Positions 1-64,000 of a stretch of 64,000 nucleotides of DNA are shown here, in pieces. The DNA comes from Symploca sp. SIO2E9. Lineage in GTDB: Bacteria > Cyanobacteriota > Cyanobacteriia > Cyanobacteriales > Coleofasciculaceae. Position 1 is the first letter of the stretch. Each line of letters begins with the position of its first letter. The position numbers and the translations under genes are program-made. The stretch spans positions 1-64,000 of the forward strand of contig JAAHGS010000002.1 in assembly GCA_010692645.1 (NCBI GenBank), in the 5' to 3' direction. The notes under the pieces are model-generated. The model had not been told where the DNA came from and ran no database searches. It saw only the letters and a list, made by a program, of their open reading frames with translations.

Positions 1-205
1 AGGTGGGACGCTTACTTTCAGCTGGGATGATATATTCAGACCGAAGGGAACAAGCGTTAATTCGACAACAACGAGACTTATACCAGTCCTTGCGCTCAGC
101 TAGAGCATAGTTGTAGACACGACGGTTTTGTTCTAACCAGTCGCTGAACTGATCTACCTGTGCTTTGGTTGGGTTAAGCTTGAATTCGTAGGTCAAATTA
201 AACAC
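1..205 (-). CDS. tnpB: TnpB (IS200/IS605, IS1341 type), N-terminal part, cut by window edge
   Basis: Only the first 68 codons are inside the window. They read VFNLTYEFKLNPTKAQ, then WLEQNRRVYNYALAERKDW and a short Cys-containing CCRINACSL segment, which is the usual N-terminal region of OrfB/TnpB proteins. I chose GTG at 205 because AAGGAGGTGA, a near-perfect ribosome binding site, ends five bases upstream; an ATG at 232 would put that site inside the gene. TnpB is known as the RNA-guided nuclease of these elements. The RuvC catalytic residues and the right end lie outside the window, so intactness cannot be judged. No tnpA is visible. Confidence 0.85.
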   Translation of the reverse strand, partial: MFNLTYEFKLNPTKAQVDQFSDWLEQNRRVYNYALAERKDWYKSRCCRINACSLRSEYIIPAESKRPT

Positions 206-324
206 TTGTATCACCTCCTTATGCTCTATCATACACCTATTCTTAGGGAGCGCAAGGACGGTTCCTAAACACTGACTGGCAATTCATCCCGTCGCGTGTT
301 TCGAGGGTCTTCTTGCCGGAGTAG

Positions 325-756
325 ATAAAATTTTGTGATGGTGGCAGCGGTGGTGTTTTCAAGGAATTTAAGAAGTTCTTCGATACATACGAACAGAAAT
401 TTGATAGAATTTACTTCATTTCTCCCAACTTCGCCAGTAATCAAGAAGAAGCTTACAGACTTATAGTGGATACGGAAAGTGCGGCAAATAACATAGATAA
501 GCAAAATTTTATGGGCTTGCTAGATATCAAATATTTTATGAATTCTCGCACAGAAGCATTCATTAAAGAACTCAAAGAGTACAATTCAAACTGTTGCTTG
601 GCGAAGGAAATTTATTACTGCAAGCCAGTAATAAGTGGTTATAAGCCATTGAAGTTCGCTCAAGAAAAAGAACAATATGATCAAACAATTAACTGGGGAC
701 AGAAGAACCCTGAAAAAATTTCAATCAATATTGAAAATTATCAACCAACAGTTTAG
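325..756 (+). pseudogene. Orphan reading-frame remnant of unknown function
   Basis: An open frame of about 143 codons runs from just after a stop at 322 to a stop at 756. It contains no ATG near its start; the first plausible starts (GTG 466, ATG 511) leave about half the frame untranslated. The composition looks protein-like and AT-rich: it includes GVFKEFKKFFDTYEQKFDRI and ends KISINIENYQPTV. It lies immediately downstream of the divergent tnpB start, so I read it as the 3' part of a gene beheaded by insertion or decay. I do not recognise the family. Confidence 0.35.
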
Positions 757-775
757 ACAATGCCACCTTCCATGA

Positions 776-1240
776 TTAAGAATCAGAGGGATTGCTACTT
801 CCATCTTCACTTTTAAATTTACCGCCGTTTGAGTCAGCTATTTGGTAGTTAATAAAAGTCTCCCGTGGTGGTTCTAGGGAACGCTTAGCTGAAGATGAGC
901 GCTTTCCTAAAACCTCTTGGAGTTTCCCCTGAGGTTTTTCTCCTTGAAGGTGAATCTGAATTTTCGGTCCGGAGCTAGCCAGACGAATAATCATTCCATC
1001 CAAGACGGACATTTTAGTAATGCGCTTGCCATCAATGTAGGTTCCATTAGCACCTAAACTGAATATTTTCCACTCAGAACCATCACGCCTCAGTTCCACA
1101 TGGTGACGGGAAACTACAGCACTGTAGAGAATAACCTCATTGTCTGTTGAACGCCCAATGCGAATCACAGATTCGTTTTCAAAGGGCCATGTTTGAACGG
1201 GCTGAGACTGGAGAGGGTGCAGCAGAGTCAGAGTAATCAC
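776..1240 (-). CDS. FHA domain protein
   Basis: About 154 residues. A single forkhead-associated domain fills residues 1-100: the GRS motif (IRIGRSTDNEV), the SRHH motif (VVSRHHVEL) and the NGTYIDG turn are all present, so phosphothreonine binding is likely. The C-terminal 45 residues are polar and low in complexity. I place the start at GTG 1240 (VITLTLLHPL...), where the FHA strand begins; the open frame extends nine codons further to 1267 but without a better ribosome site. It stands alone between mobile remnants. Partners, presumably Ser/Thr kinase targets, are not encoded nearby. Confidence 0.8.
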   Translation of the reverse strand: MITLTLLHPLQSQPVQTWPFENESVIRIGRSTDNEVILYSAVVSRHHVELRRDGSEWKIFSLGANGTYIDGKRITKMSVLDGMIIRLASSGPKIQIHLQGEKPQGKLQEVLGKRSSSAKRSLEPPRETFINYQIADSNGGKFKSEDGSSNPSDS

Positions 1241-1296
1241 TGGCTTTAATTTAAAGAAACAAACCATCTACCAGCAGTTTCACTCACAGTAAAGGT

Positions 1297-1492
1297 TTAG
1301 GTTATATAGCAACAGGACAAAGACTCTTTGAGTCTGAAAGTACCTACGGTGGGAATTTTTACCCTTTTTCCAGCACTAAGTGCTATCTTGCCATTACTAG
1401 AGTCTACTGTAAATGAATTCTTGTTTTTCTTACGCTTAAACTGATCAGCTTTGATACAACATGGCATTACCTCAAAGGGGTTTGCAGAGCCT
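1297..1492 (-). pseudogene. tnpB internal fragment
   Basis: The minus-strand frame reads KRKKNKNSFTVDSSNGKIA, then GKRVKIPTVGTFRLKESL, matching the central FPRFKKK...SFTVD...KIPTVG region of TnpB proteins. It stops at 1297, so neither the N-terminal nor the RuvC part is present. Upstream it is interrupted by another element's right-end hairpin at 1493-1529, so this appears to be one element inserted into the wreck of another. Confidence 0.6.
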
Positions 1493-1529
1493 GTTGACGA
1501 CTCCCCACGCATAGAATGCGGGGGGTTCT
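1493..1529 (-). repeat. Solo right-end hairpin of an IS200/IS605-type element
   Basis: Read on the minus strand, GAACCCCCCGCATTC is followed by a loop, GCGTGGGGAG and a terminal GTCAA. This is the GAAxCC-stem-GTCAA layout seen at the right ends of IS1341-type elements and repeated at several other places in the window. The flank beyond GTCAA is the decayed tnpB fragment. Confidence 0.5.
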
Positions 1530-1604
1530 AAAGAAAGATTACTCATTCTTTCCTCCACTCAAACGAGGTTGTGGGTGGTGAGGGGGTGATGCTTATCCCC
1601 GTAC

Positions 1605-1985
1605 TTGACATCCTCCCAGCGCTGAAAGCGCGGGATTCCTAAACCTCGCGATGCGAGGTTTCTGCTTCTTCCACATCTGCGTACACTACCAACTCCCGTT
1701 AGTTATGTCCCCGTCTTACGTTATGTCGACAGACTTTCGACCCATTGCAGAGTCCCGATTCCGCAAGCCCTGCGGTACGGAGTCTTACAAGACTTGGTAC
1801 TTGTTGCTTAGGTCTTTTACCCAACCAAGCTTTTCTGGTTGGAACCCCCTAAACCTAGTTTTTCAAGGTGCTAATACCTACTGCGCCGTGTTTTCGCGTT
1901 TCGGTATCTTTCGATTGTACAACTATGCGGAGGCGGCGTTTCCTCCCATCGGTAAAACCGAGGGTCTCCACGCCGAAATTAGATG
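1605..1985 (-). ncRNA. Omega-RNA-like right end of an IS1341-type element, copy 1
   Basis: On the minus strand about 320 nt match, with scattered differences, the plus-strand copy at 16495-16912. Shared parts include a stem AAACCTCGC-ATC-GCGAGGTTT directly before the end, then a terminal hairpin CCCGCG...GCGCTGGG and the end GGATGTCAA. A variable hairpin lies near 1930-1980. No protein frame is conserved between the copies, whereas stems are. That fits a structured RNA, as known for the guide RNAs encoded by the 3' ends of TnpB elements. The tnpB gene itself is absent. A plus-strand frame across it (1651-1986) is an antisense reading, not a gene. Confidence 0.55.
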
Positions 1986-2382
1986 AATGATAGGGGCTTG
2001 CGCCTCACCCCCTCACACTCCCCCCATTTTCCGGTCATTAGCGCTGCCTAAGTACAGTTAATAAAGCATAGCATTTGGTGTTTGGAGATATCGTTAAATT
2101 AGAGAAAACCATAGGACAAATTTTCGGCTTGACAGCTGCTTTCCTTCCGAAAGGAGGTGCCCAGGATCTGATCAATAGTTTAACCTGGCTTATTCTATCA
2201 ACTTTTTCCACTATGCTGAGCATCAGCTATCGGGTCACCTGTAATCCGATCGGAATTTGAAAGTAGATACACCTCCTTACTTAGAACACTCAAACGTGCC
2301 TTACTAACGACAAATAAGGGAGGGGTAAAGTTCTCGACTTGCTCCCATTAAGATACTCCGGCTTCTTACAATAACAACAGAC
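1986..2382. other. Intergenic region, no supported gene
   Basis: Two overlapping 61-codon frames on opposite strands (2038-2223 and 2075-2260) are the only open frames. Neither has a ribosome site or recognisable motif. I see nothing else in this stretch. Confidence 0.5.
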
Positions 2383-3237
2383 TCAAGAGATTTGGAACAG
2401 AAATGTTACCTTATCACCTTTACCTAAGCTAATGCGATCGCCTGGTCGCAACCGATGCCGATCGCCTTTGAGTAGGGGAGTATGGTTAATGTAAGTGCCA
2501 TTAGAACTGCCAACATCTTCAATGTAGTAGATGTCGCCCTCAACTCGGATGTCAGCATGAACACGGGAAACAATTTCTGAGTTTGGGAAACCAGAAACGT
2601 CAATGTCAGGGGGAATCTGCTCATTGCTCTTACCCATGTGAATTACTGCCAGATTCTGAGGCAACTCAATTTGTGTATTAGTTTGGAGATGCAGCAGTTT
2701 AGCAGACTGTAGCTGCAACTGAGTTTGGGCACTCTTAGGAACAGCTACCGGGGGCGCTACTGGGCGATTCTGCTTGGTTTCTGGCGGGGTAGGGGTAGTG
2801 GCGACATTAACCGGAGGTGGTGGCACTGTCGCTGGCTCAGGAGCAGCTGTGCTGCCTGTACCCATGCCCACTGGTGGACTCACGAGGGTGGCAGGAAGCT
2901 CGGAGTCAGATTCAGGAGCAGGTAAACTCTCACGATTCTGTTCTGGATCAGGTAGTTGAGAGTTTATAGGCATTGTTTCCAGTTCGGGTTCGACAAGGGA
3001 GTTAGGAATTGCCGAGTCTGGTAAATCGGGAGGCGAATTAGAAACAGATTCGTTCTCTATCGCCACGGGGGCACTCAGTTTTAAATTAAAGCCACACTGA
3101 CCGCAGAAACTAGCGTCTGTCTGAACAGTTGCCCCACAGTTAGGGCAACTGGTAGTTGCCGGCAAAGGGGTATAGCAGGCTTCACATTGAGTGGCTCCGT
3201 CTGGGTTTTGGTGATTGCAGTTAGGGCAAACAATCAT
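2383..3237 (-). CDS. Double zinc-ribbon plus FHA domain protein
   Basis: 284 residues. The N-terminus carries three CxxC knuckle pairs (CPNCNHQ, CEAC; CPNCGA, CGQCGF), a double zinc ribbon at residues 4-50. A Pro/Glu-rich linker follows (about 55-185), then a C-terminal FHA domain at about 190-284 with HMGKSN, SRVHADI and SSNGTYINH. Such proteins are common in cyanobacteria as phosphothreonine readers. Start ATG 3237 places the first knuckle at residue 4. The SRVHAD and NGT motifs are intact, so binding is expected. It is the second FHA gene within 2.5 kb, but the two are separated by mobile debris and are not an operon. Confidence 0.85.
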   Translation of the reverse strand: MIVCPNCNHQNPDGATQCEACYTPLPATTSCPNCGATVQTDASFCGQCGFNLKLSAPVAIENESVSNSPPDLPDSAIPNSLVEPELETMPINSQLPDPEQNRESLPAPESDSELPATLVSPPVGMGTGSTAAPEPATVPPPPVNVATTPTPPETKQNRPVAPPVAVPKSAQTQLQLQSAKLLHLQTNTQIELPQNLAVIHMGKSNEQIPPDIDVSGFPNSEIVSRVHADIRVEGDIYYIEDVGSSNGTYINHTPLLKGDRHRLRPGDRISLGKGDKVTFLFQIS

Positions 3238-3334
3238 AAAACGTTAATTGCAGCCAGTATACTTCCTCCTTTATAAAAGCACAGCAACAGGGTCATATTC
3301 TAATCTATTGCCCTATTGCAGCTAAAATTGTATA

Positions 3335-4057
3335 CTATCGGTTCAGATTTTTACCTGCCTCCTGGTCTAAAAGCCACCAAAGTTCTCCTTGGGGTTGGAT
3401 TAAACGTGCTGGGTAAGTCAGGGGGTCAGCCTCGGGGGCAAAGATCTCAGCTAAAGCCTGTTGTTTACCTGCTCCAGCCACTAGAAACATGACGCACTTA
3501 GCATGGTTGATTAGTGTGGCTGTAAAAGTGATGCGGGGTTGACCATCCTTGTTGCCTACAGTTACCAGCTGCTCTTTTACCTGTAAGGCTTCCGTGTGAG
3601 GAAAAAGTGAGGCAGTATGGGCATCGTCGCCAATGCCAAGCAAAATTACATCGAAATTAGGAAATTCTTCCTGACTGGTCTTAAAAAAGTCCCTTAGTTG
3701 GGCTTGATGCTCCTCAGCATCAGCTGCTGGATTTTCCCCACTAGTGGGCATAGGATGAATGTTAGCTTCTGGGATAGAGACCTGGTTGAGCCAGGCGAGA
3801 CGTGCCATTCTTTGATTGCTATCGGGGTGATCTGCCCCCACATAGCGCTCATCGCCCCAAAAGACGTGAACTTTATCCCATTGGAGAGCTTGAGTTGCGA
3901 TCGCTTCATATAAGGGTTTTGGCGTACTACCACCTGCCAGGGCAATGGTACACCAACCATTTTCCTCAATCGCTGCTTGCATTTTGGAGACTACAACATC
4001 GAGGGCGCGCGCGATTAGGATTGCCTTATCTGGCAGAACTTCGACAATTTTGTTCAT
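3335..4057 (-). CDS. pgl: 6-phosphogluconolactonase
   Basis: About 240 residues. It hydrolyses 6-phosphogluconolactone to 6-phosphogluconate in the oxidative pentose phosphate pathway, in the cytosol. Family motifs are intact: ALAGGSTPKPLYE (sugar phosphate loop), VFWGDERYV, and LLGIGDDAHTASLFP near residue 150. I start at ATG 4057 (MNKIVEVLPDK), the usual N-terminus; ATG 4084 is possible, while the longer frame to 4186 reads through a low-complexity intergenic stretch. Neither start has a strong ribosome site. It is monocistronic here. Confidence 0.9.
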   Translation of the reverse strand: MNKIVEVLPDKAILIARALDVVVSKMQAAIEENGWCTIALAGGSTPKPLYEAIATQALQWDKVHVFWGDERYVGADHPDSNQRMARLAWLNQVSIPEANIHPMPTSGENPAADAEEHQAQLRDFFKTSQEEFPNFDVILLGIGDDAHTASLFPHTEALQVKEQLVTVGNKDGQPRITFTATLINHAKCVMFLVAGAGKQQALAEIFAPEADPLTYPARLIQPQGELWWLLDQEAGKNLNR

Positions 4058-4084
4058 TTTCTGGGAGGATGTCACCGAACTCAT

Positions 4085-4574
4085 GTTAACAACCAGGGAG
4101 CATTGAACCCTCTTCAATAGCCTGGGGGGGGTTCGATGCTCCCTGACGCTCACCTGGGGTAGAGCGCCGAGCCTATAGCCCCTCAAACTTCCCTTGGGCT
4201 AGCTAGGCACCAATAAACTCAAATAAGATCTAGCCAGATTATGCTGTGCAGCGCTGTAAATTATATTACTTGGGGATATCAGCCTCGCTTGTTGCCTATC
4301 ATCTCAAATCTTCTACTTTGATAGGCTAATATGGGCAAAACCCCTTAAATTAACCAGTGGGGGTTAGGGGACTTATAGGTCCCATGCTCTACCCATCCAT
4401 CCTAAGCTGTCAAGCATTTAATTTGTGTATTCAATTAAGAGGGGGGAGGGAGAGGGGTTGAAGAATTATAATTCAATTAGAAAATGTACAATTAAAATGC
4501 ACAATAGCTTATATCCCCCCTTTTAAATCCCCCTCCCGTTTCCCTTAACAAGGGGGAAGCAAAAGGCCTATGCA
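4085..4574. other. Intergenic region, low-complexity
   Basis: Contains G-rich runs (around 4440), C-rich runs (4515-4540), and no open frame or RNA gene I can support. Confidence 0.5.
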
Positions 4575-4770
4575 GTCGGTCTGTAAGGTGCATAGTGTAG
4601 TTGTCTATCTATGAACCTTACAAGTGGCGAAAACCCCCTAAGGTAAGTAACTAGGAATGCCCAATCCTGTCAGCGGAGTGCCGCGATAGCGCGGTGGGAA
4701 AGTCTGCACTGTAATGCTTGCAGTCAGCCTAGGGAGTATCTTACCACTATCTAAAACCTATTTATTGGTC
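4575..4770 (+). mobile_element. Probable 5' fragment of a cyanobacterial group II intron
   Basis: The stretch containing TGAACCTTACAAGTGGCGAA, TAAGGTAAGTAACTAGGAAT and GCAGTCAGCCTAGGG resembles, from memory, the domain I-III region that precedes the intron-encoded protein in cyanobacterial group II introns. No reverse transcriptase, domain V or domain VI follows. Instead hpsJ begins within about 15 bases. If the reading is right, this is a truncated intron whose remains now form the hpsJ leader. No covariance search was possible. Confidence 0.4.
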
Positions 4771-4783
4771 ACAGGCGTAGCCT

Positions 4784-5581
4784 ATGAAAACTAGTTCTGT
4801 CTATTCCCCGTTCACTGCTCTGACTCTCAAGCTAGTAGGGCTAGTGATGATTGTGTCTTCCCTGTTAGATTATATTATTCTGGCAATTCCATCTAATTCT
4901 CTTGAGTCTGCTGATGCTTTCCGGGAGTGGCAGTGGGCTGTTACAACTCAAGGCGTTGACAGGGGCGTAGTTCCCCTAGTAGGCATTGCTCTGTTTTTGA
5001 CAGGGTATTGGGTCAGCAAAAGCCTTAATGACCCAAGAACAGAGCCTACTTCTTACACGGTCGAAATTAGATTTTGGGTGCTGGTGTTATCGGCTATATT
5101 AGGATTATTATTTCTACTGCTAGTATTTTTGCACACTAGCAACACTTTATGGCGCAGCAATAGGGCTTTTGAGCAGATTGAGCAACAAGCTACTCAAGTT
5201 GAAACTCAACTAGAAAATGTTGAGAAACTCAAAACCCCCGAGGGATTAGAAAAGTTCCGACAAGAGCTGGAACGTTCAGAAGCAAGGTTAGAAGGAGCAA
5301 TTGAAGCAGGTCAAGTTTCTCCAGCTCAGTTGCGACAAGCTAAGTTTCAGCTGGAAGCAAGTAAGTCCCTATTAAAAGCATTCCAAGAAAATCCTGAAGT
5401 TGCAAATCAAAAGTTAGAGGAGAATGTCAACAAAATTCTTTCCCGCAATCTGGAACAACAGAATCGAGTCAAATCTAATGTGTGGAAGTCTGGAATAAAA
5501 ACCATTCTGAGCAGCTTGCTGCTAGCAATTGGCTACACTATTATTGGCTGGGCAGGATTGCGCAGCTTGGGGATGAGTTAG
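4784..5581 (+). CDS. HpsJ-like membrane protein
   Basis: 265 residues. Three or four membrane segments: residues about 11-35 (ALTLKLVGLVMIVSSLLDYI), 60-78, 97-118 (VLVLSAILGLLFLLLVFL), and a C-terminal pair-like segment at 240-260. Between them is a long coiled coil (about 125-225, rich in EQ and L). This layout matches HpsJ, a protein of the hormogonium polysaccharide/motility locus of filamentous cyanobacteria. The start is fixed by an in-frame TAG six bases upstream. It is followed after 135 bases by a family 2 glycosyltransferase on the same strand, which supports a polysaccharide role. The upstream leader appears to be a group II intron remnant. Confidence 0.65.
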   Translation: MKTSSVYSPFTALTLKLVGLVMIVSSLLDYIILAIPSNSLESADAFREWQWAVTTQGVDRGVVPLVGIALFLTGYWVSKSLNDPRTEPTSYTVEIRFWVLVLSAILGLLFLLLVFLHTSNTLWRSNRAFEQIEQQATQVETQLENVEKLKTPEGLEKFRQELERSEARLEGAIEAGQVSPAQLRQAKFQLEASKSLLKAFQENPEVANQKLEENVNKILSRNLEQQNRVKSNVWKSGIKTILSSLLLAIGYTIIGWAGLRSLGMS

Positions 5582-5716
5582 TAAAGTACTACTCATGAGA
5601 TTAAGTGACTACTCCACACACTGACCCTCCGCGTACAGAGGTGGAGCTTCTTACCGGGCAAGCTAAATGGGGGATTTGGGGAGCTGTGCGGGGAAGTTCA
5701 ACTACACCAGCAGCAG

Positions 5717-6610
5717 ATGTTCTCAATTTATATCCTGACTTATAACGAACAACTTGATATTGCCGCCTGTATCGAGTCGGCACAGTTATCAGACGATATC
5801 ATTGTCGTCGATTCCTACAGTGGCGATCGCACTTTAGAAATTGCTGCTCGTTATCAAGTGCGTATTGCTCAGCATCAATTTGAGAGTCATGGACGTCAGC
5901 GCAGTTGGATGCTCAAAGAAATCCCAACTAAGTACGATTGGGTTTATATCCTGGAAGCTGATGAAAGGATGACTCCTGAGCTGTTTGCTGAGTGTACTAA
6001 GGCATTGCAAAACTCGGAGTATATAGGCTACTACGTTGCTGAACGTGTCATGTTTATGAATAGGTGGATTCGATACTCGACTCAGTATCCCCGCTACCAG
6101 TTGCGCCTGTTCCAAAAAAACAAAGTCTGGTTTGCAGATTATGGTCATACAGAAAGGGAAGTATGTGAGGGAGCAACTAGCTTTTTAAAGGAGACTTATC
6201 CTCACTACACCTGTAGTAAGGGCTTTTCCCGCTGGATTGATAAGCACAATCGCTACTCCAGTGACGAAGCTACTGAAACCTTGCTGCAATTGGAAACAGG
6301 AACAGTTAACTGGCGAGATTTGTTGTGGGGGCGCTCGGAAGTAGAAAGACGCCGTGCCCTTAAAAACTTGTCCCTGCGCTTGCCTGGGAGACCTCTGGTA
6401 CGATTTTTTTATATGTATTTCTTACTAGGGGGCTTCCTGGATGGGCAAGCTGGATTTACCTGGTGCGCTTTACAGGCTTTTTATGAATATCTGATCCTAC
6501 TCAAGGTTTGGGAGCTAAAGCATCAACCACAGTCAGTGAGAGAAGTTCTTGCTAACTCTGCCTCTACATTTGAGCAAGACTTGGAAACAGAAGGCATGAG
6601 TTCTCCTTGA
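5717..6610 (+). CDS. Family 2 glycosyltransferase (WaaE/KdtX-like)
   Basis: 297 residues. GT-A fold: the nucleotide-binding N-terminus SIYILTYNEQLDIAACIESA, then IIVVDSYSGDRT with the first aspartate, and ILEADERMT as the metal-binding D-x-D-like site (EADE) near residue 80. The C-terminal 80 residues contain a hydrophobic amphipathic stretch (FFYMYFLLGGFLDGQAGF) suggesting membrane association. Relatives add sugars to lipopolysaccharide cores or exopolysaccharide. ATG 5717 has only a weak purine-rich ribosome site. Probably co-transcribed with the HpsJ-like gene. Acceptor and donor cannot be told from sequence. Confidence 0.8.
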   Translation: MFSIYILTYNEQLDIAACIESAQLSDDIIVVDSYSGDRTLEIAARYQVRIAQHQFESHGRQRSWMLKEIPTKYDWVYILEADERMTPELFAECTKALQNSEYIGYYVAERVMFMNRWIRYSTQYPRYQLRLFQKNKVWFADYGHTEREVCEGATSFLKETYPHYTCSKGFSRWIDKHNRYSSDEATETLLQLETGTVNWRDLLWGRSEVERRRALKNLSLRLPGRPLVRFFYMYFLLGGFLDGQAGFTWCALQAFYEYLILLKVWELKHQPQSVREVLANSASTFEQDLETEGMSSP

Positions 6611-6632
6611 AAGAGAAGAGGGGAGAGGGAGC

Positions 6633-6719
6633 GGGTGAGCTCCATTTTGGTTGGAATTTCAATTCTCTGCGTCTGGAGCGTCTGCTTACTCGTTCCCCCA
6701 CTCTTTTTTTCGCTCACCC
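6633..6719 (+). mobile_element. MITE copy 1 (87 bp) with 9-bp target duplication
   Basis: Begins GGGTGAGC and ends TTTTCGCTCACCC, an inverted terminal repeat. It is flanked on both sides by the exact 9-mer AGAGGGAGC (6624-6632 and 6720-6728). The interior contains GCGTCTGGAGCGTCTGC, a two-unit version of the octamer array seen in copies 2 and 3, and the shared stretch CCCCCACTCTTTTTTTCGC. It encodes no protein. It lies just after the glycosyltransferase gene. Confidence 0.85.
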
Positions 6720-6728
6720 AGAGGGAGC

Positions 6729-7054
6729 AATCAGTCACCCATAGCAAAACTCAGCCTTTTACCCCTTACTCTGCTAGAATGTAGATTGTCAAGCTAATTG
6801 TAATGTCAAAGCGGTTAAAACCGCATTCACTGGCGAAAAATCCCACGCTCACCTCTTGGTTAGACGTGCGGCTTCTCGTCTGACAAGCTAAATGATACAG
6901 GCGAATCCTTTGGGAAAAGCATCCCGTTAAAGTCACAAGACAGTCGTGAGAAAGCAGAATTGCCATCAAGACTTCGGTACTTGCAACAGTTCTTTACAAG
7001 CCTTCTAGTAATTGAGGCAGTAAAAGAGAAAATTTTAAGGAGAGTCGGTACTTT
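6729..7054. other. Intergenic region upstream of the DUF502 gene
   Basis: Holds a short hairpin GCGGTTAAAACCGC near 6810 and a stretch GCTTCTCGTCTGACAAGC near 6880 that shares its final AAGCTAAATG with 5660. These may be old element ends. A strong ribosome site AAGGAG precedes the next gene. No gene seen. Confidence 0.4.
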
Positions 7055-7783
7055 GTGATCCAACGCTTCAAGCAGGATTTAAAAAATGATCTGATTGCAG
7101 GTTTGCTGGTAGTTATTCCTCTGGCTACCACAATCTGGCTGACGATTACAATCGCCAGTTGGGTGATCAATTTTCTGACGAGGATTCCCAAACAACTCAA
7201 CCCCTACAATAACCTCCACCCAATCTTGGTAAATCTACTGAATTTGGTGGTTGGATTAACTGTGCCGCTGCTGCTAATTCTAGTGATTGGCTTGATGGCA
7301 CGTAATATTGCCGGGCGGTGGTTGCTGGATTTGGGCGAACAGCTACTGCAGGCGATTCCCTTAGCTGGGTCAGTTTATAAAACCCTAAAACAGCTACTGG
7401 AAACAGTTTTCAAAGACTCTAAAGATAAGTTTCGCCGTGTGATTTTAGTAGAGTATCCTCGCAAGGGTGTATGGGCAATTGCTTTTGTTACCGGCAACAT
7501 CAGCGGCGAGATTGAAGCTCATATGGATATTCCAATGTTGAGCATCTTTATCCCTACAACTCCTAATCCTACCAGTGGCTGGTATGCAATTGTGCCAGCA
7601 GACGAGGTGGTCAATCTTTCCATGTCTATAGAAGACGCCTTCAAAGTATTGTTATCTGGAGGAATTGTTGACCCTTCTGCTCCTTCAGTCAGGATGCCTA
7701 GGTCAATGCCCAATGGTAAAAAAGATCTTGAACAAATCCTGCCTGAAATACAACAACAAATTGTACCAACTGAAGAAGGCTAA
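7055..7783 (+). CDS. DUF502 family membrane protein
   Basis: 242 residues. Two transmembrane segments near the N-terminus (about 14-38, AGLLVVIPLATTIWLTITIA; about 62-85, LVVGLTVPLLLILVIGLMA) followed by a soluble domain with the family signature PLAGSVYKTLKQLLETV and the PTTPNPTSGWYAIVP loop. Function is unknown; the family is widespread. GTG start at 7055 is supported by AAGGAG ten bases upstream. DUF502-nusB-ftsY is a recurring cyanobacterial order, suggesting a housekeeping role in gene expression or membrane targeting, but that is only context. Confidence 0.85.
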   Translation: MIQRFKQDLKNDLIAGLLVVIPLATTIWLTITIASWVINFLTRIPKQLNPYNNLHPILVNLLNLVVGLTVPLLLILVIGLMARNIAGRWLLDLGEQLLQAIPLAGSVYKTLKQLLETVFKDSKDKFRRVILVEYPRKGVWAIAFVTGNISGEIEAHMDIPMLSIFIPTTPNPTSGWYAIVPADEVVNLSMSIEDAFKVLLSGGIVDPSAPSVRMPRSMPNGKKDLEQILPEIQQQIVPTEEG

Positions 7784-7893
7784 GGAGCTATTGGTCATTG
7801 GTCATTAGTTATTAGTTACTGTTGGCAAGGAGGTAAAAACAAGCACTAAGAAAAAAAACTAAAAGCACAAAAGACAACAGGCAAAAGACAAAA

Positions 7894-8523
7894 ATGCAGC
7901 CCCGCAGAATTGCACGTGAACTGGCTCTTTTGAGCCTATCTCAGATGAATAACATCGCTCAACAACTAGATTCACAGCAGCTAACTAATCTGGTATTGGC
8001 GGCAGTCCGTACACTCACAAGTGAAACTCAGGAAGCTTTAGAAACTGCTGCGGCAGAACTGAAAAGAGGTAGTGATCGTCTCCTGGGTAGTGAAACTCGC
8101 GCTACCGAGGTGCGCAGTGCAAAAGCGATGGTAACTGATGCTATTGAACATACCCAGAAAGCAATTAATCGGCTGGGAAGCGCTGTAGAAATCCCGGAAG
8201 TAATCCAACTCTCCAATCAGTATGAAGTCCGCGAATACGCTATAGAAATTATTGCAACTATTAATCGTAGACAACTTGAGATTGATCAAACTCTTAACCA
8301 AGCACTTCAGGATTGGCAGCTCAAACGTCTGCCTAAGATTGACCAGGATATATTAAGGATTGCAGTATCGGAACTATTATTTCTAGAAATTCCAGAGCGA
8401 GTTGCAATTAATGAGGCCGTAGAGCTTGCTAAGCGCTACTCTGATGATGAAGGACACCGATTTATCAATGGCGTGTTGCGCCGCGTTACCAACTACCTCA
8501 ATAGGAAGGCTCCTTTGTCATAG
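7894..8523 (+). CDS. nusB: Transcription antitermination factor NusB
   Basis: 209 residues. The all-helical NusB domain is intact: [17 protein letters not shown] at the N-terminus, and the C-terminal [19 protein letters not shown], ...[29 protein letters not shown] signature. NusB with NusE binds boxA RNA in rRNA leaders. Cyanobacterial NusB proteins are longer than the E. coli protein (139 residues) because of a central insertion, here about residues 35-105. The leader at 7830-7893 is strikingly A-rich, with CAAAAGACA repeats and no obvious ribosome site. Confidence 0.9.
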
Positions 8524-8683
8524 TAAATATGAGCGCTCTTACTTCTATAGAGTTATGGCTGAAATATTTTGAGATGAAATTATCTCCAATCTCCATGATT
8601 TTGGTTCAATAATTTTTCTGGAAACTCAACCGAGTATCACTTTAATAATCATAGGATTATAAGTTTTAATATTTCGTTGTTTT

Positions 8684-10486
8684 ATGGTTTTTAATTGGTT
8701 TCGCAGACAGTTTGCCCCTAGTGAAACTTCTTCAGAGAAGACTCCCTCCCCATCCCCGCAGGATGATAAAGAACAAGTTGAGAAGGAACAAGAGGTTCCG
8801 CAGCAGCTTGAACAGTCTACCGAATCGGCATCAACCTCGGATCCATCACCAGCGATGGAAAATGACTATCTGAGTTGGGCAAAAGCTGCTTACAAAAACA
8901 TTCAAAAGCAACAACAGTCAGTATCTCCTGAAATAACACCACAGGAGAATGGGGCAACCCAAACCGAAACCACAGATGCTCCAGAAGCATTACCTCAGGA
9001 AGCTGAACCCGAAACTGCAATCGCTGCCCAGAGCGATGTCAGTGGTACTAAAGAAGTTGAAGATTATATTGCTCCCACAGATACTAATGTGGCAAGCGGC
9101 ACTGTAGCAACAACAACTGTTGAAGATGAGGCAACAGCAACACCTGACACTCCAGGAATAACACAGACTGCAATTCCAGCCACGGAATTTTCAGAAACTT
9201 CTGTTGAAGTCGAAAAGGCAACAACGACTGAATCTAAACTAGTTAAGCCAGCTATCACTTCAGCGGAGACAGATACTGACGAAGTAATCGCACCAGCAAC
9301 GGCACCAAGCTCAACTCAGTCTCAAGAAGCTACAGAGGTAGCACAACCAGCTACTCCTTTACCGGTTTGGGCGCGTCAAACTGAAAGACAGGAAAGGTTA
9401 AAACGCCTAGAAGCTACTGCTATTGAAACACCAGAACCAGTCACAGCTGCTGTTGAGGCTCAAGAAGTTGCTGATGTTGCATTTGACGAAGAGTTTTTAT
9501 GGTCAGCGGAAGTCTTGGCTGCTCAGGGGCGCTCTCCTGAAGATGTCTCCGCCGGAGAAATTAGTTGGCTTAAGCAACTGCGCCAAGGACTGGGCAAAAC
9601 CCGTCGCAGCTTAGTTAACCAGCTTAAGGCAATTGTCGGTCAAGGACCTTTAAATCAAGATGCTGTAAGTGAGGTGGAAGCGCTGCTGTTGCAGGCAGAT
9701 GTTGGCGTTGAGGCAACGGACTACATTATCGAGACTCTGCAAACCAAACTGCGCGAAGAAGCATTACCACCAGAGCAAGCGATCGCCTACCTTAAACAGA
9801 TCCTGCGAGATCTACTTGATCAACCATATCATCAATCCTACGAACCTACCTTTGTTCCAGAAAAAGACAGCTTTAATATCTGGATGATGACTGGTGTCAA
9901 TGGTGCCGGAAAAACCACAACAATTGGCAAAATTGCCCACATGGCGAAACAATCGGGCTACAGCTGTTTAATTGGGGCAGCTGATACCTTCCGGGCAGCA
10001 GCAGTAGAGCAGGTAAAGATTTGGGGAGAGCGTAGTGACACAGAGGTGATTGCTAACCCAGGTAAGAATACGGATCCGGCAGCGGTAGTGTTTGATGCGA
10101 TTACAGCAGCACAATCGAGAGGTGTGGAATTGTTGCTGGTAGACACAGCCGGGCGTCTGCAAAATAAGAAAAACCTGATGGAGGAGTTGGCGAAAATTCG
10201 GCGCATTGTCGATAAAAAAGCCCCCGATGCTAAAGTAGAATCCCTCTTGGTTCTAGATGCCACCCTTGGTCAAAATGGCTTGCGTCAGGCGGAAGTCTTC
10301 TCAGAAGTGGCGAAACTTAGTGGTGTAGTCTTGACAAAATTAGACGGAAGTGCTAAGGGAGGGATTGCCCTAGCTGTGGTAAGGCAATTGGGATTGCCAA
10401 TCAGGTTTATTGGTGCTGGGGAAGGTATTGAAGATTTGCGCCCCTTCTCTAGTTATGAGTTTGTGGAAGCTTTACTTAGTGGTTAG
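8684..10486 (+). CDS. ftsY: Signal recognition particle receptor FtsY
   Basis: 600 residues. The N-terminal 280 residues are an acidic, Pro/Thr/Glu-rich region typical of the FtsY A domain. The N domain starts near 290 (LKQLRQGLGKTRRSLVNQLK). The G domain follows: G1 GVNGAGKTTTIGK near 403, DTFRAAAVEQ, DTAGRLQNKKNLM, TKLDGSAKGG, and the closing GAGEGIEDLRPFSSYEFVEALL. It docks SRP-ribosome complexes at the membrane. The A domain is unusually long and low in complexity compared with E. coli FtsY (497 residues in all). All GTPase motifs are intact. Confidence 0.95.
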   Translation: MVFNWFRRQFAPSETSSEKTPSPSPQDDKEQVEKEQEVPQQLEQSTESASTSDPSPAMENDYLSWAKAAYKNIQKQQQSVSPEITPQENGATQTETTDAPEALPQEAEPETAIAAQSDVSGTKEVEDYIAPTDTNVASGTVATTTVEDEATATPDTPGITQTAIPATEFSETSVEVEKATTTESKLVKPAITSAETDTDEVIAPATAPSSTQSQEATEVAQPATPLPVWARQTERQERLKRLEATAIETPEPVTAAVEAQEVADVAFDEEFLWSAEVLAAQGRSPEDVSAGEISWLKQLRQGLGKTRRSLVNQLKAIVGQGPLNQDAVSEVEALLLQADVGVEATDYIIETLQTKLREEALPPEQAIAYLKQILRDLLDQPYHQSYEPTFVPEKDSFNIWMMTGVNGAGKTTTIGKIAHMAKQSGYSCLIGAADTFRAAAVEQVKIWGERSDTEVIANPGKNTDPAAVVFDAITAAQSRGVELLLVDTAGRLQNKKNLMEELAKIRRIVDKKAPDAKVESLLVLDATLGQNGLRQAEVFSEVAKLSGVVLTKLDGSAKGGIALAVVRQLGLPIRFIGAGEGIEDLRPFSSYEFVEALLSG

Positions 10487-10495
10487 ATAATTGAG

Positions 10496-11695
10496 TTAAT
10501 CGGGAAAATTAAGCTGATCAATAATCCAATCACTCTGCGGCTCTATTCGTTTATCTCCATTCATCTGCTGTCGAAACTTAGATGTTTCTAGGTAAATGTA
10601 TTTTCTGGCTCTACTTTGGTTACCTAAAGGCCGATGAGCAGCAATGCAATGCCATGGGTTATAGGAAAGATGGCGAGCAAATGCAAGTTGGACTGGTGAA
10701 TCGAATTTTTGAGGGGAGATACGCAGTTTGGCTACTTTAATGTAAGGAGACAGAGTTTCGGACCAGACCACTGAAGCATTTTCAATGGGCATTCGGTGAG
10801 GGTCTGTTTGAAATTGTACCATGAAATCAAAACAAACCTCTTGTTTGTCTAATACCTTGACCATTGCTTCTCGGAGATAGTCATAGGAAGGATTTTTAGG
10901 GATAGGAATTTTATCGTCGGTAGCGGGCTTGATGGAATATTGGACAGCTTTTTTTTCCCCATAGAGGTAGGGAACACAACTAAAATACCTCACTTCTAAA
11001 GGACTAGTATGAGCTTTGGCATAGAGCCCCTGCATGATTGCATCTGACAGATGAGAGTCAAAAGGATTCAGAAAATACCAAACAGGCGTGTCGTTAAAAA
11101 CCTGTTGTTGTAACTTGAGATTTTCAATAATATTGGGGGTGGTAAAGGTAGGAGCACTGATACCTGTGAAATCTTGGGTCATCTTTTCATCATCAATCAG
11201 TTTTTCTCCTTCTACATCCATCAGTTTGATACCAATACTAAGAATGCCATTGTTGTATAAATCATGGGTTTCTAAAGGCCCAGGGCCTGAAAATCTGACC
11301 CAAGCCGGATAGGTTCTGGTTTCTCGAAATATGCCTACTCTTAACTCCTCAGCTAAATCAGGAAGAACTTCAAAGGTGGCTTTAACAACTCCATAAGTTT
11401 TGGTATTGCCAGCTCGCTGGGCCACTTTTCCGGTGTAGTGTTTTGTCAAAAACTCAGTCATTTGCTCAGCAATCTCTCGGGTGATTTTTTCTTCATCCGG
11501 CAGGAGTTTTTCCTCAGCAATAGCCAAATGCTCGTTTTTCCTACCTAGATTAATGATAAATTGGGTAACTGCTTGAATTTTTTTTTGAAACAAGTGGTCG
11601 AAGCTATCTCGAATAGCAGGATTCAATCGACGTGTGAAATTAATAATTTTTACGGAAAGAGCGTTAACTATCTTTGGTATGTTCATGCCTCTCAT
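10496..11695 (-). CDS. Catalase-family heme protein
   Basis: 399 residues, shorter than true monofunctional catalases (about 480 or more). Catalase-fold motifs are visible: YPAWVRFSGPGP (the VRFS strand), GIKLMDVEGE (the FAVKF equivalent), and the late SYDYLREAM segment where a proximal tyrosine would lie. This size and shape is that of the catalase-related proteins that include allene oxide synthases, which act on fatty acid hydroperoxides. Substrate is not predictable here. It ends the minus-strand operon with DyP 70 bases upstream. ATG 11695 and ATG 11686 are both possible starts. Confidence 0.75.
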   Translation of the reverse strand: MRGMNIPKIVNALSVKIINFTRRLNPAIRDSFDHLFQKKIQAVTQFIINLGRKNEHLAIAEEKLLPDEEKITREIAEQMTEFLTKHYTGKVAQRAGNTKTYGVVKATFEVLPDLAEELRVGIFRETRTYPAWVRFSGPGPLETHDLYNNGILSIGIKLMDVEGEKLIDDEKMTQDFTGISAPTFTTPNIIENLKLQQQVFNDTPVWYFLNPFDSHLSDAIMQGLYAKAHTSPLEVRYFSCVPYLYGEKKAVQYSIKPATDDKIPIPKNPSYDYLREAMVKVLDKQEVCFDFMVQFQTDPHRMPIENASVVWSETLSPYIKVAKLRISPQKFDSPVQLAFARHLSYNPWHCIAAHRPLGNQSRARKYIYLETSKFRQQMNGDKRIEPQSDWIIDQLNFPD

Positions 11696-11764
11696 TCTTC
11701 ACAAAATCTGGTTTTCTGAATTAAGTTTTATTTCTTCTCCTGATCATGTTTTCTTACTAATTTT

Positions 11765-13204
11765 TTAGATCGATGCCAAGTAAGAAATAGCTTTAATGCT
11801 AGGTAAGAAAAAGTAAGCGCCTCCCCGCAGGACTACAAATTGAGATAATCCTTTAATTTTTTTTCTAATCGGTGTTCCTTGAATTGTGAAAGTATTGGTC
11901 TCTTCAAGTTTCCCTGGATGGCGATCGCCTACTAACGGGTCCGTCTCCTCATAGAGACCATTAAATTTTGGATTGTTGACCCAAGTATGCTGTACAAACT
12001 CAAACTGCCGACTAATATTGGCATTAATACAGATAAAATGGATGCCTCGCTTCTCTTGGTTAAGGTTATTGAGGATAGCTTCAGGATCAAACCATGGACT
12101 GATTGGTTCTCCATAGGTTCGACCTCTACGGAGTAAGCGATGGGTTTTGTTGATGGCGATAGATCTTTGGGTGCCTGGAGCCGGACCTAAGGAATCCCTA
12201 GGGTTCGAGCGGCGGATATGGGCTCCAATGGGACACCGAAAGCCCTGAGCATCTAAATGGTGGTAAGCAAAATCATTTTTATCAATGAGGTTTGGATCAT
12301 CTTGATCCGGTGACTGCACTAGGGAGGTACCGCTAGGCCAGCGACCAACCATTTTGGCTGCCAGTTTGAGGCGCAGCTCAGGGTTACTGGAACTGTCGGG
12401 ATTTTGGGTGACTTCCTCTAGAAAGCGCCAAAATTCCTCCACTTTTTGGCTAAGCTGTCGGAAGACCAGATAGCTGCCATTGTAACCTAGGTCATGGGAG
12501 CCAAATTCACCAGTTGGGAGAATGTTTTGGGGGTCTAGTTCAGGTTTTACCCTTGGGCTTTCTGTCAGCAGATTGTATTCATTGGGATAACCTAGGATAA
12601 ATTCTCCCGCTTTGATGGTGTTCTCCGGTGAACCGACCCGGTTAAGACCTGCAATAATGGGTTGACTAATCCCATCTCGAAAGCCAAAGTGTTCTCGAAA
12701 TTCCCCCTCTTCATCTTTGAGGGCGAAGGTATCCAATTTCAGAATCAGTTCAACCCCACCCTGGGAAAACTGATCGGATAGGGTTCTATAAAACTCATCC
12801 AATTGCCGATCATCGGTGGCATATATCAGCAGCAGGATATGTACCTTTGTCTGTTGCGGATCCGTCCCCCCCCAAAGCCATGATTTCGGATCATTTTCAC
12901 TATGATCGCCAAGAATACGACTGCGATTAGTTTCGGTCATGCCTTCTTGGAACTCTGTAGGAAAGGTAGAGAGAGTGGTTTGATGCAAACCTAAAGCGCT
13001 TAGTCCTTTGTAGGTTAAGGCAATATTCAAGCAGTGATCATAGGGGCGCTCCTGAGAGGTTTGTACGCGATTTGCCAAATTGCCCAGCCACTGTCTTGCC
13101 AGAGGGGCATCTTTGATGTGCAGCAAGACATAGGCAGCAGCTTCGAGATTACTGTAGCCACGGGCAATGATGCCTTGAATATCATCGAGTTCGAGGTGAG
13201 ACAT
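11765..13204 (-). CDS. Dye-decolorizing (DyP-type) heme peroxidase
   Basis: About 479 residues. The diagnostic GxxDG motif is present as FGFRDGISQP near residue 210. The proximal-heme histidine region reads CPIGAHIRRSNPRD near 330, and a late GLYEETDPLVGDRHPG segment follows. No signal peptide or Tat motif is seen. I start at ATG 13204 (MSHLELDDIQG); the longer open frame to 13345 is an artefact of reading through MITE copy 2. DyP enzymes oxidise dyes, phenols and some lipids with H2O2. It sits between the duplicated membrane protein gene and the catalase-like gene, so a shared peroxide or oxylipin task is likely but unproven. Confidence 0.85.
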   Translation of the reverse strand: MSHLELDDIQGIIARGYSNLEAAAYVLLHIKDAPLARQWLGNLANRVQTSQERPYDHCLNIALTYKGLSALGLHQTTLSTFPTEFQEGMTETNRSRILGDHSENDPKSWLWGGTDPQQTKVHILLLIYATDDRQLDEFYRTLSDQFSQGGVELILKLDTFALKDEEGEFREHFGFRDGISQPIIAGLNRVGSPENTIKAGEFILGYPNEYNLLTESPRVKPELDPQNILPTGEFGSHDLGYNGSYLVFRQLSQKVEEFWRFLEEVTQNPDSSSNPELRLKLAAKMVGRWPSGTSLVQSPDQDDPNLIDKNDFAYHHLDAQGFRCPIGAHIRRSNPRDSLGPAPGTQRSIAINKTHRLLRRGRTYGEPISPWFDPEAILNNLNQEKRGIHFICINANISRQFEFVQHTWVNNPKFNGLYEETDPLVGDRHPGKLEETNTFTIQGTPIRKKIKGLSQFVVLRGGAYFFLPSIKAISYLASI

Positions 13205-13245
13205 AGAGCTTTCTGGAGTTGTCGTCAAGGGGACACAGTGGCAAG

Positions 13246-13347
13246 GGGTGAGCGAAAAAAAGAGTGGGGGAACAAGTAAGCAGACGCCCAGACGCCCAGA
13301 CGCCCAGAAGCGGAGAATTAAAATTCCAACCAAAATTTCGCTCACTC
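13246..13347 (-). mobile_element. MITE copy 2 (102 bp) with 9-bp target duplication
   Basis: The inverted orientation of the element at 6633 and 15212. It starts GGGTGAGCGAAA and ends TTTCGCTCACTC, flanked by the exact 9-mer AGTGGCAAG at 13237-13245 and 13348-13356. It holds an array of CAGACGCC units (octamers). It lies inside the peroxidase operon, 41 bases before the DyP start, and may affect coupling or stability of the transcript. Confidence 0.9.
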
Positions 13348-13375
13348 AGTGGCAAGAAAGGAGGTCAGATTAAAC

Positions 13376-14698
13376 TCAGAACTGGGACAGCCATGCCTGC
13401 TCTTGAGCGGAGTCTAACGACTTAAACAGTCCGGCTCGAATTTGGGCATTATTGCTGATGTTGACTGCTGAAAGATGGGGATAAGCTGCATACCAAACCT
13501 GGCTGCGAATCTGATATTTACGGAGGACAGCTTTATAAATTTGTTCATCCTTAGCGCCCCCTTTCACTAACCAACGGGTTTTGGGATAATCTACTCCGTG
13601 ACCAAAAATGAGGTTTAATCCCCAAGCCACTTTGTTAATGAAGTCATTCATATAGTCTTCTAACTCGCCATCGTAGTTGCTCATAAACAGCAACCGTCGG
13701 CCGTGATCAATCACTACCCAGCGGGCGAAGTGAATGGTGTCTACCCCATAGAGATTGAGCAGAGGAACAGTTCCCAAATCGCCGTTATTAAAGATGTGGC
13801 GAGTGCCAAAATTAGCCAGCCAAAGGATGATCCTCAGGGTGATGTAGCGAAACCAACCCGGTTTGACAAAACCCACCACACTGAATTGATTTTGACTAAA
13901 AAAGTTTTCATCCTGGGCAAGGTGAATGCGATGAAACTGACTCAGTCTAAAGTTTGGATCCTGTCGAGGATGGGGAGCTGTTTCTTCTTTCCAGCGCAAA
14001 ATGGCAAAGAATAGTGGTGAGATTGGCAAGAAGACCAATCCCAACAGCAGAATTAATAGCAAGCCAAGGATAAAATGCAGTTTTTCTCGAATCTGCCACT
14101 CCAGACTGGGAGAAGCTGCTGGAGTTAAGGCCCAGCTTAGGGAAGGTTCTTGTTTAACAAAGTCCTGAATGACCAGACGAATCCTGCCTGCATCAAGACT
14201 GGCAGACTCCTGCTGTTGCTGGTAGTGATTCAGAAAGTTTTGGATTTTGTCGTGCAGCTCAGCTTCCTGGCGAATCTGTTGCACGGTACGATTTACAGTG
14301 TTCACATAGAAAGTCTGGGTCTTAAAACTGTGTTGCCGCAGGTAGGCAATCCGGCTGCTGGTAGTGCGCTGCTGGGGTCCAGGGTAACCCTGACAGTGGC
14401 TAAAAATTTGATCTAGCCCTGGGCCAGCTATCTCTGCCAGCGATCGCACATAGTCCTTCAGGGGAGCATCAATGCAATTTGAAAAAGCTAGGCTGGGGGA
14501 AATCTTGGTGCCGTGCAGAGGATCGACCACTGCCTCGAGAATGACAAACCGGGCAAAATGAACCTGCGGAAACTGTGCAAAGGGAATCAGCTGGTTGTGC
14601 CCGACGTCTTGCTGGATAGAATGGAGTACTTCCCTCAAGCTGTTGATCTGGTTAGCTTGAATTGGAGCGATTACAGTGAGGGTTTCTTGGTAGGTCAT
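13376..14698 (-). CDS. Unknown protein with two related halves around a membrane segment
   Basis: 440 residues. The N-terminal half contains PFAQFPQVHFARFVILEAVVDPLHG; the C-terminal half contains GVDTIHFARWVVIDHGRRLLFMSNYDG followed by DYMNDFINKVAWGLNLIFGH. The shared HFARxVxxD core and the matching downstream PLKDYVRSLAEIAGPGLDQIF/HCQGYP segment suggest an internal duplication of a ferredoxin-like fold, as in DyP-related proteins. Between the halves (about 205-235) is a hydrophobic stretch (FILGLLLILLLGLVFLPISP). I do not recognise the family. It is the second gene of the operon, 43 bases after the small unknown gene, and is probably a membrane partner of the peroxidases. Confidence 0.75.
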   Translation of the reverse strand: MTYQETLTVIAPIQANQINSLREVLHSIQQDVGHNQLIPFAQFPQVHFARFVILEAVVDPLHGTKISPSLAFSNCIDAPLKDYVRSLAEIAGPGLDQIFSHCQGYPGPQQRTTSSRIAYLRQHSFKTQTFYVNTVNRTVQQIRQEAELHDKIQNFLNHYQQQQESASLDAGRIRLVIQDFVKQEPSLSWALTPAASPSLEWQIREKLHFILGLLLILLLGLVFLPISPLFFAILRWKEETAPHPRQDPNFRLSQFHRIHLAQDENFFSQNQFSVVGFVKPGWFRYITLRIILWLANFGTRHIFNNGDLGTVPLLNLYGVDTIHFARWVVIDHGRRLLFMSNYDGELEDYMNDFINKVAWGLNLIFGHGVDYPKTRWLVKGGAKDEQIYKAVLRKYQIRSQVWYAAYPHLSAVNISNNAQIRAGLFKSLDSAQEQAWLSQF

Positions 14699-14741
14699 AC
14701 ACCTTTACCGATAGGGAGACCGCATCTTTAAATTGGGGCGA

Positions 14742-15173
14742 TTAAAATTCTAGGGAGAAACACAAAACCCTTGTTTTGTTCCAATAGGCTTGACCTAGAT
14801 AAAGGTTAGGAGAAACCTCCCGAATTTCATCGCGAATTTTCTGGGCAACAAACGAAGTTTTGGAATAGTCTAAAATCGTGGCTTCTCCCTGGCTGAACCA
14901 GCTCTCACCGCTATAAACTTTGGCTTTAATCATCTGGATGCGGAATAGGCTGACACGATTGAGTAAGAACTCCTGAGTTCGATAAAATACCTTCCCTTGC
15001 CAGGCTAATAACCGGACTAGTGCAGAGAAAAGATTGCCTGTAGGCAGTTTTGTCAAAAATAAGACAGTGCCTTTCCCTTCTTGATCCGGGATATTGCCAA
15101 CGGGACTGCGCCGATATAGGTCATCCAACTCGTTCGGAGATAATTTCTGCAGGTCTGCTGTTGTCATAGTCAT
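14742..15173 (-). CDS. Small unknown protein, first gene of the peroxidase operon
   Basis: 143 residues. It starts MTMTTADLQKLSPNELDDLY and continues with strand-rich text: GTVLFLTKLPTGN, QGKVFYRTQEF, IKAKVYSGESWFSQGEATIL, LYLGQAYW. A beta-barrel is plausible but I cannot name a family. No signal peptide or membrane segment. GAGGAG lies nine bases before ATG 15173, which supports this start. Its promoter region carries MITE copy 3, only 39 bases upstream. Confidence 0.7.
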   Translation of the reverse strand: MTMTTADLQKLSPNELDDLYRRSPVGNIPDQEGKGTVLFLTKLPTGNLFSALVRLLAWQGKVFYRTQEFLLNRVSLFRIQMIKAKVYSGESWFSQGEATILDYSKTSFVAQKIRDEIREVSPNLYLGQAYWNKTRVLCFSLEF

Positions 15174-15211
15174 CTCTATAATCTCCTCATTGGTGATTTA
15201 AGGGGTTAGAC

Positions 15212-15313
15212 GGGTGAACGAAATTTTGGGTGGGATTTGAGTTCTCCGCGTCTGGGCGTCTGGGCGTCTGGGCGTCTGCTTAATTATTTCCCCACTCTTT
15301 TTTTCGCTCACCC
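15212..15313 (+). mobile_element. MITE copy 3 (102 bp) with 9-bp target duplication
   Basis: Begins GGGTGAACGAAA and ends TTTTCGCTCACCC, with the exact 9-mer GGGTTAGAC at 15203-15211 and 15314-15322. The interior has four GTCTGGGC-type octamer units. It sits in the upstream region of the peroxidase operon, so it may separate the operon from, or supply, a promoter. Confidence 0.9.
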
Positions 15314-15537
15314 GGGTTAGACTGATGCCGGTTTGTCGGTTTCAGCAACAGGGTTGGCTCTGGAAGGGAATTTCTCTGACAATTGCTATAATTCATTATT
15401 CATTGATTAACCCCTAAGTTTTAATTTTATACATTCATGCTTTTTACTCGACTTGCTGGTATTATTCCCCCTACTCCCTACTCCCTACTGCCTGCTCCCT
15501 TGCCTGAGCGAGAGACTAAATATTTCTCCTGATTAAG

Positions 15538-15568
15538 TCGACACTTTTATGTCGGGTGTCGTTTTTTG
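15538..15568 (+). terminator. Hairpin followed by T-run
   Basis: CGACAC pairs with GTGTCG around an 11-base loop, then TTTTTT at 15562-15567. It has the shape of an intrinsic terminator on the plus strand, although no intact plus-strand gene ends here. It may belong to a lost gene or to an element end. Confidence 0.4.
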
Positions 15569-15581
15569 TTACAAATTTTAA

Positions 15582-16013
15582 AGTAATTTCCTTTTCAGCG
15601 ATGCTATCCTGGCGGCTGATGGCGTGGAAAATATGTCTCCACAACGCTTTTTGATTGTGGCACGATAACTCAAGGCTCAGTACTATAGCGGCAAGGATGG
15701 ACTAAGTGGCGATCGCTTTGGTCTAGAATATCTCGCTCAAGATATTCAAGCTGGTAAGGTAAGTGAGGCACAATTAGCTAATCGACTTAGGAAGTTTGGT
15801 TTAAGTAGTAAAACCACCTTCTGGGATATTAAGCAAAGTGTTGCAACAGAACAGGGTTACACTGAAGCGAGAAAGATTTTAGGGCAGGTGGAACATTGCC
15901 AACACTGCCCCATTTATGCAGCAAGGGGATGGGGGTCTCTTAGCGAATTGGTATTACCTGGGACTAGATGCGAGTGTGGTACTGAATGCAACTGCTCGGT
16001 AGAGTTTCGTTGA
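15582..16013 (+). pseudogene. Phage head-protein-like C-terminal fragment with an in-frame stop
   Basis: The frame reads ILAADGVENMSPQRFLIVAR, a TAA at 15666, then continues in the same frame for about 115 codons: YYSGKDGLSGDRFGLEYLA and a cysteine-rich end (ILGQVEHCQHCPIYAARGW, GTRCECGTECNC). The closing Cys cluster with CPxYAARGW resembles C-termini of phage minor-head or portal-associated proteins, a weak resemblance from memory. No start codon and the internal stop mark it as a relic. Confidence 0.45.
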
Positions 16014-16031
16014 GTTGTACTACAAAAACGA

Positions 16032-16490
16032 CTATTTTAGTACATTTGTGCATAATAACTTCTTAGATTTAAAAGTTAACCAGGAAGGACAGCTTACTTC
16101 TTCAATTGTCAATTGGTCATCCTTATCAATATCAAGAGCTGTAATATCATATTTATAAGGCTTGTTCTGTACTACATATTTAATAGGTTTACTGGTGAAG
16201 ATGGGAGGATGATTAGAGTTCCAGATTCTTGCTGTAATTCCATAAAATAACAGAAAAATACTGACTGGGATTAAATAGCTAAACAGGAAAATTAAATAGC
16301 TAGAAACTCGGAATTTTTTATCCTCTTTAACTGGAACATCTTTTTGTGAATGTTGTTCAGGAATTGAGTTGGAAGTATTAATTATTATCTTTTCTTTTAT
16401 TAAATTAGTTGGTTGAATAATAATTTGTTCAAAGTGATAATCAATTAATTCGCTAGTGCTAACTTTTTTTCCAGCTTCCCCTTTATCTGT
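16032..16490 (-). pseudogene. Single-pass membrane protein with an Ig/cadherin-like start, 5' end lost
   Basis: About 150 codons on the minus strand, AT-rich. A Lys/Asn-rich cytosolic stretch is followed by a transmembrane segment (SYLIFLFSYLIPVSIFLLFYG) and then an outside domain beginning PPIFTSKPIKYVVQNKPYKY, with DIDKDDQLTI, the pattern of a putative-Ig (He_PIG) or cadherin-like domain that stops early. No start codon remains; the frame runs back into the omega-RNA-like element. It may be the 3' part of the CHAT gene on the far side of that element. Confidence 0.45.
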
Positions 16491-16494
16491 ATTC

Positions 16495-16912
16495 GCGGCA
16501 GGAGACTCTCGCTTGAGCGCGACGAGACGTGCGACATAAACGCCTGGGGTTTCCCCAGGCGACGCGCACTCGCCGAATGCCGCGCCTCCACCGCTGTTGT
16601 ACAATTGAGAGATACCGAAACGCGAAAATCAAGCAGTAGGTATTAGCACCTTGAAAAACTAGGTTTAGGGGGTTCCGGCTAGGAATGCAAAGCTTGGTAA
16701 AAAGCCTAAGCAACAAGTACCAAGTCTTGTAAGACTCCGTACCGCAGGGCTTGCGGAATCGGGACTCTGCAATGAGTCGAAAGTCTGTGGACATGACGTA
16801 AGACGGGGACATAACTAACGCAAGCTGGTAGTGTACGCAGATGTGGAAGAAGCAGAAACCTCGCATCGCGAGGTTTAGGAATCCCGCGAAACACGCGCTG
16901 GGAGGATGTCAA
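16495..16912 (+). ncRNA. Omega-RNA-like right end of an IS1341-type element, copy 2
   Basis: Plus-strand counterpart of 1605-1985. From GTTGTACAAT at 16596 to the end GGATGTCAA at 16912 the two copies are closely similar. The final hairpin keeps its stem (TCCCGCG with GCGCTGGGA) while its loop differs, and the hairpin at 16545-16565 (GCCTGGGG-TTT-CCCCAGGC) replaces an unrelated-sequence hairpin in copy 1. The base just past TCAA is CHAT gene sequence. No tnpB is attached. Confidence 0.55.
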
Positions 16913-17153
16913 CTTCAAACACCAAGCCTTCTTCACCAGCTCCATGTCCTGAGAAGTGGAGAATTTGAGGCTCAGAATCCAAGATTGCTCGGTGAATATC
17001 TCTGTAGCGTAAAGCTTCAGCCGACTCGAGAGAAAACTGCTCACGCTTTTTGGCTCGTTTTAACCCCTCCTTGATTTCACGCATCTCCTCATCCAGGCGG
17101 AGTTTTTTAGTGCCTTTGGGATTGGCGGACAATATCAAGATTTTTCTGATCAT
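16913..17153 (-). pseudogene. CHAT (caspase-like) protease, N-terminal part only
   Basis: Starts MIRKILILSANPKGTKKLRL, typical of cyanobacterial CHAT proteins, and includes the catalytic histidine motif ILHFSGHGAGEEGLVFE. It is cut right after GLVFE by the omega-RNA-like element. The cysteine half is not found on the other side. ATG 17153 lies two bases after the stop of the ribbon-helix-helix frame, an operon arrangement common for this pair. Non-functional as it stands. Confidence 0.75.
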
Positions 17154-17155
17154 CG

Positions 17156-17370
17156 TCAGTTACTCTTCACTTCAGCTTCTAGTATCTCCATCCTCTCCTC
17201 TAACTCCACCACTCGCTGAGCAAGCGGCACCGCTTCTGTAGCTCCCAGGTATTGAACTAAGGCAGCGATTATAACCTCGGATTTACTGGCACCCATTCGA
17301 TTCATATAGTCCGAGAGTTTGTTGTAGAGGGATGGGGGGATTTTCTGGCTCCTACAAAGATGTTTGCCAT
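17156..17370 (-). pseudogene. Ribbon-helix-helix DNA-binding protein, probable 1-base frameshift
   Basis: From ATG 17370 the frame reads MANIFVGARK, then breaks; the adjacent frame continues IPPSLYNKLSDYMNRMGASK, SEVIIAALVQYL and a C-terminal coiled coil (VVELEERMEILEAEVKS). One extra base in the A-run near 17342 would join them into a 71-residue protein of the kind encoded before CHAT genes. The break could be decay, consistent with the broken CHAT gene, or a sequencing error in a homopolymer. Confidence 0.6.
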
Positions 17371-17730
17371 GAAGTGACGCGAAGCAAAGTCATGAAACGA
17401 TGTTAGCATTTGTTATCCCTGCTCTGCGGTGGGGAGTTTTTGCACGTTATCGCTTATATCGGCGATGTATTTGTGCTCTACTATCACAACAATCCTGTGG
17501 CATACTACAAGAAGCTGATTAAAGACTGGGCTTGTAGTATGACTACTGATTAATTAGTAAGATCCTGATATCTGTTTGATGAATAAATTCAGATTTTTTG
17601 ACGATATGTTTCAAAATTGTTAAAATATTCTGGTTTTTGCTTACTCAAGGCAAGGTTGATAAAAGAAACCATACCTAATCAGATGATCTATGGTAAAAGC
17701 TTCCTTCTTCCGATCCAAAAGGAGAGTTTC

Positions 17731-19881
17731 ATGAAAAAGTCACATTTAGGTCTAATCGCCTGTCTGATGATAGTGACTCTGATGCTCCTGGGCTGTTCTA
17801 CAAACAGTTCTAACACTACTTCCGTTGAACAGCTCAGAGAACTCCTTGCTCAGACCACTGAAACTGAATATGTAGAGGAATCGGCAACTCTGCCAACGGA
17901 ATATGTCGAGGAGACCACAACTGAAACCAATGTAGAGGAATCGGCAACTCTGCCAACGGAATACGTTGAGGAGACCACAACTGAAACCTCACAACCCTAT
18001 GATTATGAACTAGGTTATCTGCCACAGGAAGAATATGCCAATTTAACTGAGGCAGAGAGACATGGTCAGCAAACCTGGTATTTTTGGACTGGTGGTAATG
18101 AAGAGTTCTTCCGTAAACAGGCTAAGAGTACTCATGGGCACATAGACTTCCTGAGTCTTTTGGACGCACGTCCTGAAGATGACCCGCTGCCGAACAACCC
18201 ACATTTCCAACAAAACAAGCGTTTCCAACAAATTGGAATGATCAATGATCCTGGGTGTAAGGCAGCTACAGAGCCGGACGAATACGGCTTATGGTTAGAT
18301 AAATGTCAAGATCCTAACTCAGTGGGCATTATGGGAGGACGCAAGTTCCCCAATCCAAATTTTGACCAAGCAAAATGGGATGTTACTGAATATTATCAAG
18401 GAGGAGCCCAGATTGAACCGCCCTACAGGATAGGAATATCATGCGGGGTTTGCCACATAGCGTTTAATCCTCTTAAACCACCTGCTGATCCTGAAAAGCC
18501 TCTGTGGGAAAATATTGTAGCAGCTCTAGGGAACCAATACCTTAAGGAAAGCGTATTATTCGGTGCCAATCTCCCCGAAGAAGATTTTAAACGACAGGTG
18601 CTTTACTCTCAGCAAGCGGGTACTTCCGATACATCGCGAATTGCCACCGATCATATTAATAACCCGAATGCGATTAACTCGATTTTTAACTTGGCTGATC
18701 GACCAAGGTATGAAGAGGTGATGAATGATGGTTCAATAGAAGCTGTGCCTCACGTTCTCAAGGATGGTGCTGATTCTGCCGGCATTGCCCTTGCCTCGGA
18801 GCGCGTCTATATTAATATTGGCTCTTGTTCTGATTACTGGCTGACACTCCACGATGCTTTATTGGGGACAACCCCTCAAAAACCTTTTGATATTGAAAAG
18901 GCAAGGGCGGAGTGCGAATACTGGTCGAAAACAGAGGTGCGCATGGCAGATGCGGAGAGCTTCCTCGAAACCATCAAACCAATGTACCTTAAAGACGCGC
19001 CAGGGGGCAAAGCTTACCTTACTAAGGACGAGTCAGTTTTAGAAAGAGGGAAAATTGTCTTTGCTGAGACTTGTGCCACCTGTCACTCCAGCAAACAGCC
19101 ACCAGCAGAAATCGCCGCTGATCCAGAGCAGGCTAAGCAGTGGTATCGAGAGTCGGTTTTGAGTTCTGATTTTCTCGATCGCAACTTCTTATCAGACGAC
19201 AAACGCTACCCTGTGACGATGATTGGCACTAACGCGGCTCGTGCTCTGGCAACTAATGCTAAACAAGGTCATATCTGGGAGCAATTCTCGTCTAAGACTT
19301 ACAAGGAACTACCTTCACCAGGAACACTGGAGTTGGAGAATCCTTTTAACGAAGATAACCCCATTAAGTTTGAAGTGCCTGCAGGGGGAACCGGTTACTA
19401 TCGCACCCCTTCGCTAATCAGTATTTGGTCAACTGCACCATTCCTGCACAACAACAGTCGCGGCAAATACATTAATGATCCCTCGGTGGCAGGACGAATG
19501 GAAGCTTTCAACGACGCGATTGAAAAGCAACTGTGGCCTGAAAAACGCGACGGCTTGGCAAGTATTAAACGAACGGATCGTCCAACCTATTTAGAACTTG
19601 GCAAACTCAAGACTGAAGTTCCTGAAGGCACACCAATCAACTTGCTGGCAAATTTAGACCCCCGCGAACTCCCATCGCTTCTCAACAAGAAGTTAAATTC
19701 TGAATTAGGGGCTAAGGTTTTGGAGAAACTTGTGAACTTTATTCCTGATGAGGTGATCACACCTCTGCTGTTGAAGAATAACCAAGCTCCTGATTTCATT
19801 GAGGATCACGGGCACGACTTTGGTACAGAGCTATCTGATCAAGACAAGCGATCGCTCATTGAGTTCTTGAAAACTTTATAG
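17731..19881 (+). CDS. Diheme c-type cytochrome lipoprotein, RoxA-like
   Basis: About 716 residues. A lipoprotein signal (MKKSHLGLIACLMIVTLMLLGC) with the cysteine at residue 22. Next is a Thr/Glu-rich spacer containing a near-perfect duplication (VEESATLPTEYVEETTTET twice), then a large domain with two heme sites, CGVCH near 236 and CATCH near 450. The segment YYRTPSLISIWSTAPFLHNN and the overall size match the family of the rubber oxygenase RoxA, a secreted diheme dioxygenase; MauG/CcpA relatives are the alternative. Start ATG 17731 has AAAAGGAGAG nine bases upstream. It is followed by a clear terminator. Confidence 0.75.
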   Translation: MKKSHLGLIACLMIVTLMLLGCSTNSSNTTSVEQLRELLAQTTETEYVEESATLPTEYVEETTTETNVEESATLPTEYVEETTTETSQPYDYELGYLPQEEYANLTEAERHGQQTWYFWTGGNEEFFRKQAKSTHGHIDFLSLLDARPEDDPLPNNPHFQQNKRFQQIGMINDPGCKAATEPDEYGLWLDKCQDPNSVGIMGGRKFPNPNFDQAKWDVTEYYQGGAQIEPPYRIGISCGVCHIAFNPLKPPADPEKPLWENIVAALGNQYLKESVLFGANLPEEDFKRQVLYSQQAGTSDTSRIATDHINNPNAINSIFNLADRPRYEEVMNDGSIEAVPHVLKDGADSAGIALASERVYINIGSCSDYWLTLHDALLGTTPQKPFDIEKARAECEYWSKTEVRMADAESFLETIKPMYLKDAPGGKAYLTKDESVLERGKIVFAETCATCHSSKQPPAEIAADPEQAKQWYRESVLSSDFLDRNFLSDDKRYPVTMIGTNAARALATNAKQGHIWEQFSSKTYKELPSPGTLELENPFNEDNPIKFEVPAGGTGYYRTPSLISIWSTAPFLHNNSRGKYINDPSVAGRMEAFNDAIEKQLWPEKRDGLASIKRTDRPTYLELGKLKTEVPEGTPINLLANLDPRELPSLLNKKLNSELGAKVLEKLVNFIPDEVITPLLLKNNQAPDFIEDHGHDFGTELSDQDKRSLIEFLKTL

Positions 19882-19930
19882 GGCATGATTGTGCTCTAGC
19901 AATTGCTGGAACAATCTAGTTATTTCTTCT

Positions 19931-19957
19931 TAAATCTCCTCATTTTGAGGAGATTTA
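19931..19957 (+). terminator. Intrinsic terminator-like hairpin after the cytochrome gene
   Basis: TAAATCTCCTCA pairs perfectly with TGAGGAGATTTA over 12 bp with a three-base loop, 50 bases after the stop codon. The trailing run is A/T-mixed rather than pure T. Confidence 0.65.
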
Positions 19958-19960
19958 ATT

Positions 19961-20158
19961 TATAGCAGTCGCCACAGCTGTTAGGACACTTCCCTGTTCC
20001 CTGTTCCCTGTTCCCTGTTCCCTGTTCCCTGTTCCCTGTTCCCTACTCCCTATTCCCTGTTCCCTGTTCCCTGTTCCCTGTTCCCTGTTCCCTGTTCCCT
20101 GTTCCCTGTTCCCTTTGAATCAAAATACGATGTCCTAACCGACATGTCCGTTGCTATA
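19961..20158. repeat. TATAGCA/TTAGGACA inverted-repeat element filled with TTCCCTG heptamers
   Basis: Left arm 19961-19988 runs TATAGCA...TTAGGACA; right arm 20131-20158 is its imperfect reverse complement (28 nt, about 21 matches). Between them about 18 tandem copies of TTCCCTG (19990-20115, with TACTCCC and TATTCCC variants). The right arm overlaps the lpxB stop codon. Shorter members of the same family lie at 32551, 48975 and 51689, and a one-arm version at 54815-54840. Confidence 0.75.
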
Positions 20159-21482
20159 TTTTAGCTATTTGCAGAATTTCCCTCGCCGCGCGGTCGCAAA
20201 CTCCTACTTCCCCCAACAAACTGCGCATTTCCTGATAATCTGCCAGGGTTTGTTGACGCCTTTGAGGGTTGAGAAGCAGCTCTAAAGCTTCCTGAACAAT
20301 ATTTTCCGGTGTCGCTTGTTCTTGTAAAAACTCCGGTACAATCGAGCGCATTACTACTAAATTGGGAGGCGACATAAAGGGAATAGAAAAGTTCAAGAAA
20401 GTGCGAGCCAACCAGGCAGTAACAGGACTAACTCGGTAGAAAACTACCTGCGGAACATCTAACAACGCTAGTTCTAAGTTAACAGTACCAGACTTAGTAA
20501 TTGCCAAATCAACAGCTGCCAAGACTTCAGTAGTTTGCTCAGAGACAAGGGTAGCACGCAAACCATAAGACTCTATTGCTGCTTCAATAGGACGTCGATA
20601 GGCTTCTAGAGCAAGAGGAATCCAAAATAGCAGTGAATCCTGTGAAAGTTTGAGATTTTGAGACAATGAGCTAGATAAATTCTCCCCATCTCCCCCTCTC
20701 CCCATCCCCCCCTCTCTTCCTGCTCCCCCTCTCCCCATCCCCCCCTCTCTTCCTGCTCCCCCTCTCCCCATCCCCCCCTCTCTTCCTACTCCCTCCAATA
20801 ATTGCGACTGAATCCGCTTAGCTGCCTCACAGATTACAGGTAGCATATACTTTAATTCTTGCCTTCGAGAAGCTGGAACCAGTGCGATCGCAATTTGTTC
20901 CGGTTCAATTCCTAGGGCAGCCCGTGCCTGTTGGCGACTGGGACTCGATTGCATTCTATCAACAAGAGGATGACCAACCCAAGTTACAGATGTTCCTTTG
21001 TTTTGAAAATAGCGGGCTTCTTCTGGAAAAATTGCCAGCATCTTGTCTGTCATCTTCACTAATTTAGCTGTGTTGCGACTAGAAACTGACCAAACCCAAT
21101 CCTGGGGCGCAATATAGTAAACTATCGGTACTTGCGGTAAGCGAGAGCGGATCAGATTGCCTATTACCAGGTTTGGTCCAAAGTAGTCAATCAACACTGC
21201 TATCTCAGGTGGATGTTGCTGGAGGTACTGTCGAGCTCGACGTTGTATTTGTAGGGTAGGTAAGACAAAGGGTAGAGATTCCAGAAGCCCCACGGAACCA
21301 ATGCCTGTGGTATTAACTAACAACTTGGCACCGGCTGCTGCCATTTTCTCGCCCCCTAGTGCCACAATCTCTAACTCTAAGCCTGTAATTTGAGCATGGC
21401 GTTTGAGGGCTTCAATCAGCATTGCCCCTTGTAAGTCTCCGGATACTTCTCCTGTACTGATAAAAATTCTTTTAAGAGACAT
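20154..21482 (-). CDS. lpxB: Lipid-A-disaccharide synthase, with an in-frame repeat insertion
   Basis: 442 residues against about 385 usual. It joins UDP-2,3-diacylglucosamine and lipid X to form the lipid A disaccharide on the inner face of the membrane. Motifs: FISTGEVSGDLQGA at the N-terminus, VLIDYFGPN, YYIAPQDWVWS, WVGHPLVDR, and the late SGTVNLELALLDVPQVVFYR. Residues about 225-282 are an insertion not expected in the family: GREGGMGRGGA three times, then a Ser/Leu-rich tail, all in frame. The insertion falls between the two Rossmann-like halves. Stop codon TAG lies inside a repeat element. Usually next to lpxA; here 4.5 kb away. Confidence 0.9.
   Translation of the reverse strand: MSLKRIFISTGEVSGDLQGAMLIEALKRHAQITGLELEIVALGGEKMAAAGAKLLVNTTGIGSVGLLESLPFVLPTLQIQRRARQYLQQHPPEIAVLIDYFGPNLVIGNLIRSRLPQVPIVYYIAPQDWVWSVSSRNTAKLVKMTDKMLAIFPEEARYFQNKGTSVTWVGHPLVDRMQSSPSRQQARAALGIEPEQIAIALVPASRRQELKYMLPVICEAAKRIQSQLLEGVGREGGMGRGGAGREGGMGRGGAGREGGMGRGGDGENLSSSLSQNLKLSQDSLLFWIPLALEAYRRPIEAAIESYGLRATLVSEQTTEVLAAVDLAITKSGTVNLELALLDVPQVVFYRVSPVTAWLARTFLNFSIPFMSPPNLVVMRSIVPEFLQEQATPENIVQEALELLLNPQRRQQTLADYQEMRSLLGEVGVCDRAAREILQIAKI
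20680..20797. repeat. 33-bp tandem repeat inside lpxB
   Basis: Plus-strand unit of 33 bp, C/T-rich (CTCCCCCTCTCCCCATCC followed by CCCCTCTCTTCCTG), present about three times with almost no divergence. Because 33 is a multiple of three, copy-number change keeps the reading frame. Confidence 0.85.
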
Positions 21483-21702
21483 TTTTATACTAATTTCCTA
21501 AATGCCTGCTATACATCAATCCCCGCGTGTTGGCATCTCCGAGTCTAAGCCTCATCACCATCTGTAGCCAACACAAATGAAGTCGGTATTAGTAGGTTGG
21601 CATTGCCAGAAGGGGAGCAAGTCTTTAAAGTCCCTATCCCAGGTTTGGGAGAGGGATTTAGAATGAGGGCTAACACAGGTGAAATACTAATGTTTCCATT
21701 AT

Positions 21703-21946
21703 CTATAAATGCTTTTTTAACTCCTCCCACGAATTCACCTGAAGTGCTAATTTTACCAATTCTTCCAGTTGCTCCAACTCAAGTGCTTGTAAGTCTTGCT
21801 CGACATCGGAGGGAATAGAACCAAAGCGAGTTTCCAGTACAACCAATAACTGCCGTAAGGCACCTTGCCGCAATCCCTGTTGCTGTGCTTTATCTGCCCG
21901 TTGACGTTCAGCTTCTTCTGGCAATAAAACAAGATTACCTTCCTGT
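21703..21946 (-). pseudogene. DUF4351-type C-terminal fragment of a Uma2/Rpn-like nuclease
   Basis: Minus-strand frame with GNLVLLPEEAERQRADKA, then QQGLRQGALRQLLVVLETRF and LEELVKLALQVNSWEELKKH, the C-terminal pattern of cyanobacterial Uma2 or Rpn-type proteins ending in DUF4351. The N-terminal nuclease part is missing: at about 21946 the sequence switches abruptly to arylsulfatase coding on the other strand. Confidence 0.6.
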
Positions 21947-22511
21947 CAACCGTACACTTGCATTCATTGATGATGCTGCTCAACCAGATGAAAACGGGAA
22001 TACCGATCCATTTTTCCTCTGGTTTAATAGCACCCGCATGCACGTTTTTACCCACCTCAAGGATGCCTCTCAAGGCGTTACTGGACAGGGAATCTATGCA
22101 GACGGGATGGCAGAGCATGACGGTCAAGTTGGTCAGATTCTCACTAAACTAGACGAACTAGGAATAACCGACAATACCATTGTGATCTATACCACTGACA
22201 ACGGCGCTGAAGTATTTACCTGGCCTGATGGCGGCACAGTTCCTTTCCGTAGCGAAAAGAATACCACTTGGGATGGTGGTTTCCGTGTGCCAGCAATGAT
22301 TAAGTGGCCTGATCATATTCCCAGTGGTATGATTTCTAACGACATCATCTCTCTGCAAGACATGGTTCCAACGCTTATGGCTGCAGCTGGTGTGGATGAT
22401 ATCAAGGAGAAGCTTCTTAACGGTTATACGATTGGTGACAAAACTTACAACGTTCACCTAGATGGTTATAACTTCTTGCCTTACCTAACATGTCAAGGAT
22501 TCCTAGGATGA
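21947..22511 (+). pseudogene. Arylsulfatase, middle fragment
   Basis: About 188 codons: DPFFLWFNSTRMHVFTHLKD, then VIYTTDNGAEVFTWPDGGTV, the sulfatase DNG metal-site region, GGFRVPAMIKWPDHIPSG and DGYNFLPYLT. The N-terminal third with the CxPxR formylglycine motif is absent and so is the C-terminus, which breaks in FLPYLTCQGFLG. The original enzyme hydrolysed sulfate esters; this piece cannot. It lies directly before HAD and formylglycine-generating enzyme genes, its likely former partners. Confidence 0.75.
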
Positions 22512-22515
22512 GCCC

Positions 22516-23544
22516 TTGCCTTCCTGGGAAGATACTACAACTAAGCAAACGATTATCGACTTTGTGCAGGACGTTAGCAATCCCAGTAGTCTTAACTATA
22601 TTCCTCCTAGCGATCGCATCGTCACATTTGATAATGATGGCACTTTGTGGACTGAAAAACCAGCATATATTCAGGAGTTATTTATCTTAGATAGGCTAGG
22701 TTTTCAACGGTCAGATGTTAAAAAACTTGTTCCTAAACTTGCTTCTTTAAGTGAAAATAATGTCAATTTAGGAGAGAGCTTACTAACGGGAATGACGCCA
22801 GAAGAATATAAACAAAAGGCTAGGGACTTCCTAGATAACTCTTTGCATCCATACTTGAAAGTTCCATACATAGAGCTTACTTACCAGCCCATGGTTGAAC
22901 TTGTCAGTTATCTCAGGAATAATGATTTCAATGTCTATATTTGCTCTGGGGGGGGACTTGATTTCATTCGTTCCTTTGCAGAAGATGCCTACGGTATTCC
23001 CCCAGAAAGCGTTATTGGTACTAGCATTCAAACGGAGTATATTGCCCAAGCAGATGGATCTTATCTCTTACTTAGGAAGCCAATACTGGTACAACCTATT
23101 AACGATGGACCAGGTAAACCTGTAGGGATTGAGCGCTACATTGGTAAAAAACCAATTATGGCAGTTGGTAATTCCACTGGTGATTTAGAAATGCTTGACT
23201 ACACTGATGATCACCAAGGTCGAGCTTTAATGATGCTACTTCGCCACGATGATCCGCGTGAATGTCCATATGCTGAGGAAGCTCAAATTGAATGCCCATA
23301 CGATCAAAAGCCTGACGATACGATTAATGCTTTTGATGTAGCCAACTCTCGCGGTTGGACAGTAATCAGTATGAAGGATGATTTCGTAACAGTGTTTGGA
23401 AACCTAAATAAAGTCAAGAAGGTATCTCGAACTAAAAAAGCATCTGGAAGCAAAAACCGATCTGGATACATAACGAAATCTAGACCACAAGAAGCAATTG
23501 ACTCATCATTTCTTAGTCGGTATCGTACATATTACAATCGGTAG
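22516..23544 (+). CDS. HAD-family phosphatase, N-terminus probably shortened
   Basis: About 342 residues. HAD motifs are present: VTFDNDGTLWTE (motif I) near residue 34, VYICSGGGLDF (motif II), and KPIMAVGNSTGDLEM (motif III/IV). Relatives are exported phosphoserine-phosphatase-like proteins that begin with a signal sequence; here the frame opens with EPLPSWEDT straight after a stop at 22504, so the signal was lost at the junction with the sulfatase fragment. TTG 22516 is the only nearby start. The Lys/Ser-rich C-terminal tail (residues 305-342) is unusual. Possibly no longer exported or expressed. Confidence 0.75.
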   Translation: MPSWEDTTTKQTIIDFVQDVSNPSSLNYIPPSDRIVTFDNDGTLWTEKPAYIQELFILDRLGFQRSDVKKLVPKLASLSENNVNLGESLLTGMTPEEYKQKARDFLDNSLHPYLKVPYIELTYQPMVELVSYLRNNDFNVYICSGGGLDFIRSFAEDAYGIPPESVIGTSIQTEYIAQADGSYLLLRKPILVQPINDGPGKPVGIERYIGKKPIMAVGNSTGDLEMLDYTDDHQGRALMMLLRHDDPRECPYAEEAQIECPYDQKPDDTINAFDVANSRGWTVISMKDDFVTVFGNLNKVKKVSRTKKASGSKNRSGYITKSRPQEAIDSSFLSRYRTYYNR

Positions 23545-23788
23545 ACCACAAACTTCAGCTTGTTATCTACTGAGACTGAGTTGACAATTAAGAGGCGTCA
23601 CTCGATTGCCGTTGAAAATAACTGTGTTTCTGTGACGCCTCCCACTATTCTGATAACGACGACTACCGCTAATCACTTTTATTATGAAGACTTCTTGGTT
23701 TAACTCACACCTAGCACTAATTTGTTCAACCGCTTCGGAATTAATTACCTGTCTACAACAGAAAGTTTTATTAAAAGAATTTAGCCCG

Positions 23789-24826
23789 ATGTCGTCAAAG
23801 TGTATTACCGATAAGGAGATCGGCTCTAATTTTAGGTCACTAGCCCTCAAGTTTTTGATCTGTTTTCTAATAATATGCTTATTCCTAAATTATCAAACAG
23901 AAGTCAAGGCATCTCCTAAAACTAATATTTGCTCTGAAGGTATGGCATTTATTCCTAGCGGTACCTTTAAAATCGGTTCTGACTCTCACTACCCTTCAGA
24001 GCGCTCTGCCAAAGACATTTCTGTTGATAGTTTCTGCATCGATAAATACGAAGTTACTAATTCAGATTTTGCTAAATTTGTCAAGGAAACTGGCTACATC
24101 ACAGTAGCAGAGCGCCCCCTCTCCAAAGAAGAATTTCCCGACTTAAAAGACGAGCAACTAGCACCCGGTTCCCTAGTCTTTCAGATGCCAGAAGATGGTA
24201 CCAAACAATTAGGTTACTTGAGTTGGTGGAAATGGATGCCTGGTGCCAATTGGCAACATCCCTTGGGCCCTGATAGTGATCTTAAAGGTAAAGAAAATTA
24301 TCCCGTAGTTCAAGTAGCATATGAGGACGTAGAAGCTTATGCCAAATGGGCTGGCAAGTCACTACCAACTGAGTCCCAATGGGAATATGCGGCTCGTGGT
24401 GGATTAGATGATACCACTTATAGCTGGGGGGAGCAATACTCTGCCCAAAAGGCTAACACTTGGCAGGGATTTTTCCCCTTTTTCAATACTAAAGCTGATG
24501 GTTACACCGGAACTGCACCTGTGGGTTCCTTTGAGTCTAATGGTTATGGTTTGTATGACATAACTGGTAATGTTTGGGAGTGGACTGCAGACTGGTATCG
24601 AGTAGGTCATAATAACAAAGCCCACAGAGCTAATCCCAAGGGACCCTCACAAGCAGAAAGCTTTGATCCGAGGGAACCAGGTACAGCTAAACACGTTATA
24701 AAAGGCGGCTCTTACCTATGTTCACCTAACTATTGTAGTCGTTACCGTCCTGCTGCTAGGGAATCCCAATCGCCGGATACAGGTACAACACATATTGGTT
24801 TTCGCTTGGTGGAAAATAGTGTTTGA
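23789..24826 (+). CDS. Formylglycine-generating enzyme (SUMF1 family)
   Basis: About 345 residues. An N-terminal hydrophobic segment (LKFLICFLIICLFLNY) ends near TEVKA, a likely signal peptide or anchor. The FGE-sulfatase domain starts at CSEGMAFIPSGTFKIGSD, includes DKYEVTNSDFAKFV, LPTESQWEYAARGG, GLYDITGNVWEWTADWY, and closes with GGSYLCSPNYCSRYRPAARE. The two cysteines in that last motif match the copper-binding catalytic pair of true FGE, so it should oxidise the sulfatase Cys to formylglycine. Its neighbour sulfatase is broken, so it would need another client. ATG 23789 is preferred over ATG 23684 because it puts the signal nearer the N-terminus. Confidence 0.85.
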   Translation: MSSKCITDKEIGSNFRSLALKFLICFLIICLFLNYQTEVKASPKTNICSEGMAFIPSGTFKIGSDSHYPSERSAKDISVDSFCIDKYEVTNSDFAKFVKETGYITVAERPLSKEEFPDLKDEQLAPGSLVFQMPEDGTKQLGYLSWWKWMPGANWQHPLGPDSDLKGKENYPVVQVAYEDVEAYAKWAGKSLPTESQWEYAARGGLDDTTYSWGEQYSAQKANTWQGFFPFFNTKADGYTGTAPVGSFESNGYGLYDITGNVWEWTADWYRVGHNNKAHRANPKGPSQAESFDPREPGTAKHVIKGGSYLCSPNYCSRYRPAARESQSPDTGTTHIGFRLVENSV

Positions 24827-24920
24827 TGGTTCATTGCTCATAGCTCATTAGAAATATGGAGGAAAAGATTATTTTTCTCATCCTCCCATCTCCCTGTCTC
24901 CGCGTCTCCCTATCTCCCCT

Positions 24921-25715
24921 TTAAGCCGTGGGAGTGTCAACTTCAGGCAATTGGGCACCTACCACATAAAAATCTTGAGGATAGATCCAGTTAGTATCCA
25001 TTGGACCATGAATTTGAATTCCCGTCATTACAGCATAGTTAAATACAGAAGAATCTAAGGGCTTTAAGAGCTTCTTAACATCATCGGAAATAATCTGACA
25101 AGCCAACTTAGTTATCTCTATTAAATTAGGTTGGTCACCATAGCGGAGAGTAGAGAGTATTTTTTGCCGGATAATTGATTGTTCAATATCTTCCATATCA
25201 GTTTTTAGATTAAGACGGCCACATTCTAGCTCCCTGACAATAGCTTGTAATGAGCCGCAGGCATGAGAGGGTTTTTGGATGCCTTCCCGATAAACCTTAC
25301 CCATTTCGCCCTCTTTAGAAATTGCAATATGAGGCATGGCAAAGAAGGTAAAACGACGTACTCCATCAAAAATCGGAACGTGATCTGTGGCTGCTGTTAA
25401 TCCTGTTTTTCCCATCATCACGAACCCTGCCAAGCTACAACAATTGAAGGTTTTTCCCCAGTATTTAATAACTTCATCTAGTAAAGGATCGGTAATTTCA
25501 TCCCGACAAAATGCGGCCATTCCCATCGTGTTTTCATCTTCAAATCCATAACATTTCAAGGAATTATAGATTCTTTTCATATAATCTTGCATGGTTAAAG
25601 TGCCGGGAAAATGGCTTTGAAGACTTTGGTAAAATTTAGAGTCAGTGCATACTTCAAAACCGTCAATGGATTTAAAAATTTCTGCTTCAAACTTCTGTAA
25701 GTATTGCTGATTCAT
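24921..25715 (-). CDS. LCIB-like (theta-class) carbonic anhydrase homologue
   Basis: About 264 residues. It contains AAFCRDEITDPLL near 90 (the CxRDE signature), DHVPIFDGVRRF, and SHACGSLQAIV near 180 (H-x-CGS), which match the zinc-binding and active-site set of the algal limiting-CO2-inducible protein LCIB family. These enzymes interconvert CO2 and bicarbonate or act in CO2 recapture. ATG 25715 has AGAGG ten bases upstream; the longer frame to 25886 lacks support. It sits in the 4.5-kb gap between lpxA and lpxB, an odd place for a carbon-concentrating gene. Confidence 0.8.
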   Translation of the reverse strand: MNQQYLQKFEAEIFKSIDGFEVCTDSKFYQSLQSHFPGTLTMQDYMKRIYNSLKCYGFEDENTMGMAAFCRDEITDPLLDEVIKYWGKTFNCCSLAGFVMMGKTGLTAATDHVPIFDGVRRFTFFAMPHIAISKEGEMGKVYREGIQKPSHACGSLQAIVRELECGRLNLKTDMEDIEQSIIRQKILSTLRYGDQPNLIEITKLACQIISDDVKKLLKPLDSSVFNYAVMTGIQIHGPMDTNWIYPQDFYVVGAQLPEVDTPTA

Positions 25716-25996
25716 CTTTGAATAACCTCTTTTAATATTTCTTTTAGTTTCTAATGGGAATAAATCTTTACAAAATATTGCGATTGCCACAGTGAATTCT
25801 GCTGTTGTTTCGGTTGTAACAACAGAAGCCTCAACACTAGATTGTGCTGTGTCTATCATCCGCTTATTAGCGTAAAAAACTGTCAAACTTGTAACTCTCG
25901 CTGTTTGTTATAGCTGCTGACAGATTCAATGACATATTCAGAACAGTCTTTAATGTAGCGGAGCGGAGTAAGTTGGAGCAGTTTAAATTGAGGATG

Positions 25997-26797
25997 TCAG
26001 GTACTGCGGCTAGGAATTGAACCCCGACGCCCTGTCATTTGAGACAATCGTAAAAACATCAGTAGATGTCGTAAATGTTCATCATCTGAGACTAAATCCA
26101 GATTCTCTAAAGCCCTATTGAGAGTATCTCCAGAGCGGTAGAGAGTGCGGAAAGCTTTTTTTAGTTTTCCTATCTGAGGAGAGGTCATACCAGCACGCTT
26201 GAGGCCAACCAAATTAAGCGATCGCACTCGTGCTGGATTACCTTCAACTAACATATAAGGGGGCACATCTCGGTCAATGCGACTCATACCGCCCACCATT
26301 GCTAAACACCCAATGTGTACAAATTGATGAATCCCCAACACCCCACCAATTACTGCTTTTGATTCAATTTGAACATGACCAGCTAAAGCCACTCCATTAG
26401 CAATCACAACCGAATTTCCAAGCACGCAATTGTGAGCCACATGGACGTAAGCCATAAGCAGATTATCATTACCAATTAGCGTTGCTTCACCAGCATCAGT
26501 GGCTCTGTTAATCGTGACATATTCGCGAATCCGATTATTATCCCCAATTTTTACCCAACTAGGGGCCCCCTTATACTTAAGGTCTTGGGGCTCCAAGCCA
26601 ATCACTGCCCCAGGAAAGATGTGATTATTGGCTCCGATTTCTGTTGGTCCTTCGATCACTACATGAGCGCCGATAGTTGTCTGTTGTCCAATCTTCACAT
26701 GATCCCCAATCACCGCGTAGGCCCCAATTTTAACTGTTGGGTGTAATTGAGCACCAGGGTGAATAACAGCAGTGGGATGAATCAATGTTGCTATCAT
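25997..26797 (-). CDS. lpxA: Acyl-ACP:UDP-N-acetylglucosamine O-acyltransferase
   Basis: 266 residues, the usual length. Left-handed beta-helix hexapeptide repeats run through residues 5-190 (IHPGAQLHPTVKIGAYAVIG, and so on), with the catalytic histidine region LLMAYVHVAHNCVLGN and the C-terminal helical part. First step of lipid A synthesis in the cytosol. Fourth of five in the order bamA-lpxC-fabZ-lpxA-lpxB, 222 bases after fabZ. The expected next gene lpxB is displaced. Confidence 0.95.
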   Translation of the reverse strand: MIATLIHPTAVIHPGAQLHPTVKIGAYAVIGDHVKIGQQTTIGAHVVIEGPTEIGANNHIFPGAVIGLEPQDLKYKGAPSWVKIGDNNRIREYVTINRATDAGEATLIGNDNLLMAYVHVAHNCVLGNSVVIANGVALAGHVQIESKAVIGGVLGIHQFVHIGCLAMVGGMSRIDRDVPPYMLVEGNPARVRSLNLVGLKRAGMTSPQIGKLKKAFRTLYRSGDTLNRALENLDLVSDDEHLRHLLMFLRLSQMTGRRGSIPSRST

Positions 26798-27019
26798 GAA
26801 ACTCTACAAGGTAGTGCGACCATACCTTTCTGCTCTCAACTTCAGATTAGGCAAGAAACCGGAGGGATGACTTTCAAGAGGCTTAGTTTTCTAAAGCTCT
26901 AGCCTGCTAGGTTAAAGATTAACTCAAACATGACCCAGCAGGAGTCCTCCGTGATACTGTTGATTAGACCTTAGGGTGAATGTGAGTAGTTGACTTGTAT
27001 CGCAAGCACAGTAATTGTG

Positions 27020-27532
27020 TCACTCTACCAGAGAAAACATCAGTTCACCTTCTGCTACTCGCTGACCATCAACTTCAGCTAGAGCTTGCATCTTACCAAA
27101 ACGACGGCGCTTGACTGACAACAGTTCCGTTTTCATTACTAATTGATCTCCAGGAACTACAGGACGACGAAAGCGCACTTTGTCAATACCTGCAAATACA
27201 AATAATCCCCCTGGACTATCTGGCAGTTGTATTAAGACAATACCTCCAACCTGAGCCATGGCTTCAACAATCATCACCCCAGGCATCATCGGACGTCCAG
27301 GGAAATGCCCCTGAAAATAGGGTTCATTGAAAGTGACATTCTTGATACCGACAGCTTGCTTCCCTGGCACATATTCGATAATGCGGTCAACTAATGCAAA
27401 AGGATATCGATGAGGTAGTAGTTTCTGAATATCTTCGAGGGTGAAAATAACTTTATTACATGGTTTGCCATCTGGCTGTTGGGCTGTTTTCGCAGAATCA
27501 TCGTGGCTGTTAAGGTCGGTTAGTATAGACAT
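27020..27532 (-). CDS. fabZ: (3R)-hydroxyacyl-ACP dehydratase
   Basis: 170 residues. The hot-dog fold dehydratase of fatty acid synthesis: [14 protein letters not shown] carries the catalytic histidine and [19 protein letters not shown] the central helix with the catalytic glutamate. The first 27 residues are a variable extension, as in other cyanobacterial FabZ. It lies between lpxC and lpxA, where it shares the hydroxyacyl-ACP pool with lipid A synthesis. Confidence 0.95.
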
Positions 27533-27694
27533 AAGCTAGCTTGGGAAGGTTGCAGGTTGCAGATTATCATGTTGTGTGCTAATTTAACATCAAAGATGAT
27601 TAGCTGGAGGCTAGAATTTTTTTGGCGATCTATAGCCCTCTAGTAGCCTCGTGTCTTTACAGGGAGTAAGCTCTACAACTTTCTAAAACTCCAA

Positions 27695-28588
27695 CTATTT
27701 TGCTCCAGCTAACTGCTGTGCTAGTTGAATATGTAGATTGTGGCTGGCTTTGTAAGCTAGGAAGTGAGCTACAGGAAAAGCTCCTAATAAACTTAAATCC
27801 CCTACTAAATCTAAAAGTTTATGACGCACTGGTTCATTTGAGAATCTTAAGGGAGGATTAAGCCATCCTTGTCGATCACAAACCAAGGCATTTTCCAAGC
27901 TGCCGCCCTTAATCAAGCCGCGCTCACGTAAGTGGTTGATTTGCGAAGCTAATCCAAAAGTGCGAGCCGGAGCAATCGCCTCAGCAAAACTCTCCTGAGA
28001 AGGTTTCCAACTATACCATTGATTGCCAATCGCTGGTAAATCAAACTCAATCCCGTAGGTAAAACGAATTGTCGGTGCTGGCAGTGCCGCCACAAAGCTA
28101 TCACCTTTATACACCCAAACTGCTTTGGGTAATACTAAAGAAGAGGAACGGAGACAGGGATTAGGGTGAAGAGCCTCTCCCCTGTTCTTGAGTTTACCCT
28201 CCCTCTCTGGTTCGATAACGACAACACCAACCTCACTAATTGCCTCAACCCAAAGCTTGGCAGAACCATCTAACAGTGGTATTTCCGGACCATCAATCTC
28301 AATCCGAGCATGATCAACACCACAGCATGCCAGTGCTGCTAACAGATGTTCTACCGTCCGTACCCGTGCTTCTGGCAACTGTGTTGATGAGCCAAGCTCT
28401 GTAGAAAGGGTCGTCTCAGATACAGTATCTACTACTGCCGGAATAACTGGAGCCCCAGCCAGGTCAAGGCGTACAAAATAGCGTCCCTCCCCTAGTGCTG
28501 CTGGCATTACCCGCACCTTTGTCAACATGCCACTGTGGAGTCCGACGCCGGAACGTTCAAAAGTACCTCCCAAGGTATATTGAGTCAT
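27695..28588 (-). CDS. lpxC: UDP-3-O-acyl-N-acetylglucosamine deacetylase, with an in-frame insertion
   Basis: About 297 residues. Committed step of lipid A synthesis; zinc amidase. Motifs: [34 protein letters not shown] (zinc histidine), [13 protein letters not shown], and [18 protein letters not shown] (zinc HKxxD). ATG 28588 follows the bamA stop by 7 bases and has GAGGAAG in the overlap region, so the longer frame to 28654 is rejected. Between VVVIEPE and SLVLPKAVW about 20 residues ([19 protein letters not shown]) look foreign to the family and are encoded by a repeat-like stretch at 28141-28215. Confidence 0.92.
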
Positions 28589-28595
28589 TACTTCC

Positions 28596-30986
28596 TCAGA
28601 ATCTTTCTCCAATACCAAAGTGAAGGCGGTTTTCTCCTTGGTCATTCCAACCAAAATCTACGCGAATTGGACCGAGTGGGGACTGCACACGAACACCGAC
28701 ACCATATCCCAAGCCATCCCCTGGTTTATCCCGTACAACCGCTGGTTCACCAGGTACATCGTCACCTGTGCCCAAGTCCGTGGCATAGTCAATAAACAGA
28801 GCACCGCCAACAATTGAGAAAATGGGGAAGCGATATTCAGCAGTTGCCTGAATAAAGCTGCGTCCTGCACCCACTTCTCCCTCCTCGTATCCTCGCACCG
28901 AGTTACTGCCTCCGAGGGAAAAGGCTTCATAGGGGGGCAAATCTCCGATTACAGTTCCCCCTTGAATATTAAAAGCTAGGGTCTGAGTACCTGGACCTTC
29001 TTCCTCAACAAAGTTAGTAAATTTAACTGGGATGTAGTAACTGTAGTTACCTCGCAGGCGACTTAAGAGAATGTTGCCTTTGCCGATGGGAATAGATTGC
29101 TCAACACCAAAACTTACTCGGGAACCGCTAGTTGGCTTGAGGGCATTATTGCGTCGGTCTCGCACTGCACCTAGCTGCAAGGTGAACAGGTCATCTCTGC
29201 CATCTCCACTGAAGCTGAGGTCGTTACCTTCTTCATCTTCAGCTTCAATGTCGCCATCAGCATCGGTGATGGCAACCCGCTGATACTGCAATCTTGCTGA
29301 AGCTGTCCATTCCGATCTTCTAAACGGGTCTCTCGACAAAGGACGGGTAAAGTTAACGCCACCCCCTGTGCGCACGACGCGAGGGCGATCGCCATTATCC
29401 AGTTCAACTTCATCTTCTCCACCATCAAAGATCAGCGAGATTGAACGGCGTCGGAAGGCATTAACAGTATAGGAGGTGCGGTAGGGGTCTCCAGCAATCC
29501 AGGGGTCCCTGAAGTTAACATCAAACAACAATGCCCGGACTCCTGCCTGAAATTCTGCCCCTAAAGTCTGGTTATTGCCCCCTAAGTTTTGCTCTTGATA
29601 ACTAACTGAGCCAAATAAACCACTGGCAGAACTAACACCAGCACCAGCAGCGAGGGAGCCAGAGCTTCTCTCAATCACTTCTACAACCATGATCACCTGC
29701 GTCGGATTGCTACCGGGGGTAAACGAAAGCCGGACATCCTCGAAAAGCCCTAAACCAAAGACGCGGCGTAAATCTCTTTCTGCTGTTTGCCTACGAAAGA
29801 CATCACCTTGTTGGAGTTGAATCTCCCGCGTAATAATAAAGGGGCGAGTGCGCCCTCCCACTGACTCTTCCTGATCAGTTACTATCGGTAGTTCATTGCC
29901 TTCTTCATCGAGAATTGGTTCTCCATCTTCATCGAGGAAACGCACGGCAATGTCTTCAATTACCCCTTCTGCAATCACCAAAGTGACTATTCCATCTTCA
30001 TTGATTTGTGTAGAGGTATCAATTACTTGAGCTAATTCATAACCTTTATCTCGATACCAATCGTTAATTTGTTTGATGCTTTCTTGGAGTTGGCGAAGGT
30101 TGAGAATATCACCATACTGTTCACTGAAGATACGATCTACTTCTTCTTTAGGCAGTGCACGTTCGCTGATACCTTCTGGTCTAGTATCGATCACAACCTC
30201 GCGCAGTACTGGGTTAGCCTCCACAATAAAGGTAATGCGGACACCCAAGGGAGTATCTTCTGGTTCAACATTGACGCTGGAGAAGAAACCCGTAGCGAAA
30301 ACAGCATTAACATCCTCCTGCAATTGAGAACGGGTTGTCGCTCGTCCCGGTTGGGTGACAATCGCCTGATAAACTTGCTGTGTGAGTCGCTCTTGAAATT
30401 CTGAGGTGGCACCTTCAACCTCTACATCGACTTCTGCCACTAACACTCGCTTTTCTGGATCTGGAGTTGGCGTCTGTGCTGGAGGTATCTCTGTTGGAGG
30501 TATCTCTGTTGGAGGTGTCTCGGTGGGAGGAGCTTGTGCTCTAAGTGAGGTTACGGTTTCCGAAATATCCTGTTGAGCCTGGGAAGGTATCCCTAGAGTC
30601 AAATCCTGCACTTGCCCATAAACCCCATTACTCCAGCCGACAACTGGAAGTGTTGATTTGGGATCTAGAGAGTAAATATTCCCTGACTCTGGCGTCTGAA
30701 CAAAGAACTCTGGTACCGAGATGGCTTTAACATTGCCTAGGGTTATTTCCTGTTGATAATCTGACTCTACCGCTAGCGGTAAAGTCATTTGGCTCTGAGC
30801 AATTGTACTATTGACCAAGTAGTCACGATTGTTAAGGCTGCTGGAATTACCCTCAGCAGCTGCTGGCGCAGACTGAGTTGTTTGCCCACTGCTAGGCTTT
30901 GATAAGCCGATACTGGCGGTTGCGGCGATAATTACCGCTAACAAGCTAGATACGCGCATTTCTTTGAGGTTTTTTGCCACTTCCAC
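28596..30986 (-). CDS. bamA: Outer membrane assembly factor BamA/Omp85
   Basis: About 796 residues. Signal peptide near [20 protein letters not shown] (ATG 30959 is an alternative start to GTG 30986). A Pro/Thr-rich linker with [16 protein letters not shown] follows, then POTRA domains from about residue 185 ([42 protein letters not shown]), and a C-terminal beta-barrel ending in a terminal Phe (HFGIGERF). It inserts beta-barrel proteins in the outer membrane. The [10 protein letters not shown] lid-loop motif near residue 690 is intact. Second gene of the purC-led operon. Confidence 0.95.
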
Positions 30987-31023
30987 ACACCATTTTTATT
31001 GCTAGTTAGCAATTGAGTTGTTA

Positions 31024-31770
31024 TTAATTGTCCTTCTCTGGCTCTTGTTTAAGAGCCACTATTCGTTCTAAAACTTGTTTATAGGCATCTTCCACCTTTC
31101 CTAAGTCGTGACGAAACCTGTCTTTATCCATGACTCGTCCTTGGGGATCTGTCTCGGTTTGGTTCCAGAGGCGACAGGTATCTGGGCTGATTTCATCGGC
31201 TAATATTAACTCTTGGCTGGGAGTAAGACCAAATTCTAGCTTGAAGTCTACCAGGGTAATGCTGCACTGATTGAAAAAAACTTTGAGAATCTGATTAATT
31301 TCCAGAGCCTGTTGATTGAGTTCGTCAAGCTGTTCAGGCGTTGCTAATTCTAGCAGTAACAAGCGATCACGCGTCAACAGTGGATCCCCCAAAGCGTCGT
31401 TCTTAAAATAAAATTCCACCAATGGTCTTGGCAATACCGTACCCATCGGCAATCCAGTCTGTTGACAGAGACTGCCGGCTGCAATGTTCCTGACTACCAC
31501 TTCTAAGGGTAAAATCTGAGTGCGCCTGATCAACATTTGGTTGGCAGCTGGTTGCTCAATAAAGTGGGTGGTAATTCCTTCTGCTTCCAGCAATCTGAAC
31601 AATTCAGTTGCGATCGCACAGTTGATCTCGCCCTTACCAATAATTTGACCTCGCTTTTGGGCGTTGAAGGCAGTGGCATCATCTTTGAAGTGAGCCAGCA
31701 ACATTGATGGTTCATCAGTTGTATAGAGAATCTTAGCTTTGCCTTCGTATAGTTTTTGAGGTGACGACAT
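31024..31770 (-). CDS. purC: Phosphoribosylaminoimidazole-succinocarboxamide synthase
   Basis: 248 residues, standard length. SAICAR synthase of purine synthesis: KLYEGKAKILYTTD at the N-terminus, VVRNIAAGSL, and LVDFKLEFGLTP, ...LADEISPDTCRLW active-site segments. AGGAAATTGTAATT precedes ATG 31770. It leads the minus-strand purC-bamA-lpx operon; 38 bases separate it from bamA. Confidence 0.95.
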   Translation of the reverse strand: MSSPQKLYEGKAKILYTTDEPSMLLAHFKDDATAFNAQKRGQIIGKGEINCAIATELFRLLEAEGITTHFIEQPAANQMLIRRTQILPLEVVVRNIAAGSLCQQTGLPMGTVLPRPLVEFYFKNDALGDPLLTRDRLLLLELATPEQLDELNQQALEINQILKVFFNQCSITLVDFKLEFGLTPSQELILADEISPDTCRLWNQTETDPQGRVMDKDRFRHDLGKVEDAYKQVLERIVALKQEPEKDN

Positions 31771-32147
31771 AATTACAATTTCCTGGAGTATCTTAATTGA
31801 GAAGAACCAGCAACGCTAGGTGTTATGATTAGAATAAATGCATTTGAAGATATTATTAATTAATGTGATATTTATGCTAAATATCATTTATAATTCTAAT
31901 CTTTGTCCAACTGTAACCAGGATGAGCTTCTCAAGGAAGTGAGGAAGTAGCTCATCTGCATTTTTGCTTTGATTGTGCATTTTTAAGCTGACAACTGAAA
32001 TTCCTCCAAGAGCTATTGACAACCTCCTTTTTAGGTTTAAATCTAATTATTTTAAGCTGCAATTGTCGCGTTTTTGAAAATTTCTGGGAAGAATAGGAAT
32101 GAACCTTGAAACAAAATTGCTAAGTCAACTAAGATCAGGAGTTAGCT
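31771..32147. other. Divergent promoter region between purC and the DUF7219 gene
   Basis: AT-rich, with an interrupted dyad around 31870-31890 (GATATTTATGCTAAATATC). It must carry promoters for both directions, but I cannot fix them. No gene seen. Confidence 0.5.
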
Positions 32148-32411
32148 ATGTTAGATGGAGAAGATAAAGAAGATTTTTTGTATCCTCACAGCCGATATTA
32201 CGGTCAGGTCAAGCCGGAGAATTTGGTTTTTAACGCTAATCTACAGGAATTTGCGCAACTGGTAAGCTATATTTGCAATCTTGAGACTAGTGGTAAGATT
32301 CCCCCACAAGATGCCTACAACCAAATTAAAGCACTCTGGAAAGCCCTTAAATCTTCCAAAGAAGAATTAGGGATTGGTAAAGAGCCTTTCCAAGGTAATG
32401 CAGAAAATTAA
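32148..32411 (+). CDS. DUF7219-type small cyanobacterial protein
   Basis: 87 residues, soluble, helical: DFLYPHSRYYGQVKPENLVF, LQEFAQLVSYICNLETSGKI, DAYNQIKALWKALKSSKEEL. Conserved in cyanobacteria as I recall, without known function. AGGAG sits seven bases before ATG 32148. It stands alone and is followed by a hairpin. Confidence 0.75.
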   Translation: MLDGEDKEDFLYPHSRYYGQVKPENLVFNANLQEFAQLVSYICNLETSGKIPPQDAYNQIKALWKALKSSKEELGIGKEPFQGNAEN

Positions 32412-32426
32412 AACAACTGAAATCCA

Positions 32427-32458
32427 CCAAGCGCTCACCCTTAAGGTAAAGCGCTTGG
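32427..32458 (+). terminator. Hairpin after the DUF7219 gene
   Basis: CCAAGCGCT pairs with AGCGCTTGG (9 bp, 14-base loop) 16 bases past the stop. No T-run follows, so termination is a guess. Confidence 0.45.
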
Positions 32459-32550
32459 CTTGCCAACCTCAGCTCACGGAATTTTCTGTTTTGAGAACTC
32501 CCTGCTTTGAAAAACGGTGATTCCAATAAGTACCTGGGCAAAATTAATTG

Positions 32551-32621
32551 TATAGCATTCGCCACAGCTGTTAGGACATTTCCTTGTTACCTGTTGTTCT
32601 CTGTTCCCTGTTCCCTGTTGC
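32551..32621. repeat. TATAGCA/TTAGGACA element, left arm plus heptamers
   Basis: The left arm at 32551-32578 is almost identical to that at 19961-19988 and is followed by decayed TTCCCTG heptamers. The right arm is not found. Confidence 0.65.
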
Positions 32622-32668
32622 CAACTTGATTCCCTTCAGCAGCAATACTTTCGCATCAATCAAGAAAT

Positions 32669-34795
32669 CTAATCTAAACGACGCAATACCACCACTGAGC
32701 GCTCTGTAACTGGCACCGTTTTATAATCCGTATACACACTCCCCTCTTCAATAAAGTGAGGTTCCTTGGTATCAATTACCACAGCCCAATTTCTATCCCT
32801 AAGTCCGACGGGCAAGACAAACTCAATCATTTCATGGTGGGAATTAAAGAACAACAAAAAACTATCATCCATAATCCTTTCGGCTTGGGGACCACGCTTA
32901 GCGATTGCTTCTCCATTCAAGAAGATACCAATTGCTTTGCCTAAACCATCGTTCCACTGCTCCTCTGTCATCTCGCCACCATCGGGATTAAACCAGCCAA
33001 TATCAGTAACGCCCCAACCATGGATGGCTTGACCTTGAAACCACTTGCGTCGGCGAAATACTGGATGCTGGCGGCGGAGATAAATCAGCTGGCGGGTAAA
33101 GTCTAAAAGTTCTGCATTTTCCTCTGGCAAATCCCAATTGAACCAGGAAATTTCATTGTCTTGACAGTAGGGATTATTGTTACCATGCTGTGAGCGTCCC
33201 ATTTCGTCACCTCCCAAAAGCATAGGTACGCCCTGAGAGAGCATCAGAGTTACTAGGAAATTCCGCCTTTGTCGCTCCCGCAACTTGAGGATTTCTAGGT
33301 TATCGGTGGCTCCTTCAACTCCGCAATTCCAAGAACGGTTATAGCTTTCTCCATCCCGGTTGTCTTCTCCGTTAGCCTGATTATGTTTATCGTTGTAGCT
33401 AACGAGGTCATTGAGAGGAAAACCATCATGGGCAGTAATGAAATTGATACTAGCACTAGGTCGCCGCCCATTGGACTCATATAGATCAGAACTGCCAGTG
33501 AAGCGATAGCCAAATTCAGCCAGGCTGCTTTCTTCACCGCGCCAGAAATCGCGCACAGTATCGCGATACTTGCCATTCCACTCAGACCATAACAGCGGGA
33601 ATTTACCGACGTGATAGCCGCCTTCTCCTACATCCCAGGGTTCAGCAATCAGCTTGACATTAGAAAGTACAGGGTCTTGGTGGATGATATCAAAGAAAGC
33701 AGCCAGACTATCAACCTCATACAATTCTCGGGCAAGAGCCGATGCCAGATCAAAGCGGAAACCATCGACATGCATCTCTAAAACCCAATAGCGCAAGCTA
33801 TCCATGATTAACTTTAGAACCTGGGGATGGCGAACGTTGAGGGAATTGCCGCAACCAGTAAAATCCATGTAGTAGCGGGGTTCATCTTCTAGCAAGCGGT
33901 AGTAGGTGGCATTGTCAATGCCTCTGAGGGACAGAGTTGGACCTAAGTGATTGCCTTCTCCGGTGTGGTTGTAGACGACATCGAGAATTACCTCAATCCC
34001 CGCATTATGCAGGGTTTTTACCATCTGCTTAAATTCAGTTACTTGCTGTCCTGGAGTTTTGTCGGAACTATAGATCCAGTGGGGGGTAAAGTAGTTGATC
34101 GAATCGTAGCCCCAGTAATTTTTTAATTTCTGTTTAACCAGATGCCCAGGAAACGAGAAATATTGATGAACAGGTAACAGTTCAATCGCTGTAATGCCTA
34201 GAGACTGGAGATGGGCAATTGCTGCTGGATGCGCTAACCCCGCATAAGTTCCGCGCAGCTCTACTGGAATATCCGGGTTGAGTTTAGTAAAGCCCTTGAC
34301 GTGAGTTTCGTAGATAATTGTTTCATGCGCTGGTGTCTGTAAAAGTTGGTCATCCTCCCAATCAAAGGAATCATCAATAACTACAGCCTTGGGAATCAAC
34401 TTAGAGTCTTCTAAGTGGGACCAACTGAGGTCTTCTTCTGGATGATGCCATGCATACCCAAAGATTTCTGGACCATAGCTGATATCGCCATCAAGAGCTT
34501 TGGCATAGGGGTCAATCAGGAGTTTAGTCGGGTTGAAGCGGTGTCCCTCAGAGGGGTCATAGGGTCCGTGAACTCGGAAACCATAACGTTGACCAGGTGC
34601 AACCCCTGGTACATAGCCATGCCAAACGAAGTTATCAACTTCACTCAAAGCTAGGCGTACCTCATGATCATCTTTGTCAAATAAACAGAGTTCTACACCT
34701 GTGGCGTTTTCTGAAAACAAAGCAAAATTGGTACCTTTGCCATCAAATGTTGCTCCCAGGGGATAGGGTTTGCCGGGCCAGAGTGCTACGTACAT
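32669..34795 (-). CDS. glgX: Glycogen debranching enzyme
   Basis: 708 residues, standard length for GlgX. It has an N-terminal CBM48 domain (PLGATFDGKGTNFALFSENA) and a GH13 barrel with DVVYNHTGEGN, VDGFRFDLASAL (nucleophile Asp), KLIAEPWD (acid Glu) and ITAHDGFPLNDLV. It cleaves alpha-1,6 branches in glycogen. ATG 34795 has CAGG close upstream. Monocistronic. Confidence 0.95.
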   Translation of the reverse strand: MYVALWPGKPYPLGATFDGKGTNFALFSENATGVELCLFDKDDHEVRLALSEVDNFVWHGYVPGVAPGQRYGFRVHGPYDPSEGHRFNPTKLLIDPYAKALDGDISYGPEIFGYAWHHPEEDLSWSHLEDSKLIPKAVVIDDSFDWEDDQLLQTPAHETIIYETHVKGFTKLNPDIPVELRGTYAGLAHPAAIAHLQSLGITAIELLPVHQYFSFPGHLVKQKLKNYWGYDSINYFTPHWIYSSDKTPGQQVTEFKQMVKTLHNAGIEVILDVVYNHTGEGNHLGPTLSLRGIDNATYYRLLEDEPRYYMDFTGCGNSLNVRHPQVLKLIMDSLRYWVLEMHVDGFRFDLASALARELYEVDSLAAFFDIIHQDPVLSNVKLIAEPWDVGEGGYHVGKFPLLWSEWNGKYRDTVRDFWRGEESSLAEFGYRFTGSSDLYESNGRRPSASINFITAHDGFPLNDLVSYNDKHNQANGEDNRDGESYNRSWNCGVEGATDNLEILKLRERQRRNFLVTLMLSQGVPMLLGGDEMGRSQHGNNNPYCQDNEISWFNWDLPEENAELLDFTRQLIYLRRQHPVFRRRKWFQGQAIHGWGVTDIGWFNPDGGEMTEEQWNDGLGKAIGIFLNGEAIAKRGPQAERIMDDSFLLFFNSHHEMIEFVLPVGLRDRNWAVVIDTKEPHFIEEGSVYTDYKTVPVTERSVVVLRRLD

Positions 34796-34904
34796 ACCTG
34801 AAACTCACGTAAAGACCAACTAGTTAGACGGAATCAACTCAGTAGCGAAAATTCCGCGCTGAATTTGGGCATTGCGTATTCCTCGATAGATAGTATCACA
34901 AAGT

Positions 34905-34938
34905 TTGACCTCTCCTCACGTTAAAAGAACGAGGATTC
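34905..34938 (-). repeat. Solo right-end hairpin of an IS200/IS605-type element
   Basis: On the minus strand it reads GAATCCTCG, a loop, then GAGGAGAGGTCAA. It is nearly the same as the module at 37175-37207. No tnpB attached. Confidence 0.5.
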
Positions 34939-35284
34939 AAGTGGTTGTTACGGAGCGCATTAAAATCAAGCTCCTCCACGAGAGTTTCCCAGATTTTTTC
35001 TGGTAGGCACGGTCAAAGATGCCCTACAGACCTTGGTCAAGCTTACGCCCAACTGTATCTCTACTTTTCGATATCTACCCCAGTCGTTGTCAATTGAAAA
35101 TCTTCCTAGCTGTCGGGTTTTTCACCAACTTTGACTAGAAATGAAACTGAGACTAGTTAAATCGATGGGGTAATTATACACCAAAACTAGTGTGATTTAT
35201 CACCAGGATAAATCGGAGAGTCTCGCTCTACCGCCATTGGTTAAAACCAATGGCTAACTCTCGCTCGAAGTTATTTTTGGGTTT
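34939..35284. other. Intergenic region with a perfect stem
   Basis: CCATTGGTTAAAACCAATGG near 35232-35251 is a perfect short hairpin between two copies of a CTCGCTC motif, downstream of the minus-strand gene that ends at 35285, so it may help end that transcript. No gene seen. Confidence 0.45.
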
Positions 35285-37117
35285 TCAATTTGCAGTTTGA
35301 TCGTTGAGAGTTGGAGATTGATTACCGAGTGAACTTGCACTGCTCAGAGCAGTTTTTTGAGATTGCCAGGTCTTTTTCAGGGCTTGAGCTTGTTTGTAAA
35401 GAACTCGTTCAGGAGAAATAAAAGAAGCCGTGGCGATGGCGGCGTCAAAACGTCCTTGAGCAGCCAGGGCAGAAGCTGCATCTAAAATTGGAAGGTCTTG
35501 AGCTGTCTCAATTTCGGCTACCCAGTTGGCAATTGCTTCCTGGGCTTGAGGATAGAGTTCCCGCTGTGAACTAATTTGTTTAGCAGTAGCGATCGCTTTG
35601 ATAAAATCCTGTCTCTGAGCAAGCACCCTAGCTGCCTCTAAGAGAGCTTGGTCTTCAAGGATTTGGATTTGCTGATGCCATTTAGTGATTGCACTTTCAG
35701 CTTTAGGGCGTAGGGGTTGACTTAGCTGAATTTGACTGGCGACTTCTACAGCTGCCTTGAGCATTTCCATAGAGCCAACCTCTGCCAATTCTCGGGCTTG
35801 AAGCAATGCCTTTCTATCTTCAATTTGCTGAATTTCCTGCTGCCACTGAGTAATAAGCGTCTGGGCCTTGAGACTCTGGGGACTTTCTGGATCTATTAAA
35901 GTTGCTTGCTCGATTGCCATCTCGAAGCCAGTAAGCTGCTCAAATCCAGCCAAAAATTTGGCTAATTCTATGTGTTGATGAGCTTGCAAATGAGATGACC
36001 ACTTAGCCGCTTGTTGAGAAGCTAGTTGAGCAAGAGGACTTTGGCTAGAAATTTGGGCTGCTACTGCTAGAGCATCGACTAGGGCAGCAAGATTATCCTT
36101 AGAGGCAACTTCACTGGCGCGAGACAGGCGAATCCAGTCTAGTGCTTCCTCATAGAGGGAGGTGTTAACAGGTATTTGCTCGGCAATACTAATCACACTG
36201 GCAAAATCCTGGTTAGCAAAATGTTCCGCAGCAAATTTTAGTAAAGCACGCCCCCACTGCAACTGTTCTGCTTGTGCCTGGGCTTTAACATAGCTTTTAG
36301 GGCTAATTTTCCCAGCTAGGGTGATAGCTTTCTCTAAGTGAGAAAGCTGACCAGATAAAGCTAAATTCTTTGCCTTTTCCAGCTGTTGCCAAGCCTGTTT
36401 TTCAGTGTCTAGCTCTTGCATCAGTTGATCGAAACGCAATGAATTCCAGTATTGCTGGTTTAGTTGGGTGAGTTCTCCAATCAGTCGAGATGCCTGTTGC
36501 CAGTTTTGCCGTTTCAGAGCGTCCTGAAATTGACCAGTAATTAATTTACCCTGCTGCCATTCCCCTTGCCAAGCAGTAATAGAGGCTTGTGCTTGAGAAT
36601 AAAGAGGGTTGGTGACAGGAAGCTGCTGAGCAATTTTTACCGCTGCCGAGAGTTCACCCTGGTTAATTTTTTGCTGGGCGATTTCCATAATTGCCTTTGA
36701 CCATTGCTGGTTGCGGCGCTGTGCCTCCCAGTAAAGGGGATGTTGTTTTGACCAATCCTCAACTAAACTGATTGCTGCCAATAACTGCTGCAATTGCCCT
36801 GAATCAGCAGCCTTCTGAGCGCAGTACAAGCGTTCGCCATCAGCAGATAAGGCAGAGATATTTTGGCAATTGATAGGAGGCGGTAGCTTAGTTAGCCATC
36901 TGATACCTGAGGTCACTCCTCCCCCGAGAAGGGCAAAAAAAATTGACCACAGCAGCCACCACAGCCAGAGACGACTCTGGCGGTATTTTGTTTTCTTAGA
37001 TGGCCCTTCTCCACTCCTGTAGAAATTTTCCGGTGGAACCTCTTTAATGTCCTGACTATTGCTCAAAGTAGAAGTATCTAGAGTAAAAGCATCAGTACCC
37101 TCTAACAGTTGCCTCAA
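35285..37117 (-). CDS. Single-pass membrane protein with long helical repeats
   Basis: 610 residues. A cytosolic N-terminus (about 50 residues) is followed by one transmembrane segment (LWLWWLLWSIFFALLGGGVT), then about 500 residues of helical repeats of 50-60 residues with the recurring pattern A..IA..I...S.LY..AQ..I..W (for example AVKIAQQLPVTNPLYSQAQA and AIATASFISPERVLYKQAQA). The region is Gln/Ala-rich and solvent-exposed. Relatives in cyanobacteria are often labelled chromosome segregation ATPase, but no ATPase motif is present, so I do not use that name. Its flanks carry two near-identical solo element ends. Confidence 0.8.
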   Translation of the reverse strand: MRQLLEGTDAFTLDTSTLSNSQDIKEVPPENFYRSGEGPSKKTKYRQSRLWLWWLLWSIFFALLGGGVTSGIRWLTKLPPPINCQNISALSADGERLYCAQKAADSGQLQQLLAAISLVEDWSKQHPLYWEAQRRNQQWSKAIMEIAQQKINQGELSAAVKIAQQLPVTNPLYSQAQASITAWQGEWQQGKLITGQFQDALKRQNWQQASRLIGELTQLNQQYWNSLRFDQLMQELDTEKQAWQQLEKAKNLALSGQLSHLEKAITLAGKISPKSYVKAQAQAEQLQWGRALLKFAAEHFANQDFASVISIAEQIPVNTSLYEEALDWIRLSRASEVASKDNLAALVDALAVAAQISSQSPLAQLASQQAAKWSSHLQAHQHIELAKFLAGFEQLTGFEMAIEQATLIDPESPQSLKAQTLITQWQQEIQQIEDRKALLQARELAEVGSMEMLKAAVEVASQIQLSQPLRPKAESAITKWHQQIQILEDQALLEAARVLAQRQDFIKAIATAKQISSQRELYPQAQEAIANWVAEIETAQDLPILDAASALAAQGRFDAAIATASFISPERVLYKQAQALKKTWQSQKTALSSASSLGNQSPTLNDQTAN

Positions 37118-37174
37118 TATTTGGGCTTACTGGTTGAGGAGATTTCAGGGACGCCTGGTCATGGAATCGCTGCT

Positions 37175-37207
37175 TTGACCTCTCCTCGCGTCGAAACACG
37201 AGGATTC
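37175..37207 (-). repeat. Solo right-end hairpin of an IS200/IS605-type element
   Basis: Minus strand: GAATCCTCGTG, loop, CGCGAGGAGAGGTCAA. Compared with 34905-34938, two stem positions differ in a way that keeps pairing (GAACG/CACG loop flank). It lies in the leader between two divergent genes. Confidence 0.5.
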
Positions 37208-37387
37208 AAAAGGTACTTGAATCGATGGATTAATTATATAGCCAAAAAATGAAAAGAAGAAGTAGCATCGGAATAAATCCTGATTCAACCAAGATATTAT
37301 CAAGGTTTTAGGCTCTTTTATGGAGATGTCTGTGGTCTAGGGTTCACAATTAAGATTAGCGGTAATTTTTGGAGAGAAGAGGGTGGA

Positions 37388-40300
37388 ATGACCCTTAATC
37401 TGAGAAATTGGTTACTAGAGCGCCACATTGAACTGAGCCAACTAGGAGTCTCAGGAAACCAGTTGGCGGGCATTGCTTTTCGCATTGCCCAAGATATGGA
37501 AGTCAAAAGTTTAACCCCTTTCAATATCAGTGCCTTAACTGATGTTTTGGAGTTGCCTTTTCAAGCTGCACGGCAAGTAGCAAATCCCATTTCCCAGGTT
37601 AGTGTGGGTTTGCTGCGCATTCTTAGTCGAAAAAAGCCCCTCAAGCGCAATGAAGGAACTTGGCTGACTTTTCAAGTTGCTTATCTTAATGCCCTACAAG
37701 AAATTTTAGAACAAGAATCTCAATTGAAAAGAGTCTGGGCAAATCGAGCTGAGGTGCCAACTATTCAAGGTGCAGTTAAGACCCTGAGTAACCCACAACT
37801 ACTGGCTCTACTGAAAACCTTACGACCAGGACGCCTCACTGATAGTCAGGCAGAACAAGCTCTTTCGATTGTAGCTGATTCTTTTTTGGTGCAGCAGATC
37901 AATAATCTGGCAAAAGCCTGGTTTATTGCTAATGGCGCTGAAGAAACTGAAGCTCAATTGCTTACACAGCGCTTGAGTCATGGACTATCAGGTCATCTGC
38001 TCACTGTAATTGCTGAAAACCCTCTGCCCCTAGCACAGTTGCAAAAGTTTGTGCGCCTAGGCAATTTGAGCAGTTTGCCAGATACGGCTACTCCCGAGCA
38101 GTCTCAAGAAAACTCTGAGTTTGCCAAAGCTGGACTACCGAGCAACCTCAATCGGGAATATTACCGAGCCAGGCTGTTAGAATCTTTAAGTGAACCCTTA
38201 CTAGGAGAACTTTTTTCTCTCCAAGATTTATATGTCCCCCTCAAGGGAGTTGAGGTACACATTGAAGCTGGGAAAGTTTTAGAGCCAAGCAATGCTTTAG
38301 GCCCAGTAGGTTCACAAATACCTGCCAACCAACACTATTCTAATGCTGAAGAGTTCGGTGTCGGTGGTTTAGATAAGGTGAGACTCAAGGATAATGCCCA
38401 AGCCTCGGCTTCGTTGCCTCTACAAGCTTCATCCCCTGAAGCAGTGGATTTGATCAGATGGGCAATGTCTCAGTTAGAAGATAGGATCAGTATTGCCGTG
38501 ATTGAAGCTGATCCTGGTGGCGGCAAGACTAGTTTCTGCCAGATTTGGGCTTCCCAAATCGCCAGGGAGGTTTATCCCAAGTGGATGCCAGTACTGATTA
38601 GACTTCGAGATCTCAGCTTAGGTCAAACCTTAGAGCAGAGTTTAGACACCGCTTTACCGATCGGGCGTTTTAGCGATCGCGATGGTTGGCTCTCACCAGT
38701 ATATCCTCCTTGCTTACTGATCCTTGATGGTCTTGATGAGCTTGCCCACTCTCCGAGAAAGTCAAGCCACCTAAGGGCTTTTCTCAATCAGGTGATACGA
38801 TTTCATCAGCAGCACCTTGATGAGAGTGGTTTACCTCGCCACAAGCTCATGCTCACTAGTCCCTCAACCACGCTAGATTGTGTAATTGGCAATTACTGGC
38901 AGAGTAGTAGCTTACGCTCCCCTGTCCCACTGCGGCGCATGGCGATACAACCGTTTGCTCAAGATGAATTCCGACAATGGTTTCAACAATGGGCAAAACT
39001 AGGGTCACGTTCCATTGCTCAGGCATATTTTAACTTTTTGAAACACGGCAAGGTTTTTCAAAAGCAACCTGCTGCCAAGGAACTGGCAAATCTGGTCAAG
39101 CGTCCTCTCATGCTTTACCTGTTGGGTATTTTACATCGAGATGCTCTGGTTGATGAGAGTATTTTTCAGATGAACTCTTCTCAAGTGAATTTTGAAATTT
39201 ACGAGCGCATTTGTCGATGGCTTTTAGGCGAGACTGCTGGTAACAGCAGCTCAACACCAGAGTTGCTTAGGGAAGGTCTTGCCCATGCTAGCCGCTCTTC
39301 CGAAGCAATTGCTAATCTTCTTCAGGGGCGTCATCCTCAATACCTGCGCCACCAAATGCAAGTAGCGGCTTTGACTATTCTGCAAACTGGTCAATATCAA
39401 GTGCCTCAAGCCGAGATCGAAAAACAGCTTTTTGGTGAGTCTATAACTGATGTTTCTAGAGGACTGCTGCCAGCGTTGTTCTTTGACTCTGGTTCACCTA
39501 AAGGGTTGAAAAATGATCGGTTGAAACTTGAAAATTATAACCTATATTCTGGAAATACCTCCAGTGAAAAGCCTGTAACTATTTCTTTTCCAAGTCCTAT
39601 GATTGAGTTTTCTCACCCTAACCTAGGTGAATACTTGGGAGCCCAAGAAATTGCTGTTCAGTTGATGAAACTTACCCAAGAAATTCAAGACCAGTATGGT
39701 GAAATTACTTATGTTATTAACGACCAACTCAAAGTAGCAAAGCATCTTTATGCTTTGCTGGGCTATGGTCTATTATCTAACCATGTGGAAGAGCTAGTAA
39801 TTGAAAGTCTCCGCAGGGAAGAAAAGCGCAATGCCAAGGCTTTTTCTTTTCGGGTTTTGTTTCAACGCCTCTATCGTTTCTATCGAGCTTACTGTCGGGG
39901 GCGTTGGCTCGATGAGGGCATTGCTCATCAAACTCATTCCCAGCTACAGGCACTCCACAATTCTTTAAATGTACTGCAAATTGATGCGGCTGTCGGCATT
40001 AATGTCTTCTTGTTACTTTGTTCAGGAGCACAAGCAGCGGAAATTACCTTTTGGCCCTGTGGTAATCCAGACATTCCCTCAGAGTTTGATGCCGAACAGT
40101 TATTAAGTTTTATTGGTCGCACAACAGCAATTTCAACTACTGCTTTTTGGCAGAGAGTACGACATAGCTTGGCTCAATTACAACTGGTAGGAGCTTGTCT
40201 CAACCGCGCCATGCTTGCTGAGGCGAATCTCTCGAAAGCTAATTTATCTGCTGCTGAGTTAATTGGACTAAACTTGGCTCGGGCAAATCTTCAAAATGCT

Positions 40301-40777
40301 GATTTGTCTTGGTCAAGTTTGGCTAGTACTAATCTAGCCGATGCTAACCTTTCAGGAGCAAGTTTAGAAGGAGCAGATTTGTCTGGTGCTAATCTTAAAA
40401 GGGCAACTCTGACTAAGGCAAATCTCTGTAATGCCTGTCTGTTTAAAACCCAGTTAGATCCAGAACATAGGGAGTTTGCCAAAAGCAGCGGGGCAATATT
40501 TTCCCTAGAGGAATTTCAGGCTTACAAGCACTCTTTAGTTCCCAAACTTGCCTCTAGTGAAGAGGATGAACTCTCTGGGAAAGAGACAACTATCTTGATT
40601 GAGAGTGCAGAAGGGGAACCAATATTACCAGATGCTATGGTTGGTAACTGGCGAGATGAACACAGCCACCCTACAGAACTAATTAAAAATCATCTTCAAG
40701 AACAGATGATCTCTTCTGAGGATGAGGATGATGAGGATGCCTATGCAGATACAGTAATTATACCTCCACAGGCTTAG
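37388..40777 (+). CDS. STAND-type NTPase with C-terminal pentapeptide repeats
   Basis: 1129 residues. The N-terminal 270 residues are a helical region of unknown role (ERHIELSQLGVSGNQLAGIA). The NTPase has Walker A IEADPGGGKTSFCQ near 380 and Walker B CLLILDGLDELAH near 448, like NACHT/STAND proteins, then a helical winged region to about 800. Residues about 935-1010 are pentapeptide repeats (AxLxx: ANLSKANLSAAELIGLNLAR). The acidic C-terminus (EDEDDEDAYADT) is disordered. STAND proteins are signal switches, some antiviral; there is no toxic effector domain here, so a regulatory or scaffold role is equally possible. AGAGGG precedes ATG 37388. Confidence 0.85.
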   Translation: MTLNLRNWLLERHIELSQLGVSGNQLAGIAFRIAQDMEVKSLTPFNISALTDVLELPFQAARQVANPISQVSVGLLRILSRKKPLKRNEGTWLTFQVAYLNALQEILEQESQLKRVWANRAEVPTIQGAVKTLSNPQLLALLKTLRPGRLTDSQAEQALSIVADSFLVQQINNLAKAWFIANGAEETEAQLLTQRLSHGLSGHLLTVIAENPLPLAQLQKFVRLGNLSSLPDTATPEQSQENSEFAKAGLPSNLNREYYRARLLESLSEPLLGELFSLQDLYVPLKGVEVHIEAGKVLEPSNALGPVGSQIPANQHYSNAEEFGVGGLDKVRLKDNAQASASLPLQASSPEAVDLIRWAMSQLEDRISIAVIEADPGGGKTSFCQIWASQIAREVYPKWMPVLIRLRDLSLGQTLEQSLDTALPIGRFSDRDGWLSPVYPPCLLILDGLDELAHSPRKSSHLRAFLNQVIRFHQQHLDESGLPRHKLMLTSPSTTLDCVIGNYWQSSSLRSPVPLRRMAIQPFAQDEFRQWFQQWAKLGSRSIAQAYFNFLKHGKVFQKQPAAKELANLVKRPLMLYLLGILHRDALVDESIFQMNSSQVNFEIYERICRWLLGETAGNSSSTPELLREGLAHASRSSEAIANLLQGRHPQYLRHQMQVAALTILQTGQYQVPQAEIEKQLFGESITDVSRGLLPALFFDSGSPKGLKNDRLKLENYNLYSGNTSSEKPVTISFPSPMIEFSHPNLGEYLGAQEIAVQLMKLTQEIQDQYGEITYVINDQLKVAKHLYALLGYGLLSNHVEELVIESLRREEKRNAKAFSFRVLFQRLYRFYRAYCRGRWLDEGIAHQTHSQLQALHNSLNVLQIDAAVGINVFLLLCSGAQAAEITFWPCGNPDIPSEFDAEQLLSFIGRTTAISTTAFWQRVRHSLAQLQLVGACLNRAMLAEANLSKANLSAAELIGLNLARANLQNADLSWSSLASTNLADANLSGASLEGADLSGANLKRATLTKANLCNACLFKTQLDPEHREFAKSSGAIFSLEEFQAYKHSLVPKLASSEEDELSGKETTILIESAEGEPILPDAMVGNWRDEHSHPTELIKNHLQEQMISSEDEDDEDAYADTVIIPPQA

Positions 40778-40807
40778 TGATAACTTGCCAAGTTGTGTTT
40801 ACAATCC

Positions 40808-41260
40808 CTACTCCCTATTGCCTACTGAGTTGCGGTAACCGTAGAAGTCAATGCTATATTCAGTAATCTGCACACCAGTTTCTTGTTCAATTTGTTTGAG
40901 CAAATCTTTAGGCAGTTCTACGTAAACATCGATAATCTGGTTGGTATCTAAACAGTTGACATGGCTGTGAGCATCACTAATATTACCGTAGAGTCGTCCA
41001 TCACAGCGCTCGATACATTCGATAATGCCTTGACTCGATAAGGCCTCTAAATTCTGATAAACGGAAGTATGACCAATCTCTTTGCCTTGCTGGTTTAAAC
41101 GGTCATAAATTTCTCGTGCTGAGAGGTGCTCTTTATCTTGCCAAAGCAATTCCAGAATGAAGCGACGCTGACGGCTAAGACGCATTCCTATAGCCTGACA
41201 GCGATTGAGGGCGTCTTCAAGTGAGCGAATTGGTTTGAGAGCTGCCGCTTCATTGTGCAT
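40808..41260 (-). CDS. Fur-family metalloregulator
   Basis: 150 residues. Winged helix: RCQAIGMRLSRQRRFILELL, HLSAREIYDRLNQQGKEIGH, TSVYQNLEALSSQGIIECIE. The metal site segment is AHSHVNCLDTNQIIDV; the second CxxC structural zinc pair of many Fur proteins is absent. It resembles the cyanobacterial FurC/PerR group, from memory and not tested. The last residues SVGNRE and the stop are encoded by an intergenic heptamer-type repeat. A perfect palindrome 50 bases upstream may be its own operator. Confidence 0.85.
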   Translation of the reverse strand: MHNEAAALKPIRSLEDALNRCQAIGMRLSRQRRFILELLWQDKEHLSAREIYDRLNQQGKEIGHTSVYQNLEALSSQGIIECIERCDGRLYGNISDAHSHVNCLDTNQIIDVYVELPKDLLKQIEQETGVQITEYSIDFYGYRNSVGNRE

Positions 41261-41631
41261 AGTTAATGTTCTTAGACTAAATTTAAGAGATTTTCAAAGT
41301 GATTTTTGGTAATCTATAGATTATAAGCTGGTTAAGATGTTCGTATTTTCCGCTACGCTTAAGCAGCCTGTTTTCGGCTGCTCTCAACGGAGTTATGGTT
41401 GTGATCTGACCAACACTCTGCTTCTGATTCTAGAAACGACTGTGAAGCCCTGAAAAGAGAGCTTCTGTGGGAGAACTTGGAACTAATAAGTCAAACTCAT
41501 TACAAGTTTAACTTAGATCCTCGATTTATGTCTACCTAGGGCTTGCTGTATGAGTGTGAAAGCTATACCATACAGGGATTTCAAGGATTTTTTTACCAAA
41601 CAAGTACATCGATTATTCTGTATCCATACTC
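41261..41631. other. Intergenic region between the Fur-family gene and the repeat protein gene
   Basis: Contains the palindrome listed separately and a hairpin AGCAGCC-TGTTTTC-GGCTGCT near 41366-41386. No gene seen. Confidence 0.45.
41310..41323. promoter_or_regulatory. Candidate operator palindrome upstream of the Fur-family gene
   Basis: TAATCTATAGATTA is a perfect 14-bp palindrome 50 bases before ATG 41260, in the position of a promoter operator. It is AT-rich like Fur/PerR boxes, but does not match a fixed consensus I can quote. Confidence 0.4.
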
Positions 41632-44600
41632 CTAGGGAATTGTCAGGTCAACCTTGAAGGTTACATCGTTAAAGTCATTGTCACCGCCACCGAACAAATC
41701 TTCAACACCAAAAGTATTGTCCCCAAGCATAGCAAAGTGATCGACTTGATCAGGGTTGGCATCCTCGAAAGCAAAGTAGGCATTAGAACCTTCATCCTCT
41801 AAATTCTCTGGATTAGTTTTGAGAAAATCGCTGATGCTGCCATTGACAATGACGAATGGTGCTAAAATCTCCCCTCCTTGCAGCTGAGTGACTATATTGG
41901 CAGTGCCTTGGTTTTCCACAGAGAGTTCAACTTCTATACTCTGCCGGATAGCAATTTCTGCATAACCTTGAGCTTCAGGGTTAACTAGTTGACCAGTTAA
42001 TTCATCAAGGATTGTACCTTGCTCATTTTGAACCACATAAAAGCTAATCCTATTGTTAAACTCAGCCTCCCGGTTCACTGTAAAGCTAGCAGAAACCTCC
42101 CCCTCAAAAGAACGTAAATCTAGCAATTCTCCTTGACTGATTATTTGAAGTTCTGCCCCCGGTGTCGGGCTTGTGCCTACCGACTCAAGGTTTATTACAA
42201 CATCGTCGAAGGAAGCATCACCCCCATCTGGCTGCTCCTCCCAATTGAGGGTAAAACTAGTACTGGTAGAATTAGAAACCTGTAGATTGGTTGAAGTGGA
42301 GAAGATCACATTATCAGGCGTCTCTCCAGCAGCCACTTGGCTGAGTACTTGGTCTGTAGTACCTTGTGAGACTAAGTAAAATCCTAGGCGATCGCTAGAT
42401 GTAAACTCTAAGAGGCGAGAATTTTGTGCAAAACCATTGGGAGGGTTAGATAGGACTGAACTAATGATTTGCGCCCGACTTAGGGCAGCTTGCAAATAGC
42501 CAGGTTCGCCAGGGGCAATTCCGTCGATAGTGCCTTGGTCATCATCAACCAAAAATACCCCCATTTCACTGTTAAAACTAGGGCTACTATTGATATCAAC
42601 ACTAAATTTGAGTTTGACTGAGGAACTGATTTCCTCAAATGCAAAAATACCAGCAGTGTCTACATTTCGGAACTCAGCAATTAAGTTTTCTCCGATAGTA
42701 AAATTAAAACTCCTGCTGGTAATTAGTTCACCGTTAGCTGTGACGTCGAAACCGAAACTATCGCTACTGGCGTCGCTGTCGCCATCGGCATAAGTCAGCA
42801 AACCATTGTTAATGTCGGCTTGGGTGAAAGTAGAATTAATTTCTACAGCAACACCATTGAGAAAGAGAATACCTTCATCAGGTAAATCAGTCAGGGTGTA
42901 GATAATTTGTTCTGCAGAAGTATCTCCACTACTAACCACAAGAAATTGGTTACTGATTACTTCGGTTTCCCCTTCATCGAGATTGATAGCAATAGTTTGA
43001 ATTTGCTTGTTGGCGGTGATGGTACCTGCCCCTTCAATGGTGCCACCAGTTACCTCGAAGAACTCGACATTAATGTTCTCATTGACGGTGAGAGTTCCCC
43101 CCACCAAGCGAACAGAACCTGCTCCAGTGAAAGTTGTTCCTGTGTCCAGGATGTGAGTTCCCTCAGCAAACTCAACTGTAGCGTCTTCATCAAGGTCAAA
43201 AGAGCCACTAATTTCACTATCGCCCTCCAGTTTAAGCTTGTTTTTGACTTTGACTTTACTTTGACTTTTGAACTTACTCTTAATCGTGACTTCCTCATCA
43301 ATATTGAGTTCGCCGCTAACTAAGTCAACTGTACCCAAGCCCAGGAAATCACTACCAGCAGCAAAAGTATGTGTCAGACCAATTAACTCTAAGCTAGCCT
43401 CTTCATCAAGGTCAAAGGAACCACTAATTTCACTATCGCCCTCCAGCTTAAGCTTGTTTTTGACTTTGACTTTACTTTGACTTTTGAACTTACTCTTAAT
43501 ACTGACTTCCTCATCAATATTGAGTTCGCCGCTAACTAAGTCAACTGTACCCAAGCCCAGGAAATCACTACCAGCAGCAAAAGTATGTGTCAGACCAATT
43601 AACTCTAAGCTAGCCTCTTCATCAAGGTCAAAGGAACCACTAATTTCACTATCGCCCTCCAGCTTAAGCTTGTTTTTGACTTTGACTTTACTTTGACTTT
43701 TGAACTTACTCTTAATACTGACTTCCTCATCAATATTGAGTTCGCCGCTAACTAAGTCAACTGTACCCAAGCCCAGGAAATCACTACCAGCAGCAAAAGT
43801 ATGTGTCAGACCAATTAACTCTAAGCTAGCCTCTTCATCAAGGTCAAAAGAGCCACTAATTTCACTATCGCCCTCCAGTTTAAGCTTGTTTTTGACTTTG
43901 ACGTTGCTCTGACTTTTGAACTTACTCTTAATACTGACTTCCTCATCAATATTGAGTTCGCCGCTAACTAAGTCAACTGTACCCAAGCCCAGGAAATCAC
44001 TATCAGCAGCAAAAGTATGTGTCAGACCAATTAACTCTAAGCTAGCCTCTTCATCAAGGTCAAAAGAACCACTAATTTCACTATCGCCCTCCAGTTTAAG
44101 CTTGTTTTTGACTTTGACGTTGCTCTGACTTTTGAACTTACTCTTAATACTGACTTCCTCATCAATATTGAGTTCGCCGCTAACTAGGTCAACTGTACCC
44201 AAGCCCAGGAAATCACTACCAGCAGCAAAAGTATGTGTCAGACCAATTAACTCTAAACTAGCGTCTTCATCAAGGTCAAAAGAGCCACGGATTTCACTAT
44301 CACCAGTCAGATTTAACTTCTTGCCAGTTTTAATCTTGACTTCGCTCTTATTAATAAATTTGGTGTTAATAGTAAGGTCTTCATCGACATTAAAAATGCC
44401 GCTTTCCAGTTCAATTAAGCCTAATCCTTGAAAGCTGGTACCGCTGCCGAAAGCTTGGGTTTGACCACTAAACTTTACGCTGGAATTTTCTTCAATAGTA
44501 AAATTACCACTCCAGGTTGTGTTTCCCGTGCCAGTAAGTGTACCTGCGGTGAGATTCAAGGAAACCACTGTGATATCTACATCTGTGGTGACATTGACAT

Positions 44601-44712
44601 TGGTATTAATAATTACCTCATCTGATACACTGGGAACTACATTAATATCCCAATTTGCTGCATCGTTCCAGGATATACCATCACCAGATCCAGTCCAAGT
44701 AACAAGAGCCAT
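41632..44712 (-). CDS. Large repeat surface protein with cadherin-like and DUF4114 domains
   Basis: 1026 residues. It begins ALVTWTGSGDGISWNDAANW, a start often seen in secreted cyanobacterial adhesin-like proteins, with no classical signal peptide, so type I secretion is plausible. Beta-solenoid-like repeats cover residues 79-580: a diverged unit, five nearly identical 72-residue units (ASLELIGLTHTFAAGSDF... FDLDEE) at 151-510, and a diverged last one. Then a cadherin-like domain (LPDEGILFLNGVAVEINSTF, ADGDSDASSDSFGFDV), and two DUF4114 domains (NSEMGVFLVDDDQGTIDGIA; HFAMLGDNTFGVEDLFGGGD, NDFNDVTF). AGGAG precedes ATG 44712. Likely extracellular matrix or adhesion. Confidence 0.85.
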   Translation of the reverse strand: MALVTWTGSGDGISWNDAANWDINVVPSVSDEVIINTNVNVTTDVDITVVSLNLTAGTLTGTGNTTWSGNFTIEENSSVKFSGQTQAFGSGTSFQGLGLIELESGIFNVDEDLTINTKFINKSEVKIKTGKKLNLTGDSEIRGSFDLDEDASLELIGLTHTFAAGSDFLGLGTVDLVSGELNIDEEVSIKSKFKSQSNVKVKNKLKLEGDSEISGSFDLDEEASLELIGLTHTFAADSDFLGLGTVDLVSGELNIDEEVSIKSKFKSQSNVKVKNKLKLEGDSEISGSFDLDEEASLELIGLTHTFAAGSDFLGLGTVDLVSGELNIDEEVSIKSKFKSQSKVKVKNKLKLEGDSEISGSFDLDEEASLELIGLTHTFAAGSDFLGLGTVDLVSGELNIDEEVSIKSKFKSQSKVKVKNKLKLEGDSEISGSFDLDEEASLELIGLTHTFAAGSDFLGLGTVDLVSGELNIDEEVTIKSKFKSQSKVKVKNKLKLEGDSEISGSFDLDEDATVEFAEGTHILDTGTTFTGAGSVRLVGGTLTVNENINVEFFEVTGGTIEGAGTITANKQIQTIAINLDEGETEVISNQFLVVSSGDTSAEQIIYTLTDLPDEGILFLNGVAVEINSTFTQADINNGLLTYADGDSDASSDSFGFDVTANGELITSRSFNFTIGENLIAEFRNVDTAGIFAFEEISSSVKLKFSVDINSSPSFNSEMGVFLVDDDQGTIDGIAPGEPGYLQAALSRAQIISSVLSNPPNGFAQNSRLLEFTSSDRLGFYLVSQGTTDQVLSQVAAGETPDNVIFSTSTNLQVSNSTSTSFTLNWEEQPDGGDASFDDVVINLESVGTSPTPGAELQIISQGELLDLRSFEGEVSASFTVNREAEFNNRISFYVVQNEQGTILDELTGQLVNPEAQGYAEIAIRQSIEVELSVENQGTANIVTQLQGGEILAPFVIVNGSISDFLKTNPENLEDEGSNAYFAFEDANPDQVDHFAMLGDNTFGVEDLFGGGDNDFNDVTFKVDLTIP
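43183..44262. repeat. Five tandem 216-bp coding repeats
   Basis: Each unit is 216 bp (72 codons). Units differ at only a few positions, for example Asn/Lys in KSQSN/KVKVK and Gly/Asp in FAAGSD/FAADSD. Such DNA identity implies recent expansion or gene conversion. Confidence 0.95.
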
Positions 44713-45281
44713 TTTTTCTCCTCAGTCACAAAAAATAACGGGATGCAACCTGGCACGCACAAAGATTTTATTAATTCATAAATGCACAGTTAAATATCAG
44801 CAAATTCTAGAGACCATAATTAATTTGCCGATATTTTCTTTCGTCTAAATCAGATCTTAATTAGTTCACAGCTTCAGAAGCTATAAACTGTGAACTATTA
44901 AAATTCAGATATTTTTTTCTCTAAATTGAAGTATTCGCTAAAAAATCTGTCATACAAATCAAAAAAAAATGTTTATATGTGATATAATAGTAATTTTGAA
45001 TCAATTAAAATTACTGTGTAAAGTTTTGATTAAATTTTTCCTAATCAAAAGAAATCAAAAAAATCTACAAATCAATCTTATAAATATAATTTTGAAAAAA
45101 ATATTGAGGGATCATCTATAAAGTAGAGTTTAAAATAGTCTTTTATAGTTAACTACCATGAACTTTTCCTTGTTGATTGTTCCGAAGGGAAAGTATTTCA
45201 CAACTACCGAATACTAAGCTAATGAACTATGAACCATGAACACTCCTGCCCCGTACTTCTAATCGTGGCAGGAGCTTCAAG
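44713..45281. other. AT-rich intergenic region
   Basis: 569 bases, strongly AT-rich in the middle. It has an inverted repeat GTTCACAG (44864) / CTGTGAAC (44888) enclosing a small GCTTC-A-GAAGC stem, and a stem CTCCTGCC / GGCAGGAG at about 45243-45272 just after the end of the MerA-like gene, likely its terminator. No gene seen. Confidence 0.5.
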
Positions 45282-46829
45282 CTAAGATAACTTAGTCAGC
45301 AATCCCAAAAATAGCTTAGTATTAGGTGTCAAGAGTTTACGACGATAAGCATCTGCAGCCTTCTTGATACCTTCTGCCTGAGTTGGATAAGGGTGAATAA
45401 CTCCAGAAAGCTTGCTCAAACCGATTTTATTAACAATTGCTGTACTCACCTCAGAAATCATCTCACCAGCATGGCGGGCAACAATTGTCGCACCCAGAAT
45501 TTGATCAGAACCCTTCTTATGATGAATTTTGACAAACCCTTCCTCTTCACCATCAGCAATCGCCCTATCGACATGATTAAAGTCAATTTTGATGGTACTG
45601 ACATCAATACCCTGTGCCTGGGCTTGATGTTCATACATACCTACATGGGCAATTTCTGGATCAGTATAGGTTGCCCAAGGCATAACTAGACTACTGAGTT
45701 TATATCTTCCCAAACCAAAGGGGGAAAATAGGGTATTCTTAATCACAATTCGAGCTGCAGCATCAGCAGCATGAGTGAACTTCCAGTTCATGCAGATGTC
45801 GCCAGCCGCATAAATCTTAGGGTTCGTGGTTTGTAAGTAGTCATCGACGATCACGCCCTTACGCTGGTCGTATTCTACCCCAACTGCTTCTAAATTTAGA
45901 GCTTCAACATTGGGTGCCCTGCCTGCACCTACTAAAATTTCATCCACTGTCACTGATTGCTGTTCACCGTTGCTGGTAAAGTGAATCTTTTTACCTTCTA
46001 GGGTTTTTTCTACCCGTTGTAATTGACAGCCTAAGACTAAGTTAATTCCTTCCTTAATAAAGCTCTTTTGAACAATTTCAGCAGCGTCAACATCTTCTCT
46101 AATCAAGACATGATTAGCGCGTTCAAATAGTACCACTTCACAGCCGAGACGGCGAAATGATTGAGCTAATTCACAACCGATGGGCCCGCCCCCAATCACG
46201 GCCAAGCGATTGGGACGTTCAGTTAGTGAAAAGACAGTTTCATTAGTGAGAAAACCAGCCTCTTCAATGCCCTCAATTGAAGGTCGAAAAGCTCTTGCTC
46301 CCGTGGCAATTACTGCTTTCTTATACCGGAGCAATTTATCGCCCACTTGAATAGCACCATCACTGACAAAACTACCACTTCCTAAGAAGACATCAACCCC
46401 AATATTTTGAAAACGCGGGGCAGAATCCACATGGCTAATACCTGCCCTGAGTCTACGCATCCGCTTCATGACAGCAGGAAAATCTATTTCAATATGTTCT
46501 GGGGTTTTAATGCCAAATTGTTCTGCATCCCTGATATCAGCAACTACGCGAGAAGAGCGAATCACACACTTGGAAGGTACACAACCGACATTCAAGCAAT
46601 CTCCGCCCATGAGGTGTCTTTCAATCAAGGCAACTTTCAAACCTAGACCCAAACCTGCTGCCCCTGCTGCCACCACTAATCCTGCAGTACCAGCACCAAT
46701 TACAACTAAATCGTAACGCTCAGCAGGTCTAGGATTCACCCAATCGGGCGGATGTACGTAGTTAACCAACCTCTGGTTATATTCATCCATCGGTGGAATA
46801 CTCACTCTCTCGAATGCCGAATTTGACAT
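45282..46829 (-). CDS. MerA-like pyridine nucleotide-disulfide oxidoreductase
   Basis: 515 residues. FAD site YDLVVIGAGTAGLVVAAGAA, redox-active disulfide GGDCLNVGCVPSK, NAD(P) site LAVIGGGPIGCELAQSF, FAD-binding IYAAGDIC, and the C-terminal interface with the His-Pro-Thr motif HPYPTQAEG. It lacks both an N-terminal heavy-metal domain and the paired C-terminal cysteines of true mercuric reductases, so mercury reduction is doubtful; a dihydrolipoamide-dehydrogenase-like or other thiol role is likely. CAGGAG precedes ATG 46829. Follows the TVP38 gene by 130 bases on the same strand, a frequent pairing. Confidence 0.88.
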   Translation of the reverse strand: MSNSAFERVSIPPMDEYNQRLVNYVHPPDWVNPRPAERYDLVVIGAGTAGLVVAAGAAGLGLGLKVALIERHLMGGDCLNVGCVPSKCVIRSSRVVADIRDAEQFGIKTPEHIEIDFPAVMKRMRRLRAGISHVDSAPRFQNIGVDVFLGSGSFVSDGAIQVGDKLLRYKKAVIATGARAFRPSIEGIEEAGFLTNETVFSLTERPNRLAVIGGGPIGCELAQSFRRLGCEVVLFERANHVLIREDVDAAEIVQKSFIKEGINLVLGCQLQRVEKTLEGKKIHFTSNGEQQSVTVDEILVGAGRAPNVEALNLEAVGVEYDQRKGVIVDDYLQTTNPKIYAAGDICMNWKFTHAADAAARIVIKNTLFSPFGLGRYKLSSLVMPWATYTDPEIAHVGMYEHQAQAQGIDVSTIKIDFNHVDRAIADGEEEGFVKIHHKKGSDQILGATIVARHAGEMISEVSTAIVNKIGLSKLSGVIHPYPTQAEGIKKAADAYRRKLLTPNTKLFLGLLTKLS

Positions 46830-46959
46830 ATAAAACTCCTGATCAGTAATACAAATGCTTAATTAAAAACTGAGGATTATTCCTAGTATTTTTAGTTCTG
46901 ATTTGAAAGGTCAAAGCTCTTTAGTAAAATCTGGGTATTTGAGCTGACTAGGAAAATAT

Positions 46960-47745
46960 TTATTCTGAAACTTGTTCTGGTGAAACAGTTTCATCTAAAG
47001 CCTTCTTAGCAACTTTTGTTACATACAAAGTTACCGCAACTGTAGCGATAAAACCGATGATCCGAATTGCCCACTGTACAGCAGCATTGGTAGGTTGCTC
47101 TCCACTACCAATCGTTGCTAGATTACCAGCTAGTGAGCCTAGGTAAACGTACATTACTGTTCCTGGAATCATGCCGACAGATGCAAAGAAATAGTCTTTC
47201 AAAGCAACTTTGGTTACACCATAGGCGTAGTTTAAAAGATTGAAGGGAAAGACAGGGGAAAGTCGCGTCAACAGGACAATTTTAAATCCTTCTTTACCCA
47301 CAGCTTCGTCAATTGCCCGAAATTTTTCGTTACCCGCAATTTGCTTTGATACCCAGCCCCTTGCCAAATAACGTCCTACCAGGAAGGCAGCAGTAGCACC
47401 CACAGTTGCACCGACGAATACATAGAGTGAACCCAAGACTACACCAAAAACTACCCCAGAACCTAGGGTGAGAATTGACCCTGGTAAGAAAGCTACAGTT
47501 GCGACAATATAGAGTAACATAAAGGCGATCGCACCAACTGGACCGAGGCCCTCAATCCACTCCAAGGCATTCCGTAACCATTCTTGGGGATTGAATCCTT
47601 GTGCCTGAGCAGATTCCTGCGCTAAGACAGGAGCATCAGATATTACAAGGGCAATAACAAATGCCAACAGTGTTAAGGCAATAAACCTGGAAAGTTGAGT
47701 TAATTTTCTGGCAGGGGATCGATGTTTGAGCTGTTGATTGGTCAT
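46960..47745 (-). CDS. TVP38/TMEM64 (DedA-like) membrane protein
   Basis: 261 residues with about six hydrophobic segments. The SNARE-associated/VTT domain core is visible: FLPGSILTLGSGVVFGVVLG, then FLVGRYLARGW, LLTRLSPVFPFNLLNYAYG, and GMIPGTVMYVYLGSLAG. VTT proteins are lipid scramblases or carriers. The first hydrophobic segment followed by SDAPVLAQESAQAQ resembles a signal sequence. Upstream partner of the MerA-like gene. Confidence 0.88.
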   Translation of the reverse strand: MTNQQLKHRSPARKLTQLSRFIALTLLAFVIALVISDAPVLAQESAQAQGFNPQEWLRNALEWIEGLGPVGAIAFMLLYIVATVAFLPGSILTLGSGVVFGVVLGSLYVFVGATVGATAAFLVGRYLARGWVSKQIAGNEKFRAIDEAVGKEGFKIVLLTRLSPVFPFNLLNYAYGVTKVALKDYFFASVGMIPGTVMYVYLGSLAGNLATIGSGEQPTNAAVQWAIRIIGFIATVAVTLYVTKVAKKALDETVSPEQVSE

Positions 47746-48238
47746 GACTTCGCCTTATGCAGTTGAGCGGGATAGATTTAATGATATGATGGATAATAGT
47801 TATTTTATTTAACAAAGTATCTCCCAGGGGAAAACTAATTAAGAAATCAGTTAATTAACTAGTTTTGCCACAGCATAATCAAACTCTAGGGTGAGTCTGC
47901 AATTAGCTTGGCTACTTGGGAGTGAGCTAACCTCATGTATCCATCATTGAGTTCATGGTTATAAGATTAAGCTGGTTGTCTGAGAATCAGCTGAAAGTCA
48001 GGCTAGTTTTCCCCTAGAAATCTAGTTGATTGTTTTTTGTATTAATTAAAGATATAGTGCTTATCTATATGATGAAGTAGTTTCGTCATCGGAAGTAGGG
48101 AGTAGGGAATGGGGAGTAGGGAGTGGGGGTAAGAAAATTGAATTTACCTCATCAATTTGAGAAGTGCTATATTGACATCAGCTGAAAACTTGCTGTAGGC
48201 AAAACCAAAAGTAGCAATAGCAATCATCAGAGGCAAGC
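47746..48238. other. Intergenic region with G-rich heptamers
   Basis: A run of GGGAGTA-type heptamers at about 48096-48128 (the reverse strand of the CTCCCTA family). Promoter for the LRAT-type gene must lie here; GAGG sits just before its ATG. No gene seen. Confidence 0.5.
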
Positions 48239-48919
48239 ATGGCGCGAGGGGACCAAATCTACGTCATTCGACCCTATCTTAAACTGCAGGCTGTCTATCA
48301 GCATCACGGTATTGACTGTGGAGACGGTAATGTGATCCATTACCGTAAGCTTAAGGATCATGAGATGGTTTCGAGCACCTCTTTGGATACTTTTGCTCAA
48401 GGCAGAAAAGTCTATCGGAGAAAGTATAAGGTTTGTTATATCCCAGATGTAGTGGTTCAGCGCGCCCAAAGCCGATTAGGGGAGAGAAAATACAACTTGC
48501 TATTCAATAACTGCGAACACTTTGCTACTTGGTGTAAAACTGGCGTCAGCGATAGTCGGCAAATCAGAGATTTTCTGCCGTTGATTAGTAAGATCAAAAC
48601 AGAGAATTTATCCGAACCCTTAAAACAAGCAGTTAAGGGAGCAAATCGGAATGATGCAACCAAGTTATTAAACAAAGCCTTAGCTGATCTCAAGGTAGTG
48701 TGGGATAATACTCAACCCCAATATAAACAGGCAATTGAGGAGATTAATACCTGGGATCAAGTAGCAATTCGAGCTCTTAAAAATAACCGCGAGGATCTAG
48801 CACGTGCGGCACTCGAGCGAAAGTTAAACCATAAGAAACGTGCCCAGGAACTTAAAGCGAGGCTGGAGCATCTAGCGTCGATGACAGAAACACTCCTCCT
48901 CAACAGTGATCAATATTAA
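48239..48919 (+). CDS. LRAT-type papain-fold protein fused to a PspA-like helical segment
   Basis: 226 residues. The N-terminal 105 residues are a LRAT/NlpC-P60-like domain: VYQHHGIDCGDGNVIHY carries the catalytic histidine and NLLFNNCEHFATWCKTG the NCEHF cysteine motif. Such enzymes are acyltransferases or thioester hydrolases. After a linker, residues about 165-220 (INTWDQVAIRALKNNREDLA, then RAALERKLNHKKRAQELK) closely follow the PspA/IM30 helical hairpin: the W..A..AL...xEDLARAAL..K spacing is the same as in E. coli PspA as I remember it. I propose the enzyme is carried to membrane by a PspA/Vipp1-like arm. GAGG precedes ATG 48239. Confidence 0.85.
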   Translation: MARGDQIYVIRPYLKLQAVYQHHGIDCGDGNVIHYRKLKDHEMVSSTSLDTFAQGRKVYRRKYKVCYIPDVVVQRAQSRLGERKYNLLFNNCEHFATWCKTGVSDSRQIRDFLPLISKIKTENLSEPLKQAVKGANRNDATKLLNKALADLKVVWDNTQPQYKQAIEEINTWDQVAIRALKNNREDLARAALERKLNHKKRAQELKARLEHLASMTETLLLNSDQY

Positions 48920-48974
48920 CTGTTCATAGTTCATTGTTGATTGTTCATTGAGTTGCTATTCCACAACTGTCGAA

Positions 48975-49079
48975 TATAGCAGTACGTATTAAGGTTAGGA
49001 CAAGCTCAATCGCTAAAACTTTGTCACAGTCAACTTCTGCCTTCTGCCCTCTCCCCTCTGCCTTGCGCGTAGCGCTATA
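48975..49079. repeat. TATAGC...GGTTAGGACA element with TTCTGCC heptamers
   Basis: Left arm TATAGCAGTACG...GGTTAGGACA, then a TTCTGCC/CTCCCCT heptamer tract, ending GCGCTATA at 49072-49079. The same architecture as 19961-20158. Confidence 0.6.
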
Positions 49080-49167
49080 CCAACCCAATGTTTCGCAGCA
49101 TGCGCGGAGCGCGTACCATGAACCATGAACCCAAAGCCCTGCCAGATAAACACCTCAGCAAAAAGAA

Positions 49168-50286
49168 CTAGCGCCGGAAACTGCGCGGATCCAGAGCATC
49201 TCGCAAACCATCTCCCAGTAAATTAAACGATAACACCGTTAGAATAATCACTACTGCCGGCGGCCAAATTAACCAGGGCTGTAGCACTAGAATTGAAGCA
49301 TTGGTTGCCAGAGAAAGTAAATTGCCCCAAGAGGGATCTGGCTGCTGAATACCAAGTCCAATTAAGCTCAGCACTGATTCGGCGACGATAAAGCTAGGAA
49401 CAGCCAGGGTTGCGGAAATGATTATATAGCTAGCCGTCTGGGGCAAAACATGACGAACAATAATGTAGAAGGGCTGTGCACCCATAGCCTTTGATGCCTG
49501 GACAAATTCACGCTCTTTAATCGATAAAACCTGTCCTCGAATCACCCGCGCCAATCCGGACCAACTAACTAATGAGGTAATTAAGACAATTAACAAAAAT
49601 CGCTGGGCGCTCGTTAGCCCAGGGGGCAGCACAGCCGCTAGTGCTACCAGCAGATAAATCGTAGGAATTGTCATCAACACCTCTACCAAGCGCATCAGCA
49701 AGGTATCTATCCAGCCTCCGAAATAGCCAGAAATACCGCCAACTAACATACCAAGGGGAAAGGAGATAGAAATTCCTACTAAACCAATACTAAGACTGAT
49801 TCTACCTCCATACAACAGACGGCTGAACTGGTCACGAGCCTGTTCATCTGTACCTAGTATATTTAATTTAGCTTCGCCGACAGTGCCGAATAAGTGCCGA
49901 TTCCAAGGAATGCCAGCAAAGATTTCCACTTCCTCAAACTTTGGAGGTAGTGGCAGACTAAGCCGAAACAGCTTGTACTCGGGACCTTTAACAAAAAATC
50001 TGACTGGCGAGGGTTTCTCCAAGTCTACCAGAGACGGGCGCTCGCCTGTCTCTAAATCAGTTGGACCTTGGGTTGTAGGATAGACGTGAGGTCCGATAAA
50101 TTGATCACTCTGCTGGTTACGCCAATAAATTCTGGTGGGTGGCAATAGTGAACCATCTGGTTGCGAACTATAAGGGTCATAGGGTGCTACAAAATCAGCC
50201 GCAATCACACTCACGTAAAAAATTAAAAGTAGCAATGCACCAAAACGTGCAAGGGGGTTTTGTTTAAGTTTTTGCCACCAGTTCAT
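49168..50286 (-). CDS. OppC/DppC-type ABC transporter permease
   Basis: 372 residues. An N-terminal transmembrane segment (ARFGALLLLIFYVSVIAADF), a long periplasmic insert (about 37-135; OppC proteins are usually near 300), then the LGTDEQARDQFSRLLYGGRI start of the permease core and five more membrane segments. The EAA loop is GRSG-less but visible as EREFVQASKAMGAQPFYIIV. It should import peptides or nickel-like substrates with an unlinked binding protein, OppB and ATPases, none of which are nearby. Overlaps the HD gene stop by 4 bases (ATGA). Confidence 0.88.
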   Translation of the reverse strand: MNWWQKLKQNPLARFGALLLLIFYVSVIAADFVAPYDPYSSQPDGSLLPPTRIYWRNQQSDQFIGPHVYPTTQGPTDLETGERPSLVDLEKPSPVRFFVKGPEYKLFRLSLPLPPKFEEVEIFAGIPWNRHLFGTVGEAKLNILGTDEQARDQFSRLLYGGRISLSIGLVGISISFPLGMLVGGISGYFGGWIDTLLMRLVEVLMTIPTIYLLVALAAVLPPGLTSAQRFLLIVLITSLVSWSGLARVIRGQVLSIKEREFVQASKAMGAQPFYIIVRHVLPQTASYIIISATLAVPSFIVAESVLSLIGLGIQQPDPSWGNLLSLATNASILVLQPWLIWPPAVVIILTVLSFNLLGDGLRDALDPRSFRR

Positions 50287-51194
50287 GCTGTTAGAGAGTT
50301 TTGATGGGATGTATCCTTTTGTCCTTGCTCTTGTGGATAGTTGTCATGTTCGATGACAAATACATTGGAGTAGAGGTTGGCAATAATTTGTTTGCCCTGC
50401 TGTGTGAGCTGTAGATAGCCGAGGGCATCCTTGATGTAGGGAAAGACACCTTCCCAGTAAAATTTGGAATAGCTCTGTCGCAAATCAGTAGGATTAGTGT
50501 ATCCAAAAGCCTGATTAAATCCAGTTTCTTCAAACTCGTAGTAGAGGGCATTAACTTTCTTAAGATAGCGAGGGTCACTCATTTGACCAATCAAGTTAGA
50601 AGCCCGAATCAAGCCTGGATAGCTGACTGTATCGAGATGATCCCCCACTTGCGGCAGTGGGAAACGAGTTAATTCTATATTGCGCTTAATCAATTCAGCG
50701 TCAATGAGCTTGTGTCCCCCAAACCTTTCATTTATAAACAACTTTGCCCGACTTACATGATAAGGAGTCAAGGAAGCATCTGTAGCTCCTGGTGAAAGAT
50801 AAACCATCTCCTCATCTTGCCCAGTAGCGTACATTCTTTCTGCTTCTCGATCAGCGCGACATACACCTTTGACATAGCCGATTTCATGGCATACCAAAGA
50901 AATGATAAAGTGCAGCCAGTCATCGGCAGTTATCCCGCCCTCGCGGATATGCTTACCACGCAAAATCTCCTGTCCCACTAAGGTAACTAGGATTGAGTGT
51001 TCGACATTATGATAGAGGGCGTCACTGTTGGCAATATTTTCCATTGCCATGCTACCAGCCCAGGCAATAATATCTTCGTTATCGGTTTTTAGCCCACCGT
51101 AAGTACGGCGGTAGCCTTCTCGAAGTTTTTGAACGAAAGCATCAATTAAAATTTCCGTGGCATTAAACATTCTTGGTACCCACTTGTGCTTCAA
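50283..51194 (-). CDS. HD-domain metal-dependent phosphohydrolase
   Basis: About 303 residues (295 if ATG 51170 is used, MFNATEILID, which I consider equally likely). HD-type metal ligands: YHNVEHSILVTL near residue 62, and LVCHEIGYVKGVCRADRE near 105 where the classical HD is replaced by HE. Cyclic nucleotide or (p)ppGpp-type substrates are typical of the superfamily. Coupled by a 4-base overlap to the ABC permease gene, an unusual pairing seen repeatedly in cyanobacteria as I recall. Confidence 0.75.
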   Translation of the reverse strand: MKHKWVPRMFNATEILIDAFVQKLREGYRRTYGGLKTDNEDIIAWAGSMAMENIANSDALYHNVEHSILVTLVGQEILRGKHIREGGITADDWLHFIISLVCHEIGYVKGVCRADREAERMYATGQDEEMVYLSPGATDASLTPYHVSRAKLFINERFGGHKLIDAELIKRNIELTRFPLPQVGDHLDTVSYPGLIRASNLIGQMSDPRYLKKVNALYYEFEETGFNQAFGYTNPTDLRQSYSKFYWEGVFPYIKDALGYLQLTQQGKQIIANLYSNVFVIEHDNYPQEQGQKDTSHQNSLTA

Positions 51195-51456
51195 AGCAAT
51201 CTGTTGAGGGTGCTACTAAATCGCGTTAAGGGTTTTCGTAGATTTGTGTTATGGTTTGAGAGCTTTTCTCCTCAAGGGTTTTGGGTCTTAGGTCATCAAA
51301 GCACAAACGGCAGCCGCTCAGCTGTGACCTTGGGCGCAGACATATAGTGATAATGCTTCTAATCTATCAGGATGCAACAGAATCTTGCTAATTCTTTAAA
51401 ATTTAACTCACTTAAACCCTAATTGCTATAATTAAAGGCTATAATCAGACCAATTA
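51195..51456. other. Intergenic region before tRNA-Gly
   Basis: AT-rich; includes the promoter of the HD-permease pair. No gene seen. Confidence 0.4.
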
Positions 51457-51485
51457 TTGTCAAATTTATGTATATTTGGTATCCT
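51457..51485 (+). promoter_or_regulatory. Sigma-70-type promoter for tRNA-Gly
   Basis: TTGTCA (51457-51462), a 17-base spacer, TATCCT (51480-51485). The tRNA starts 26 bases after the -10, giving a short 5' leader. Confidence 0.5.
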
Positions 51486-51510
51486 AGTTCGGATATTTAA
51501 GGTTAAGTGT

Positions 51511-51582
51511 GCGGGTGTAGTTCAGTGGTAGAACGTCAGCTTCCCAAGCTGAATGTCGTGGGTTCGAGTCCCATCATCCGCT
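51511..51582 (+). tRNA. tRNA-Gly (CCC)
   Basis: 72 nt. Acceptor GCGGGTG pairs with CATCCGC (one G-T). D arm TTCAGTGGTAGAA, anticodon arm TCAGC-TTCCCAA-GCTGA with anticodon CCC, T arm GTGGG-TTCGAGT-CCCAT. Discriminator T; CCA is not encoded. Confidence 0.95.
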
Positions 51583-51646
51583 TACTGCTGTACAGTGGTT
51601 AATTTAAGCATTAATTGTTCCAGGGCTTCATGTTTTAGCGCTGTAG

Positions 51647-51683
51647 TAGGATATACGCAGTAATCACTGATGCGTATATCCTA
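51647..51683. other. Perfect 13-bp stem-loop
   Basis: TAGGATATACGCA (51647) pairs exactly with TGCGTATATCCTA (51671) around an 11-base loop. It lies 64 bases after tRNA-Gly and directly before a TATAGC repeat element. It may be a processing or termination structure, or the end of a mobile element. Confidence 0.5.
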
Positions 51684-51688
51684 ATATT

Positions 51689-51808
51689 TATAGCAGTGCG
51701 CGCTGGTATGTTTACAAATTCAGGTAAAGAACAATTGCTAAAACCTTTGTTTGATAAGGTTTTCTATTCCCTGTTCCCTGTTCTCTGTTCCCAGGGCGCA
51801 GCGCTATA
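51689..51808. repeat. TATAGC...GCGCTATA element with TTCCCTG heptamers
   Basis: Begins TATAGCAGTGCG, holds three to four TTCCCTG/TTCTCTG units near 51768-51792 and ends GCGCTATA. Lies between tRNA-Gly and the 3' end of the TROVE gene. Confidence 0.6.
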
Positions 51809-51893
51809 AGACAGTTTTAAGGTGTGTCGTTGAGCTAAGAATCCCCGCGCGTATACGCTGACGCGCAAGCTTCGCTAACACGCCCGGGCAGTG

Positions 51894-53498
51894 TCAAACT
51901 TCCCCTGTTGCTAGCATCTGGATTAGACGAGGCACCCCCGGATCAAACCCGGCAAAATCCCAAGAAAGAGGGTCTTGAGGGTCTACCAGCGTAATACAGT
52001 AAGGGGTTAGAGTCACGTACACTGCTTTGAGCTTGGGATTAACCTTCTGGCGGTACTCGGCTAGCGCCTCGCTAGGATGACGTCTTCCTGCCCAGCTTTC
52101 GCTGTCTGTCCAAAAACAAACTACATCTGCCTTAAATCGATGGCGAATCATCCAGTCGTAAGCAATAGAGGCATCGGTTCCACCGAAGTTTTGGTTGCTA
52201 GCTTTACTGATAGCAGAACTAAAGCTATCTTTGCCAGTGATGCCTAAGTTACGAAATTGAGTGGAAAAGCCGCCAATCATATAGTTTTTCTCAGCTTTAG
52301 CTGTCACCAGTGCCATGGTGGTGGCAATTTCACAGCAACTCAAGCCCACTGAATCTACGACTCCATAAGACATTGAGCCAGAGATATCGACAGCGTGCAG
52401 GAATACTTTACCTGTGGGTTCAACTACTTCAAAGGAAAGTTCAACCGCCTTTTCCAGAATCTCCACAATCGGGGCAACTGGTTGCCAGGTTTTTTGACTA
52501 CGCCCCAAACGTCCTCCTGATTGGTAGGTTTTGAGGGCTTTGAGGACATCAATGGGGTGAATCCGTCCTTGGCGCAAGCACTTTTTGCTATTAAGGATGG
52601 CTTGGACACGCTTTAGATTTTCTGGTGCGTCGGCACGCAATACTCCCAACTGTGTCAGCGAACCCAAATTGCGCAGCATCGCGCCAATAGGCATTTCGTT
52701 GAATAACAATTGCCAAGCTTGCTTATTCATTTTACCCACTGGTGCAGCCATTTCGTGGGTAAGATGACCTTTAGCGATCGCTTGATTAGTTTGCTCTGGA
52801 TTTCGCTTGAGCCACTCGTACCACCAAATCTGAGTTAGTGCCGGGGTTGGGATTTCTGTCGGCAGTTCTTGCCAACCCTTTACAACCCACTCAAACAGCT
52901 GTTGGTGTTCGGCGCTGGGAGGCTTGACATGGAACAGGCGTAGGGCATCTCGGTGGGAAAAGCCATGGCGCTGCTGGTATTTGAGTAACTGGTAAGCTAA
53001 GCCTCGGGCATCTTCCCGTGAGAGCCAGTTTTTCCCTGCTTCCCGAACCACCTTGCCAAATCCTCGCAGGGCTTTAGTATAGTTGAGCCATTCGTAGAAG
53101 TGGCTGCCAGTGCGAACTACTTGCCCAAAGATTTCCTCGAATGCGGCTTTGGCTGCTGGTTTTTCCCCCATTGATAGCAGTACTAGGGCGAAAATGGGGG
53201 CGCTGTTGTTAATTGCTCTGCCATCACTAGCATAGAGGATTTCATGAGCTACTCGCTTGGGGTCTTTTGCGATCGCTTTACGCAAAACTTCGGCAAAATC
53301 CTTGGTTAATTCTCGCTTACCTGCATAGTAGGTACTTTGGGCTGTACCAACTAGTAAGCAGCGCCGCAGTAGTTTCCAGGTTCCGGCGTTGAACATGAAG
53401 CCGGCAGAACGACCTTGAATCATTTCTTGTTCCCGCCCAGGGATGGGCTGACTTTGCGCAGTGCCAGTCTTATCTGAAGTGAAGAATTTGTAATTCAT
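51894..53498 (-). CDS. rsr: TROVE-domain (Ro60-like) RNA-binding protein
   Basis: 534 residues, the length of Ro60. A ring of helical HEAT-like TROVE repeats covers residues about 30-365 (GRSAGFMFNAGTWKLLRRCL, KRVAHEILYASDGRAINNSA). A vWA domain follows with the metal site DISGSM near 373 and GGTDASIAYDWM. In bacteria Ro60 (Rsr) binds Y RNAs and misfolded RNA and tethers PNPase, aiding RNA turnover under stress. A tRNA-like RNA gene lies 39 bases upstream on the same strand, which fits. No rtcB/rtcA is in the window. Ribosome site before ATG 53498 is weak. Confidence 0.92.
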   Translation of the reverse strand: MNYKFFTSDKTGTAQSQPIPGREQEMIQGRSAGFMFNAGTWKLLRRCLLVGTAQSTYYAGKRELTKDFAEVLRKAIAKDPKRVAHEILYASDGRAINNSAPIFALVLLSMGEKPAAKAAFEEIFGQVVRTGSHFYEWLNYTKALRGFGKVVREAGKNWLSREDARGLAYQLLKYQQRHGFSHRDALRLFHVKPPSAEHQQLFEWVVKGWQELPTEIPTPALTQIWWYEWLKRNPEQTNQAIAKGHLTHEMAAPVGKMNKQAWQLLFNEMPIGAMLRNLGSLTQLGVLRADAPENLKRVQAILNSKKCLRQGRIHPIDVLKALKTYQSGGRLGRSQKTWQPVAPIVEILEKAVELSFEVVEPTGKVFLHAVDISGSMSYGVVDSVGLSCCEIATTMALVTAKAEKNYMIGGFSTQFRNLGITGKDSFSSAISKASNQNFGGTDASIAYDWMIRHRFKADVVCFWTDSESWAGRRHPSEALAEYRQKVNPKLKAVYVTLTPYCITLVDPQDPLSWDFAGFDPGVPRLIQMLATGEV

Positions 53499-53536
53499 TG
53501 GTCAAGATCCAGGCTCCATGGGAGCAATTAAGGAAG

Positions 53537-53660
53537 GTGGCGGAGCGGGATTCGAACCCGCGATTACCCGTTGTATAGACGATAACCCTCGATTCTTCGG
53601 CCCAAAGGGCAAGGGGTGAATAAGGATGTTTGGTGCCTTAACCACTTGGCTACCCGCCAC
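53537..53660 (-). ncRNA. tRNA-like RNA, probable Y RNA (YrlA-type)
   Basis: On the minus strand: acceptor-like stem GTGGCGGG pairs with TCCGCCAC; TA; D arm GCC-AAGTGGTTAA-GGC; T arm GCGGG-TTCGAAT-CCCGC joined directly to the acceptor strand. Between D and T arms are about 70 nt instead of the normal anticodon region, with a GCCC-TTT-GGGC hairpin and a stem TTATCGT/ACGGGTAA. Length 122-124 nt, no canonical anticodon arm. It lies just upstream of the Ro60 gene. Bacterial YrlA RNAs are known to mimic tRNA and to be encoded next to Ro60. A T-run (TTTTTT on plus 53665) is on the 5' side, so transcription runs toward rsr. Confidence 0.7.
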
Positions 53661-53848
53661 ATGCTTTTTTAACTTTGGTTGGGTTTTAAATGTTCAATTG
53701 TAGTTATCTTGGGCATTGTCTGTTTCTCACCTCCAATGCCCTAAAAATCAACTTGTAGTATTAATGTAGTATGCAATTATGCGAGTGTCAAGTGCTAGAA
53801 CACCAAAATCTGATAAACTATACCTTTGTAAGAATAGTTTTTAGACAC

Positions 53849-54049
53849 ATGTTTGTTGGTAGCACAGAAGCAGCGCACCTCATGGGTGTATCTCCGAGAC
53901 GAATACGCCAATTACTCTCCGAAGGCAGAATTGAAGGAGCCTTTAAGATTGGAAAGTTTTGGATGATCCCCCTGGTGGAGGGCATGCCACAGGTGAGACC
54001 GGGAAACAGAGGACCAAAGGCAAGTTGGTGCAGTACAAGTAAATCTTAG
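53849..54049 (+). CDS. Small helix-turn-helix (excisionase-like) protein
   Basis: About 66 residues. FVGSTEAAHLMGVSPRRIRQ then LLSEGRIEGAFKIGKFWMIP is a MerR/Xis-type winged HTH. ATG 53849 begins directly at the domain; the open frame back to 53771 has no motif. A Uma2 gene follows after 43 bases on the same strand; such pairs may be remnants of mobile or toxin-antitoxin-like modules. Function is inferred from the fold only. Confidence 0.75.
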   Translation: MFVGSTEAAHLMGVSPRRIRQLLSEGRIEGAFKIGKFWMIPLVEGMPQVRPGNRGPKASWCSTSKS

Positions 54050-54091
54050 TCCATCTCACTCATTATCAAACATAAAGGAAAAAAGAAAACG

Positions 54092-54667
54092 ATGACGGCA
54101 AAGATAGTAGAAGGGTTATTGAGTTTTGAAGAGTACCTTAACTACGATGATGGCACAGATAATCGCTACGAATTAGTAGACGGGAGATTGGAATTAGTGA
54201 ATCCGCCAACCTTTAGACATTTACTGATTGCTGATTTTATTCAAGATAGCTTCAAGGCAGAAATTAATCGATTAGGATTGCCTTGGCTATGTTTTCGAGA
54301 AGCCGGGATTCGCACAGGTTGGCGCAAGTCGCGCTTAGCAGATGTGTATGTAGTGACGGCGGAGCAGGTAAGAGAATTTTTGGATCAGTCGGCGGTTTGT
54401 CAAACGCCTCCGTTATTAGCAGTTGAGGTAGTTTCTCCAGAATCAGTGAAGCGAGATTATCGATATAAACGCTCAGAATATGCGGCGTTAGAGATTCCTG
54501 AATACTGGATTATTGACCCCAAAGAAAATAAGATAACACTGCTATTACTGAATGAGGGATTGTATGAGGAAACTAATTTTACTGGTAATCAATCTCTTGT
54601 TTCTCAGACATTTCCAGAACTTTCTCTAACGGTTGAGCAAGTATTAGCAGCAGGTAGTATTAAGTAA
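54092..54667 (+). CDS. Uma2-family endonuclease-like protein
   Basis: 191 residues, full length. Restriction-endonuclease-like fold: LLSFEEYLNYDDGTDNRYEL, RLADVYVVTAEQV (D), PPLLAVEVVSPESVKRDYRY (E-x-x-S) and IPEYWIIDPKENKITLL. The D...E-V pattern is intact. AAAGGAAAAAAG precedes ATG 54092. The Uma2 family is hugely expanded in filamentous cyanobacteria and its role is unknown. Confidence 0.9.
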   Translation: MTAKIVEGLLSFEEYLNYDDGTDNRYELVDGRLELVNPPTFRHLLIADFIQDSFKAEINRLGLPWLCFREAGIRTGWRKSRLADVYVVTAEQVREFLDQSAVCQTPPLLAVEVVSPESVKRDYRYKRSEYAALEIPEYWIIDPKENKITLLLLNEGLYEETNFTGNQSLVSQTFPELSLTVEQVLAAGSIK

Positions 54668-54670
54668 TCG

Positions 54671-54693
54671 TATGGTAAACATTGCTTACCATA
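54671..54693 (+). terminator. Hairpin after the Uma2 gene
   Basis: TATGGTAA pairs with TTACCATA over 8 bp with a 7-base loop, four bases after the stop codon; TTTCTT follows further on. Confidence 0.5.
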
Positions 54694-54704
54694 ACTCTGA
54701 TTTC

Positions 54705-54752
54705 TTGACGTACTCCTACACTTCTCTTGCGAGTAAGTGTAGGCTTCTCCTC
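54705..54752 (-). repeat. Solo right-end hairpin of an IS200/IS605-type element
   Basis: On the minus strand: GGAGAAG, CCTACACT, loop, AGTGTAGG, then AGTACGTCAA. The same hairpin-GTCAA plan as the other solo ends. Confidence 0.45.
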
Positions 54753-55170
54753 CTTGTTACAGGATTCGCTTGTTATAGTGAGGCGACGCCCAACCCCACT
54801 TTGACAGCTCAAAAGTGTCTTGTCCTAACCTAAATACGCAGTGCTATAGGTTTAAGAAAAACGGGCATCATAGCTCAAAGCCTTTCCTTCAGCTCTTGCA
54901 GCAATGTACCGTAAAATTGAGCAATCTGCTGCCAGAGCTAAAAATTTTGAACTTCCCTAGATGCTTTCATCAAAAAAGTGAATCCAAACGAGCAGTGATT
55001 GCGTATACCTATTGAAAGCAACCTATTGAAAACCAATCATGATCAACTTTGAGCTGGCGCTATACCCTAGCCGTGATTCCCCTAGGACAAAATCGAAGAT
55101 TATGGTCTTAGGGGAATCGCGGAAATCTCGATGGAATTGAGCAGTTAGCACAAACTTGCTTGAGCAAATT
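54753..55170. other. Intergenic region before the ECF sigma gene
   Basis: Contains TTGTCCTAACC...GTGCTATA near 54812-54838, a single right arm of the TATAGC/TTAGGACA family. The sigma operon promoter must lie here but I cannot fix it. No gene seen. Confidence 0.45.
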
Positions 55171-55794
55171 ATGACTTCAATAGAGCCTGATCCATTGCTA
55201 CCTAAGGCTGTGGATGGGGATAATCCCCTCACTCTCCAAACAGATGAAGCAGTGTTTGCCACCTTTAAGGAAGGAAACATCAAGGCTTTAGGTATTCTCT
55301 ATGACCGTTATGGATTAATTGTATATCGTTTAGCCAAAAAAATGCTGTCTAGCTCCCAAGAAGCAGAGGACTTGACTCAAGAAGTTTTTCTCAATCTTCA
55401 AGCTCGTCCTAATTATCAACAGCAGCGTGGTTCATTCTACAGTTATCTAATGATGCTCACCCGTTCACAAGCGATCGACCGCCTGCGGAGGAAGAGTTCT
55501 TGGTGGAGAAGGTGGCAAAAATTGGGCAAAATGACGGAACTTAGTAATGAAAATAGTCTCCCTCTCCCCCTAGAGAAGGTATCTACTGATGAAAGAGCAA
55601 AGCAGGTTAAGGAGGCACTTCAGAAATTATCAACTAAACAACGTCAAGTACTTGAGTTATCTTATTATGAAGGATTGAGTCATTCCGAAGTTTCTCAACG
55701 CTTAAACCTTCCCTTGGGAACAGTGAAAACTCACTCTCGCCGAGGATTACTAAAACTTCGACAAACTTTACGAGATTGGATGGAACAGGCATGA
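55171..55794 (+). CDS. ECF-type sigma factor
   Basis: About 207 residues. Region 2 is ALGILYDRYGLIVYRLAKKM, EAEDLTQEVFLNL, SYLMMLTRSQAIDRLRRK; region 4 is LQKLSTKQRQVLELSYYEGL, SHSEVSQRLNLPLGTVKTHS. ATG 55171 chosen over TTG 55156. Its stop overlaps the ATG of the anti-sigma gene (ATGA), showing translational coupling. It most likely drives its own operon. Confidence 0.92.
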   Translation: MTSIEPDPLLPKAVDGDNPLTLQTDEAVFATFKEGNIKALGILYDRYGLIVYRLAKKMLSSSQEAEDLTQEVFLNLQARPNYQQQRGSFYSYLMMLTRSQAIDRLRRKSSWWRRWQKLGKMTELSNENSLPLPLEKVSTDERAKQVKEALQKLSTKQRQVLELSYYEGLSHSEVSQRLNLPLGTVKTHSRRGLLKLRQTLRDWMEQA

Positions 55795-56534
55795 GTGATA
55801 CTCCTGAATCTTATAATCTCCAAGAGCTATTAGCAGGTTATGTGTTAGGAGATTTAGACGAGGCAGAACTTGCTTGGCTCAATCAACAGTTAGCAGTTAA
55901 TTCTCAACTAGAAGAGGAAATTAAACAACTACAGGAAACTTTAGCTTTTATGCCCTATGGTTTATCCCCTGAAGCACCTAGTAAGGATTTGCGTGGTCGT
56001 ATTTTAGCTTCAGCAGCAACGGTTAATCCAAGACCTAGTAGCTCTCCATTTAAATTGAATCGACTCGGTTGGCTAATAGCTGCAATCACCACTTTTAGTA
56101 CCATATTGTTTGGTTTTAATAGCTATAAATTGCGTTATCAACTAACTTTAAAAGAAACAGGAACATTAGAGCAACAGGAATTAACAGCCCTCTTGCGTCA
56201 ACCGAACAACCGTCTAATGTCTCTTAAAGGTATGGAGGAATTAACCACAGCATCAGGGAGTTTATTTATTGTTCCTGAACAGCAAAAAGCCATGCTAGTT
56301 CTCCAAAACTTGGAACCTCTGCCAGATAAAAAGTTTTATCGCTTGTGGGCTGTGTCTCAGGGTCAAAAAACTGGTTGTATTAACTTTAAACCTGATGAGA
56401 AAGGTCTGGTGAAAGTGGAGTTGTCTCCTCGAGAACTAACCAATGCTCAATCAGTGTTAATTACCATCGAATCTCAACCCGATACCTTTCAACCCACAGG
56501 AAATCCTATTATAACTAGTTATCAATCCCTTTAG
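55791..56534 (+). CDS. Anti-sigma factor (RskA-like)
   Basis: About 247 residues. The N-terminal anti-sigma domain reads LQELLAGYVLGDLDEAELAW and lacks the HxxxCxxC zinc motif, so this is not a zinc redox sensor of the ZAS type. One transmembrane segment (LGWLIAAITTFSTILFGFNS) lies at about 90-110. The C-terminal outside domain is RskA-like: LVLQNLEPLPDKKFYRLWAV ... GCINFKPDEKGLVKV. It holds the sigma factor at the membrane until a signal, probably proteolysis, frees it. Confidence 0.88.
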   Translation: MSDTPESYNLQELLAGYVLGDLDEAELAWLNQQLAVNSQLEEEIKQLQETLAFMPYGLSPEAPSKDLRGRILASAATVNPRPSSSPFKLNRLGWLIAAITTFSTILFGFNSYKLRYQLTLKETGTLEQQELTALLRQPNNRLMSLKGMEELTTASGSLFIVPEQQKAMLVLQNLEPLPDKKFYRLWAVSQGQKTGCINFKPDEKGLVKVELSPRELTNAQSVLITIESQPDTFQPTGNPIITSYQSL

Positions 56535-56539
56535 TCGCG

Positions 56540-57784
56540 ATGAACAAGAAAACTCGTGTAGTTATTGTCGGGGCTGGTTTTGGTGGCTTGCAAGCGGCTC
56601 AATCTTTAGCCGAGGCTGAGGTGGAAGTACTCTTAATTAACCGCGATAATTACCATACTTTTGTCCCCTTACTCTATCAGGTAGCTACAGCAGGATTAAG
56701 TCCTGATCTAATAGCTATCCCTATCCGTAATCTTTTGCGGCGCTCTCCTAATACAAGATTTCTACAAGCAGAGGTTAAAGAGATTGACTTTGCGGCACAG
56801 TTGGTACAAACTTCTGAGGGGACAATCTCCTATGATTTCCTAATCTTAGCCACTGGTAGTCGCGCCCAATTTTTTGGTATTCCTGGAGCTGCTGACTATG
56901 CTTTTCCCCTGCGAACTCTTTCTGATGCTGTGAGTTTACGCAACCAGATTATGCATTGCTTTGAGAAGGCAGAAACTGAGTTAGATGGTGCTAAACGAAA
57001 GCAATTGTTGACCATTGCCATTGTCGGTGGTGGCGCTACGGGGGTTGAATTAGCGGGAGCATTAGTGGAGTTAGTCTTGGATTCTCTGCAAAAGGATTAC
57101 CCTAGACTTAATCCTCATGAAGTTAACCTGATTCTTCTACAATCTGGAGAGCGTTTGTTAGCAGAGTTTTCTCAGTCTTTGGGTAAGTATACGTACCGCA
57201 GACTACGCAAACTAGGTGTGCAAGTAATGCTCAACTCGAAAGTTTGCCAGGTCACTGGTGATGGTGTACGCTTACAAGATGATACCTGGTTATCAGCAGC
57301 AACGGTGATTTGGTCAGTGGGATTGGCAGGTGCGATTCCTACCAGTTCACCGACACCAGCTCAAGCTCAGAAGGGCAAAATTCGAGTTTTACCTAGCTTG
57401 CAAGTTTCAGAATATCCAGAGGTTTTTGCCATTGGAGACTTGGCTCACATTGACCATAACAAGAAGCCTCTTTCTGGTGTAGCGCCAGAAGCTCTCCAAG
57501 AGGGGGTTTTTGTTGCCAGGAATATTCAACGGAAACTTAGGGGTAAAGAACTCAAACCTTTTAGCTATTTCAATAAGGGCAGATTGGCCATTATTGGCTG
57601 CTATTCTGGGGTGGGCAAAATTGGCTTTTTTCAACTTACAGGTTTCTTACCTTGGTTTATGTGGTTGGCTGTGCATTTGGTTTACTTACCTGATTGGCGT
57701 AATCGTTTGCTGATTCTTTTGAGTTGGCTACACGCTTACATTGTCGGTGATCGTTCGGTGCGTCTGATTCTATCTAAGCACTGA
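56540..57784 (+). CDS. NDH-2-type NAD(P)H:quinone oxidoreductase
   Basis: 414 residues. FAD site VVIVGAGFGGLQAAQSL at the start, VPLLYQVATAGLSPDLIAIP, a second nucleotide site AIVGGGATGVELAGALVEL near 160, and IGDLAHIDHNKKPLSGVAPE near 298. A hydrophobic amphipathic end (WFMWLAVHLVYLPDW, LLILLSWLHAYIVGDR) anchors it to membrane. It passes electrons from NAD(P)H to quinone without pumping protons. Five bases after the anti-sigma gene, so it is in the sigma operon and a likely target. Confidence 0.9.
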   Translation: MNKKTRVVIVGAGFGGLQAAQSLAEAEVEVLLINRDNYHTFVPLLYQVATAGLSPDLIAIPIRNLLRRSPNTRFLQAEVKEIDFAAQLVQTSEGTISYDFLILATGSRAQFFGIPGAADYAFPLRTLSDAVSLRNQIMHCFEKAETELDGAKRKQLLTIAIVGGGATGVELAGALVELVLDSLQKDYPRLNPHEVNLILLQSGERLLAEFSQSLGKYTYRRLRKLGVQVMLNSKVCQVTGDGVRLQDDTWLSAATVIWSVGLAGAIPTSSPTPAQAQKGKIRVLPSLQVSEYPEVFAIGDLAHIDHNKKPLSGVAPEALQEGVFVARNIQRKLRGKELKPFSYFNKGRLAIIGCYSGVGKIGFFQLTGFLPWFMWLAVHLVYLPDWRNRLLILLSWLHAYIVGDRSVRLILSKH

Positions 57785-57857
57785 GCAGTCTGTTCCTTTG
57801 TTTCAAAATACAGCAAAAATTCACAAACTTAGTAAAGCATTTTCAGGAGATTTGGTA

Positions 57858-58265
57858 ATGAATAGTACTCTTTCTAATCATAAGTTTCAGTTTTATTCTC
57901 TCTGGCTGCTACGTCTAATATTGATAGCTATTTTTCTCTACCATGGTTTACCTAAAGCTATTAATTGGTCAATGGCATCAGAGAAGTTTGTCGGGTTTGG
58001 ACTGCCCGGTTTTCTAGGTCCAATTACGGGTATTGCTGAGGTGATTGCTAGTGTGCTTTTGTTATTCGGTTTGTACTGGGAAGCAGCCAATCTATTGCTA
58101 CTGTTTATTATTGCCGGAGCTATTGTTACTGTGCAACTTCCTGGATTCCTAGCCGATGCCAAGAAGGTAGCAGGATTAGAAAGGGATTTATTAATTTTGG
58201 TCGGGCATATAACTTTATTGGCTTTTAATCCCAAAGTAAATAGAGTAAGAGTTCCTCAAGAATAG
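57858..58265 (+). CDS. DoxX-family membrane protein
   Basis: About 135 residues with four membrane segments, starting WLLRLILIAIFLYHGLPKAI and containing GFGLPGFLGPITGIAEVIAS. DoxX proteins take part in quinone-linked or thiol redox stress systems. ATG 57858 has CAGGAG eight bases upstream; the frame back to 57798 lacks a ribosome site. Third effector gene of the sigma operon. Confidence 0.88.
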   Translation: MNSTLSNHKFQFYSLWLLRLILIAIFLYHGLPKAINWSMASEKFVGFGLPGFLGPITGIAEVIASVLLLFGLYWEAANLLLLFIIAGAIVTVQLPGFLADAKKVAGLERDLLILVGHITLLAFNPKVNRVRVPQE

Positions 58266-58351
58266 GGTAGAGGTAGAAATTGGGTGGATGGGGAAGCAGG
58301 GTGGTGTGTTGATCAAAGTCAAAATCGATTCATCCACTTAAGGCTAAAATC

Positions 58352-58753
58352 ATGAAAGAAGCAATATTTTTCTATGATGGGGATTGCGGTTTTTGTAATG
58401 CCACTGTTCTGTTTCTCCTCGAGAGAACAAAGCTAACATCATTACTGTTTTGTCCTCTACAATCCAAATATGCTGAGAATTTCTTCTCTGAGCATGGGTA
58501 TCAGCAGCCTGATTTAACTACTGCCTACCTCTTTAGTAATGGCCGTCTTTATCAAAAGAGTTCAGCGGTTCTTAGAGCAATTACATTAGCAGAAGGAATA
58601 GTTAGGCATCTAGGCATATTTTTGACTATTCCTTCATTTATTCGAGATGGTGTGTATGATTTTATTGCTTCAGTGCGTAAGCAGATAAAGCTAGGCAAAA
58701 GTGATTGTCGCCTCTTGACTCCTCAAGAGCGGAAAAGATTTCTGTCTCTATGA
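58352..58753 (+). CDS. Thiol-disulfide oxidoreductase, DCC (DUF393) family
   Basis: 133 residues. The family name motif is intact: FYDGDCGFCNATVLFLLER (DGxCxxC), followed by LLFCPLQSKYA and SAVLRAITLAEGI. It has a thioredoxin-like fold with a CxxC pair. Last gene of the likely sigma-controlled operon; 86 bases after the DoxX gene, a common partner. Probably membrane-near redox protein. Confidence 0.88.
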   Translation: MKEAIFFYDGDCGFCNATVLFLLERTKLTSLLFCPLQSKYAENFFSEHGYQQPDLTTAYLFSNGRLYQKSSAVLRAITLAEGIVRHLGIFLTIPSFIRDGVYDFIASVRKQIKLGKSDCRLLTPQERKRFLSL

Positions 58754-59161
58754 ATCAGTTAGTGGTGAAGAGTAACAAATGCAGCAGTAAATACAAAGAG
58801 TAAATCAACTACCATTTATCAAAATAAGCATTGTTACTCTTGTCATCTTCCGGCTGGAGGACAATTAAAATAACATTTTCTCAAGTAAACAAAAATAATG
58901 AGTTCTTATATTTTTATAAAAATTCATTATTTTTGTTATCGAAATTAATTTGGGTTAAATACCCCACCGTCTATACGGTGCATAAAATTGGTTGGGGTCA
59001 AATCCCCATCCAATTTGTCCCCGCGTCTTTAATGGTAGCAAAGTGCTAGCGCTAGCAATCACCAAGCTAATCAAAATATTTAGCTTGATAGTACTTGGTA
59101 CATTAGCTTATGGATCAACACCAGTTGTTTTACGATCCGTTTCGAGCATGTAATCCTGTTG
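58754..59161. other. AT-rich intergenic region
   Basis: An imperfect stem AATTGGTTGGGG...CCCCATCCAATT lies at about 58986-59016, 230 bases beyond the DCC gene. Otherwise nothing supportable. Confidence 0.45.
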
Positions 59162-59404
59162 TTAGACCTCGCCAACTGCGATCCAACTTACGTAGTAGTT
59201 ATCAGCATAGTTATCACTAACTACTTGGAAATTTTTTTTTGTAACTTTGCTAATGGTCGGGATATAACTTACTTGTTTGTTTTGACCTTGCCAGTACGGA
59301 GATATCACAACAACTGGTTTTGATTTGTATTTCGTTGGAAAGGGGATGGTTAATAAACCTGGACTAGTCTTATTAGCCTCTCCCCGTTGAATAAGCTGTG
59401 CCAT
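59162..59404 (-). CDS. H-type lectin domain protein
   Basis: 80 residues. KPVVVISPYWQGQNKQVSYI, then KVTKKNFQVVSDNYADNYYV and SWIAVGEV fit the H-type lectin fold (beta strands ending in the conserved WxAxG). No signal peptide. A sugar-binding role is likely; the ligand is unknown. GAGAGGTGCAAT precedes ATG 59404. The region upstream is AT-rich with a long T-run. Confidence 0.7.
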   Translation of the reverse strand: MAQLIQRGEANKTSPGLLTIPFPTKYKSKPVVVISPYWQGQNKQVSYIPTISKVTKKNFQVVSDNYADNYYVSWIAVGEV

Positions 59405-59600
59405 ATTGCACCTCTCTTTTGAAGATTAGCTGCGATTTACTGGATTTTAGGCTTTTAAATTAGCCTTATAGTCAAATATATATCATATTATTTTTTTTTT
59501 GCAAGCTTACCGTGAAGGAAAATTAATAGCCAAAGCCTTATGGAAAAAGACATTTGAGCGGACGCTAATACAAAAATTAGCCCATAATGACAAAAGAGGG

Positions 59601-60110
59601 TTAATGACCAAATGCAAAAACTTGGTTGGCAGTTAACCGAAGCTCTCCAAAGATTTTAGAGACTAGTAGATCATCTGTTCTAAACAATTTTTTTTGATAC
59701 TCATCCTCGACTAAAGTACAGATAGTAATTGTTGGCTGTTTCGGTTTACCAATATATTCCCTACCACCAATACCTAGATAATCTACAATCCAATACTCAG
59801 GTACACCTAAGACTGCATAATCCTCCAACTTGCGAGCATAATCGTTTTGCCAGTTAGTACTGACAACTTCAACCACAAGTTTGATGGCAGCACCTAAAGT
59901 GATTACAGGTTATTGTTGCCATAAGGTTTCATTACCCAGTTGATTTTTATCCAATACAATTACATCAGGGCGAAAAGCAGTCTCAGTTCCTAAAAGCTTG
60001 CTCAAACATCGATAGGGAATAAAGAAATCAGGAAACTTTTGGTCAATCTCCACATTCAGCTTTCGCCCAATCAATGCCGCTACTTGCTCATGTGGCCCAG
60101 TCGGTTCCAT
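59601..60110 (-). pseudogene. Uma2-family gene, 5' truncated and with one in-frame stop
   Basis: From ATG 60110 the frame reads MEPTGPHEQVAALIGRKLNV, TAFRPDVIVLDKNQLGN and ETLWQQ, then TAA at 59910-59912, and continues in the same frame PVITLGAAIKLVVEVVSTNW to VPEYWIVDYLGIGG and a normal C-terminus. The stop is one substitution from GAA. About 25-40 N-terminal residues are missing where the element end at 60112 begins. Confidence 0.85.
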
Positions 60111-60356
60111 ATGAACTACTCCGCCTTACTTCGTAGAAGGCGGAGTTTGAGCTGCGCCACTATCGGTAATTAGAAGTTTTTGCCGCTTCTTCGCCCCCAG
60201 TTGCGCCATAGCTCCCGTATGTTTACGAGTCTTTGGCGTAGAGCTGGAAGCTCCACGGTTAGAGAGGTTCGTCCCGAACCCCAACAACACCGGGTGGATA
60301 GAAAATAGTCCCCCTATTGCTTGTAAGTTAACTTTTAATTTTTCCCCACACCCCAC
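60111..60356 (-). mobile_element. 3' remnant of a tnpB element with right-end hairpin
   Basis: Minus-strand reading has LLGFGTNLSNRGASSSTPKT then RKHTGAMAQLGAKKRQKLL, like the low-complexity end of cyanobacterial IS1341-type tnpB genes or the omega-RNA that overlaps it. It is followed by the hairpin ACTCCGCCTT...AAGGCGGAGT and the end GTTCA beside the Uma2 gene. Confidence 0.5.
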
Positions 60357-60740
60357 CCCCTACACCCTACACCCTGTCAACACTTCAGTCTGGTTGTCAC
60401 CCCGTCAGCATTTGCCCTCTAAATCCCCATTTCTTGACCGTGAAATTTTTTCATCGGGACTGCCTTCATCAATCAATAAATTTCTAAATTAACAAATAAA
60501 TAGATTGCAATTGCTAATTGAAATTCCTTGAACAAAAGAAATTTCTTATAGTCTAGAGTTTGTTGAATAAAAAAATTCCATCGTTCTGACCTTCTGAGGG
60601 CTGAAAATCATCTCCGTAGAAGCTGAAAGTTTTGTTTTTGTGATTGTTCATCTAGCTCAGTTGATAAGTCCTGTAGTTATTAGTTCAGCCCAGATACTTT
60701 AGTCGCCAAATACAAATCCGTTTGCTAGATTAGCCAGAGG
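60357..60740. other. Intergenic region upstream of the porin gene
   Basis: CACCCCC/TACACCC low-complexity tract at 60345-60380, then AT-rich sequence with the promoter of the porin-TPR pair. No gene seen. Confidence 0.45.
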
Positions 60741-60779
60741 GTGCAAGCCAAAGTATTGATCAGGCAAACAACCTTGGCA

Positions 60780-63395
60780 ATGAACCTAATACTCCCTAAT
60801 TACCATCAATTGTTCGTACCAAATCGACCATTATGGGTTAACTTGCCTGCGACTGGATTAGTAGCCATTTTCTGTGCGCTAGGAGTCAGTAGCATTCAAC
60901 CCGCTCAGGCAACTCTCTCTCAACAGGAGACGACGCCTTTAGAGCCAACCCAAACAGATCAGCAAATTAATTTTGCTCTAATCCCTACTCAAGAGCTCGA
61001 AGCCCTTGCACCAGCATCTTCGATAGGGACAAAGTATAGTGAGCTTCTGCACCCACAGGATTTGCGCGGGTGTAGTCAGGCACAGCTTGCTTGTGCAGAA
61101 TTATTTGTCTCATCTTCCATCGATTTTTTTGCGCACCAAGCACTAGCTCCGCAAAGTTCAGGAGAGAACAAGGCTGTAAAGTCCCCTCAACTGACGATCT
61201 TGCAACCATCTTGGTTCCAGCTTAGTTCTAGCGCCAACAGTCCGATACGAGAAGCTCAATTGAGTACTACTGCTGAAGTAACTTCAGAAGTTAGTGGAAT
61301 AAGAGCTTTACCAGCATTTGCAGCTACTGAAGGTAATTCTTCTCTGAATTTGGAAGCATTAACATTAGGTAGCGAAGTTGGATGTCCTAACGAAAACATT
61401 TGTAATCAAAGGACTCTCAAAGCATCGTCATTGGAGTTTCCCAATAACTCCAACCAAACTTTGGCACAGCTGCCTCAATTACCACAACCAACTCAAGCCT
61501 CAGGACAACCCCCTTTAACAGGTGTGCTTTCCAATGGCGAGGTTTCCTCACCTTGGGTTGCACCTCAATTTCTACAAGTGCAGAATTCGGTGCCGATGCC
61601 AGCTGCGCCAATACCGATGGGGGCTAATGGCTATAACCAAGGTTTAGGGCAGTATCCTAACTACCCCCAAACTGTTTTACTGATGCCGATGGGGGCTAAT
61701 GGCTATAACCAAGGTTTAGGGCAATATCCTAACTACCCCCAAACTGTTTTACTGATGCCGATGGGGGCTAATGGCTACAACCAAGGCTTGGGGCAATATC
61801 CTAACTACCCCCAAACTGTTTTACTGATGCCGATGGGGGCTAATGGTAATAACCAAAGCTGGGTTCAGTATCCTAACTACCCACAAAACCAGGCTCCACT
61901 GCCTATCACTCCTAACCAGATAGGTAATAACCAAGGCTGGGTTCAGTATCCTAACTACCCGCAAAATCAGGCTCCACTGCCACCTCCACTCACTCCTAAT
62001 CAGGTAGGTAATAACCAAGGCTGGGTTCAGTATCCTAACTACCCGCAAAATCAGGCTCCACTGCCTATTACTCCTAATCAGGTAGGTAATAACCAAGGCT
62101 GGGTTCAGTATCCTAACTACCCTCAAAATCAGGCTCCACTGCCTATTACTCCTAACCAGGTAGGTAATAACCAAGGCTGGGTTCAGTATCCTAACTACCC
62201 TCAAAATCAGGCTCCACTGCCTATCACTCCTAACCAGGTAGGTAATAACCAAGGCTGGGTTCAGTATCCTAACTACCCGCAAAATCAGGCTCCACTGCCT
62301 ATCACTCCTAACCCCAATCTCACCCAGCAATTTTCCACTCCCACCACAGATTTAGGACAGATAGCACCAACTCAAGTACCACCTGAAATTACTAGTAAAC
62401 CCATAAATTCGCCCTCCTTACAGTTCCAGGGCTCTTATATAACTCAAGGTGAAGACTCCGTAGCACGGGCACGTCTATCTGGAATCTATCCGCTGACTTC
62501 CCAAATACTGTTTGGTGCCACCTTTGATTTGACTAGCGAGGACAACGAATTAGCTGACTCCCCAGAAGATGGCTTGAACATCAACGAGCTTTATGTGGCG
62601 GCTTCCCCTTTTAAGGATTTACCCAATTTGCGCTTAGTGGTTGGTCAATTAGATTTAACCTCCTACTTTGATCGCAATAGCTTTGCTAAAGATGGTGTTA
62701 GCCATTTCTTTAACTCAGTTTTTCAGACTAATCCTGCCTTGAGTGCAACTGGGATTGCTTCTCGCCCTGGAGCTTTAGTTAACTGGAGTGTGACAGATAA
62801 CATTGAAGCCAAAGCAGCTGTGTTCTCATCGGATCGTGCCCTTGATGACTTTGCTCTTGATGGCTTTGCTGGGGAAATCGGTATCCGTTTCGGCAATGCT
62901 ATTGTTCGCGGCACTTATGCCACGGCCAGAGATGCTGGCTCCGAAACTGGCTTTCAAGAAATTTTCTCACTCCCTCGCGGTGATGATGACTTTGGACTAG
63001 AGCCAGAAGATCGTGAAGAATCCTACGGTATCAATGCTGAAGTCTTTATTCCCAATCTCAATATGGGATTATTTGCTCGCTATGGTCGTTATGAAAACCG
63101 TGAGTTAGACCGGGCAGGAGATACTTACAGTTTAGGACTCACGTTCTTGGATGTATTTGCCAAAGATGACCGTCTAGGATTAGCTTATGGGCGTGGTTTA
63201 TCCAATGAGAGGCTGCGCCAAGACAATGATGATGATCTACCAGATGTATTAGAACTCTTCTACGATTTCCGATTTCTGCGCAATCTGCGACTCGGTTTTA
63301 CACTTCAGCAGCGGGATAACTTCTCTGATACCTTTGCCGGTTTTCGCATCAAAACAGAGTTTGATGTAATTCCTAGAAGGAGATTGAGTCAATGA
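60780..63395 (+). CDS. Outer-membrane porin-like protein with Asn/Gln/Tyr/Pro repeats
   Basis: About 871 residues (884 if GTG 60741 is used). Signal region PLWVNLPATGLVAIFCALGV, SSIQPAQA. A variable Ser/Thr/Pro region runs to about 270. The tandem-repeat region covers about 278-515: 24-residue units (MGANGYNQGLGQYPNYPQTV...), then 26-residue units (NNQGWVQYPNYPQNQAPLPI...). The C-terminal 350 residues look like an outer-membrane beta-barrel of the carbohydrate-porin kind (LQFQGSYITQGEDSVARARL, LNINELYVAASPFKDLPNLR). It is translationally coupled to the TPR gene. Exact substrate unknown. Confidence 0.75.
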   Translation: MNLILPNYHQLFVPNRPLWVNLPATGLVAIFCALGVSSIQPAQATLSQQETTPLEPTQTDQQINFALIPTQELEALAPASSIGTKYSELLHPQDLRGCSQAQLACAELFVSSSIDFFAHQALAPQSSGENKAVKSPQLTILQPSWFQLSSSANSPIREAQLSTTAEVTSEVSGIRALPAFAATEGNSSLNLEALTLGSEVGCPNENICNQRTLKASSLEFPNNSNQTLAQLPQLPQPTQASGQPPLTGVLSNGEVSSPWVAPQFLQVQNSVPMPAAPIPMGANGYNQGLGQYPNYPQTVLLMPMGANGYNQGLGQYPNYPQTVLLMPMGANGYNQGLGQYPNYPQTVLLMPMGANGNNQSWVQYPNYPQNQAPLPITPNQIGNNQGWVQYPNYPQNQAPLPPPLTPNQVGNNQGWVQYPNYPQNQAPLPITPNQVGNNQGWVQYPNYPQNQAPLPITPNQVGNNQGWVQYPNYPQNQAPLPITPNQVGNNQGWVQYPNYPQNQAPLPITPNPNLTQQFSTPTTDLGQIAPTQVPPEITSKPINSPSLQFQGSYITQGEDSVARARLSGIYPLTSQILFGATFDLTSEDNELADSPEDGLNINELYVAASPFKDLPNLRLVVGQLDLTSYFDRNSFAKDGVSHFFNSVFQTNPALSATGIASRPGALVNWSVTDNIEAKAAVFSSDRALDDFALDGFAGEIGIRFGNAIVRGTYATARDAGSETGFQEIFSLPRGDDDFGLEPEDREESYGINAEVFIPNLNMGLFARYGRYENRELDRAGDTYSLGLTFLDVFAKDDRLGLAYGRGLSNERLRQDNDDDLPDVLELFYDFRFLRNLRLGFTLQQRDNFSDTFAGFRIKTEFDVIPRRRLSQ
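61614..62320. repeat. Two-class coding tandem repeat in the porin gene
   Basis: Four 72-bp units start at 61614, 61686, 61758 and 61830 (the last a hybrid), then about six 78-bp units (one 6 bp longer, PPPLT). All are multiples of three. The two classes share the QYPNYPQ core, so one grew out of the other. Confidence 0.92.
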
Positions 63396-64000
63396 GTAAA
63401 ATGATTGACCAATCTTTGGTAAAAGGCAAAAGCCAAAAGTATGCACTGAGCAAAGCGAATATGTCAAAAGCTAAAAACGCCAATAGCTTTTATATTTTTG
63501 TTGTTTACTTTTTACTTTTTACTTGCCAATGGCTCAGTGGGGGTTTGAGTATAATTAGCGTTGGCATTGCTGGGAGCCTGTGGCGCTTGCCAATGTTAAC
63601 CAAAATTCCTGCTGCCCAAGCTCAGAGTGTACCAAGCTCGGTTGGAAGAGGTTTTAAACTCCTCCAAGAAGGCCGAGTTAAAGATGCGATTGAGGTTTTT
63701 GAGCAAGCTGTGCGCAACAATCCTAGCTCTGTGGAAGCCAAGTTAGGTTTAGCAATTGCCTACAGACGGCAGGGACTGATTGAACAAGCGTGGGATACCT
63801 ATCAGCAGGTGCTAGCTCAAGATCCTAGCAATGAGCTAGCACTAAAGTCTGTTGGTTTGTTGGGCAGTTATAGGCAAGAGTGGCAGAACCGAGGCATTGA
63901 GGCGCTGACTACCTTGTTGGATTTGAATCCTAATGACGCCGAAGCTCGGGGCAGACGTGGATTGCTCTATGGTTACCAAGGAAGGTTTACTGAAGCGCTA
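63392..64000 (+). CDS. TPR-repeat protein, N-terminal part, cut by window edge
   Basis: 203 codons are inside the window. ATG 63392 overlaps the porin stop (ATGA) and has AAGGAG nine bases upstream. A polar leader (QSLVKGKSQKYALSKAN) and a membrane/signal segment (FYIFVVYFLLFTCQWL) are followed by AAQAQ and then tetratricopeptide repeats: GFKLLQEGRVKDAIEVFEQA, AIAYRRQGLIEQAWDTYQQV, then further units. Likely a periplasmic or outer-membrane partner of the porin, similar in layout to export TPR-porin pairs. That pairing with secretion is inference. Confidence 0.8.
   Translation, partial: MSKMIDQSLVKGKSQKYALSKANMSKAKNANSFYIFVVYFLLFTCQWLSGGLSIISVGIAGSLWRLPMLTKIPAAQAQSVPSSVGRGFKLLQEGRVKDAIEVFEQAVRNNPSSVEAKLGLAIAYRRQGLIEQAWDTYQQVLAQDPSNELALKSVGLLGSYRQEWQNRGIEALTTLLDLNPNDAEARGRRGLLYGYQGRFTEAL

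Follow-up and report, generated by a model that had tools for sequence, protein, structure and literature searches.

In the stretch of 64,000 nucleotides from Symploca sp. SIO2E9 that was analysed here (the window), the lipid-A-disaccharide synthase gene lpxB carried an in-frame array of tandem repeats, and the origin that we consider quite probable is that a dispersed G-rich tandem repeat entered and was amplified in an already permissive surface loop of LpxB, where frame-keeping lengths alone survived and the product is tolerated as a disordered linker. By this account, core enzymes (LpxB, UvrC, MutS2 and Mg-chelatase H) would absorb genome-wide repeat DNA as disordered loops, and homologous positions would be hit repeatedly in both cases compared across the family, LpxB and UvrC. 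The features of the window on which the analysis was based are as follows.

20154..21482, minus strand: lpxB, lipid-A-disaccharide synthase, 442 aa (open reading frame; TIGR00215 above cutoff; PF02684)
20628..20798, minus strand: expanded loop, residues 229-285, 53 residues over LpxB outside the family (alignments; pLDDT <50 at 232-278)
20690..20793, minus strand: 33-bp tandem array, 3.2 copies, each unit four octamer-like blocks and one base (TRF; periodicity)
20628..20689, minus strand: non-repetitive Ser/Leu tail of the insertion, common to the nearest relative and present once per genome (sequence search)
19990..20114, no strand assigned: separate heptamer array TTCCCTG, 17.9 copies (TRF)

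The lpxB array was detected by TRF with a period of 33, 3.2 copies and 98% matches, and its 33-mer occurred 3 times in the window at up to 3 mismatches, compared to 0 occurrences in 100 shuffles. It was placed, as the earlier note had described, in frame inside the 442-aa minus-strand ORF, which scored 348 bits against the cutoff of 190 for the lpxB equivalog TIGR00215. The translation was GREGGMGRGGA twice, then GREGGMGRGGD, then the Ser/Leu tail. From the end of the helix to the FWIP motif, 57 residues (229-285) were counted in the window LpxB and 4 in uninserted cyanobacterial LpxB, and the 57 residues once taken as extra are the length of the loop, of which the excess is 53 (anchor spans of 111 vs 58). 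In the 5w8n alignment, residues D98, S200, R201 and N316 of E. coli LpxB, whose catalytic roles are given in PMC5785501, corresponded to D99, S205, R206 and N374. These positions were invariant in 52 LpxB sequences, which agreed with the claim that the catalytic motifs are intact.

The AlphaFold2 model of the window LpxB had a mean pLDDT of 84.8, and the sole stretch below 50 was residues 232-278, between helix 207-230 and strand 284-289; the loop is thereby predicted to be disordered. It was located within the C-terminal domain, between the first helix of that domain and the next strand, in the 5w8n alignment and the model alike, and not between the two halves of the enzyme as had been proposed. 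Three LpxB entries ranked first when the model was used for a PDB fold search, but their superposition was poor (rmsd ~20 Å) and the placement of the loop was taken from the AlphaFold2 topology.

When the peptide of the window insert was sought elsewhere in its own genome, it matched in lpxB alone, thus the 11-residue unit in its exact form is confined to lpxB and its kinship with other copies lies at the DNA level. Around the gene, the TTCCCTG heptamer array begins ~40 bp past the lpxB stop codon, and short tandem repeats flank lpxB in many cyanobacteria. Two further ORFs of the window contain large in-frame coding repeats, at 43179-44301 (unit of 216 bp, 5.2 copies) and 61614-62313 (units of 72 and 78 bp).

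LpxB was searched in 97 genomes of the order and matched in 95, with no match in G004 and G090; in the 20 genomes of the GTDB family (f1) it was found in 19. All 15 complete family rows carried an insertion of +11 to +54 residues (anchor-to-anchor span 69-112, window 111) and all were open frames, after four incomplete rows were left out of the count, namely G009, G012 and G016, in which the contig ends at the loop, and G005, which is broken by unknown bases and for which visual reading gave +4. None of the 75 rows from outside the family had an insert, with spans of 58 (72 rows), 59 (2) and 60 (1), the partial row G086 also being left out. The same distribution was obtained in the named genome collection, where the insert was missing from 67 of 67 non-family lpxB loci and complete in 11 of the 13 family loci, the other two being cut at the loop. 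By identity of the LpxB reading frames, G001, the nearest relative, corresponds to Symploca SIO3C6, G013 to SIO1C2 and G017 to SIO2E6. In the LpxB tree, the node of the family had weak support (83/86), and the deeper forks were weak as well. These alignments showed that the insertion site is old and common to the whole family, with fillings that differ by genus. The insertion site is therefore not the recent feature of one strain that had been supposed, and the outcome named as refuting in the earlier note, an identical insertion of equal length in all relatives, was not seen.

The loop of the window was filled by the G-rich array and the Ser/Leu tail; that of G001 is shorter by 22 residues (66 bp) and contains the same tail with a single unit-like stretch. 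The suggestion that the array may vary in length without loss of frame was borne out, as these two members of the genus differ by 66 bp, or two units, with the frame kept. The inserts of G011 and G016 consisted of GGAGACAAG 9-mer repeats (KGD), that of G003 (L141) of CCCAATT heptamers, that of G013 (L147) of octamers, CCCAATT and CAAACAA, and that of G017 of the 9-mer and CAAACAA, while in Symplocastrum torsivum (L146) GGGAATT was found, which is the CCCAATT heptamer in reverse orientation. Different fillings were on separate branches of the LpxB tree, though its deeper forks were weak. Since opposite heptamer orientations cannot stem from one inherited array, we infer that there was more than one acquisition at this loop; a single ancestral composite that was lost and grew again could account for some of this variety, but not for the inverted heptamer.

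The window array had 46 matches in its own genome. The LpxB insert of G013 matched 43 times in G013, 81 times in G017 and 17 times in G003, and the 9-mer insert matched 16, 49 and 51 times in G016, G011 and G017. The fillings are thus for the most part translations of genome-wide repeats. Not every filling is a dispersed repeat, because the Moorena insert occurred once per genome in four of four Moorena genomes and the tail of the window insert once in each of the 2 genomes searched. At 29 other loci with G- or C-rich arrays, the best period was 8 (15 loci), 16 (3), 24 (5), 32 (5) or 37 (1). The lpxB array matched itself by 90% at a shift of 33 bp and by 48% at 32 bp, so its unit is four octamers and one base, a whole number of codons. 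As 24 bp is also a multiple of 3 and was the period of 5 of the 29 dispersed copies, frame-keeping alone is no proof of selection. A search for a 3' tail common to the dispersed copies gave none for lpxB. Three octamer arrays of the window genome (L113, L120 and L128) resemble one another in their 3' flank, TTTCCT..A..GGT(C/T)GAAAG...., which may be a further dispersed element.

Based on 20 copies matching the G013 lpxB insert, which were read in the sister Symploca genomes G013 and G017, a composite structure was revealed. In 16 of the 20 copies, a stretch rich in G (12 or more G in 24) lay at most 70 bp before the CCCAATT array, compared to 3.9% of random 70-mers of the window genome (G000) and 9.4% of 160 flank pieces from the same 20 loci; the looser limit of 10 G in 24 was weak, as 18% of random 70-mers reached it, and 12 of 24 was used. 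The order G-rich stretch, CCCAATT, CAAACAA recurred among copies, and several copies stopped just before an ATG. The CCCAATT-CAAACAA copies at L249, L251, L252, L253 and L255 end within ~15 bp of a frame-opening ATG, which makes the repeat the 5' leader of these genes. A search of the 20 family genomes with the sense peptide, which detects sense copies alone, gave at least 155, 129 and 127 matches in G017, G013 and G002 and, among the matches listed, at most 2 in every other genome. By hand count, again among the matches listed, at least 32 places were in stop-free frames of at least 300 aa, although an open frame by itself does not establish a position of the element within a gene.

Known proteins with internal composite inserts were MutS2, UvrC (G013 and G017), CobN and the ChlH/BchH chelatase subunits, and further ones were a GH38 mannosidase with two copies, an NFACT protein, an RND transporter, histidine kinases and TPR-CHAT proteins. 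The clearest parallel was UvrC, in which the loop before the DLVMIDGGKG strand was 14 residues long in 5 genomes and ranged over 30-121 residues in the 9 others measured; UvrC of G010, G011 and G013 was missed by the measuring pattern and was seen in a separate inspection of the sequences. The uvrC genes of G004 and G016 were broken between contigs at that loop. At the same position, UvrC of the window genome carried the G-rich insert EGEGGRGGEGERGRGGE; lpxB is thus not special, the same kind of insert being present in another gene of one genome. In G017, the GH38 alpha-mannosidase at L262:491-4114 contains two composite elements in frame, and CobN of G002 (L278) contains at least 2.

It may further be, and here we regard the evidence as evenly balanced, that the marine filamentous cyanobacteria of this family host non-palindromic, peptide-coding composites of ordered tandem-repeat modules (in the Symploca genomes G-rich 8/9-mers, followed by CCCAATT and then CAAACAA), which move about as whole units and come to lie, in frame, in the helix-to-strand loops of core enzymes, with LpxB and UvrC as recurrent landing sites and the whole as a cyanobacterial counterpart of in-frame selfish DNA.

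Compared with G001, the LpxB core gave dN 0.035 and dS 0.251 (ratio 0.14, 382 codons), and the insert gave dN 0.152 and dS 0.167 (ratio ~0.9), the latter over 38 codons and with little power. Judged from the core dN/dS and the conserved catalytic residues, the enzyme looks functional, and the two ratios would fit an enzyme that is kept while its loop drifts. The alternative that a useful linker is selected, in which LpxB activity, contact with the membrane or partners would be tuned through the length or charge of the loop and repeats would be the easiest source of variation, appeared unlikely. Every complete family member retains some insertion, and the free variation in length is what a tunable linker would show; against this, charge and composition are wholly different among the fillings (GREGGMGRGGA, KGD, SQFPIPN, TTNNKQQ), the insert dN/dS is ~0.9 over those 38 codons, the same peptides occur in unrelated enzymes, and the membrane region of E. 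coli LpxB is, according to PMC5785501, loop 62-71 with helix 4 of the N-terminal domain. Most probably the peptide itself serves no function, and the loop would be neutral.

An assembly artefact, that is, an array put together wrongly or lengthened by reads that belong to other copies, was considered very improbable. The repeat does break assemblies: 23 of 30 fetched copies lay within ~160 bp of a contig end (one place was fetched twice), and lpxB was split at the loop in G012 and G016 and ended there in G009, so the copy number of the window array is uncertain and could be compressed or expanded. However, independent assemblies carried inserts at the same residue with frames kept, and G001 shared the tail and one unit, which confines the doubt to the exact copy number; the possibility of an assembly error raised by the earlier note thus holds for the number of units and not for the insert itself. 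Least probable of all was a contingency locus in which array length shifts the frame and switches LpxB on and off, since the 33-bp unit of the window and the 9-bp unit of G011 and G016 are frame-neutral and 15 of 15 complete family rows are open, although SSR switching is a known mechanism and some relatives have heptamer arrays there in which a change of one unit shifts the frame. Such a phase-variation SSR was rejected, as the 33-bp unit lies inside the ORF and shifts neither frame nor promoter spacing. Also rejected were an intein, as LpxB was the sole Pfam match at 1e-3, and a palindromic element, as no inverted repeat of at least 10 bp was found in the four inserts or copies tested.

Entry of a dispersed repeat into a permissive loop would proceed as follows. 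The LpxB surface loop would already have been permissive in the family ancestor, and a copy of a scattered short G-rich tandem repeat would have entered it and been amplified, probably by copying from a dispersed array through template switching or recombination and then by slippage. An octamer array would have gained one base to give the 33-bp, 11-codon unit, which would then expand and contract by whole units, and only events that are in frame, disorder-coding and sited in a loop would persist.

The unit of cyanobacterial STRRs is a heptanucleotide. Within cyanobacterial RNase P RNA, an STRR was reportedly found by Vioque in 1997, which would likewise be a repeat array at a tolerant position in an essential gene, but an RNA gene has no reading frame to keep. 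The window array resembled STRRs as a tandem repeat dispersed in the genome (46 matches, octamer periods) and differed in its unit, 33 bp and derived from an 8-mer, although heptamer units do occur at the LpxB loop in G003, G013 and L146. In PMC4692102, STRRs are short G-rich tandem repeats, dispersed, mostly intergenic and some intragenic, and its map has lpxB among the repeat-associated genes; the present insert is, compared with these, internal, in frame and at one homologous loop across the family. The Nostocaceae lpxB loci examined here had no insert at this loop. A likeness was also found to Rickettsia palindromic elements (RPE), which in PMC10969869 are dispersed short elements in frame in many unrelated genes, as was the element of G013, G017 and G002. 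RPE are palindromes of ~150 bp, and the present inserts are tandem-repeat modules with 0 inverted pairs of at least 10 bp in 4 regions (inserts or copies); as the palindrome was tested and absent, they are not RPE and would only act like them. Among the titles and abstract openings listed by literature searches, none described repeats inserted in frame into LpxB or UvrC of cyanobacteria, and three peptide strings gave no paper. How tandem-repeat families move and seed new segments of bacterial proteins is a long-standing question, which can now be tested in close strains.

Repeats inside and outside genes were also compared in a 464-kb sample (the window and 400 kb of G000). Outside long ORFs, the periods of the arrays were mostly 7, 8 or their multiples, and inside long ORFs mostly multiples of 3; a few heptamer or octamer arrays were nevertheless in ORFs, for instance in a STAND/WD40 protein, a protein O-mannosyltransferase and a ketoacyl synthase. 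At L229:8686-8717, a 3222-aa ORF contains an AATTTTG heptamer array that encodes NSKFKIQNSKL, just before YKTGDL, which looks like an NRPS adenylation motif.

What the first reader, a model, noticed from the sequence alone, without database searches (positions are those of the whole stretch)
48239..48919. LRAT-type enzyme fused to a PspA/Vipp1-like helical arm
H and NCEHF motifs of the LRAT papain-like fold are intact, and the C-terminal W..A..AL...REDLARAALERK stretch has the spacing of the PspA helical hairpin. An acyltransferase or hydrolase carried by an ESCRT-III-like membrane-binding arm would link lipid or thioester chemistry to membrane stress. I do not recall this pairing described.
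Basis: partly seen in the sequence, partly recalled or inferred. Interest (0 to 1): 0.72.

Follow-up and report, generated by a model that had tools for sequence, protein, structure and literature searches.

The report
Lipid enzyme with membrane-repair hairpin
Many cyanobacteria carry a small predicted lipid-modifying enzyme joined to a helical arm borrowed from the membrane-repair proteins Vipp1/PspA; the pairing is real and widely conserved, but it was already noted in one sentence of a 2024 survey and nobody seems to have studied it.

Summary
The 226-residue ORF at 48239-48919 is an LRAT-type permuted NlpC/P60 domain (residues 2-104, Pfam E=6e-26) followed by a stretch homologous to Vipp1/PspA residues 22-121 (Pfam PspA_IM30 E=1e-8 for the C-terminal half; profile-profile E=2e-15, 98.5%). 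AlphaFold gives a PLAAT3-like domain plus an antiparallel helical hairpin. The catalytic equivalents H22, H34 and C92 are invariant in 67 non-redundant homologues, and the fusion is full length in 33 of 57 related genomes. It is not a PspA: helices alpha0, alpha4 and alpha5 are missing. What remains is the alpha1-alpha3 hairpin, which in Vipp1/IM30 is reported to bind anionic membranes alone. The tip that docks helix alpha5 in Vipp1 is the best preserved part. Cyanobacteria lack that lipid (established knowledge), so PG or galactolipids are likelier. New here: distribution, truncated anatomy, hydrophobic-linker variants, and adjacency to superoxide dismutases of two unrelated families in nine loci. 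Best reading: a hairpin-tethered thiol phospholipase/acyltransferase for remodelling stressed membranes. Activity, substrate and localisation are inferred.

The parts
48239..48919 (+). complete gene, 226 aa, LRAT domain plus Vipp1/PspA hairpin
48239..48550 (+). LRAT-type permuted papain-like (NlpC/P60) domain, residues 1-104
   Evidence: Pfam PF04970 E=5.9e-26; model aligns to human PLAAT3 7zom with Z 13.5, rmsd 1.9 over 96 residues
48302..48304 (+). H22, equivalent of the catalytic His of PLAAT3
   Evidence: profile alignment; 67/67 conserved
48338..48340 (+). H34, equivalent of the second (polar/His) residue of PLAAT3
   Evidence: 67/67 conserved
48512..48514 (+). C92, catalytic Cys of NCEHF
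   Evidence: 67/67 conserved
48533..48535 (+). C99, second Cys seven residues after C92, as reported for LRAT (PMC3142127)
   Evidence: 66/67 conserved; LRAT second Cys
48551..48646 (+). linker, residues 105-136: LRAT-type S.Q motif, then a low-confidence stretch; in variant proteins a hydrophobic segment sits here
   Evidence: pLDDT 52-64; variants
48599..48904 (+). region homologous to Vipp1/PspA residues 22-121 (alpha1 and first part of alpha2/3), residues 121-222
48647..48781 (+). helix 137-181 (alpha1 equivalent)
   Evidence: AlphaFold model
48791..48907 (+). helix 185-223 (alpha2/3 equivalent, truncated)
   Evidence: AlphaFold model
48740..48835 (+). hairpin tip, residues 168-199 (W172, A176, A179, L187, A188, A191 equal invariant Vipp1/PspA tip residues); L187 = Vipp1 L86, which crosslinks to alpha5
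   Evidence: cross-family identity 0.41 against 0.19 elsewhere, permutation p=0.0008; L86 crosslink in PMC8281802

Best explanation
A soluble, cytoplasm-facing LRAT/PLAAT-type thiol enzyme held at membranes by an ESCRT-III (Vipp1/PspA) alpha1-alpha3 hairpin. Inferred chemistry: C92, activated by H22, takes an acyl chain from a membrane glycerolipid as a thioester and passes it to water (phospholipase A-like) or to an acceptor (acyltransferase). In cyanobacteria the donor would be PG or a galactolipid, since phosphatidylcholine is absent. The hairpin takes the place of the C-terminal transmembrane anchor of animal PLAATs and brings the enzyme to anionic or stressed membrane, directly and perhaps also by offering its conserved tip to helix alpha5 of the cell's own Vipp1/PspA. 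The role is remodelling or removal of damaged acyl chains under membrane stress, probably oxidative. Shown: both domains, intact catalytic residues, conserved architecture, absence of alpha0/alpha4/alpha5, tip preservation, superoxide-dismutase adjacency in some lineages. Inferred: activity, substrate, membrane binding, partner and role.
For: Domains. Model: PLAAT3 Z 13.5, Vipp1 Z 10.4. Invariant H22/H34/C92 and near-invariant C99. Full-length proteins in 33/57 relatives and 37/292 sampled cyanobacteria; LRAT-borne hairpins form one group apart from Vipp1/PspA. Isolated IM30 alpha1-3 binds PG liposomes, KD about 3 uM (PMC12636044); net hairpin charge is similar to Vipp1/PspA (mean +1.4 against +1.7). 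Related proteins with a hydrophobic linker or tail at the same position support a membrane site. PLAAT3 is recruited to damaged organelle membranes, and the TM of PLAATs is needed for membrane effects (PMC9338259). Fe/Mn SOD lies directly upstream in seven loci, and unrelated Cu/Zn SODs adjoin the gene in two more, L052 upstream and L055 downstream.
Against: No biochemical or localisation data. SOD adjacency is limited to one part of the tree (nine of 72 proteins, six changes) and is absent in the window's genome. Helical hairpins give middling structural scores to many unrelated coiled coils. Domain orientation is uncertain (pTM 0.50). The net charge is only weakly positive. Some 3-Mb genomes carry decayed copies, so the gene is dispensable there.
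Confidence: 0.5

Rival explanations
1. Co-assembly reading: the hairpin does not bind lipid on its own but docks into Vipp1/PspA polymers, accepting their alpha5 on its conserved tip, so the enzyme is a cargo or cap of the Vipp1/PspA coat.
For: The tip (168-199) is the part most strongly shared with Vipp1/PspA (0.41 against 0.19, p=0.0008). Vipp1 L86, at the alpha5 contact, corresponds to L187. The protein has no alpha5 of its own, and full Vipp1 and PspA genes are present in the same genome.
Against: Tip conservation could also serve the hairpin turn itself; within the LRAT family the tip is not significantly more conserved than the shaft (p=0.11). No gene linkage to vipp1/pspA was seen.
Confidence: 0.25
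2. The LRAT domain is an acyltransferase to a non-phospholipid acceptor (lipoprotein N-terminus as for LnsA, or an isoprenoid or quinol alcohol), and the hairpin is only an oligomerisation device.
For: S. aureus LnsA, a permuted NlpC/P60 enzyme, is needed for lipoprotein N-acylation (PMC7387801); LRAT itself esterifies retinol (PMC3142127). The second cysteine C99 matches one reported as important for LRAT acyltransferase activity.
Against: No LnsB-like partner was looked for, and no conserved partner gene other than a GntR regulator and SODs was found. LnsA works with an integral membrane partner.
Confidence: 0.2
3. The protein is a catalytically dead scaffold.
For: Only that no activity is known.
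Against: H22, H34, Y85 and C92 are invariant in 67 non-redundant homologues.
Confidence: 0.04

Closest known systems
PspA_IM30-NlpC/P60 fusion, example AFZ52345.1 (Ravi et al. 2024, mSystems, PMC11237479)
   Same: Same pair of superfamilies (LRAT is a family of NlpC/P60, PMC3142127); a lipid-modifying, membrane-altering role was already predicted there.
   Different: Described in one sentence; its LRAT nature, truncated hairpin, distribution and gene context are not given in the main text. It predicts phosphatidylcholine as target, a lipid cyanobacteria do not make. I could not retrieve AFZ52345.1 to confirm orthology.
Animal PLAAT (HRASLS) phospholipase A/acyltransferases and LRAT
   Same: Fold (Z 13.5), catalytic Cys/His, NCEHF and S.Q motifs, a C-terminal membrane-targeting element.
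   Different: PLAATs end in a transmembrane helix; here an ESCRT-III hairpin takes its place. Substrate unknown.
Vipp1/IM30 and PspA (bacterial ESCRT-III)
   Same: Homologous alpha1-alpha2/3 hairpin with the same tip residues.
   Different: No alpha0, alpha4, alpha5 or alpha6; carries an enzyme instead.
LnsA of Staphylococcus aureus
   Same: A bacterial permuted NlpC/P60 protein required for acyl transfer.
   Different: No hairpin; works with LnsB on lipoproteins.

Membership tests
LRAT-like NlpC/P60 (PF04970) | Significant match to the family profile | tested here: met
   E=5.9e-26, 91.6 bits against 24.3
LRAT-like NlpC/P60 (PF04970) | Permuted order His..His..Cys with NCEHF | tested here: met
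   H22, H34, C92 aligned to PLAAT3 and invariant
LRAT-like NlpC/P60 (PF04970) | PLAAT-like fold | tested here: met
   AlphaFold model, Z 13.5 to 7zom, well above the unrelated rows
LRAT-like NlpC/P60 (PF04970) | Thiol acyltransferase or phospholipase activity | not testable with these tools
   needs an assay
PspA/IM30/Vipp1 (bacterial ESCRT-III) as a full member | alpha1-alpha2/3 hairpin homologous by sequence | tested here: met
   hhalign 98.5%, E=2e-15; two antiparallel helices
PspA/IM30/Vipp1 (bacterial ESCRT-III) as a full member | N-terminal amphipathic helix alpha0 | tested here: not met
   N-terminus is the LRAT domain; homology starts at Vipp1 residue 22
PspA/IM30/Vipp1 (bacterial ESCRT-III) as a full member | alpha4 and alpha5, needed for polymerisation | tested here: not met
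   protein ends four residues after the Vipp1 121 equivalent
PspA/IM30/Vipp1 (bacterial ESCRT-III) as a full member | PspA equivalog cut-off (TIGR02977) | tested here: not met
   25 bits against 242.95
PspA_IM30-NlpC/P60 fusion of Ravi et al. 2024 | Both domains in one polypeptide | tested here: met
PspA_IM30-NlpC/P60 fusion of Ravi et al. 2024 | Orthology to AFZ52345.1 | not testable with these tools
   record not held in the collections

The most novel reading that the evidence does not exclude
A lipid-modifying enzyme is docked into bacterial ESCRT-III polymers: the LRAT hairpin keeps the alpha5-docking tip without owning an alpha5, so Vipp1/PspA coats on oxidatively damaged thylakoid or plasma membranes would recruit a thiol phospholipase/acyltransferase and couple membrane remodelling to acyl-chain repair.
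Probability: 0.2. Interest if true: 0.82.

Novelty: new member of a known kind. Interest (0 to 1): 0.5.

Why it matters
Vipp1/PspA are known as membrane coats without lipid chemistry of their own. A conserved natural fusion of their hairpin with a lipid enzyme is a ready handle on which lipid reactions accompany bacterial ESCRT-III action and thylakoid maintenance. Its presence in culturable genera (Planktothrix, Microcystis, Trichodesmium, Moorena, Spirulina) and its occasional pairing with superoxide dismutases suggest concrete stress conditions for a test.

Tried and rejected
Chance helical resemblance: rejected by profile-profile and tree results, although fold comparison alone (Z about 10 for many coiled coils) would not have sufficed. 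Assembly or frame artefact: rejected, the same fusion lies in dozens of independent genomes with no internal stops. Full PspA member: rejected, alpha0/alpha4/alpha5 missing. Within-family tip conservation as an argument: not significant (p=0.11). General operon conservation: none beyond GntR and SOD; the window's own neighbours (VTT protein, OppC-type permease) are shared only with one or two other loci. Phosphatidylcholine as substrate: rejected on established cyanobacterial lipid composition (PG, MGDG, DGDG, SQDG; from general knowledge). Paper searches for LRAT with cyanobacteria, Vipp1 or PspA found no experimental study. The first script for the hairpin tree failed on alignment parsing and was redone. 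The 2003 NlpC/P60 survey cited by Ravi et al. was not held.

Full report
Observation. The ORF 48239-48919 (+) encodes 226 residues. Residues 2-104 match LRAT (PF04970, E=5.9e-26) and residues 139-219 match PspA_IM30 (PF04012; 8.2e-8 for the whole protein, slightly under the curated cut-off; 1.4e-8 and above the cut-off for the C-terminal part alone). Against solved structures the best sequence matches are Nostoc Vipp1 for residues 121-222 (7e-6, aligned to Vipp1 22-121) and human PLAAT enzymes for the N-terminal half. A profile of 56 homologues strengthens both: 4e-9 each. Profile-profile comparison of the hairpin with 22 cyanobacterial Vipp1/PspA gives 98.5% and 2e-15.

Anatomy. The AlphaFold model (mean pLDDT 80.6, pTM 0.50) shows a compact alpha/beta domain, a low-confidence linker (about 101-140) and two long antiparallel helices, 137-181 and 185-223. 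The N-terminal domain superposes on PLAAT3 with Z 13.5; the hairpin superposes on Vipp1 (10.4), Snf7 (10.6) and E. coli PspA (10.0), but unrelated coiled coils score about the same, so for the hairpin the sequence evidence carries the case. H22, H34 and C92 align with the PLAAT active-site residues. All three, and Y85, are invariant in 67 non-redundant homologues, and C99, seven residues after C92 like the second cysteine of LRAT (PMC3142127), is present in 66. Compared with Vipp1 the protein lacks alpha0, alpha4 and alpha5.

Distribution and origin. Full-length fusions occur in 33 of 57 related genomes and 37 of 292 genomes sampled across the phylum. A scan of one genome for each of 84,980 species found 429 related stretches, and the 80 best are cyanobacterial, apart from two MAGs labelled Chloroflexaceae and Gracilibacteria that are likely binning errors (my inference). 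In a tree of hairpins the LRAT-borne ones group together (support 0.77) and Vipp1/PspA form a separate clade (0.99), consistent with a single old fusion. Cyanobacterial LRAT proteins come in other arrangements: LRAT, hydrophobic Gly/Ala-rich linker and hairpin (L120, L121, L160); LRAT with a hydrophobic tail and no hairpin (for example L122, L123, L126, L128); and, in a family of small genomes, LRAT with a helical tail that lacks the tip motif (L115-L119). The element after the LRAT domain is thus repeatedly membrane-related, at the point where PLAATs carry a transmembrane helix (PMC9338259).

How it may work. Isolated IM30 alpha1-3 binds PG liposomes with an apparent KD near 3 uM (PMC12636044), so the part retained here overlaps the part reported sufficient for binding. 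Vipp1 without alpha5/6 cannot form rings or filaments (PMC8281802), so canonical self-assembly is unlikely. The hairpin tip, residues 168-199, shares 41% cross-family identity with Vipp1/PspA against 19% elsewhere (permutation p=0.0008). In Vipp1 this tip receives alpha5 of other subunits, and L86, which crosslinks to alpha5, corresponds to L187 here. A protein with the socket but not the plug suggests docking to the cell's own Vipp1/PspA, of which the genome has one tandem pair. This is a hypothesis: the tip could be conserved for the turn alone, and within the LRAT family it is not significantly more conserved than the shaft (p=0.11).

Gene context. The window gene stands alone between oppositely oriented genes and its neighbourhood is shared only with its closest relatives. 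Elsewhere a pattern exists. A GntR-type regulator lies upstream in about 14 genomes' loci, often 10-50 bases away, and a signal-bearing Fe/Mn superoxide dismutase is directly upstream in seven loci (L012, L013, L014, L021, L028, L033, L035). In L052 the slot between regulator and LRAT gene holds a Cu/Zn SOD, an unrelated family, and in L055 a Cu/Zn SOD-like gene lies just downstream. On the protein tree the nine SOD carriers need six changes. The window's genome has the GntR and SOD genes at other places, so the link is lineage-limited; it points to oxidative stress without proving it.

Prior art. Ravi et al. [quoted passage not shown] LRAT is one of the four NlpC/P60 families (PMC3142127). 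The accession prefix looks cyanobacterial to me, from memory and not verified. Since cyanobacteria do not make phosphatidylcholine (general knowledge), the published substrate guess should be replaced by PG or galactolipids. No experimental study was found in the open-licence library; subscription journals were not covered.

Verdict. A real, conserved, catalytically intact LRAT enzyme on a truncated bacterial ESCRT-III hairpin: known as an architecture, unstudied as a protein. A hairpin-tethered thiol phospholipase/acyltransferase for stressed membranes is the best-supported reading at about 0.5.

Noticed in passing
window 51894-53498 (-) and 53537-53659 (-): A Ro60-like gene (TROVE plus Ro60 vWA) has directly upstream, on the same strand, an RNA that Rfam calls tRNA (40.9 bits) but that ARAGORN does not; it has D- and T-arms and a 63-nt stretch where the anticodon arm should be. 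This looks like a bacterial Y RNA (YrlA type) with its Ro protein in a cyanobacterium.
   Followed up: partly
L155, L156, L157: A third cyanobacterial arrangement: Vipp1-like alpha0, then about 110 residues of Gly/Ala-rich hydrophobic sequence, then the same hairpin without alpha4/alpha5 (hairpin profile E 1e-18 to 1e-21). It may be a membrane-embedded Vipp1 relative.
   Followed up: partly
L012, L013, L014, L021, L028, L033, L035, L052, L055: LRAT-hairpin genes adjacent to superoxide dismutases of two unrelated families, in several cases with a GntR regulator upstream.
   Followed up: yes
G221:C1:2172740-2173399, G303:C1:2474984-2475533, G186:C1:2340735-2340923: Decayed LRAT-hairpin genes with stops in about 3-Mb genomes of one genus, whose larger relative G182 keeps an intact gene.
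   Followed up: no
L115-L119: Small-genome cyanobacteria (family f41) carry an LRAT protein with a helical tail lacking the W..A..AL..REDLAR tip; in several genomes it lies at about 60 kb in contig 1, suggesting a conserved position.
   Followed up: no
window 41632-44712 (-): A 1026-residue protein (Cadherin_3, DUF4114) holds about five near-identical 72-residue repeats spaced 216 bases apart.
   Followed up: no
PDB 8iuf chain E7: A Euglena complex I subunit (NDUEG7) carries the same LRAT-like fold (Z 13.5 to the model).
   Followed up: no
L021, L028: LRAT-hairpin genes in MAGs labelled Chloroflexaceae and Candidatus Gracilibacteria; probably misbinned cyanobacterial contigs.
   Followed up: no

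Follow-up and report, generated by a model that had tools for sequence, protein, structure and literature searches.

The window (the whole stretch of 64,000 nucleotides analysed here) encodes on its minus strand a Ro60/Rsr orthologue of 534 aa with TROVE and vWA domains (51894–53498), identified by domain and structure-profile matches. The open reading frame, 53498–51894(-), matches vWA_Ro60 (8e-35) and TROVE (4.9e-18), and aligns over its full length with Deinococcus Rsr (2nvo, 1.2e-71) and Xenopus Ro60 (1yvp, 1.1e-70). Residues K170, R174 and H187 of Xenopus Ro60, which we take to be contacts with Y RNA, are conserved in the window protein. On the same strand, 38 nt from the ATG, lies a tRNA-like element (53660–53537), and a short leader hairpin (53508–53527) is found between both, over the presumed ribosome-binding site. 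A first inspection of the DNA without database searches (the sequence-only reading) had reported a full-length TROVE gene directly downstream of the tRNA-like RNA, and this arrangement is confirmed here. A promoter-like site at 53791–53763 was discarded, being at chance level (1 found vs. 0.9 expected).

The tRNA-Like Body and Its Insert

The minus-strand sequence of 53660–53537 comprises an 8-bp acceptor stem, T8 and A9, a D arm, a long insert and a T arm, just as the sequence-only reading had described it (acceptor-like stem of 8 bp, D arm, and T arm with TTCGAAT). The 5' strand of the acceptor stem, GTGGCGGG (53653–53660), includes G-1, which pairs with C73 of the 3' strand, TCCGCCAC (53537–53544); CCA is not encoded. 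The D arm (53635–53650) carries GG in its loop, and the T arm (53545–53561) reads GCGGG-TTCGAAT-CCCGC. A remnant of the anticodon stem, CC (53632–53633) paired with GG (53567–53568), closes the Y module (53580–53626), which lies inside a stretch of ~70 nt replacing the anticodon arm and consists of the 3' strand of helix H2 (TCCTTATTC), an ACCCC bulge, the H1 hairpin TTGCCC-TTT-GGGC, a bulged C, GAAGAATCGAGGG and GUUAUCG; a small hairpin, CGT-N7-ACG, follows GGUUAU (53569–53581). The hairpins formerly noticed in these ~70 nt are the Y-stem module itself. Judged from its sequence, and without binding data, the order of the insert (5'-H2 3' strand, ACCC, CUUGCC, loop, GGC-C-GAAG, H2 5' strand, GGUUAUCG) is that of the Ro60-binding stem of a Y RNA, with a short loop bridging the open end of the stem.

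The Rfam tRNA model (RF00005) matches 53659–53537(-) with 40.9 bits, above its gathering cut-off of 29, leaving 63 nt as an insert where the anticodon would be. The element resembles a canonical tRNA in its acceptor, D and T arms and in the TTCGA of its T loop; unlike a tRNA, it has no anticodon arm with a 7-nt loop (absent according to RF00005, ARAGORN and the alignment of relatives), and ARAGORN calls no tRNA at it, the sole report in the window being a tRNA-Gly (51511–51582). The fusion of a tRNA-like domain to another functional RNA module also recalls tmRNA; nonetheless, no tmRNA match was obtained in the window and the element contains no mRNA-like reading frame. Metazoan Y RNAs (RF00019) are likewise partners of the Ro60 ring, but they end at the Ro60-binding stem and lack a tRNA-like domain. 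Compared with hY1, a bulged C and the lower-stem motif CUUG/CCGAAG are common to metazoan Y RNAs and the element.

Model R1 scores 117.7 bits at the window element vs. 49 for the best ordinary tRNA of the same genome, where the element is present as a single copy; the training set of R1 contained the window element, so that these scores attest to consistency and are no independent discovery. By itself, the predicted fold does not stand out thermodynamically (z -1.15), and therefore the evidence for the window element is comparative; single-sequence folding was set aside as uninformative.

Covariation Among Relatives

Every helix of the element covaries. A first alignment of 38 diverse elements was made with MAFFT and its structure drawn by hand, with no lean towards the model: 95.4% of the cells are paired and both partners vary in 21 of 32 pairs; no measure is attained by more than 1 of 500 shuffles, and a slide of one column lowers the pairing to ~50%. 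A second alignment, in which 112 distinct elements were aligned to the covariance model and which leans towards it, gives 94.8% of paired cells and both-side changes in 30 of 37 pairs; none of 500 shuffles matches the observed values, and slid registers are far lower. Both-side changes affect all eight acceptor pairs, the four pairs of the D arm, 4/5 of the T arm, 4/6 of H1, 6/9 of H2 and 2/3 of the small hairpin, whose outer pair is weak. The eighth acceptor pair, G-1:C73, is real: it is paired in 96 of the 112 distinct relatives, with both sides changed in 22. The anticodon-stem remnant is C-G in 57 elements and U-A in 35, among other changes. Several G-U and non-pairing cells are present in H2, and pair 84-122 is unpaired in 23/112 elements.

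As an observation apart, the T loop of the proximal element carries a short repeat-like insert in four relatives (L063:2819-2963, L068:2813-2961, L087:2818-2964 and L104:2817-2963), that of L063 being GTACCCTACGGGAAGCAAGCTACAA.

Relation to YrlA

According to the literature, the two ends of YrlA pair into a stem and its tRNA-like domain links Rsr with PNPase (PMC8394870), and Salmonella YrlA can be matched to tRNA only once it is circularly permuted (PMC11472068). The cyanobacterial element and YrlA have in common the vicinity of Ro60, the acceptor, D and T arms, and a Y stem with GNCGAAG...GGUUAYYG. The two differ in topology, however: YrlA has its ends held together by the Y stem and a loop over the tRNA-like acceptor, whereas the cyanobacterial element has open tRNA ends and a loop over the Y stem. 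Among the features by which a YrlA can be recognised, location near Ro60 and a tRNA-like domain with D, T and acceptor arms are present, and a conserved Ro60-binding motif in the Y stem is met by sequence and structure shared with phage RNAs, with no binding data; a Y stem built from the 5' and 3' ends around an internal tRNA-like domain is not, as the arrangement is the reverse and the acceptor covaries at the ends. In the YrlAs of phages encoded beside Ro60, GCCGAAG...GGUUAU(C/U)G precedes the T arm, after which come an acceptor closed by a loop, the D arm and the second strand of the Y stem; the signature GNCGAAG...GGUUAYYG upstream of the T arm is common to the cyanobacterial elements and these RNAs of canonical topology. 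If the cyanobacterial sequences are begun at the H1 loop, the order of YrlA therefore results.

Model R2, built from 26 cyanobacterial sequences rotated in silico in this way, finds RNAs of canonical topology beside the Ro60 genes of the phages Gordonia GMA2 (72.0 bits), Mycobacterium Cane17 (62.9) and Streptomyces Comrade (49.4), as well as beside Ro60 in an actinophage-like contig (L160, 56.3) and in contig C179 of genome G044 (53.8). Tandem ordinary tRNAs, used as a control, reach 32.6 bits (L116) and at most 25.9 within arrays, and thus roughly 17–40 bits come from beyond the tRNA parts. For three weaker cases (L114, 36.5; L167, 34.2; L170, 33.0 bits) the score alone does not separate them from the tandem-tRNA control.

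The Rfam YrlA model (RF02553) gives no match to the window element at E<=10 because the topology differs, and none of 18 genomes exceeds its 69-bit cut-off. Across genomes, it mostly matches tRNAs or tandem tRNAs, with 13 of 14 control genomes positive, and sub-threshold matches were not used alone as evidence. Its match to two tandem ordinary tRNAs (L116:1482-1663, 44 bits) is not accidental: the permuted topology makes such false positives systematic. Of the two Rfam comparisons proposed by the sequence-only reading, that with the tRNA model was positive and that with YrlA was negative, owing to the circular permutation; its wider suggestion, that the tRNA-like RNA belongs with Ro60 and is a relative of YrlA, is supported by comparative evidence, Ro60 binding being inferred. 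The permutation itself, and the tandem arrays of most relatives, had escaped it.

Two contigs deserve separate mention. L160 (G127:C31:41500-48500), with 17 tRNAs, a YrlA of canonical topology and a Ro60 ~60% identical to those of Streptomyces phages, is probably an actinophage contaminating a cyanobacterial assembly. L159 (G044:C179:9000-14600) combines on one contig 23 arrayed tRNAs, Ro60, a Y RNA of canonical topology and one or more tRNA-ended chimeras, and is possibly a phage contig in the bin.

Linkage to Ro60, Arrays and Alternative Layouts

In a sample of 386 genomes of the phylum, Ro60 of the window type was found in 32 (vWA_Ro60 E-values of 1e-35 to 1e-41), and all 32 carry the element above 60 bits under the covariance model, on the same contig as Ro60 and ~3 kb apart at most. 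The only other genome above 60 bits is G044 (67.5 bits), with a different Ro60 type on the same contig; ordinary tRNAs under the same model reach at most 55.6 bits, over 73–74 nt. The hypergeometric p of this co-occurrence (~6e-46) is nominal, phylogeny being ignored. Among named genomes, 80 loci with window-type Ro60 were gathered, all labelled cyanobacterial; nearly all have the same element just 5' of the Ro60 gene, and every match listed sits on the Ro60 strand. A lack of conservation beside TROVE genes, which would have refuted the sequence-only reading, is hence contradicted by the 32 genomes, and the check it proposed, a test of covariation on the same locus of other cyanobacteria, was positive. 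In a few loci, such as L092, an intact copy was not found in the stretch examined, and scans of IMG/VR for window-type Ro60 and for the Y-module pattern gave nothing usable.

A structural scan of the loci yielded 241 candidates, including a few spurious matches, usually as 2–7 tandem copies per locus on the Ro60 strand. Such arrays raise the question of whether the functional RNA is a canonical YrlA spanning the junction of two copies, the single tRNA-like unit not being the product. Each junction does read as a YrlA-like RNA, with up to 95 bits under R2 (L113), a high score being expected from a model derived from those same sequences, and Rfam YrlA also matches across a junction of L120 (31.7 bits). 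Nevertheless, the genome of the window has only one copy, and acceptor strands pair 7/7 within 93% of the units vs. 20% across junctions. Since acceptors pair within units and there are genomes with a single copy, selection acts on the tRNA-ended form as the unit, and a junction-spanning product is considered very improbable. The junctions do suggest, by inference, that one topology could convert to the other by duplication and later loss of the flanks.

Besides the permuted layout of the window (class 1), two others were recognised, and neither these nor the arrays are features of YrlA. Class 2 (20 examples) has the H1 hairpin first and then both H2 strands around a large loop, with the tRNA joined at the bulge; three of its H2 pairs show both-side changes. 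Class 3, present in at least 49 of the 80 loci, is located 3' of ro60, lacks the D arm and has a variable-arm-like hairpin. Such a D-armless element downstream of ro60 is seen in most Nostocales loci (e.g., L037:4680-4788 and L052:4650-4758).

Regarding neighbouring sequences, a HEARO RNA (RF02033, 87.2 bits) was found at L034:149-370, near a Symploca ro60 locus. The window's own genome contains a second, broken ro60 with a nearby HTH_17-like ORF similar to window 53771–54049 (L001, C350:8293-11484), which points to an ancient segmental duplication; that locus yielded no tRNA-Y element.

The ro60 Leader

The leader hairpin of the window, TTGCTCC-CAT-GGAGCCTGGA (53508–53527, minus strand), is supported by motif counts, folds and pair counts, and is a candidate autoregulatory site. 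Its consensus, UUGCC[CU]-loop-[GA]GGC[CU]GG(G)AG, lies between element and ATG, overlaps the Shine-Dalgarno and repeats the H1 end of the Y module, including the bulged pyrimidine. Of 81 leaders, 72 contain the strict pattern of hairpin plus Shine-Dalgarno, against 1.5% of random 45-nt windows, the leaders being related and the counts not independent; the pattern misses the variant of the window itself, whose Shine-Dalgarno (CCTGGATC) is weaker than in most relatives. One pair of the leader shows 13 compensatory cases, but a +1 slide scores about as high as the true register; leader covariation is only moderate evidence and was not counted as proof.

In 28 of the 32 cases inspected, the proximal copy and the ATG are 35–39 nt apart. 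This constant spacing and the hairpin over the Shine-Dalgarno could be explained if the element acted only in cis, as a tRNA-like leader giving the ro60 mRNA a regulatory signal or one for cleavage by RNase P, with no trans-acting Y RNA. A TROVE-domain gene of Chlorogloeopsis fritschii PCC 9212, which rises "dramatically" with erythromycin "for unknown reasons" (PMC6424891), would agree with this; it is probably the counterpart of the Ro60 gene of strain PCC 6912 (L041), which carries the element, orthology being inferred. Against a role in cis only, many copies sit hundreds of nt upstream of the gene, the D-armless copy lies downstream of it, and the module matches Y RNAs, so that this explanation keeps even less plausibility than the preceding one, without prejudice to cis and trans roles, which can coexist.

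The Insert and the Published tRNA Introns

The insert is the most conserved part of the element: CTTG.C, the short loop, GGNCG and A.GG.TTATCG are invariant or nearly so among relatives, as seen in alignment A1. The tRNA body is variable, with 50 different acceptor sequences and, in L125, tRNA-Leu-like D and variable regions, and one Y module is common to many different bodies. Of all alternatives, the least credible is an ordinary tRNA with an intron in its anticodon loop, as published for two cyanobacterial genes: RF00005 matches the element, but ARAGORN does not call it, group I intron families give zero matches there at E<=10, the anticodon stem is only a 2–3 bp remnant, and the conserved insert recurs in many tRNA bodies while being confined to Ro60 loci. 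The outcome named beforehand as fatal to the sequence-only reading, an intron-bearing tRNA, has accordingly not materialised.

The published cases are "group I introns" in tRNA-Gly of Nostoc PCC 7107 and tRNA-Lys of Gloeocapsa PCC 73106 (PMC5733544). Their position and shared motifs (CTTGxCT, AAGxC and GAAGAAT) fit the Y module, and they appear to be misread Y-module RNAs; the intron reading is probably mistaken because 22–49 nt are far too short for a group I intron.

A Probable Circularly Permuted Y RNA and Its Possible Function

The element is, with high probability, a circularly permuted, tRNA-ended Y RNA partnering the Ro60 encoded 38 nt downstream, the binding being inferred. Its structure, conservation, linkage and permutation relation have been established computationally; transcription, processing, CCA addition, Ro60 binding, the effector and autoregulation are inferences. 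The Y stem, capped by its short loop, occupies the anticodon position of an otherwise ordinary, open-ended tRNA body. Element and ro60 may be co-transcribed, after which RNase P and a 3' endonuclease would excise the RNA like a pre-tRNA, and CCA would be added. The Y stem is predicted, from the motif and the conserved protein residues, to dock on the Ro60 ring via its conserved bulged-C/CUUG and GGUUAUCG region. By analogy with RYPER, the tRNA-shaped end might be shown to a partner, probably PNPase or a tRNA-processing enzyme. The processed ro60 mRNA would then start with the leader hairpin, which covers the Shine-Dalgarno and mimics the Y stem at its H1 end, and unoccupied Ro60 could, hypothetically, repress its own translation through it. 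A broader proposal is speculative and rather unlikely: Ro60 would have families of partner RNAs, with the Y module in many tRNA bodies and three connectivities, whose tRNA ends (CCA, often HisRS-type G-1:C73) let tRNA enzymes charge or read them, Ro60 acting as a sensor of tRNA status and its own translation being fed back via the Y-like leader.

These results add cyanobacteria to the range of Y RNAs, with a form that escapes current models, offer a natural circular permutation of a tRNA mimic for which tandem arrays are a plausible route, and probably correct a published "tRNA intron." The topology, the alternative layouts and the arrays are provisionally regarded as new, an earlier description of cyanobacterial Y RNAs not being excluded. 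Picosynechococcus PCC 7002 is a tractable model strain with Ro60 and three copies on plasmid pAQ7, and the contribution of Y RNA topology to the function of Ro60 is thus directly testable; these three tRNA-Y elements (L163, 3041–3444) are unannotated and located upstream of SYNPCC7002_RS15900.
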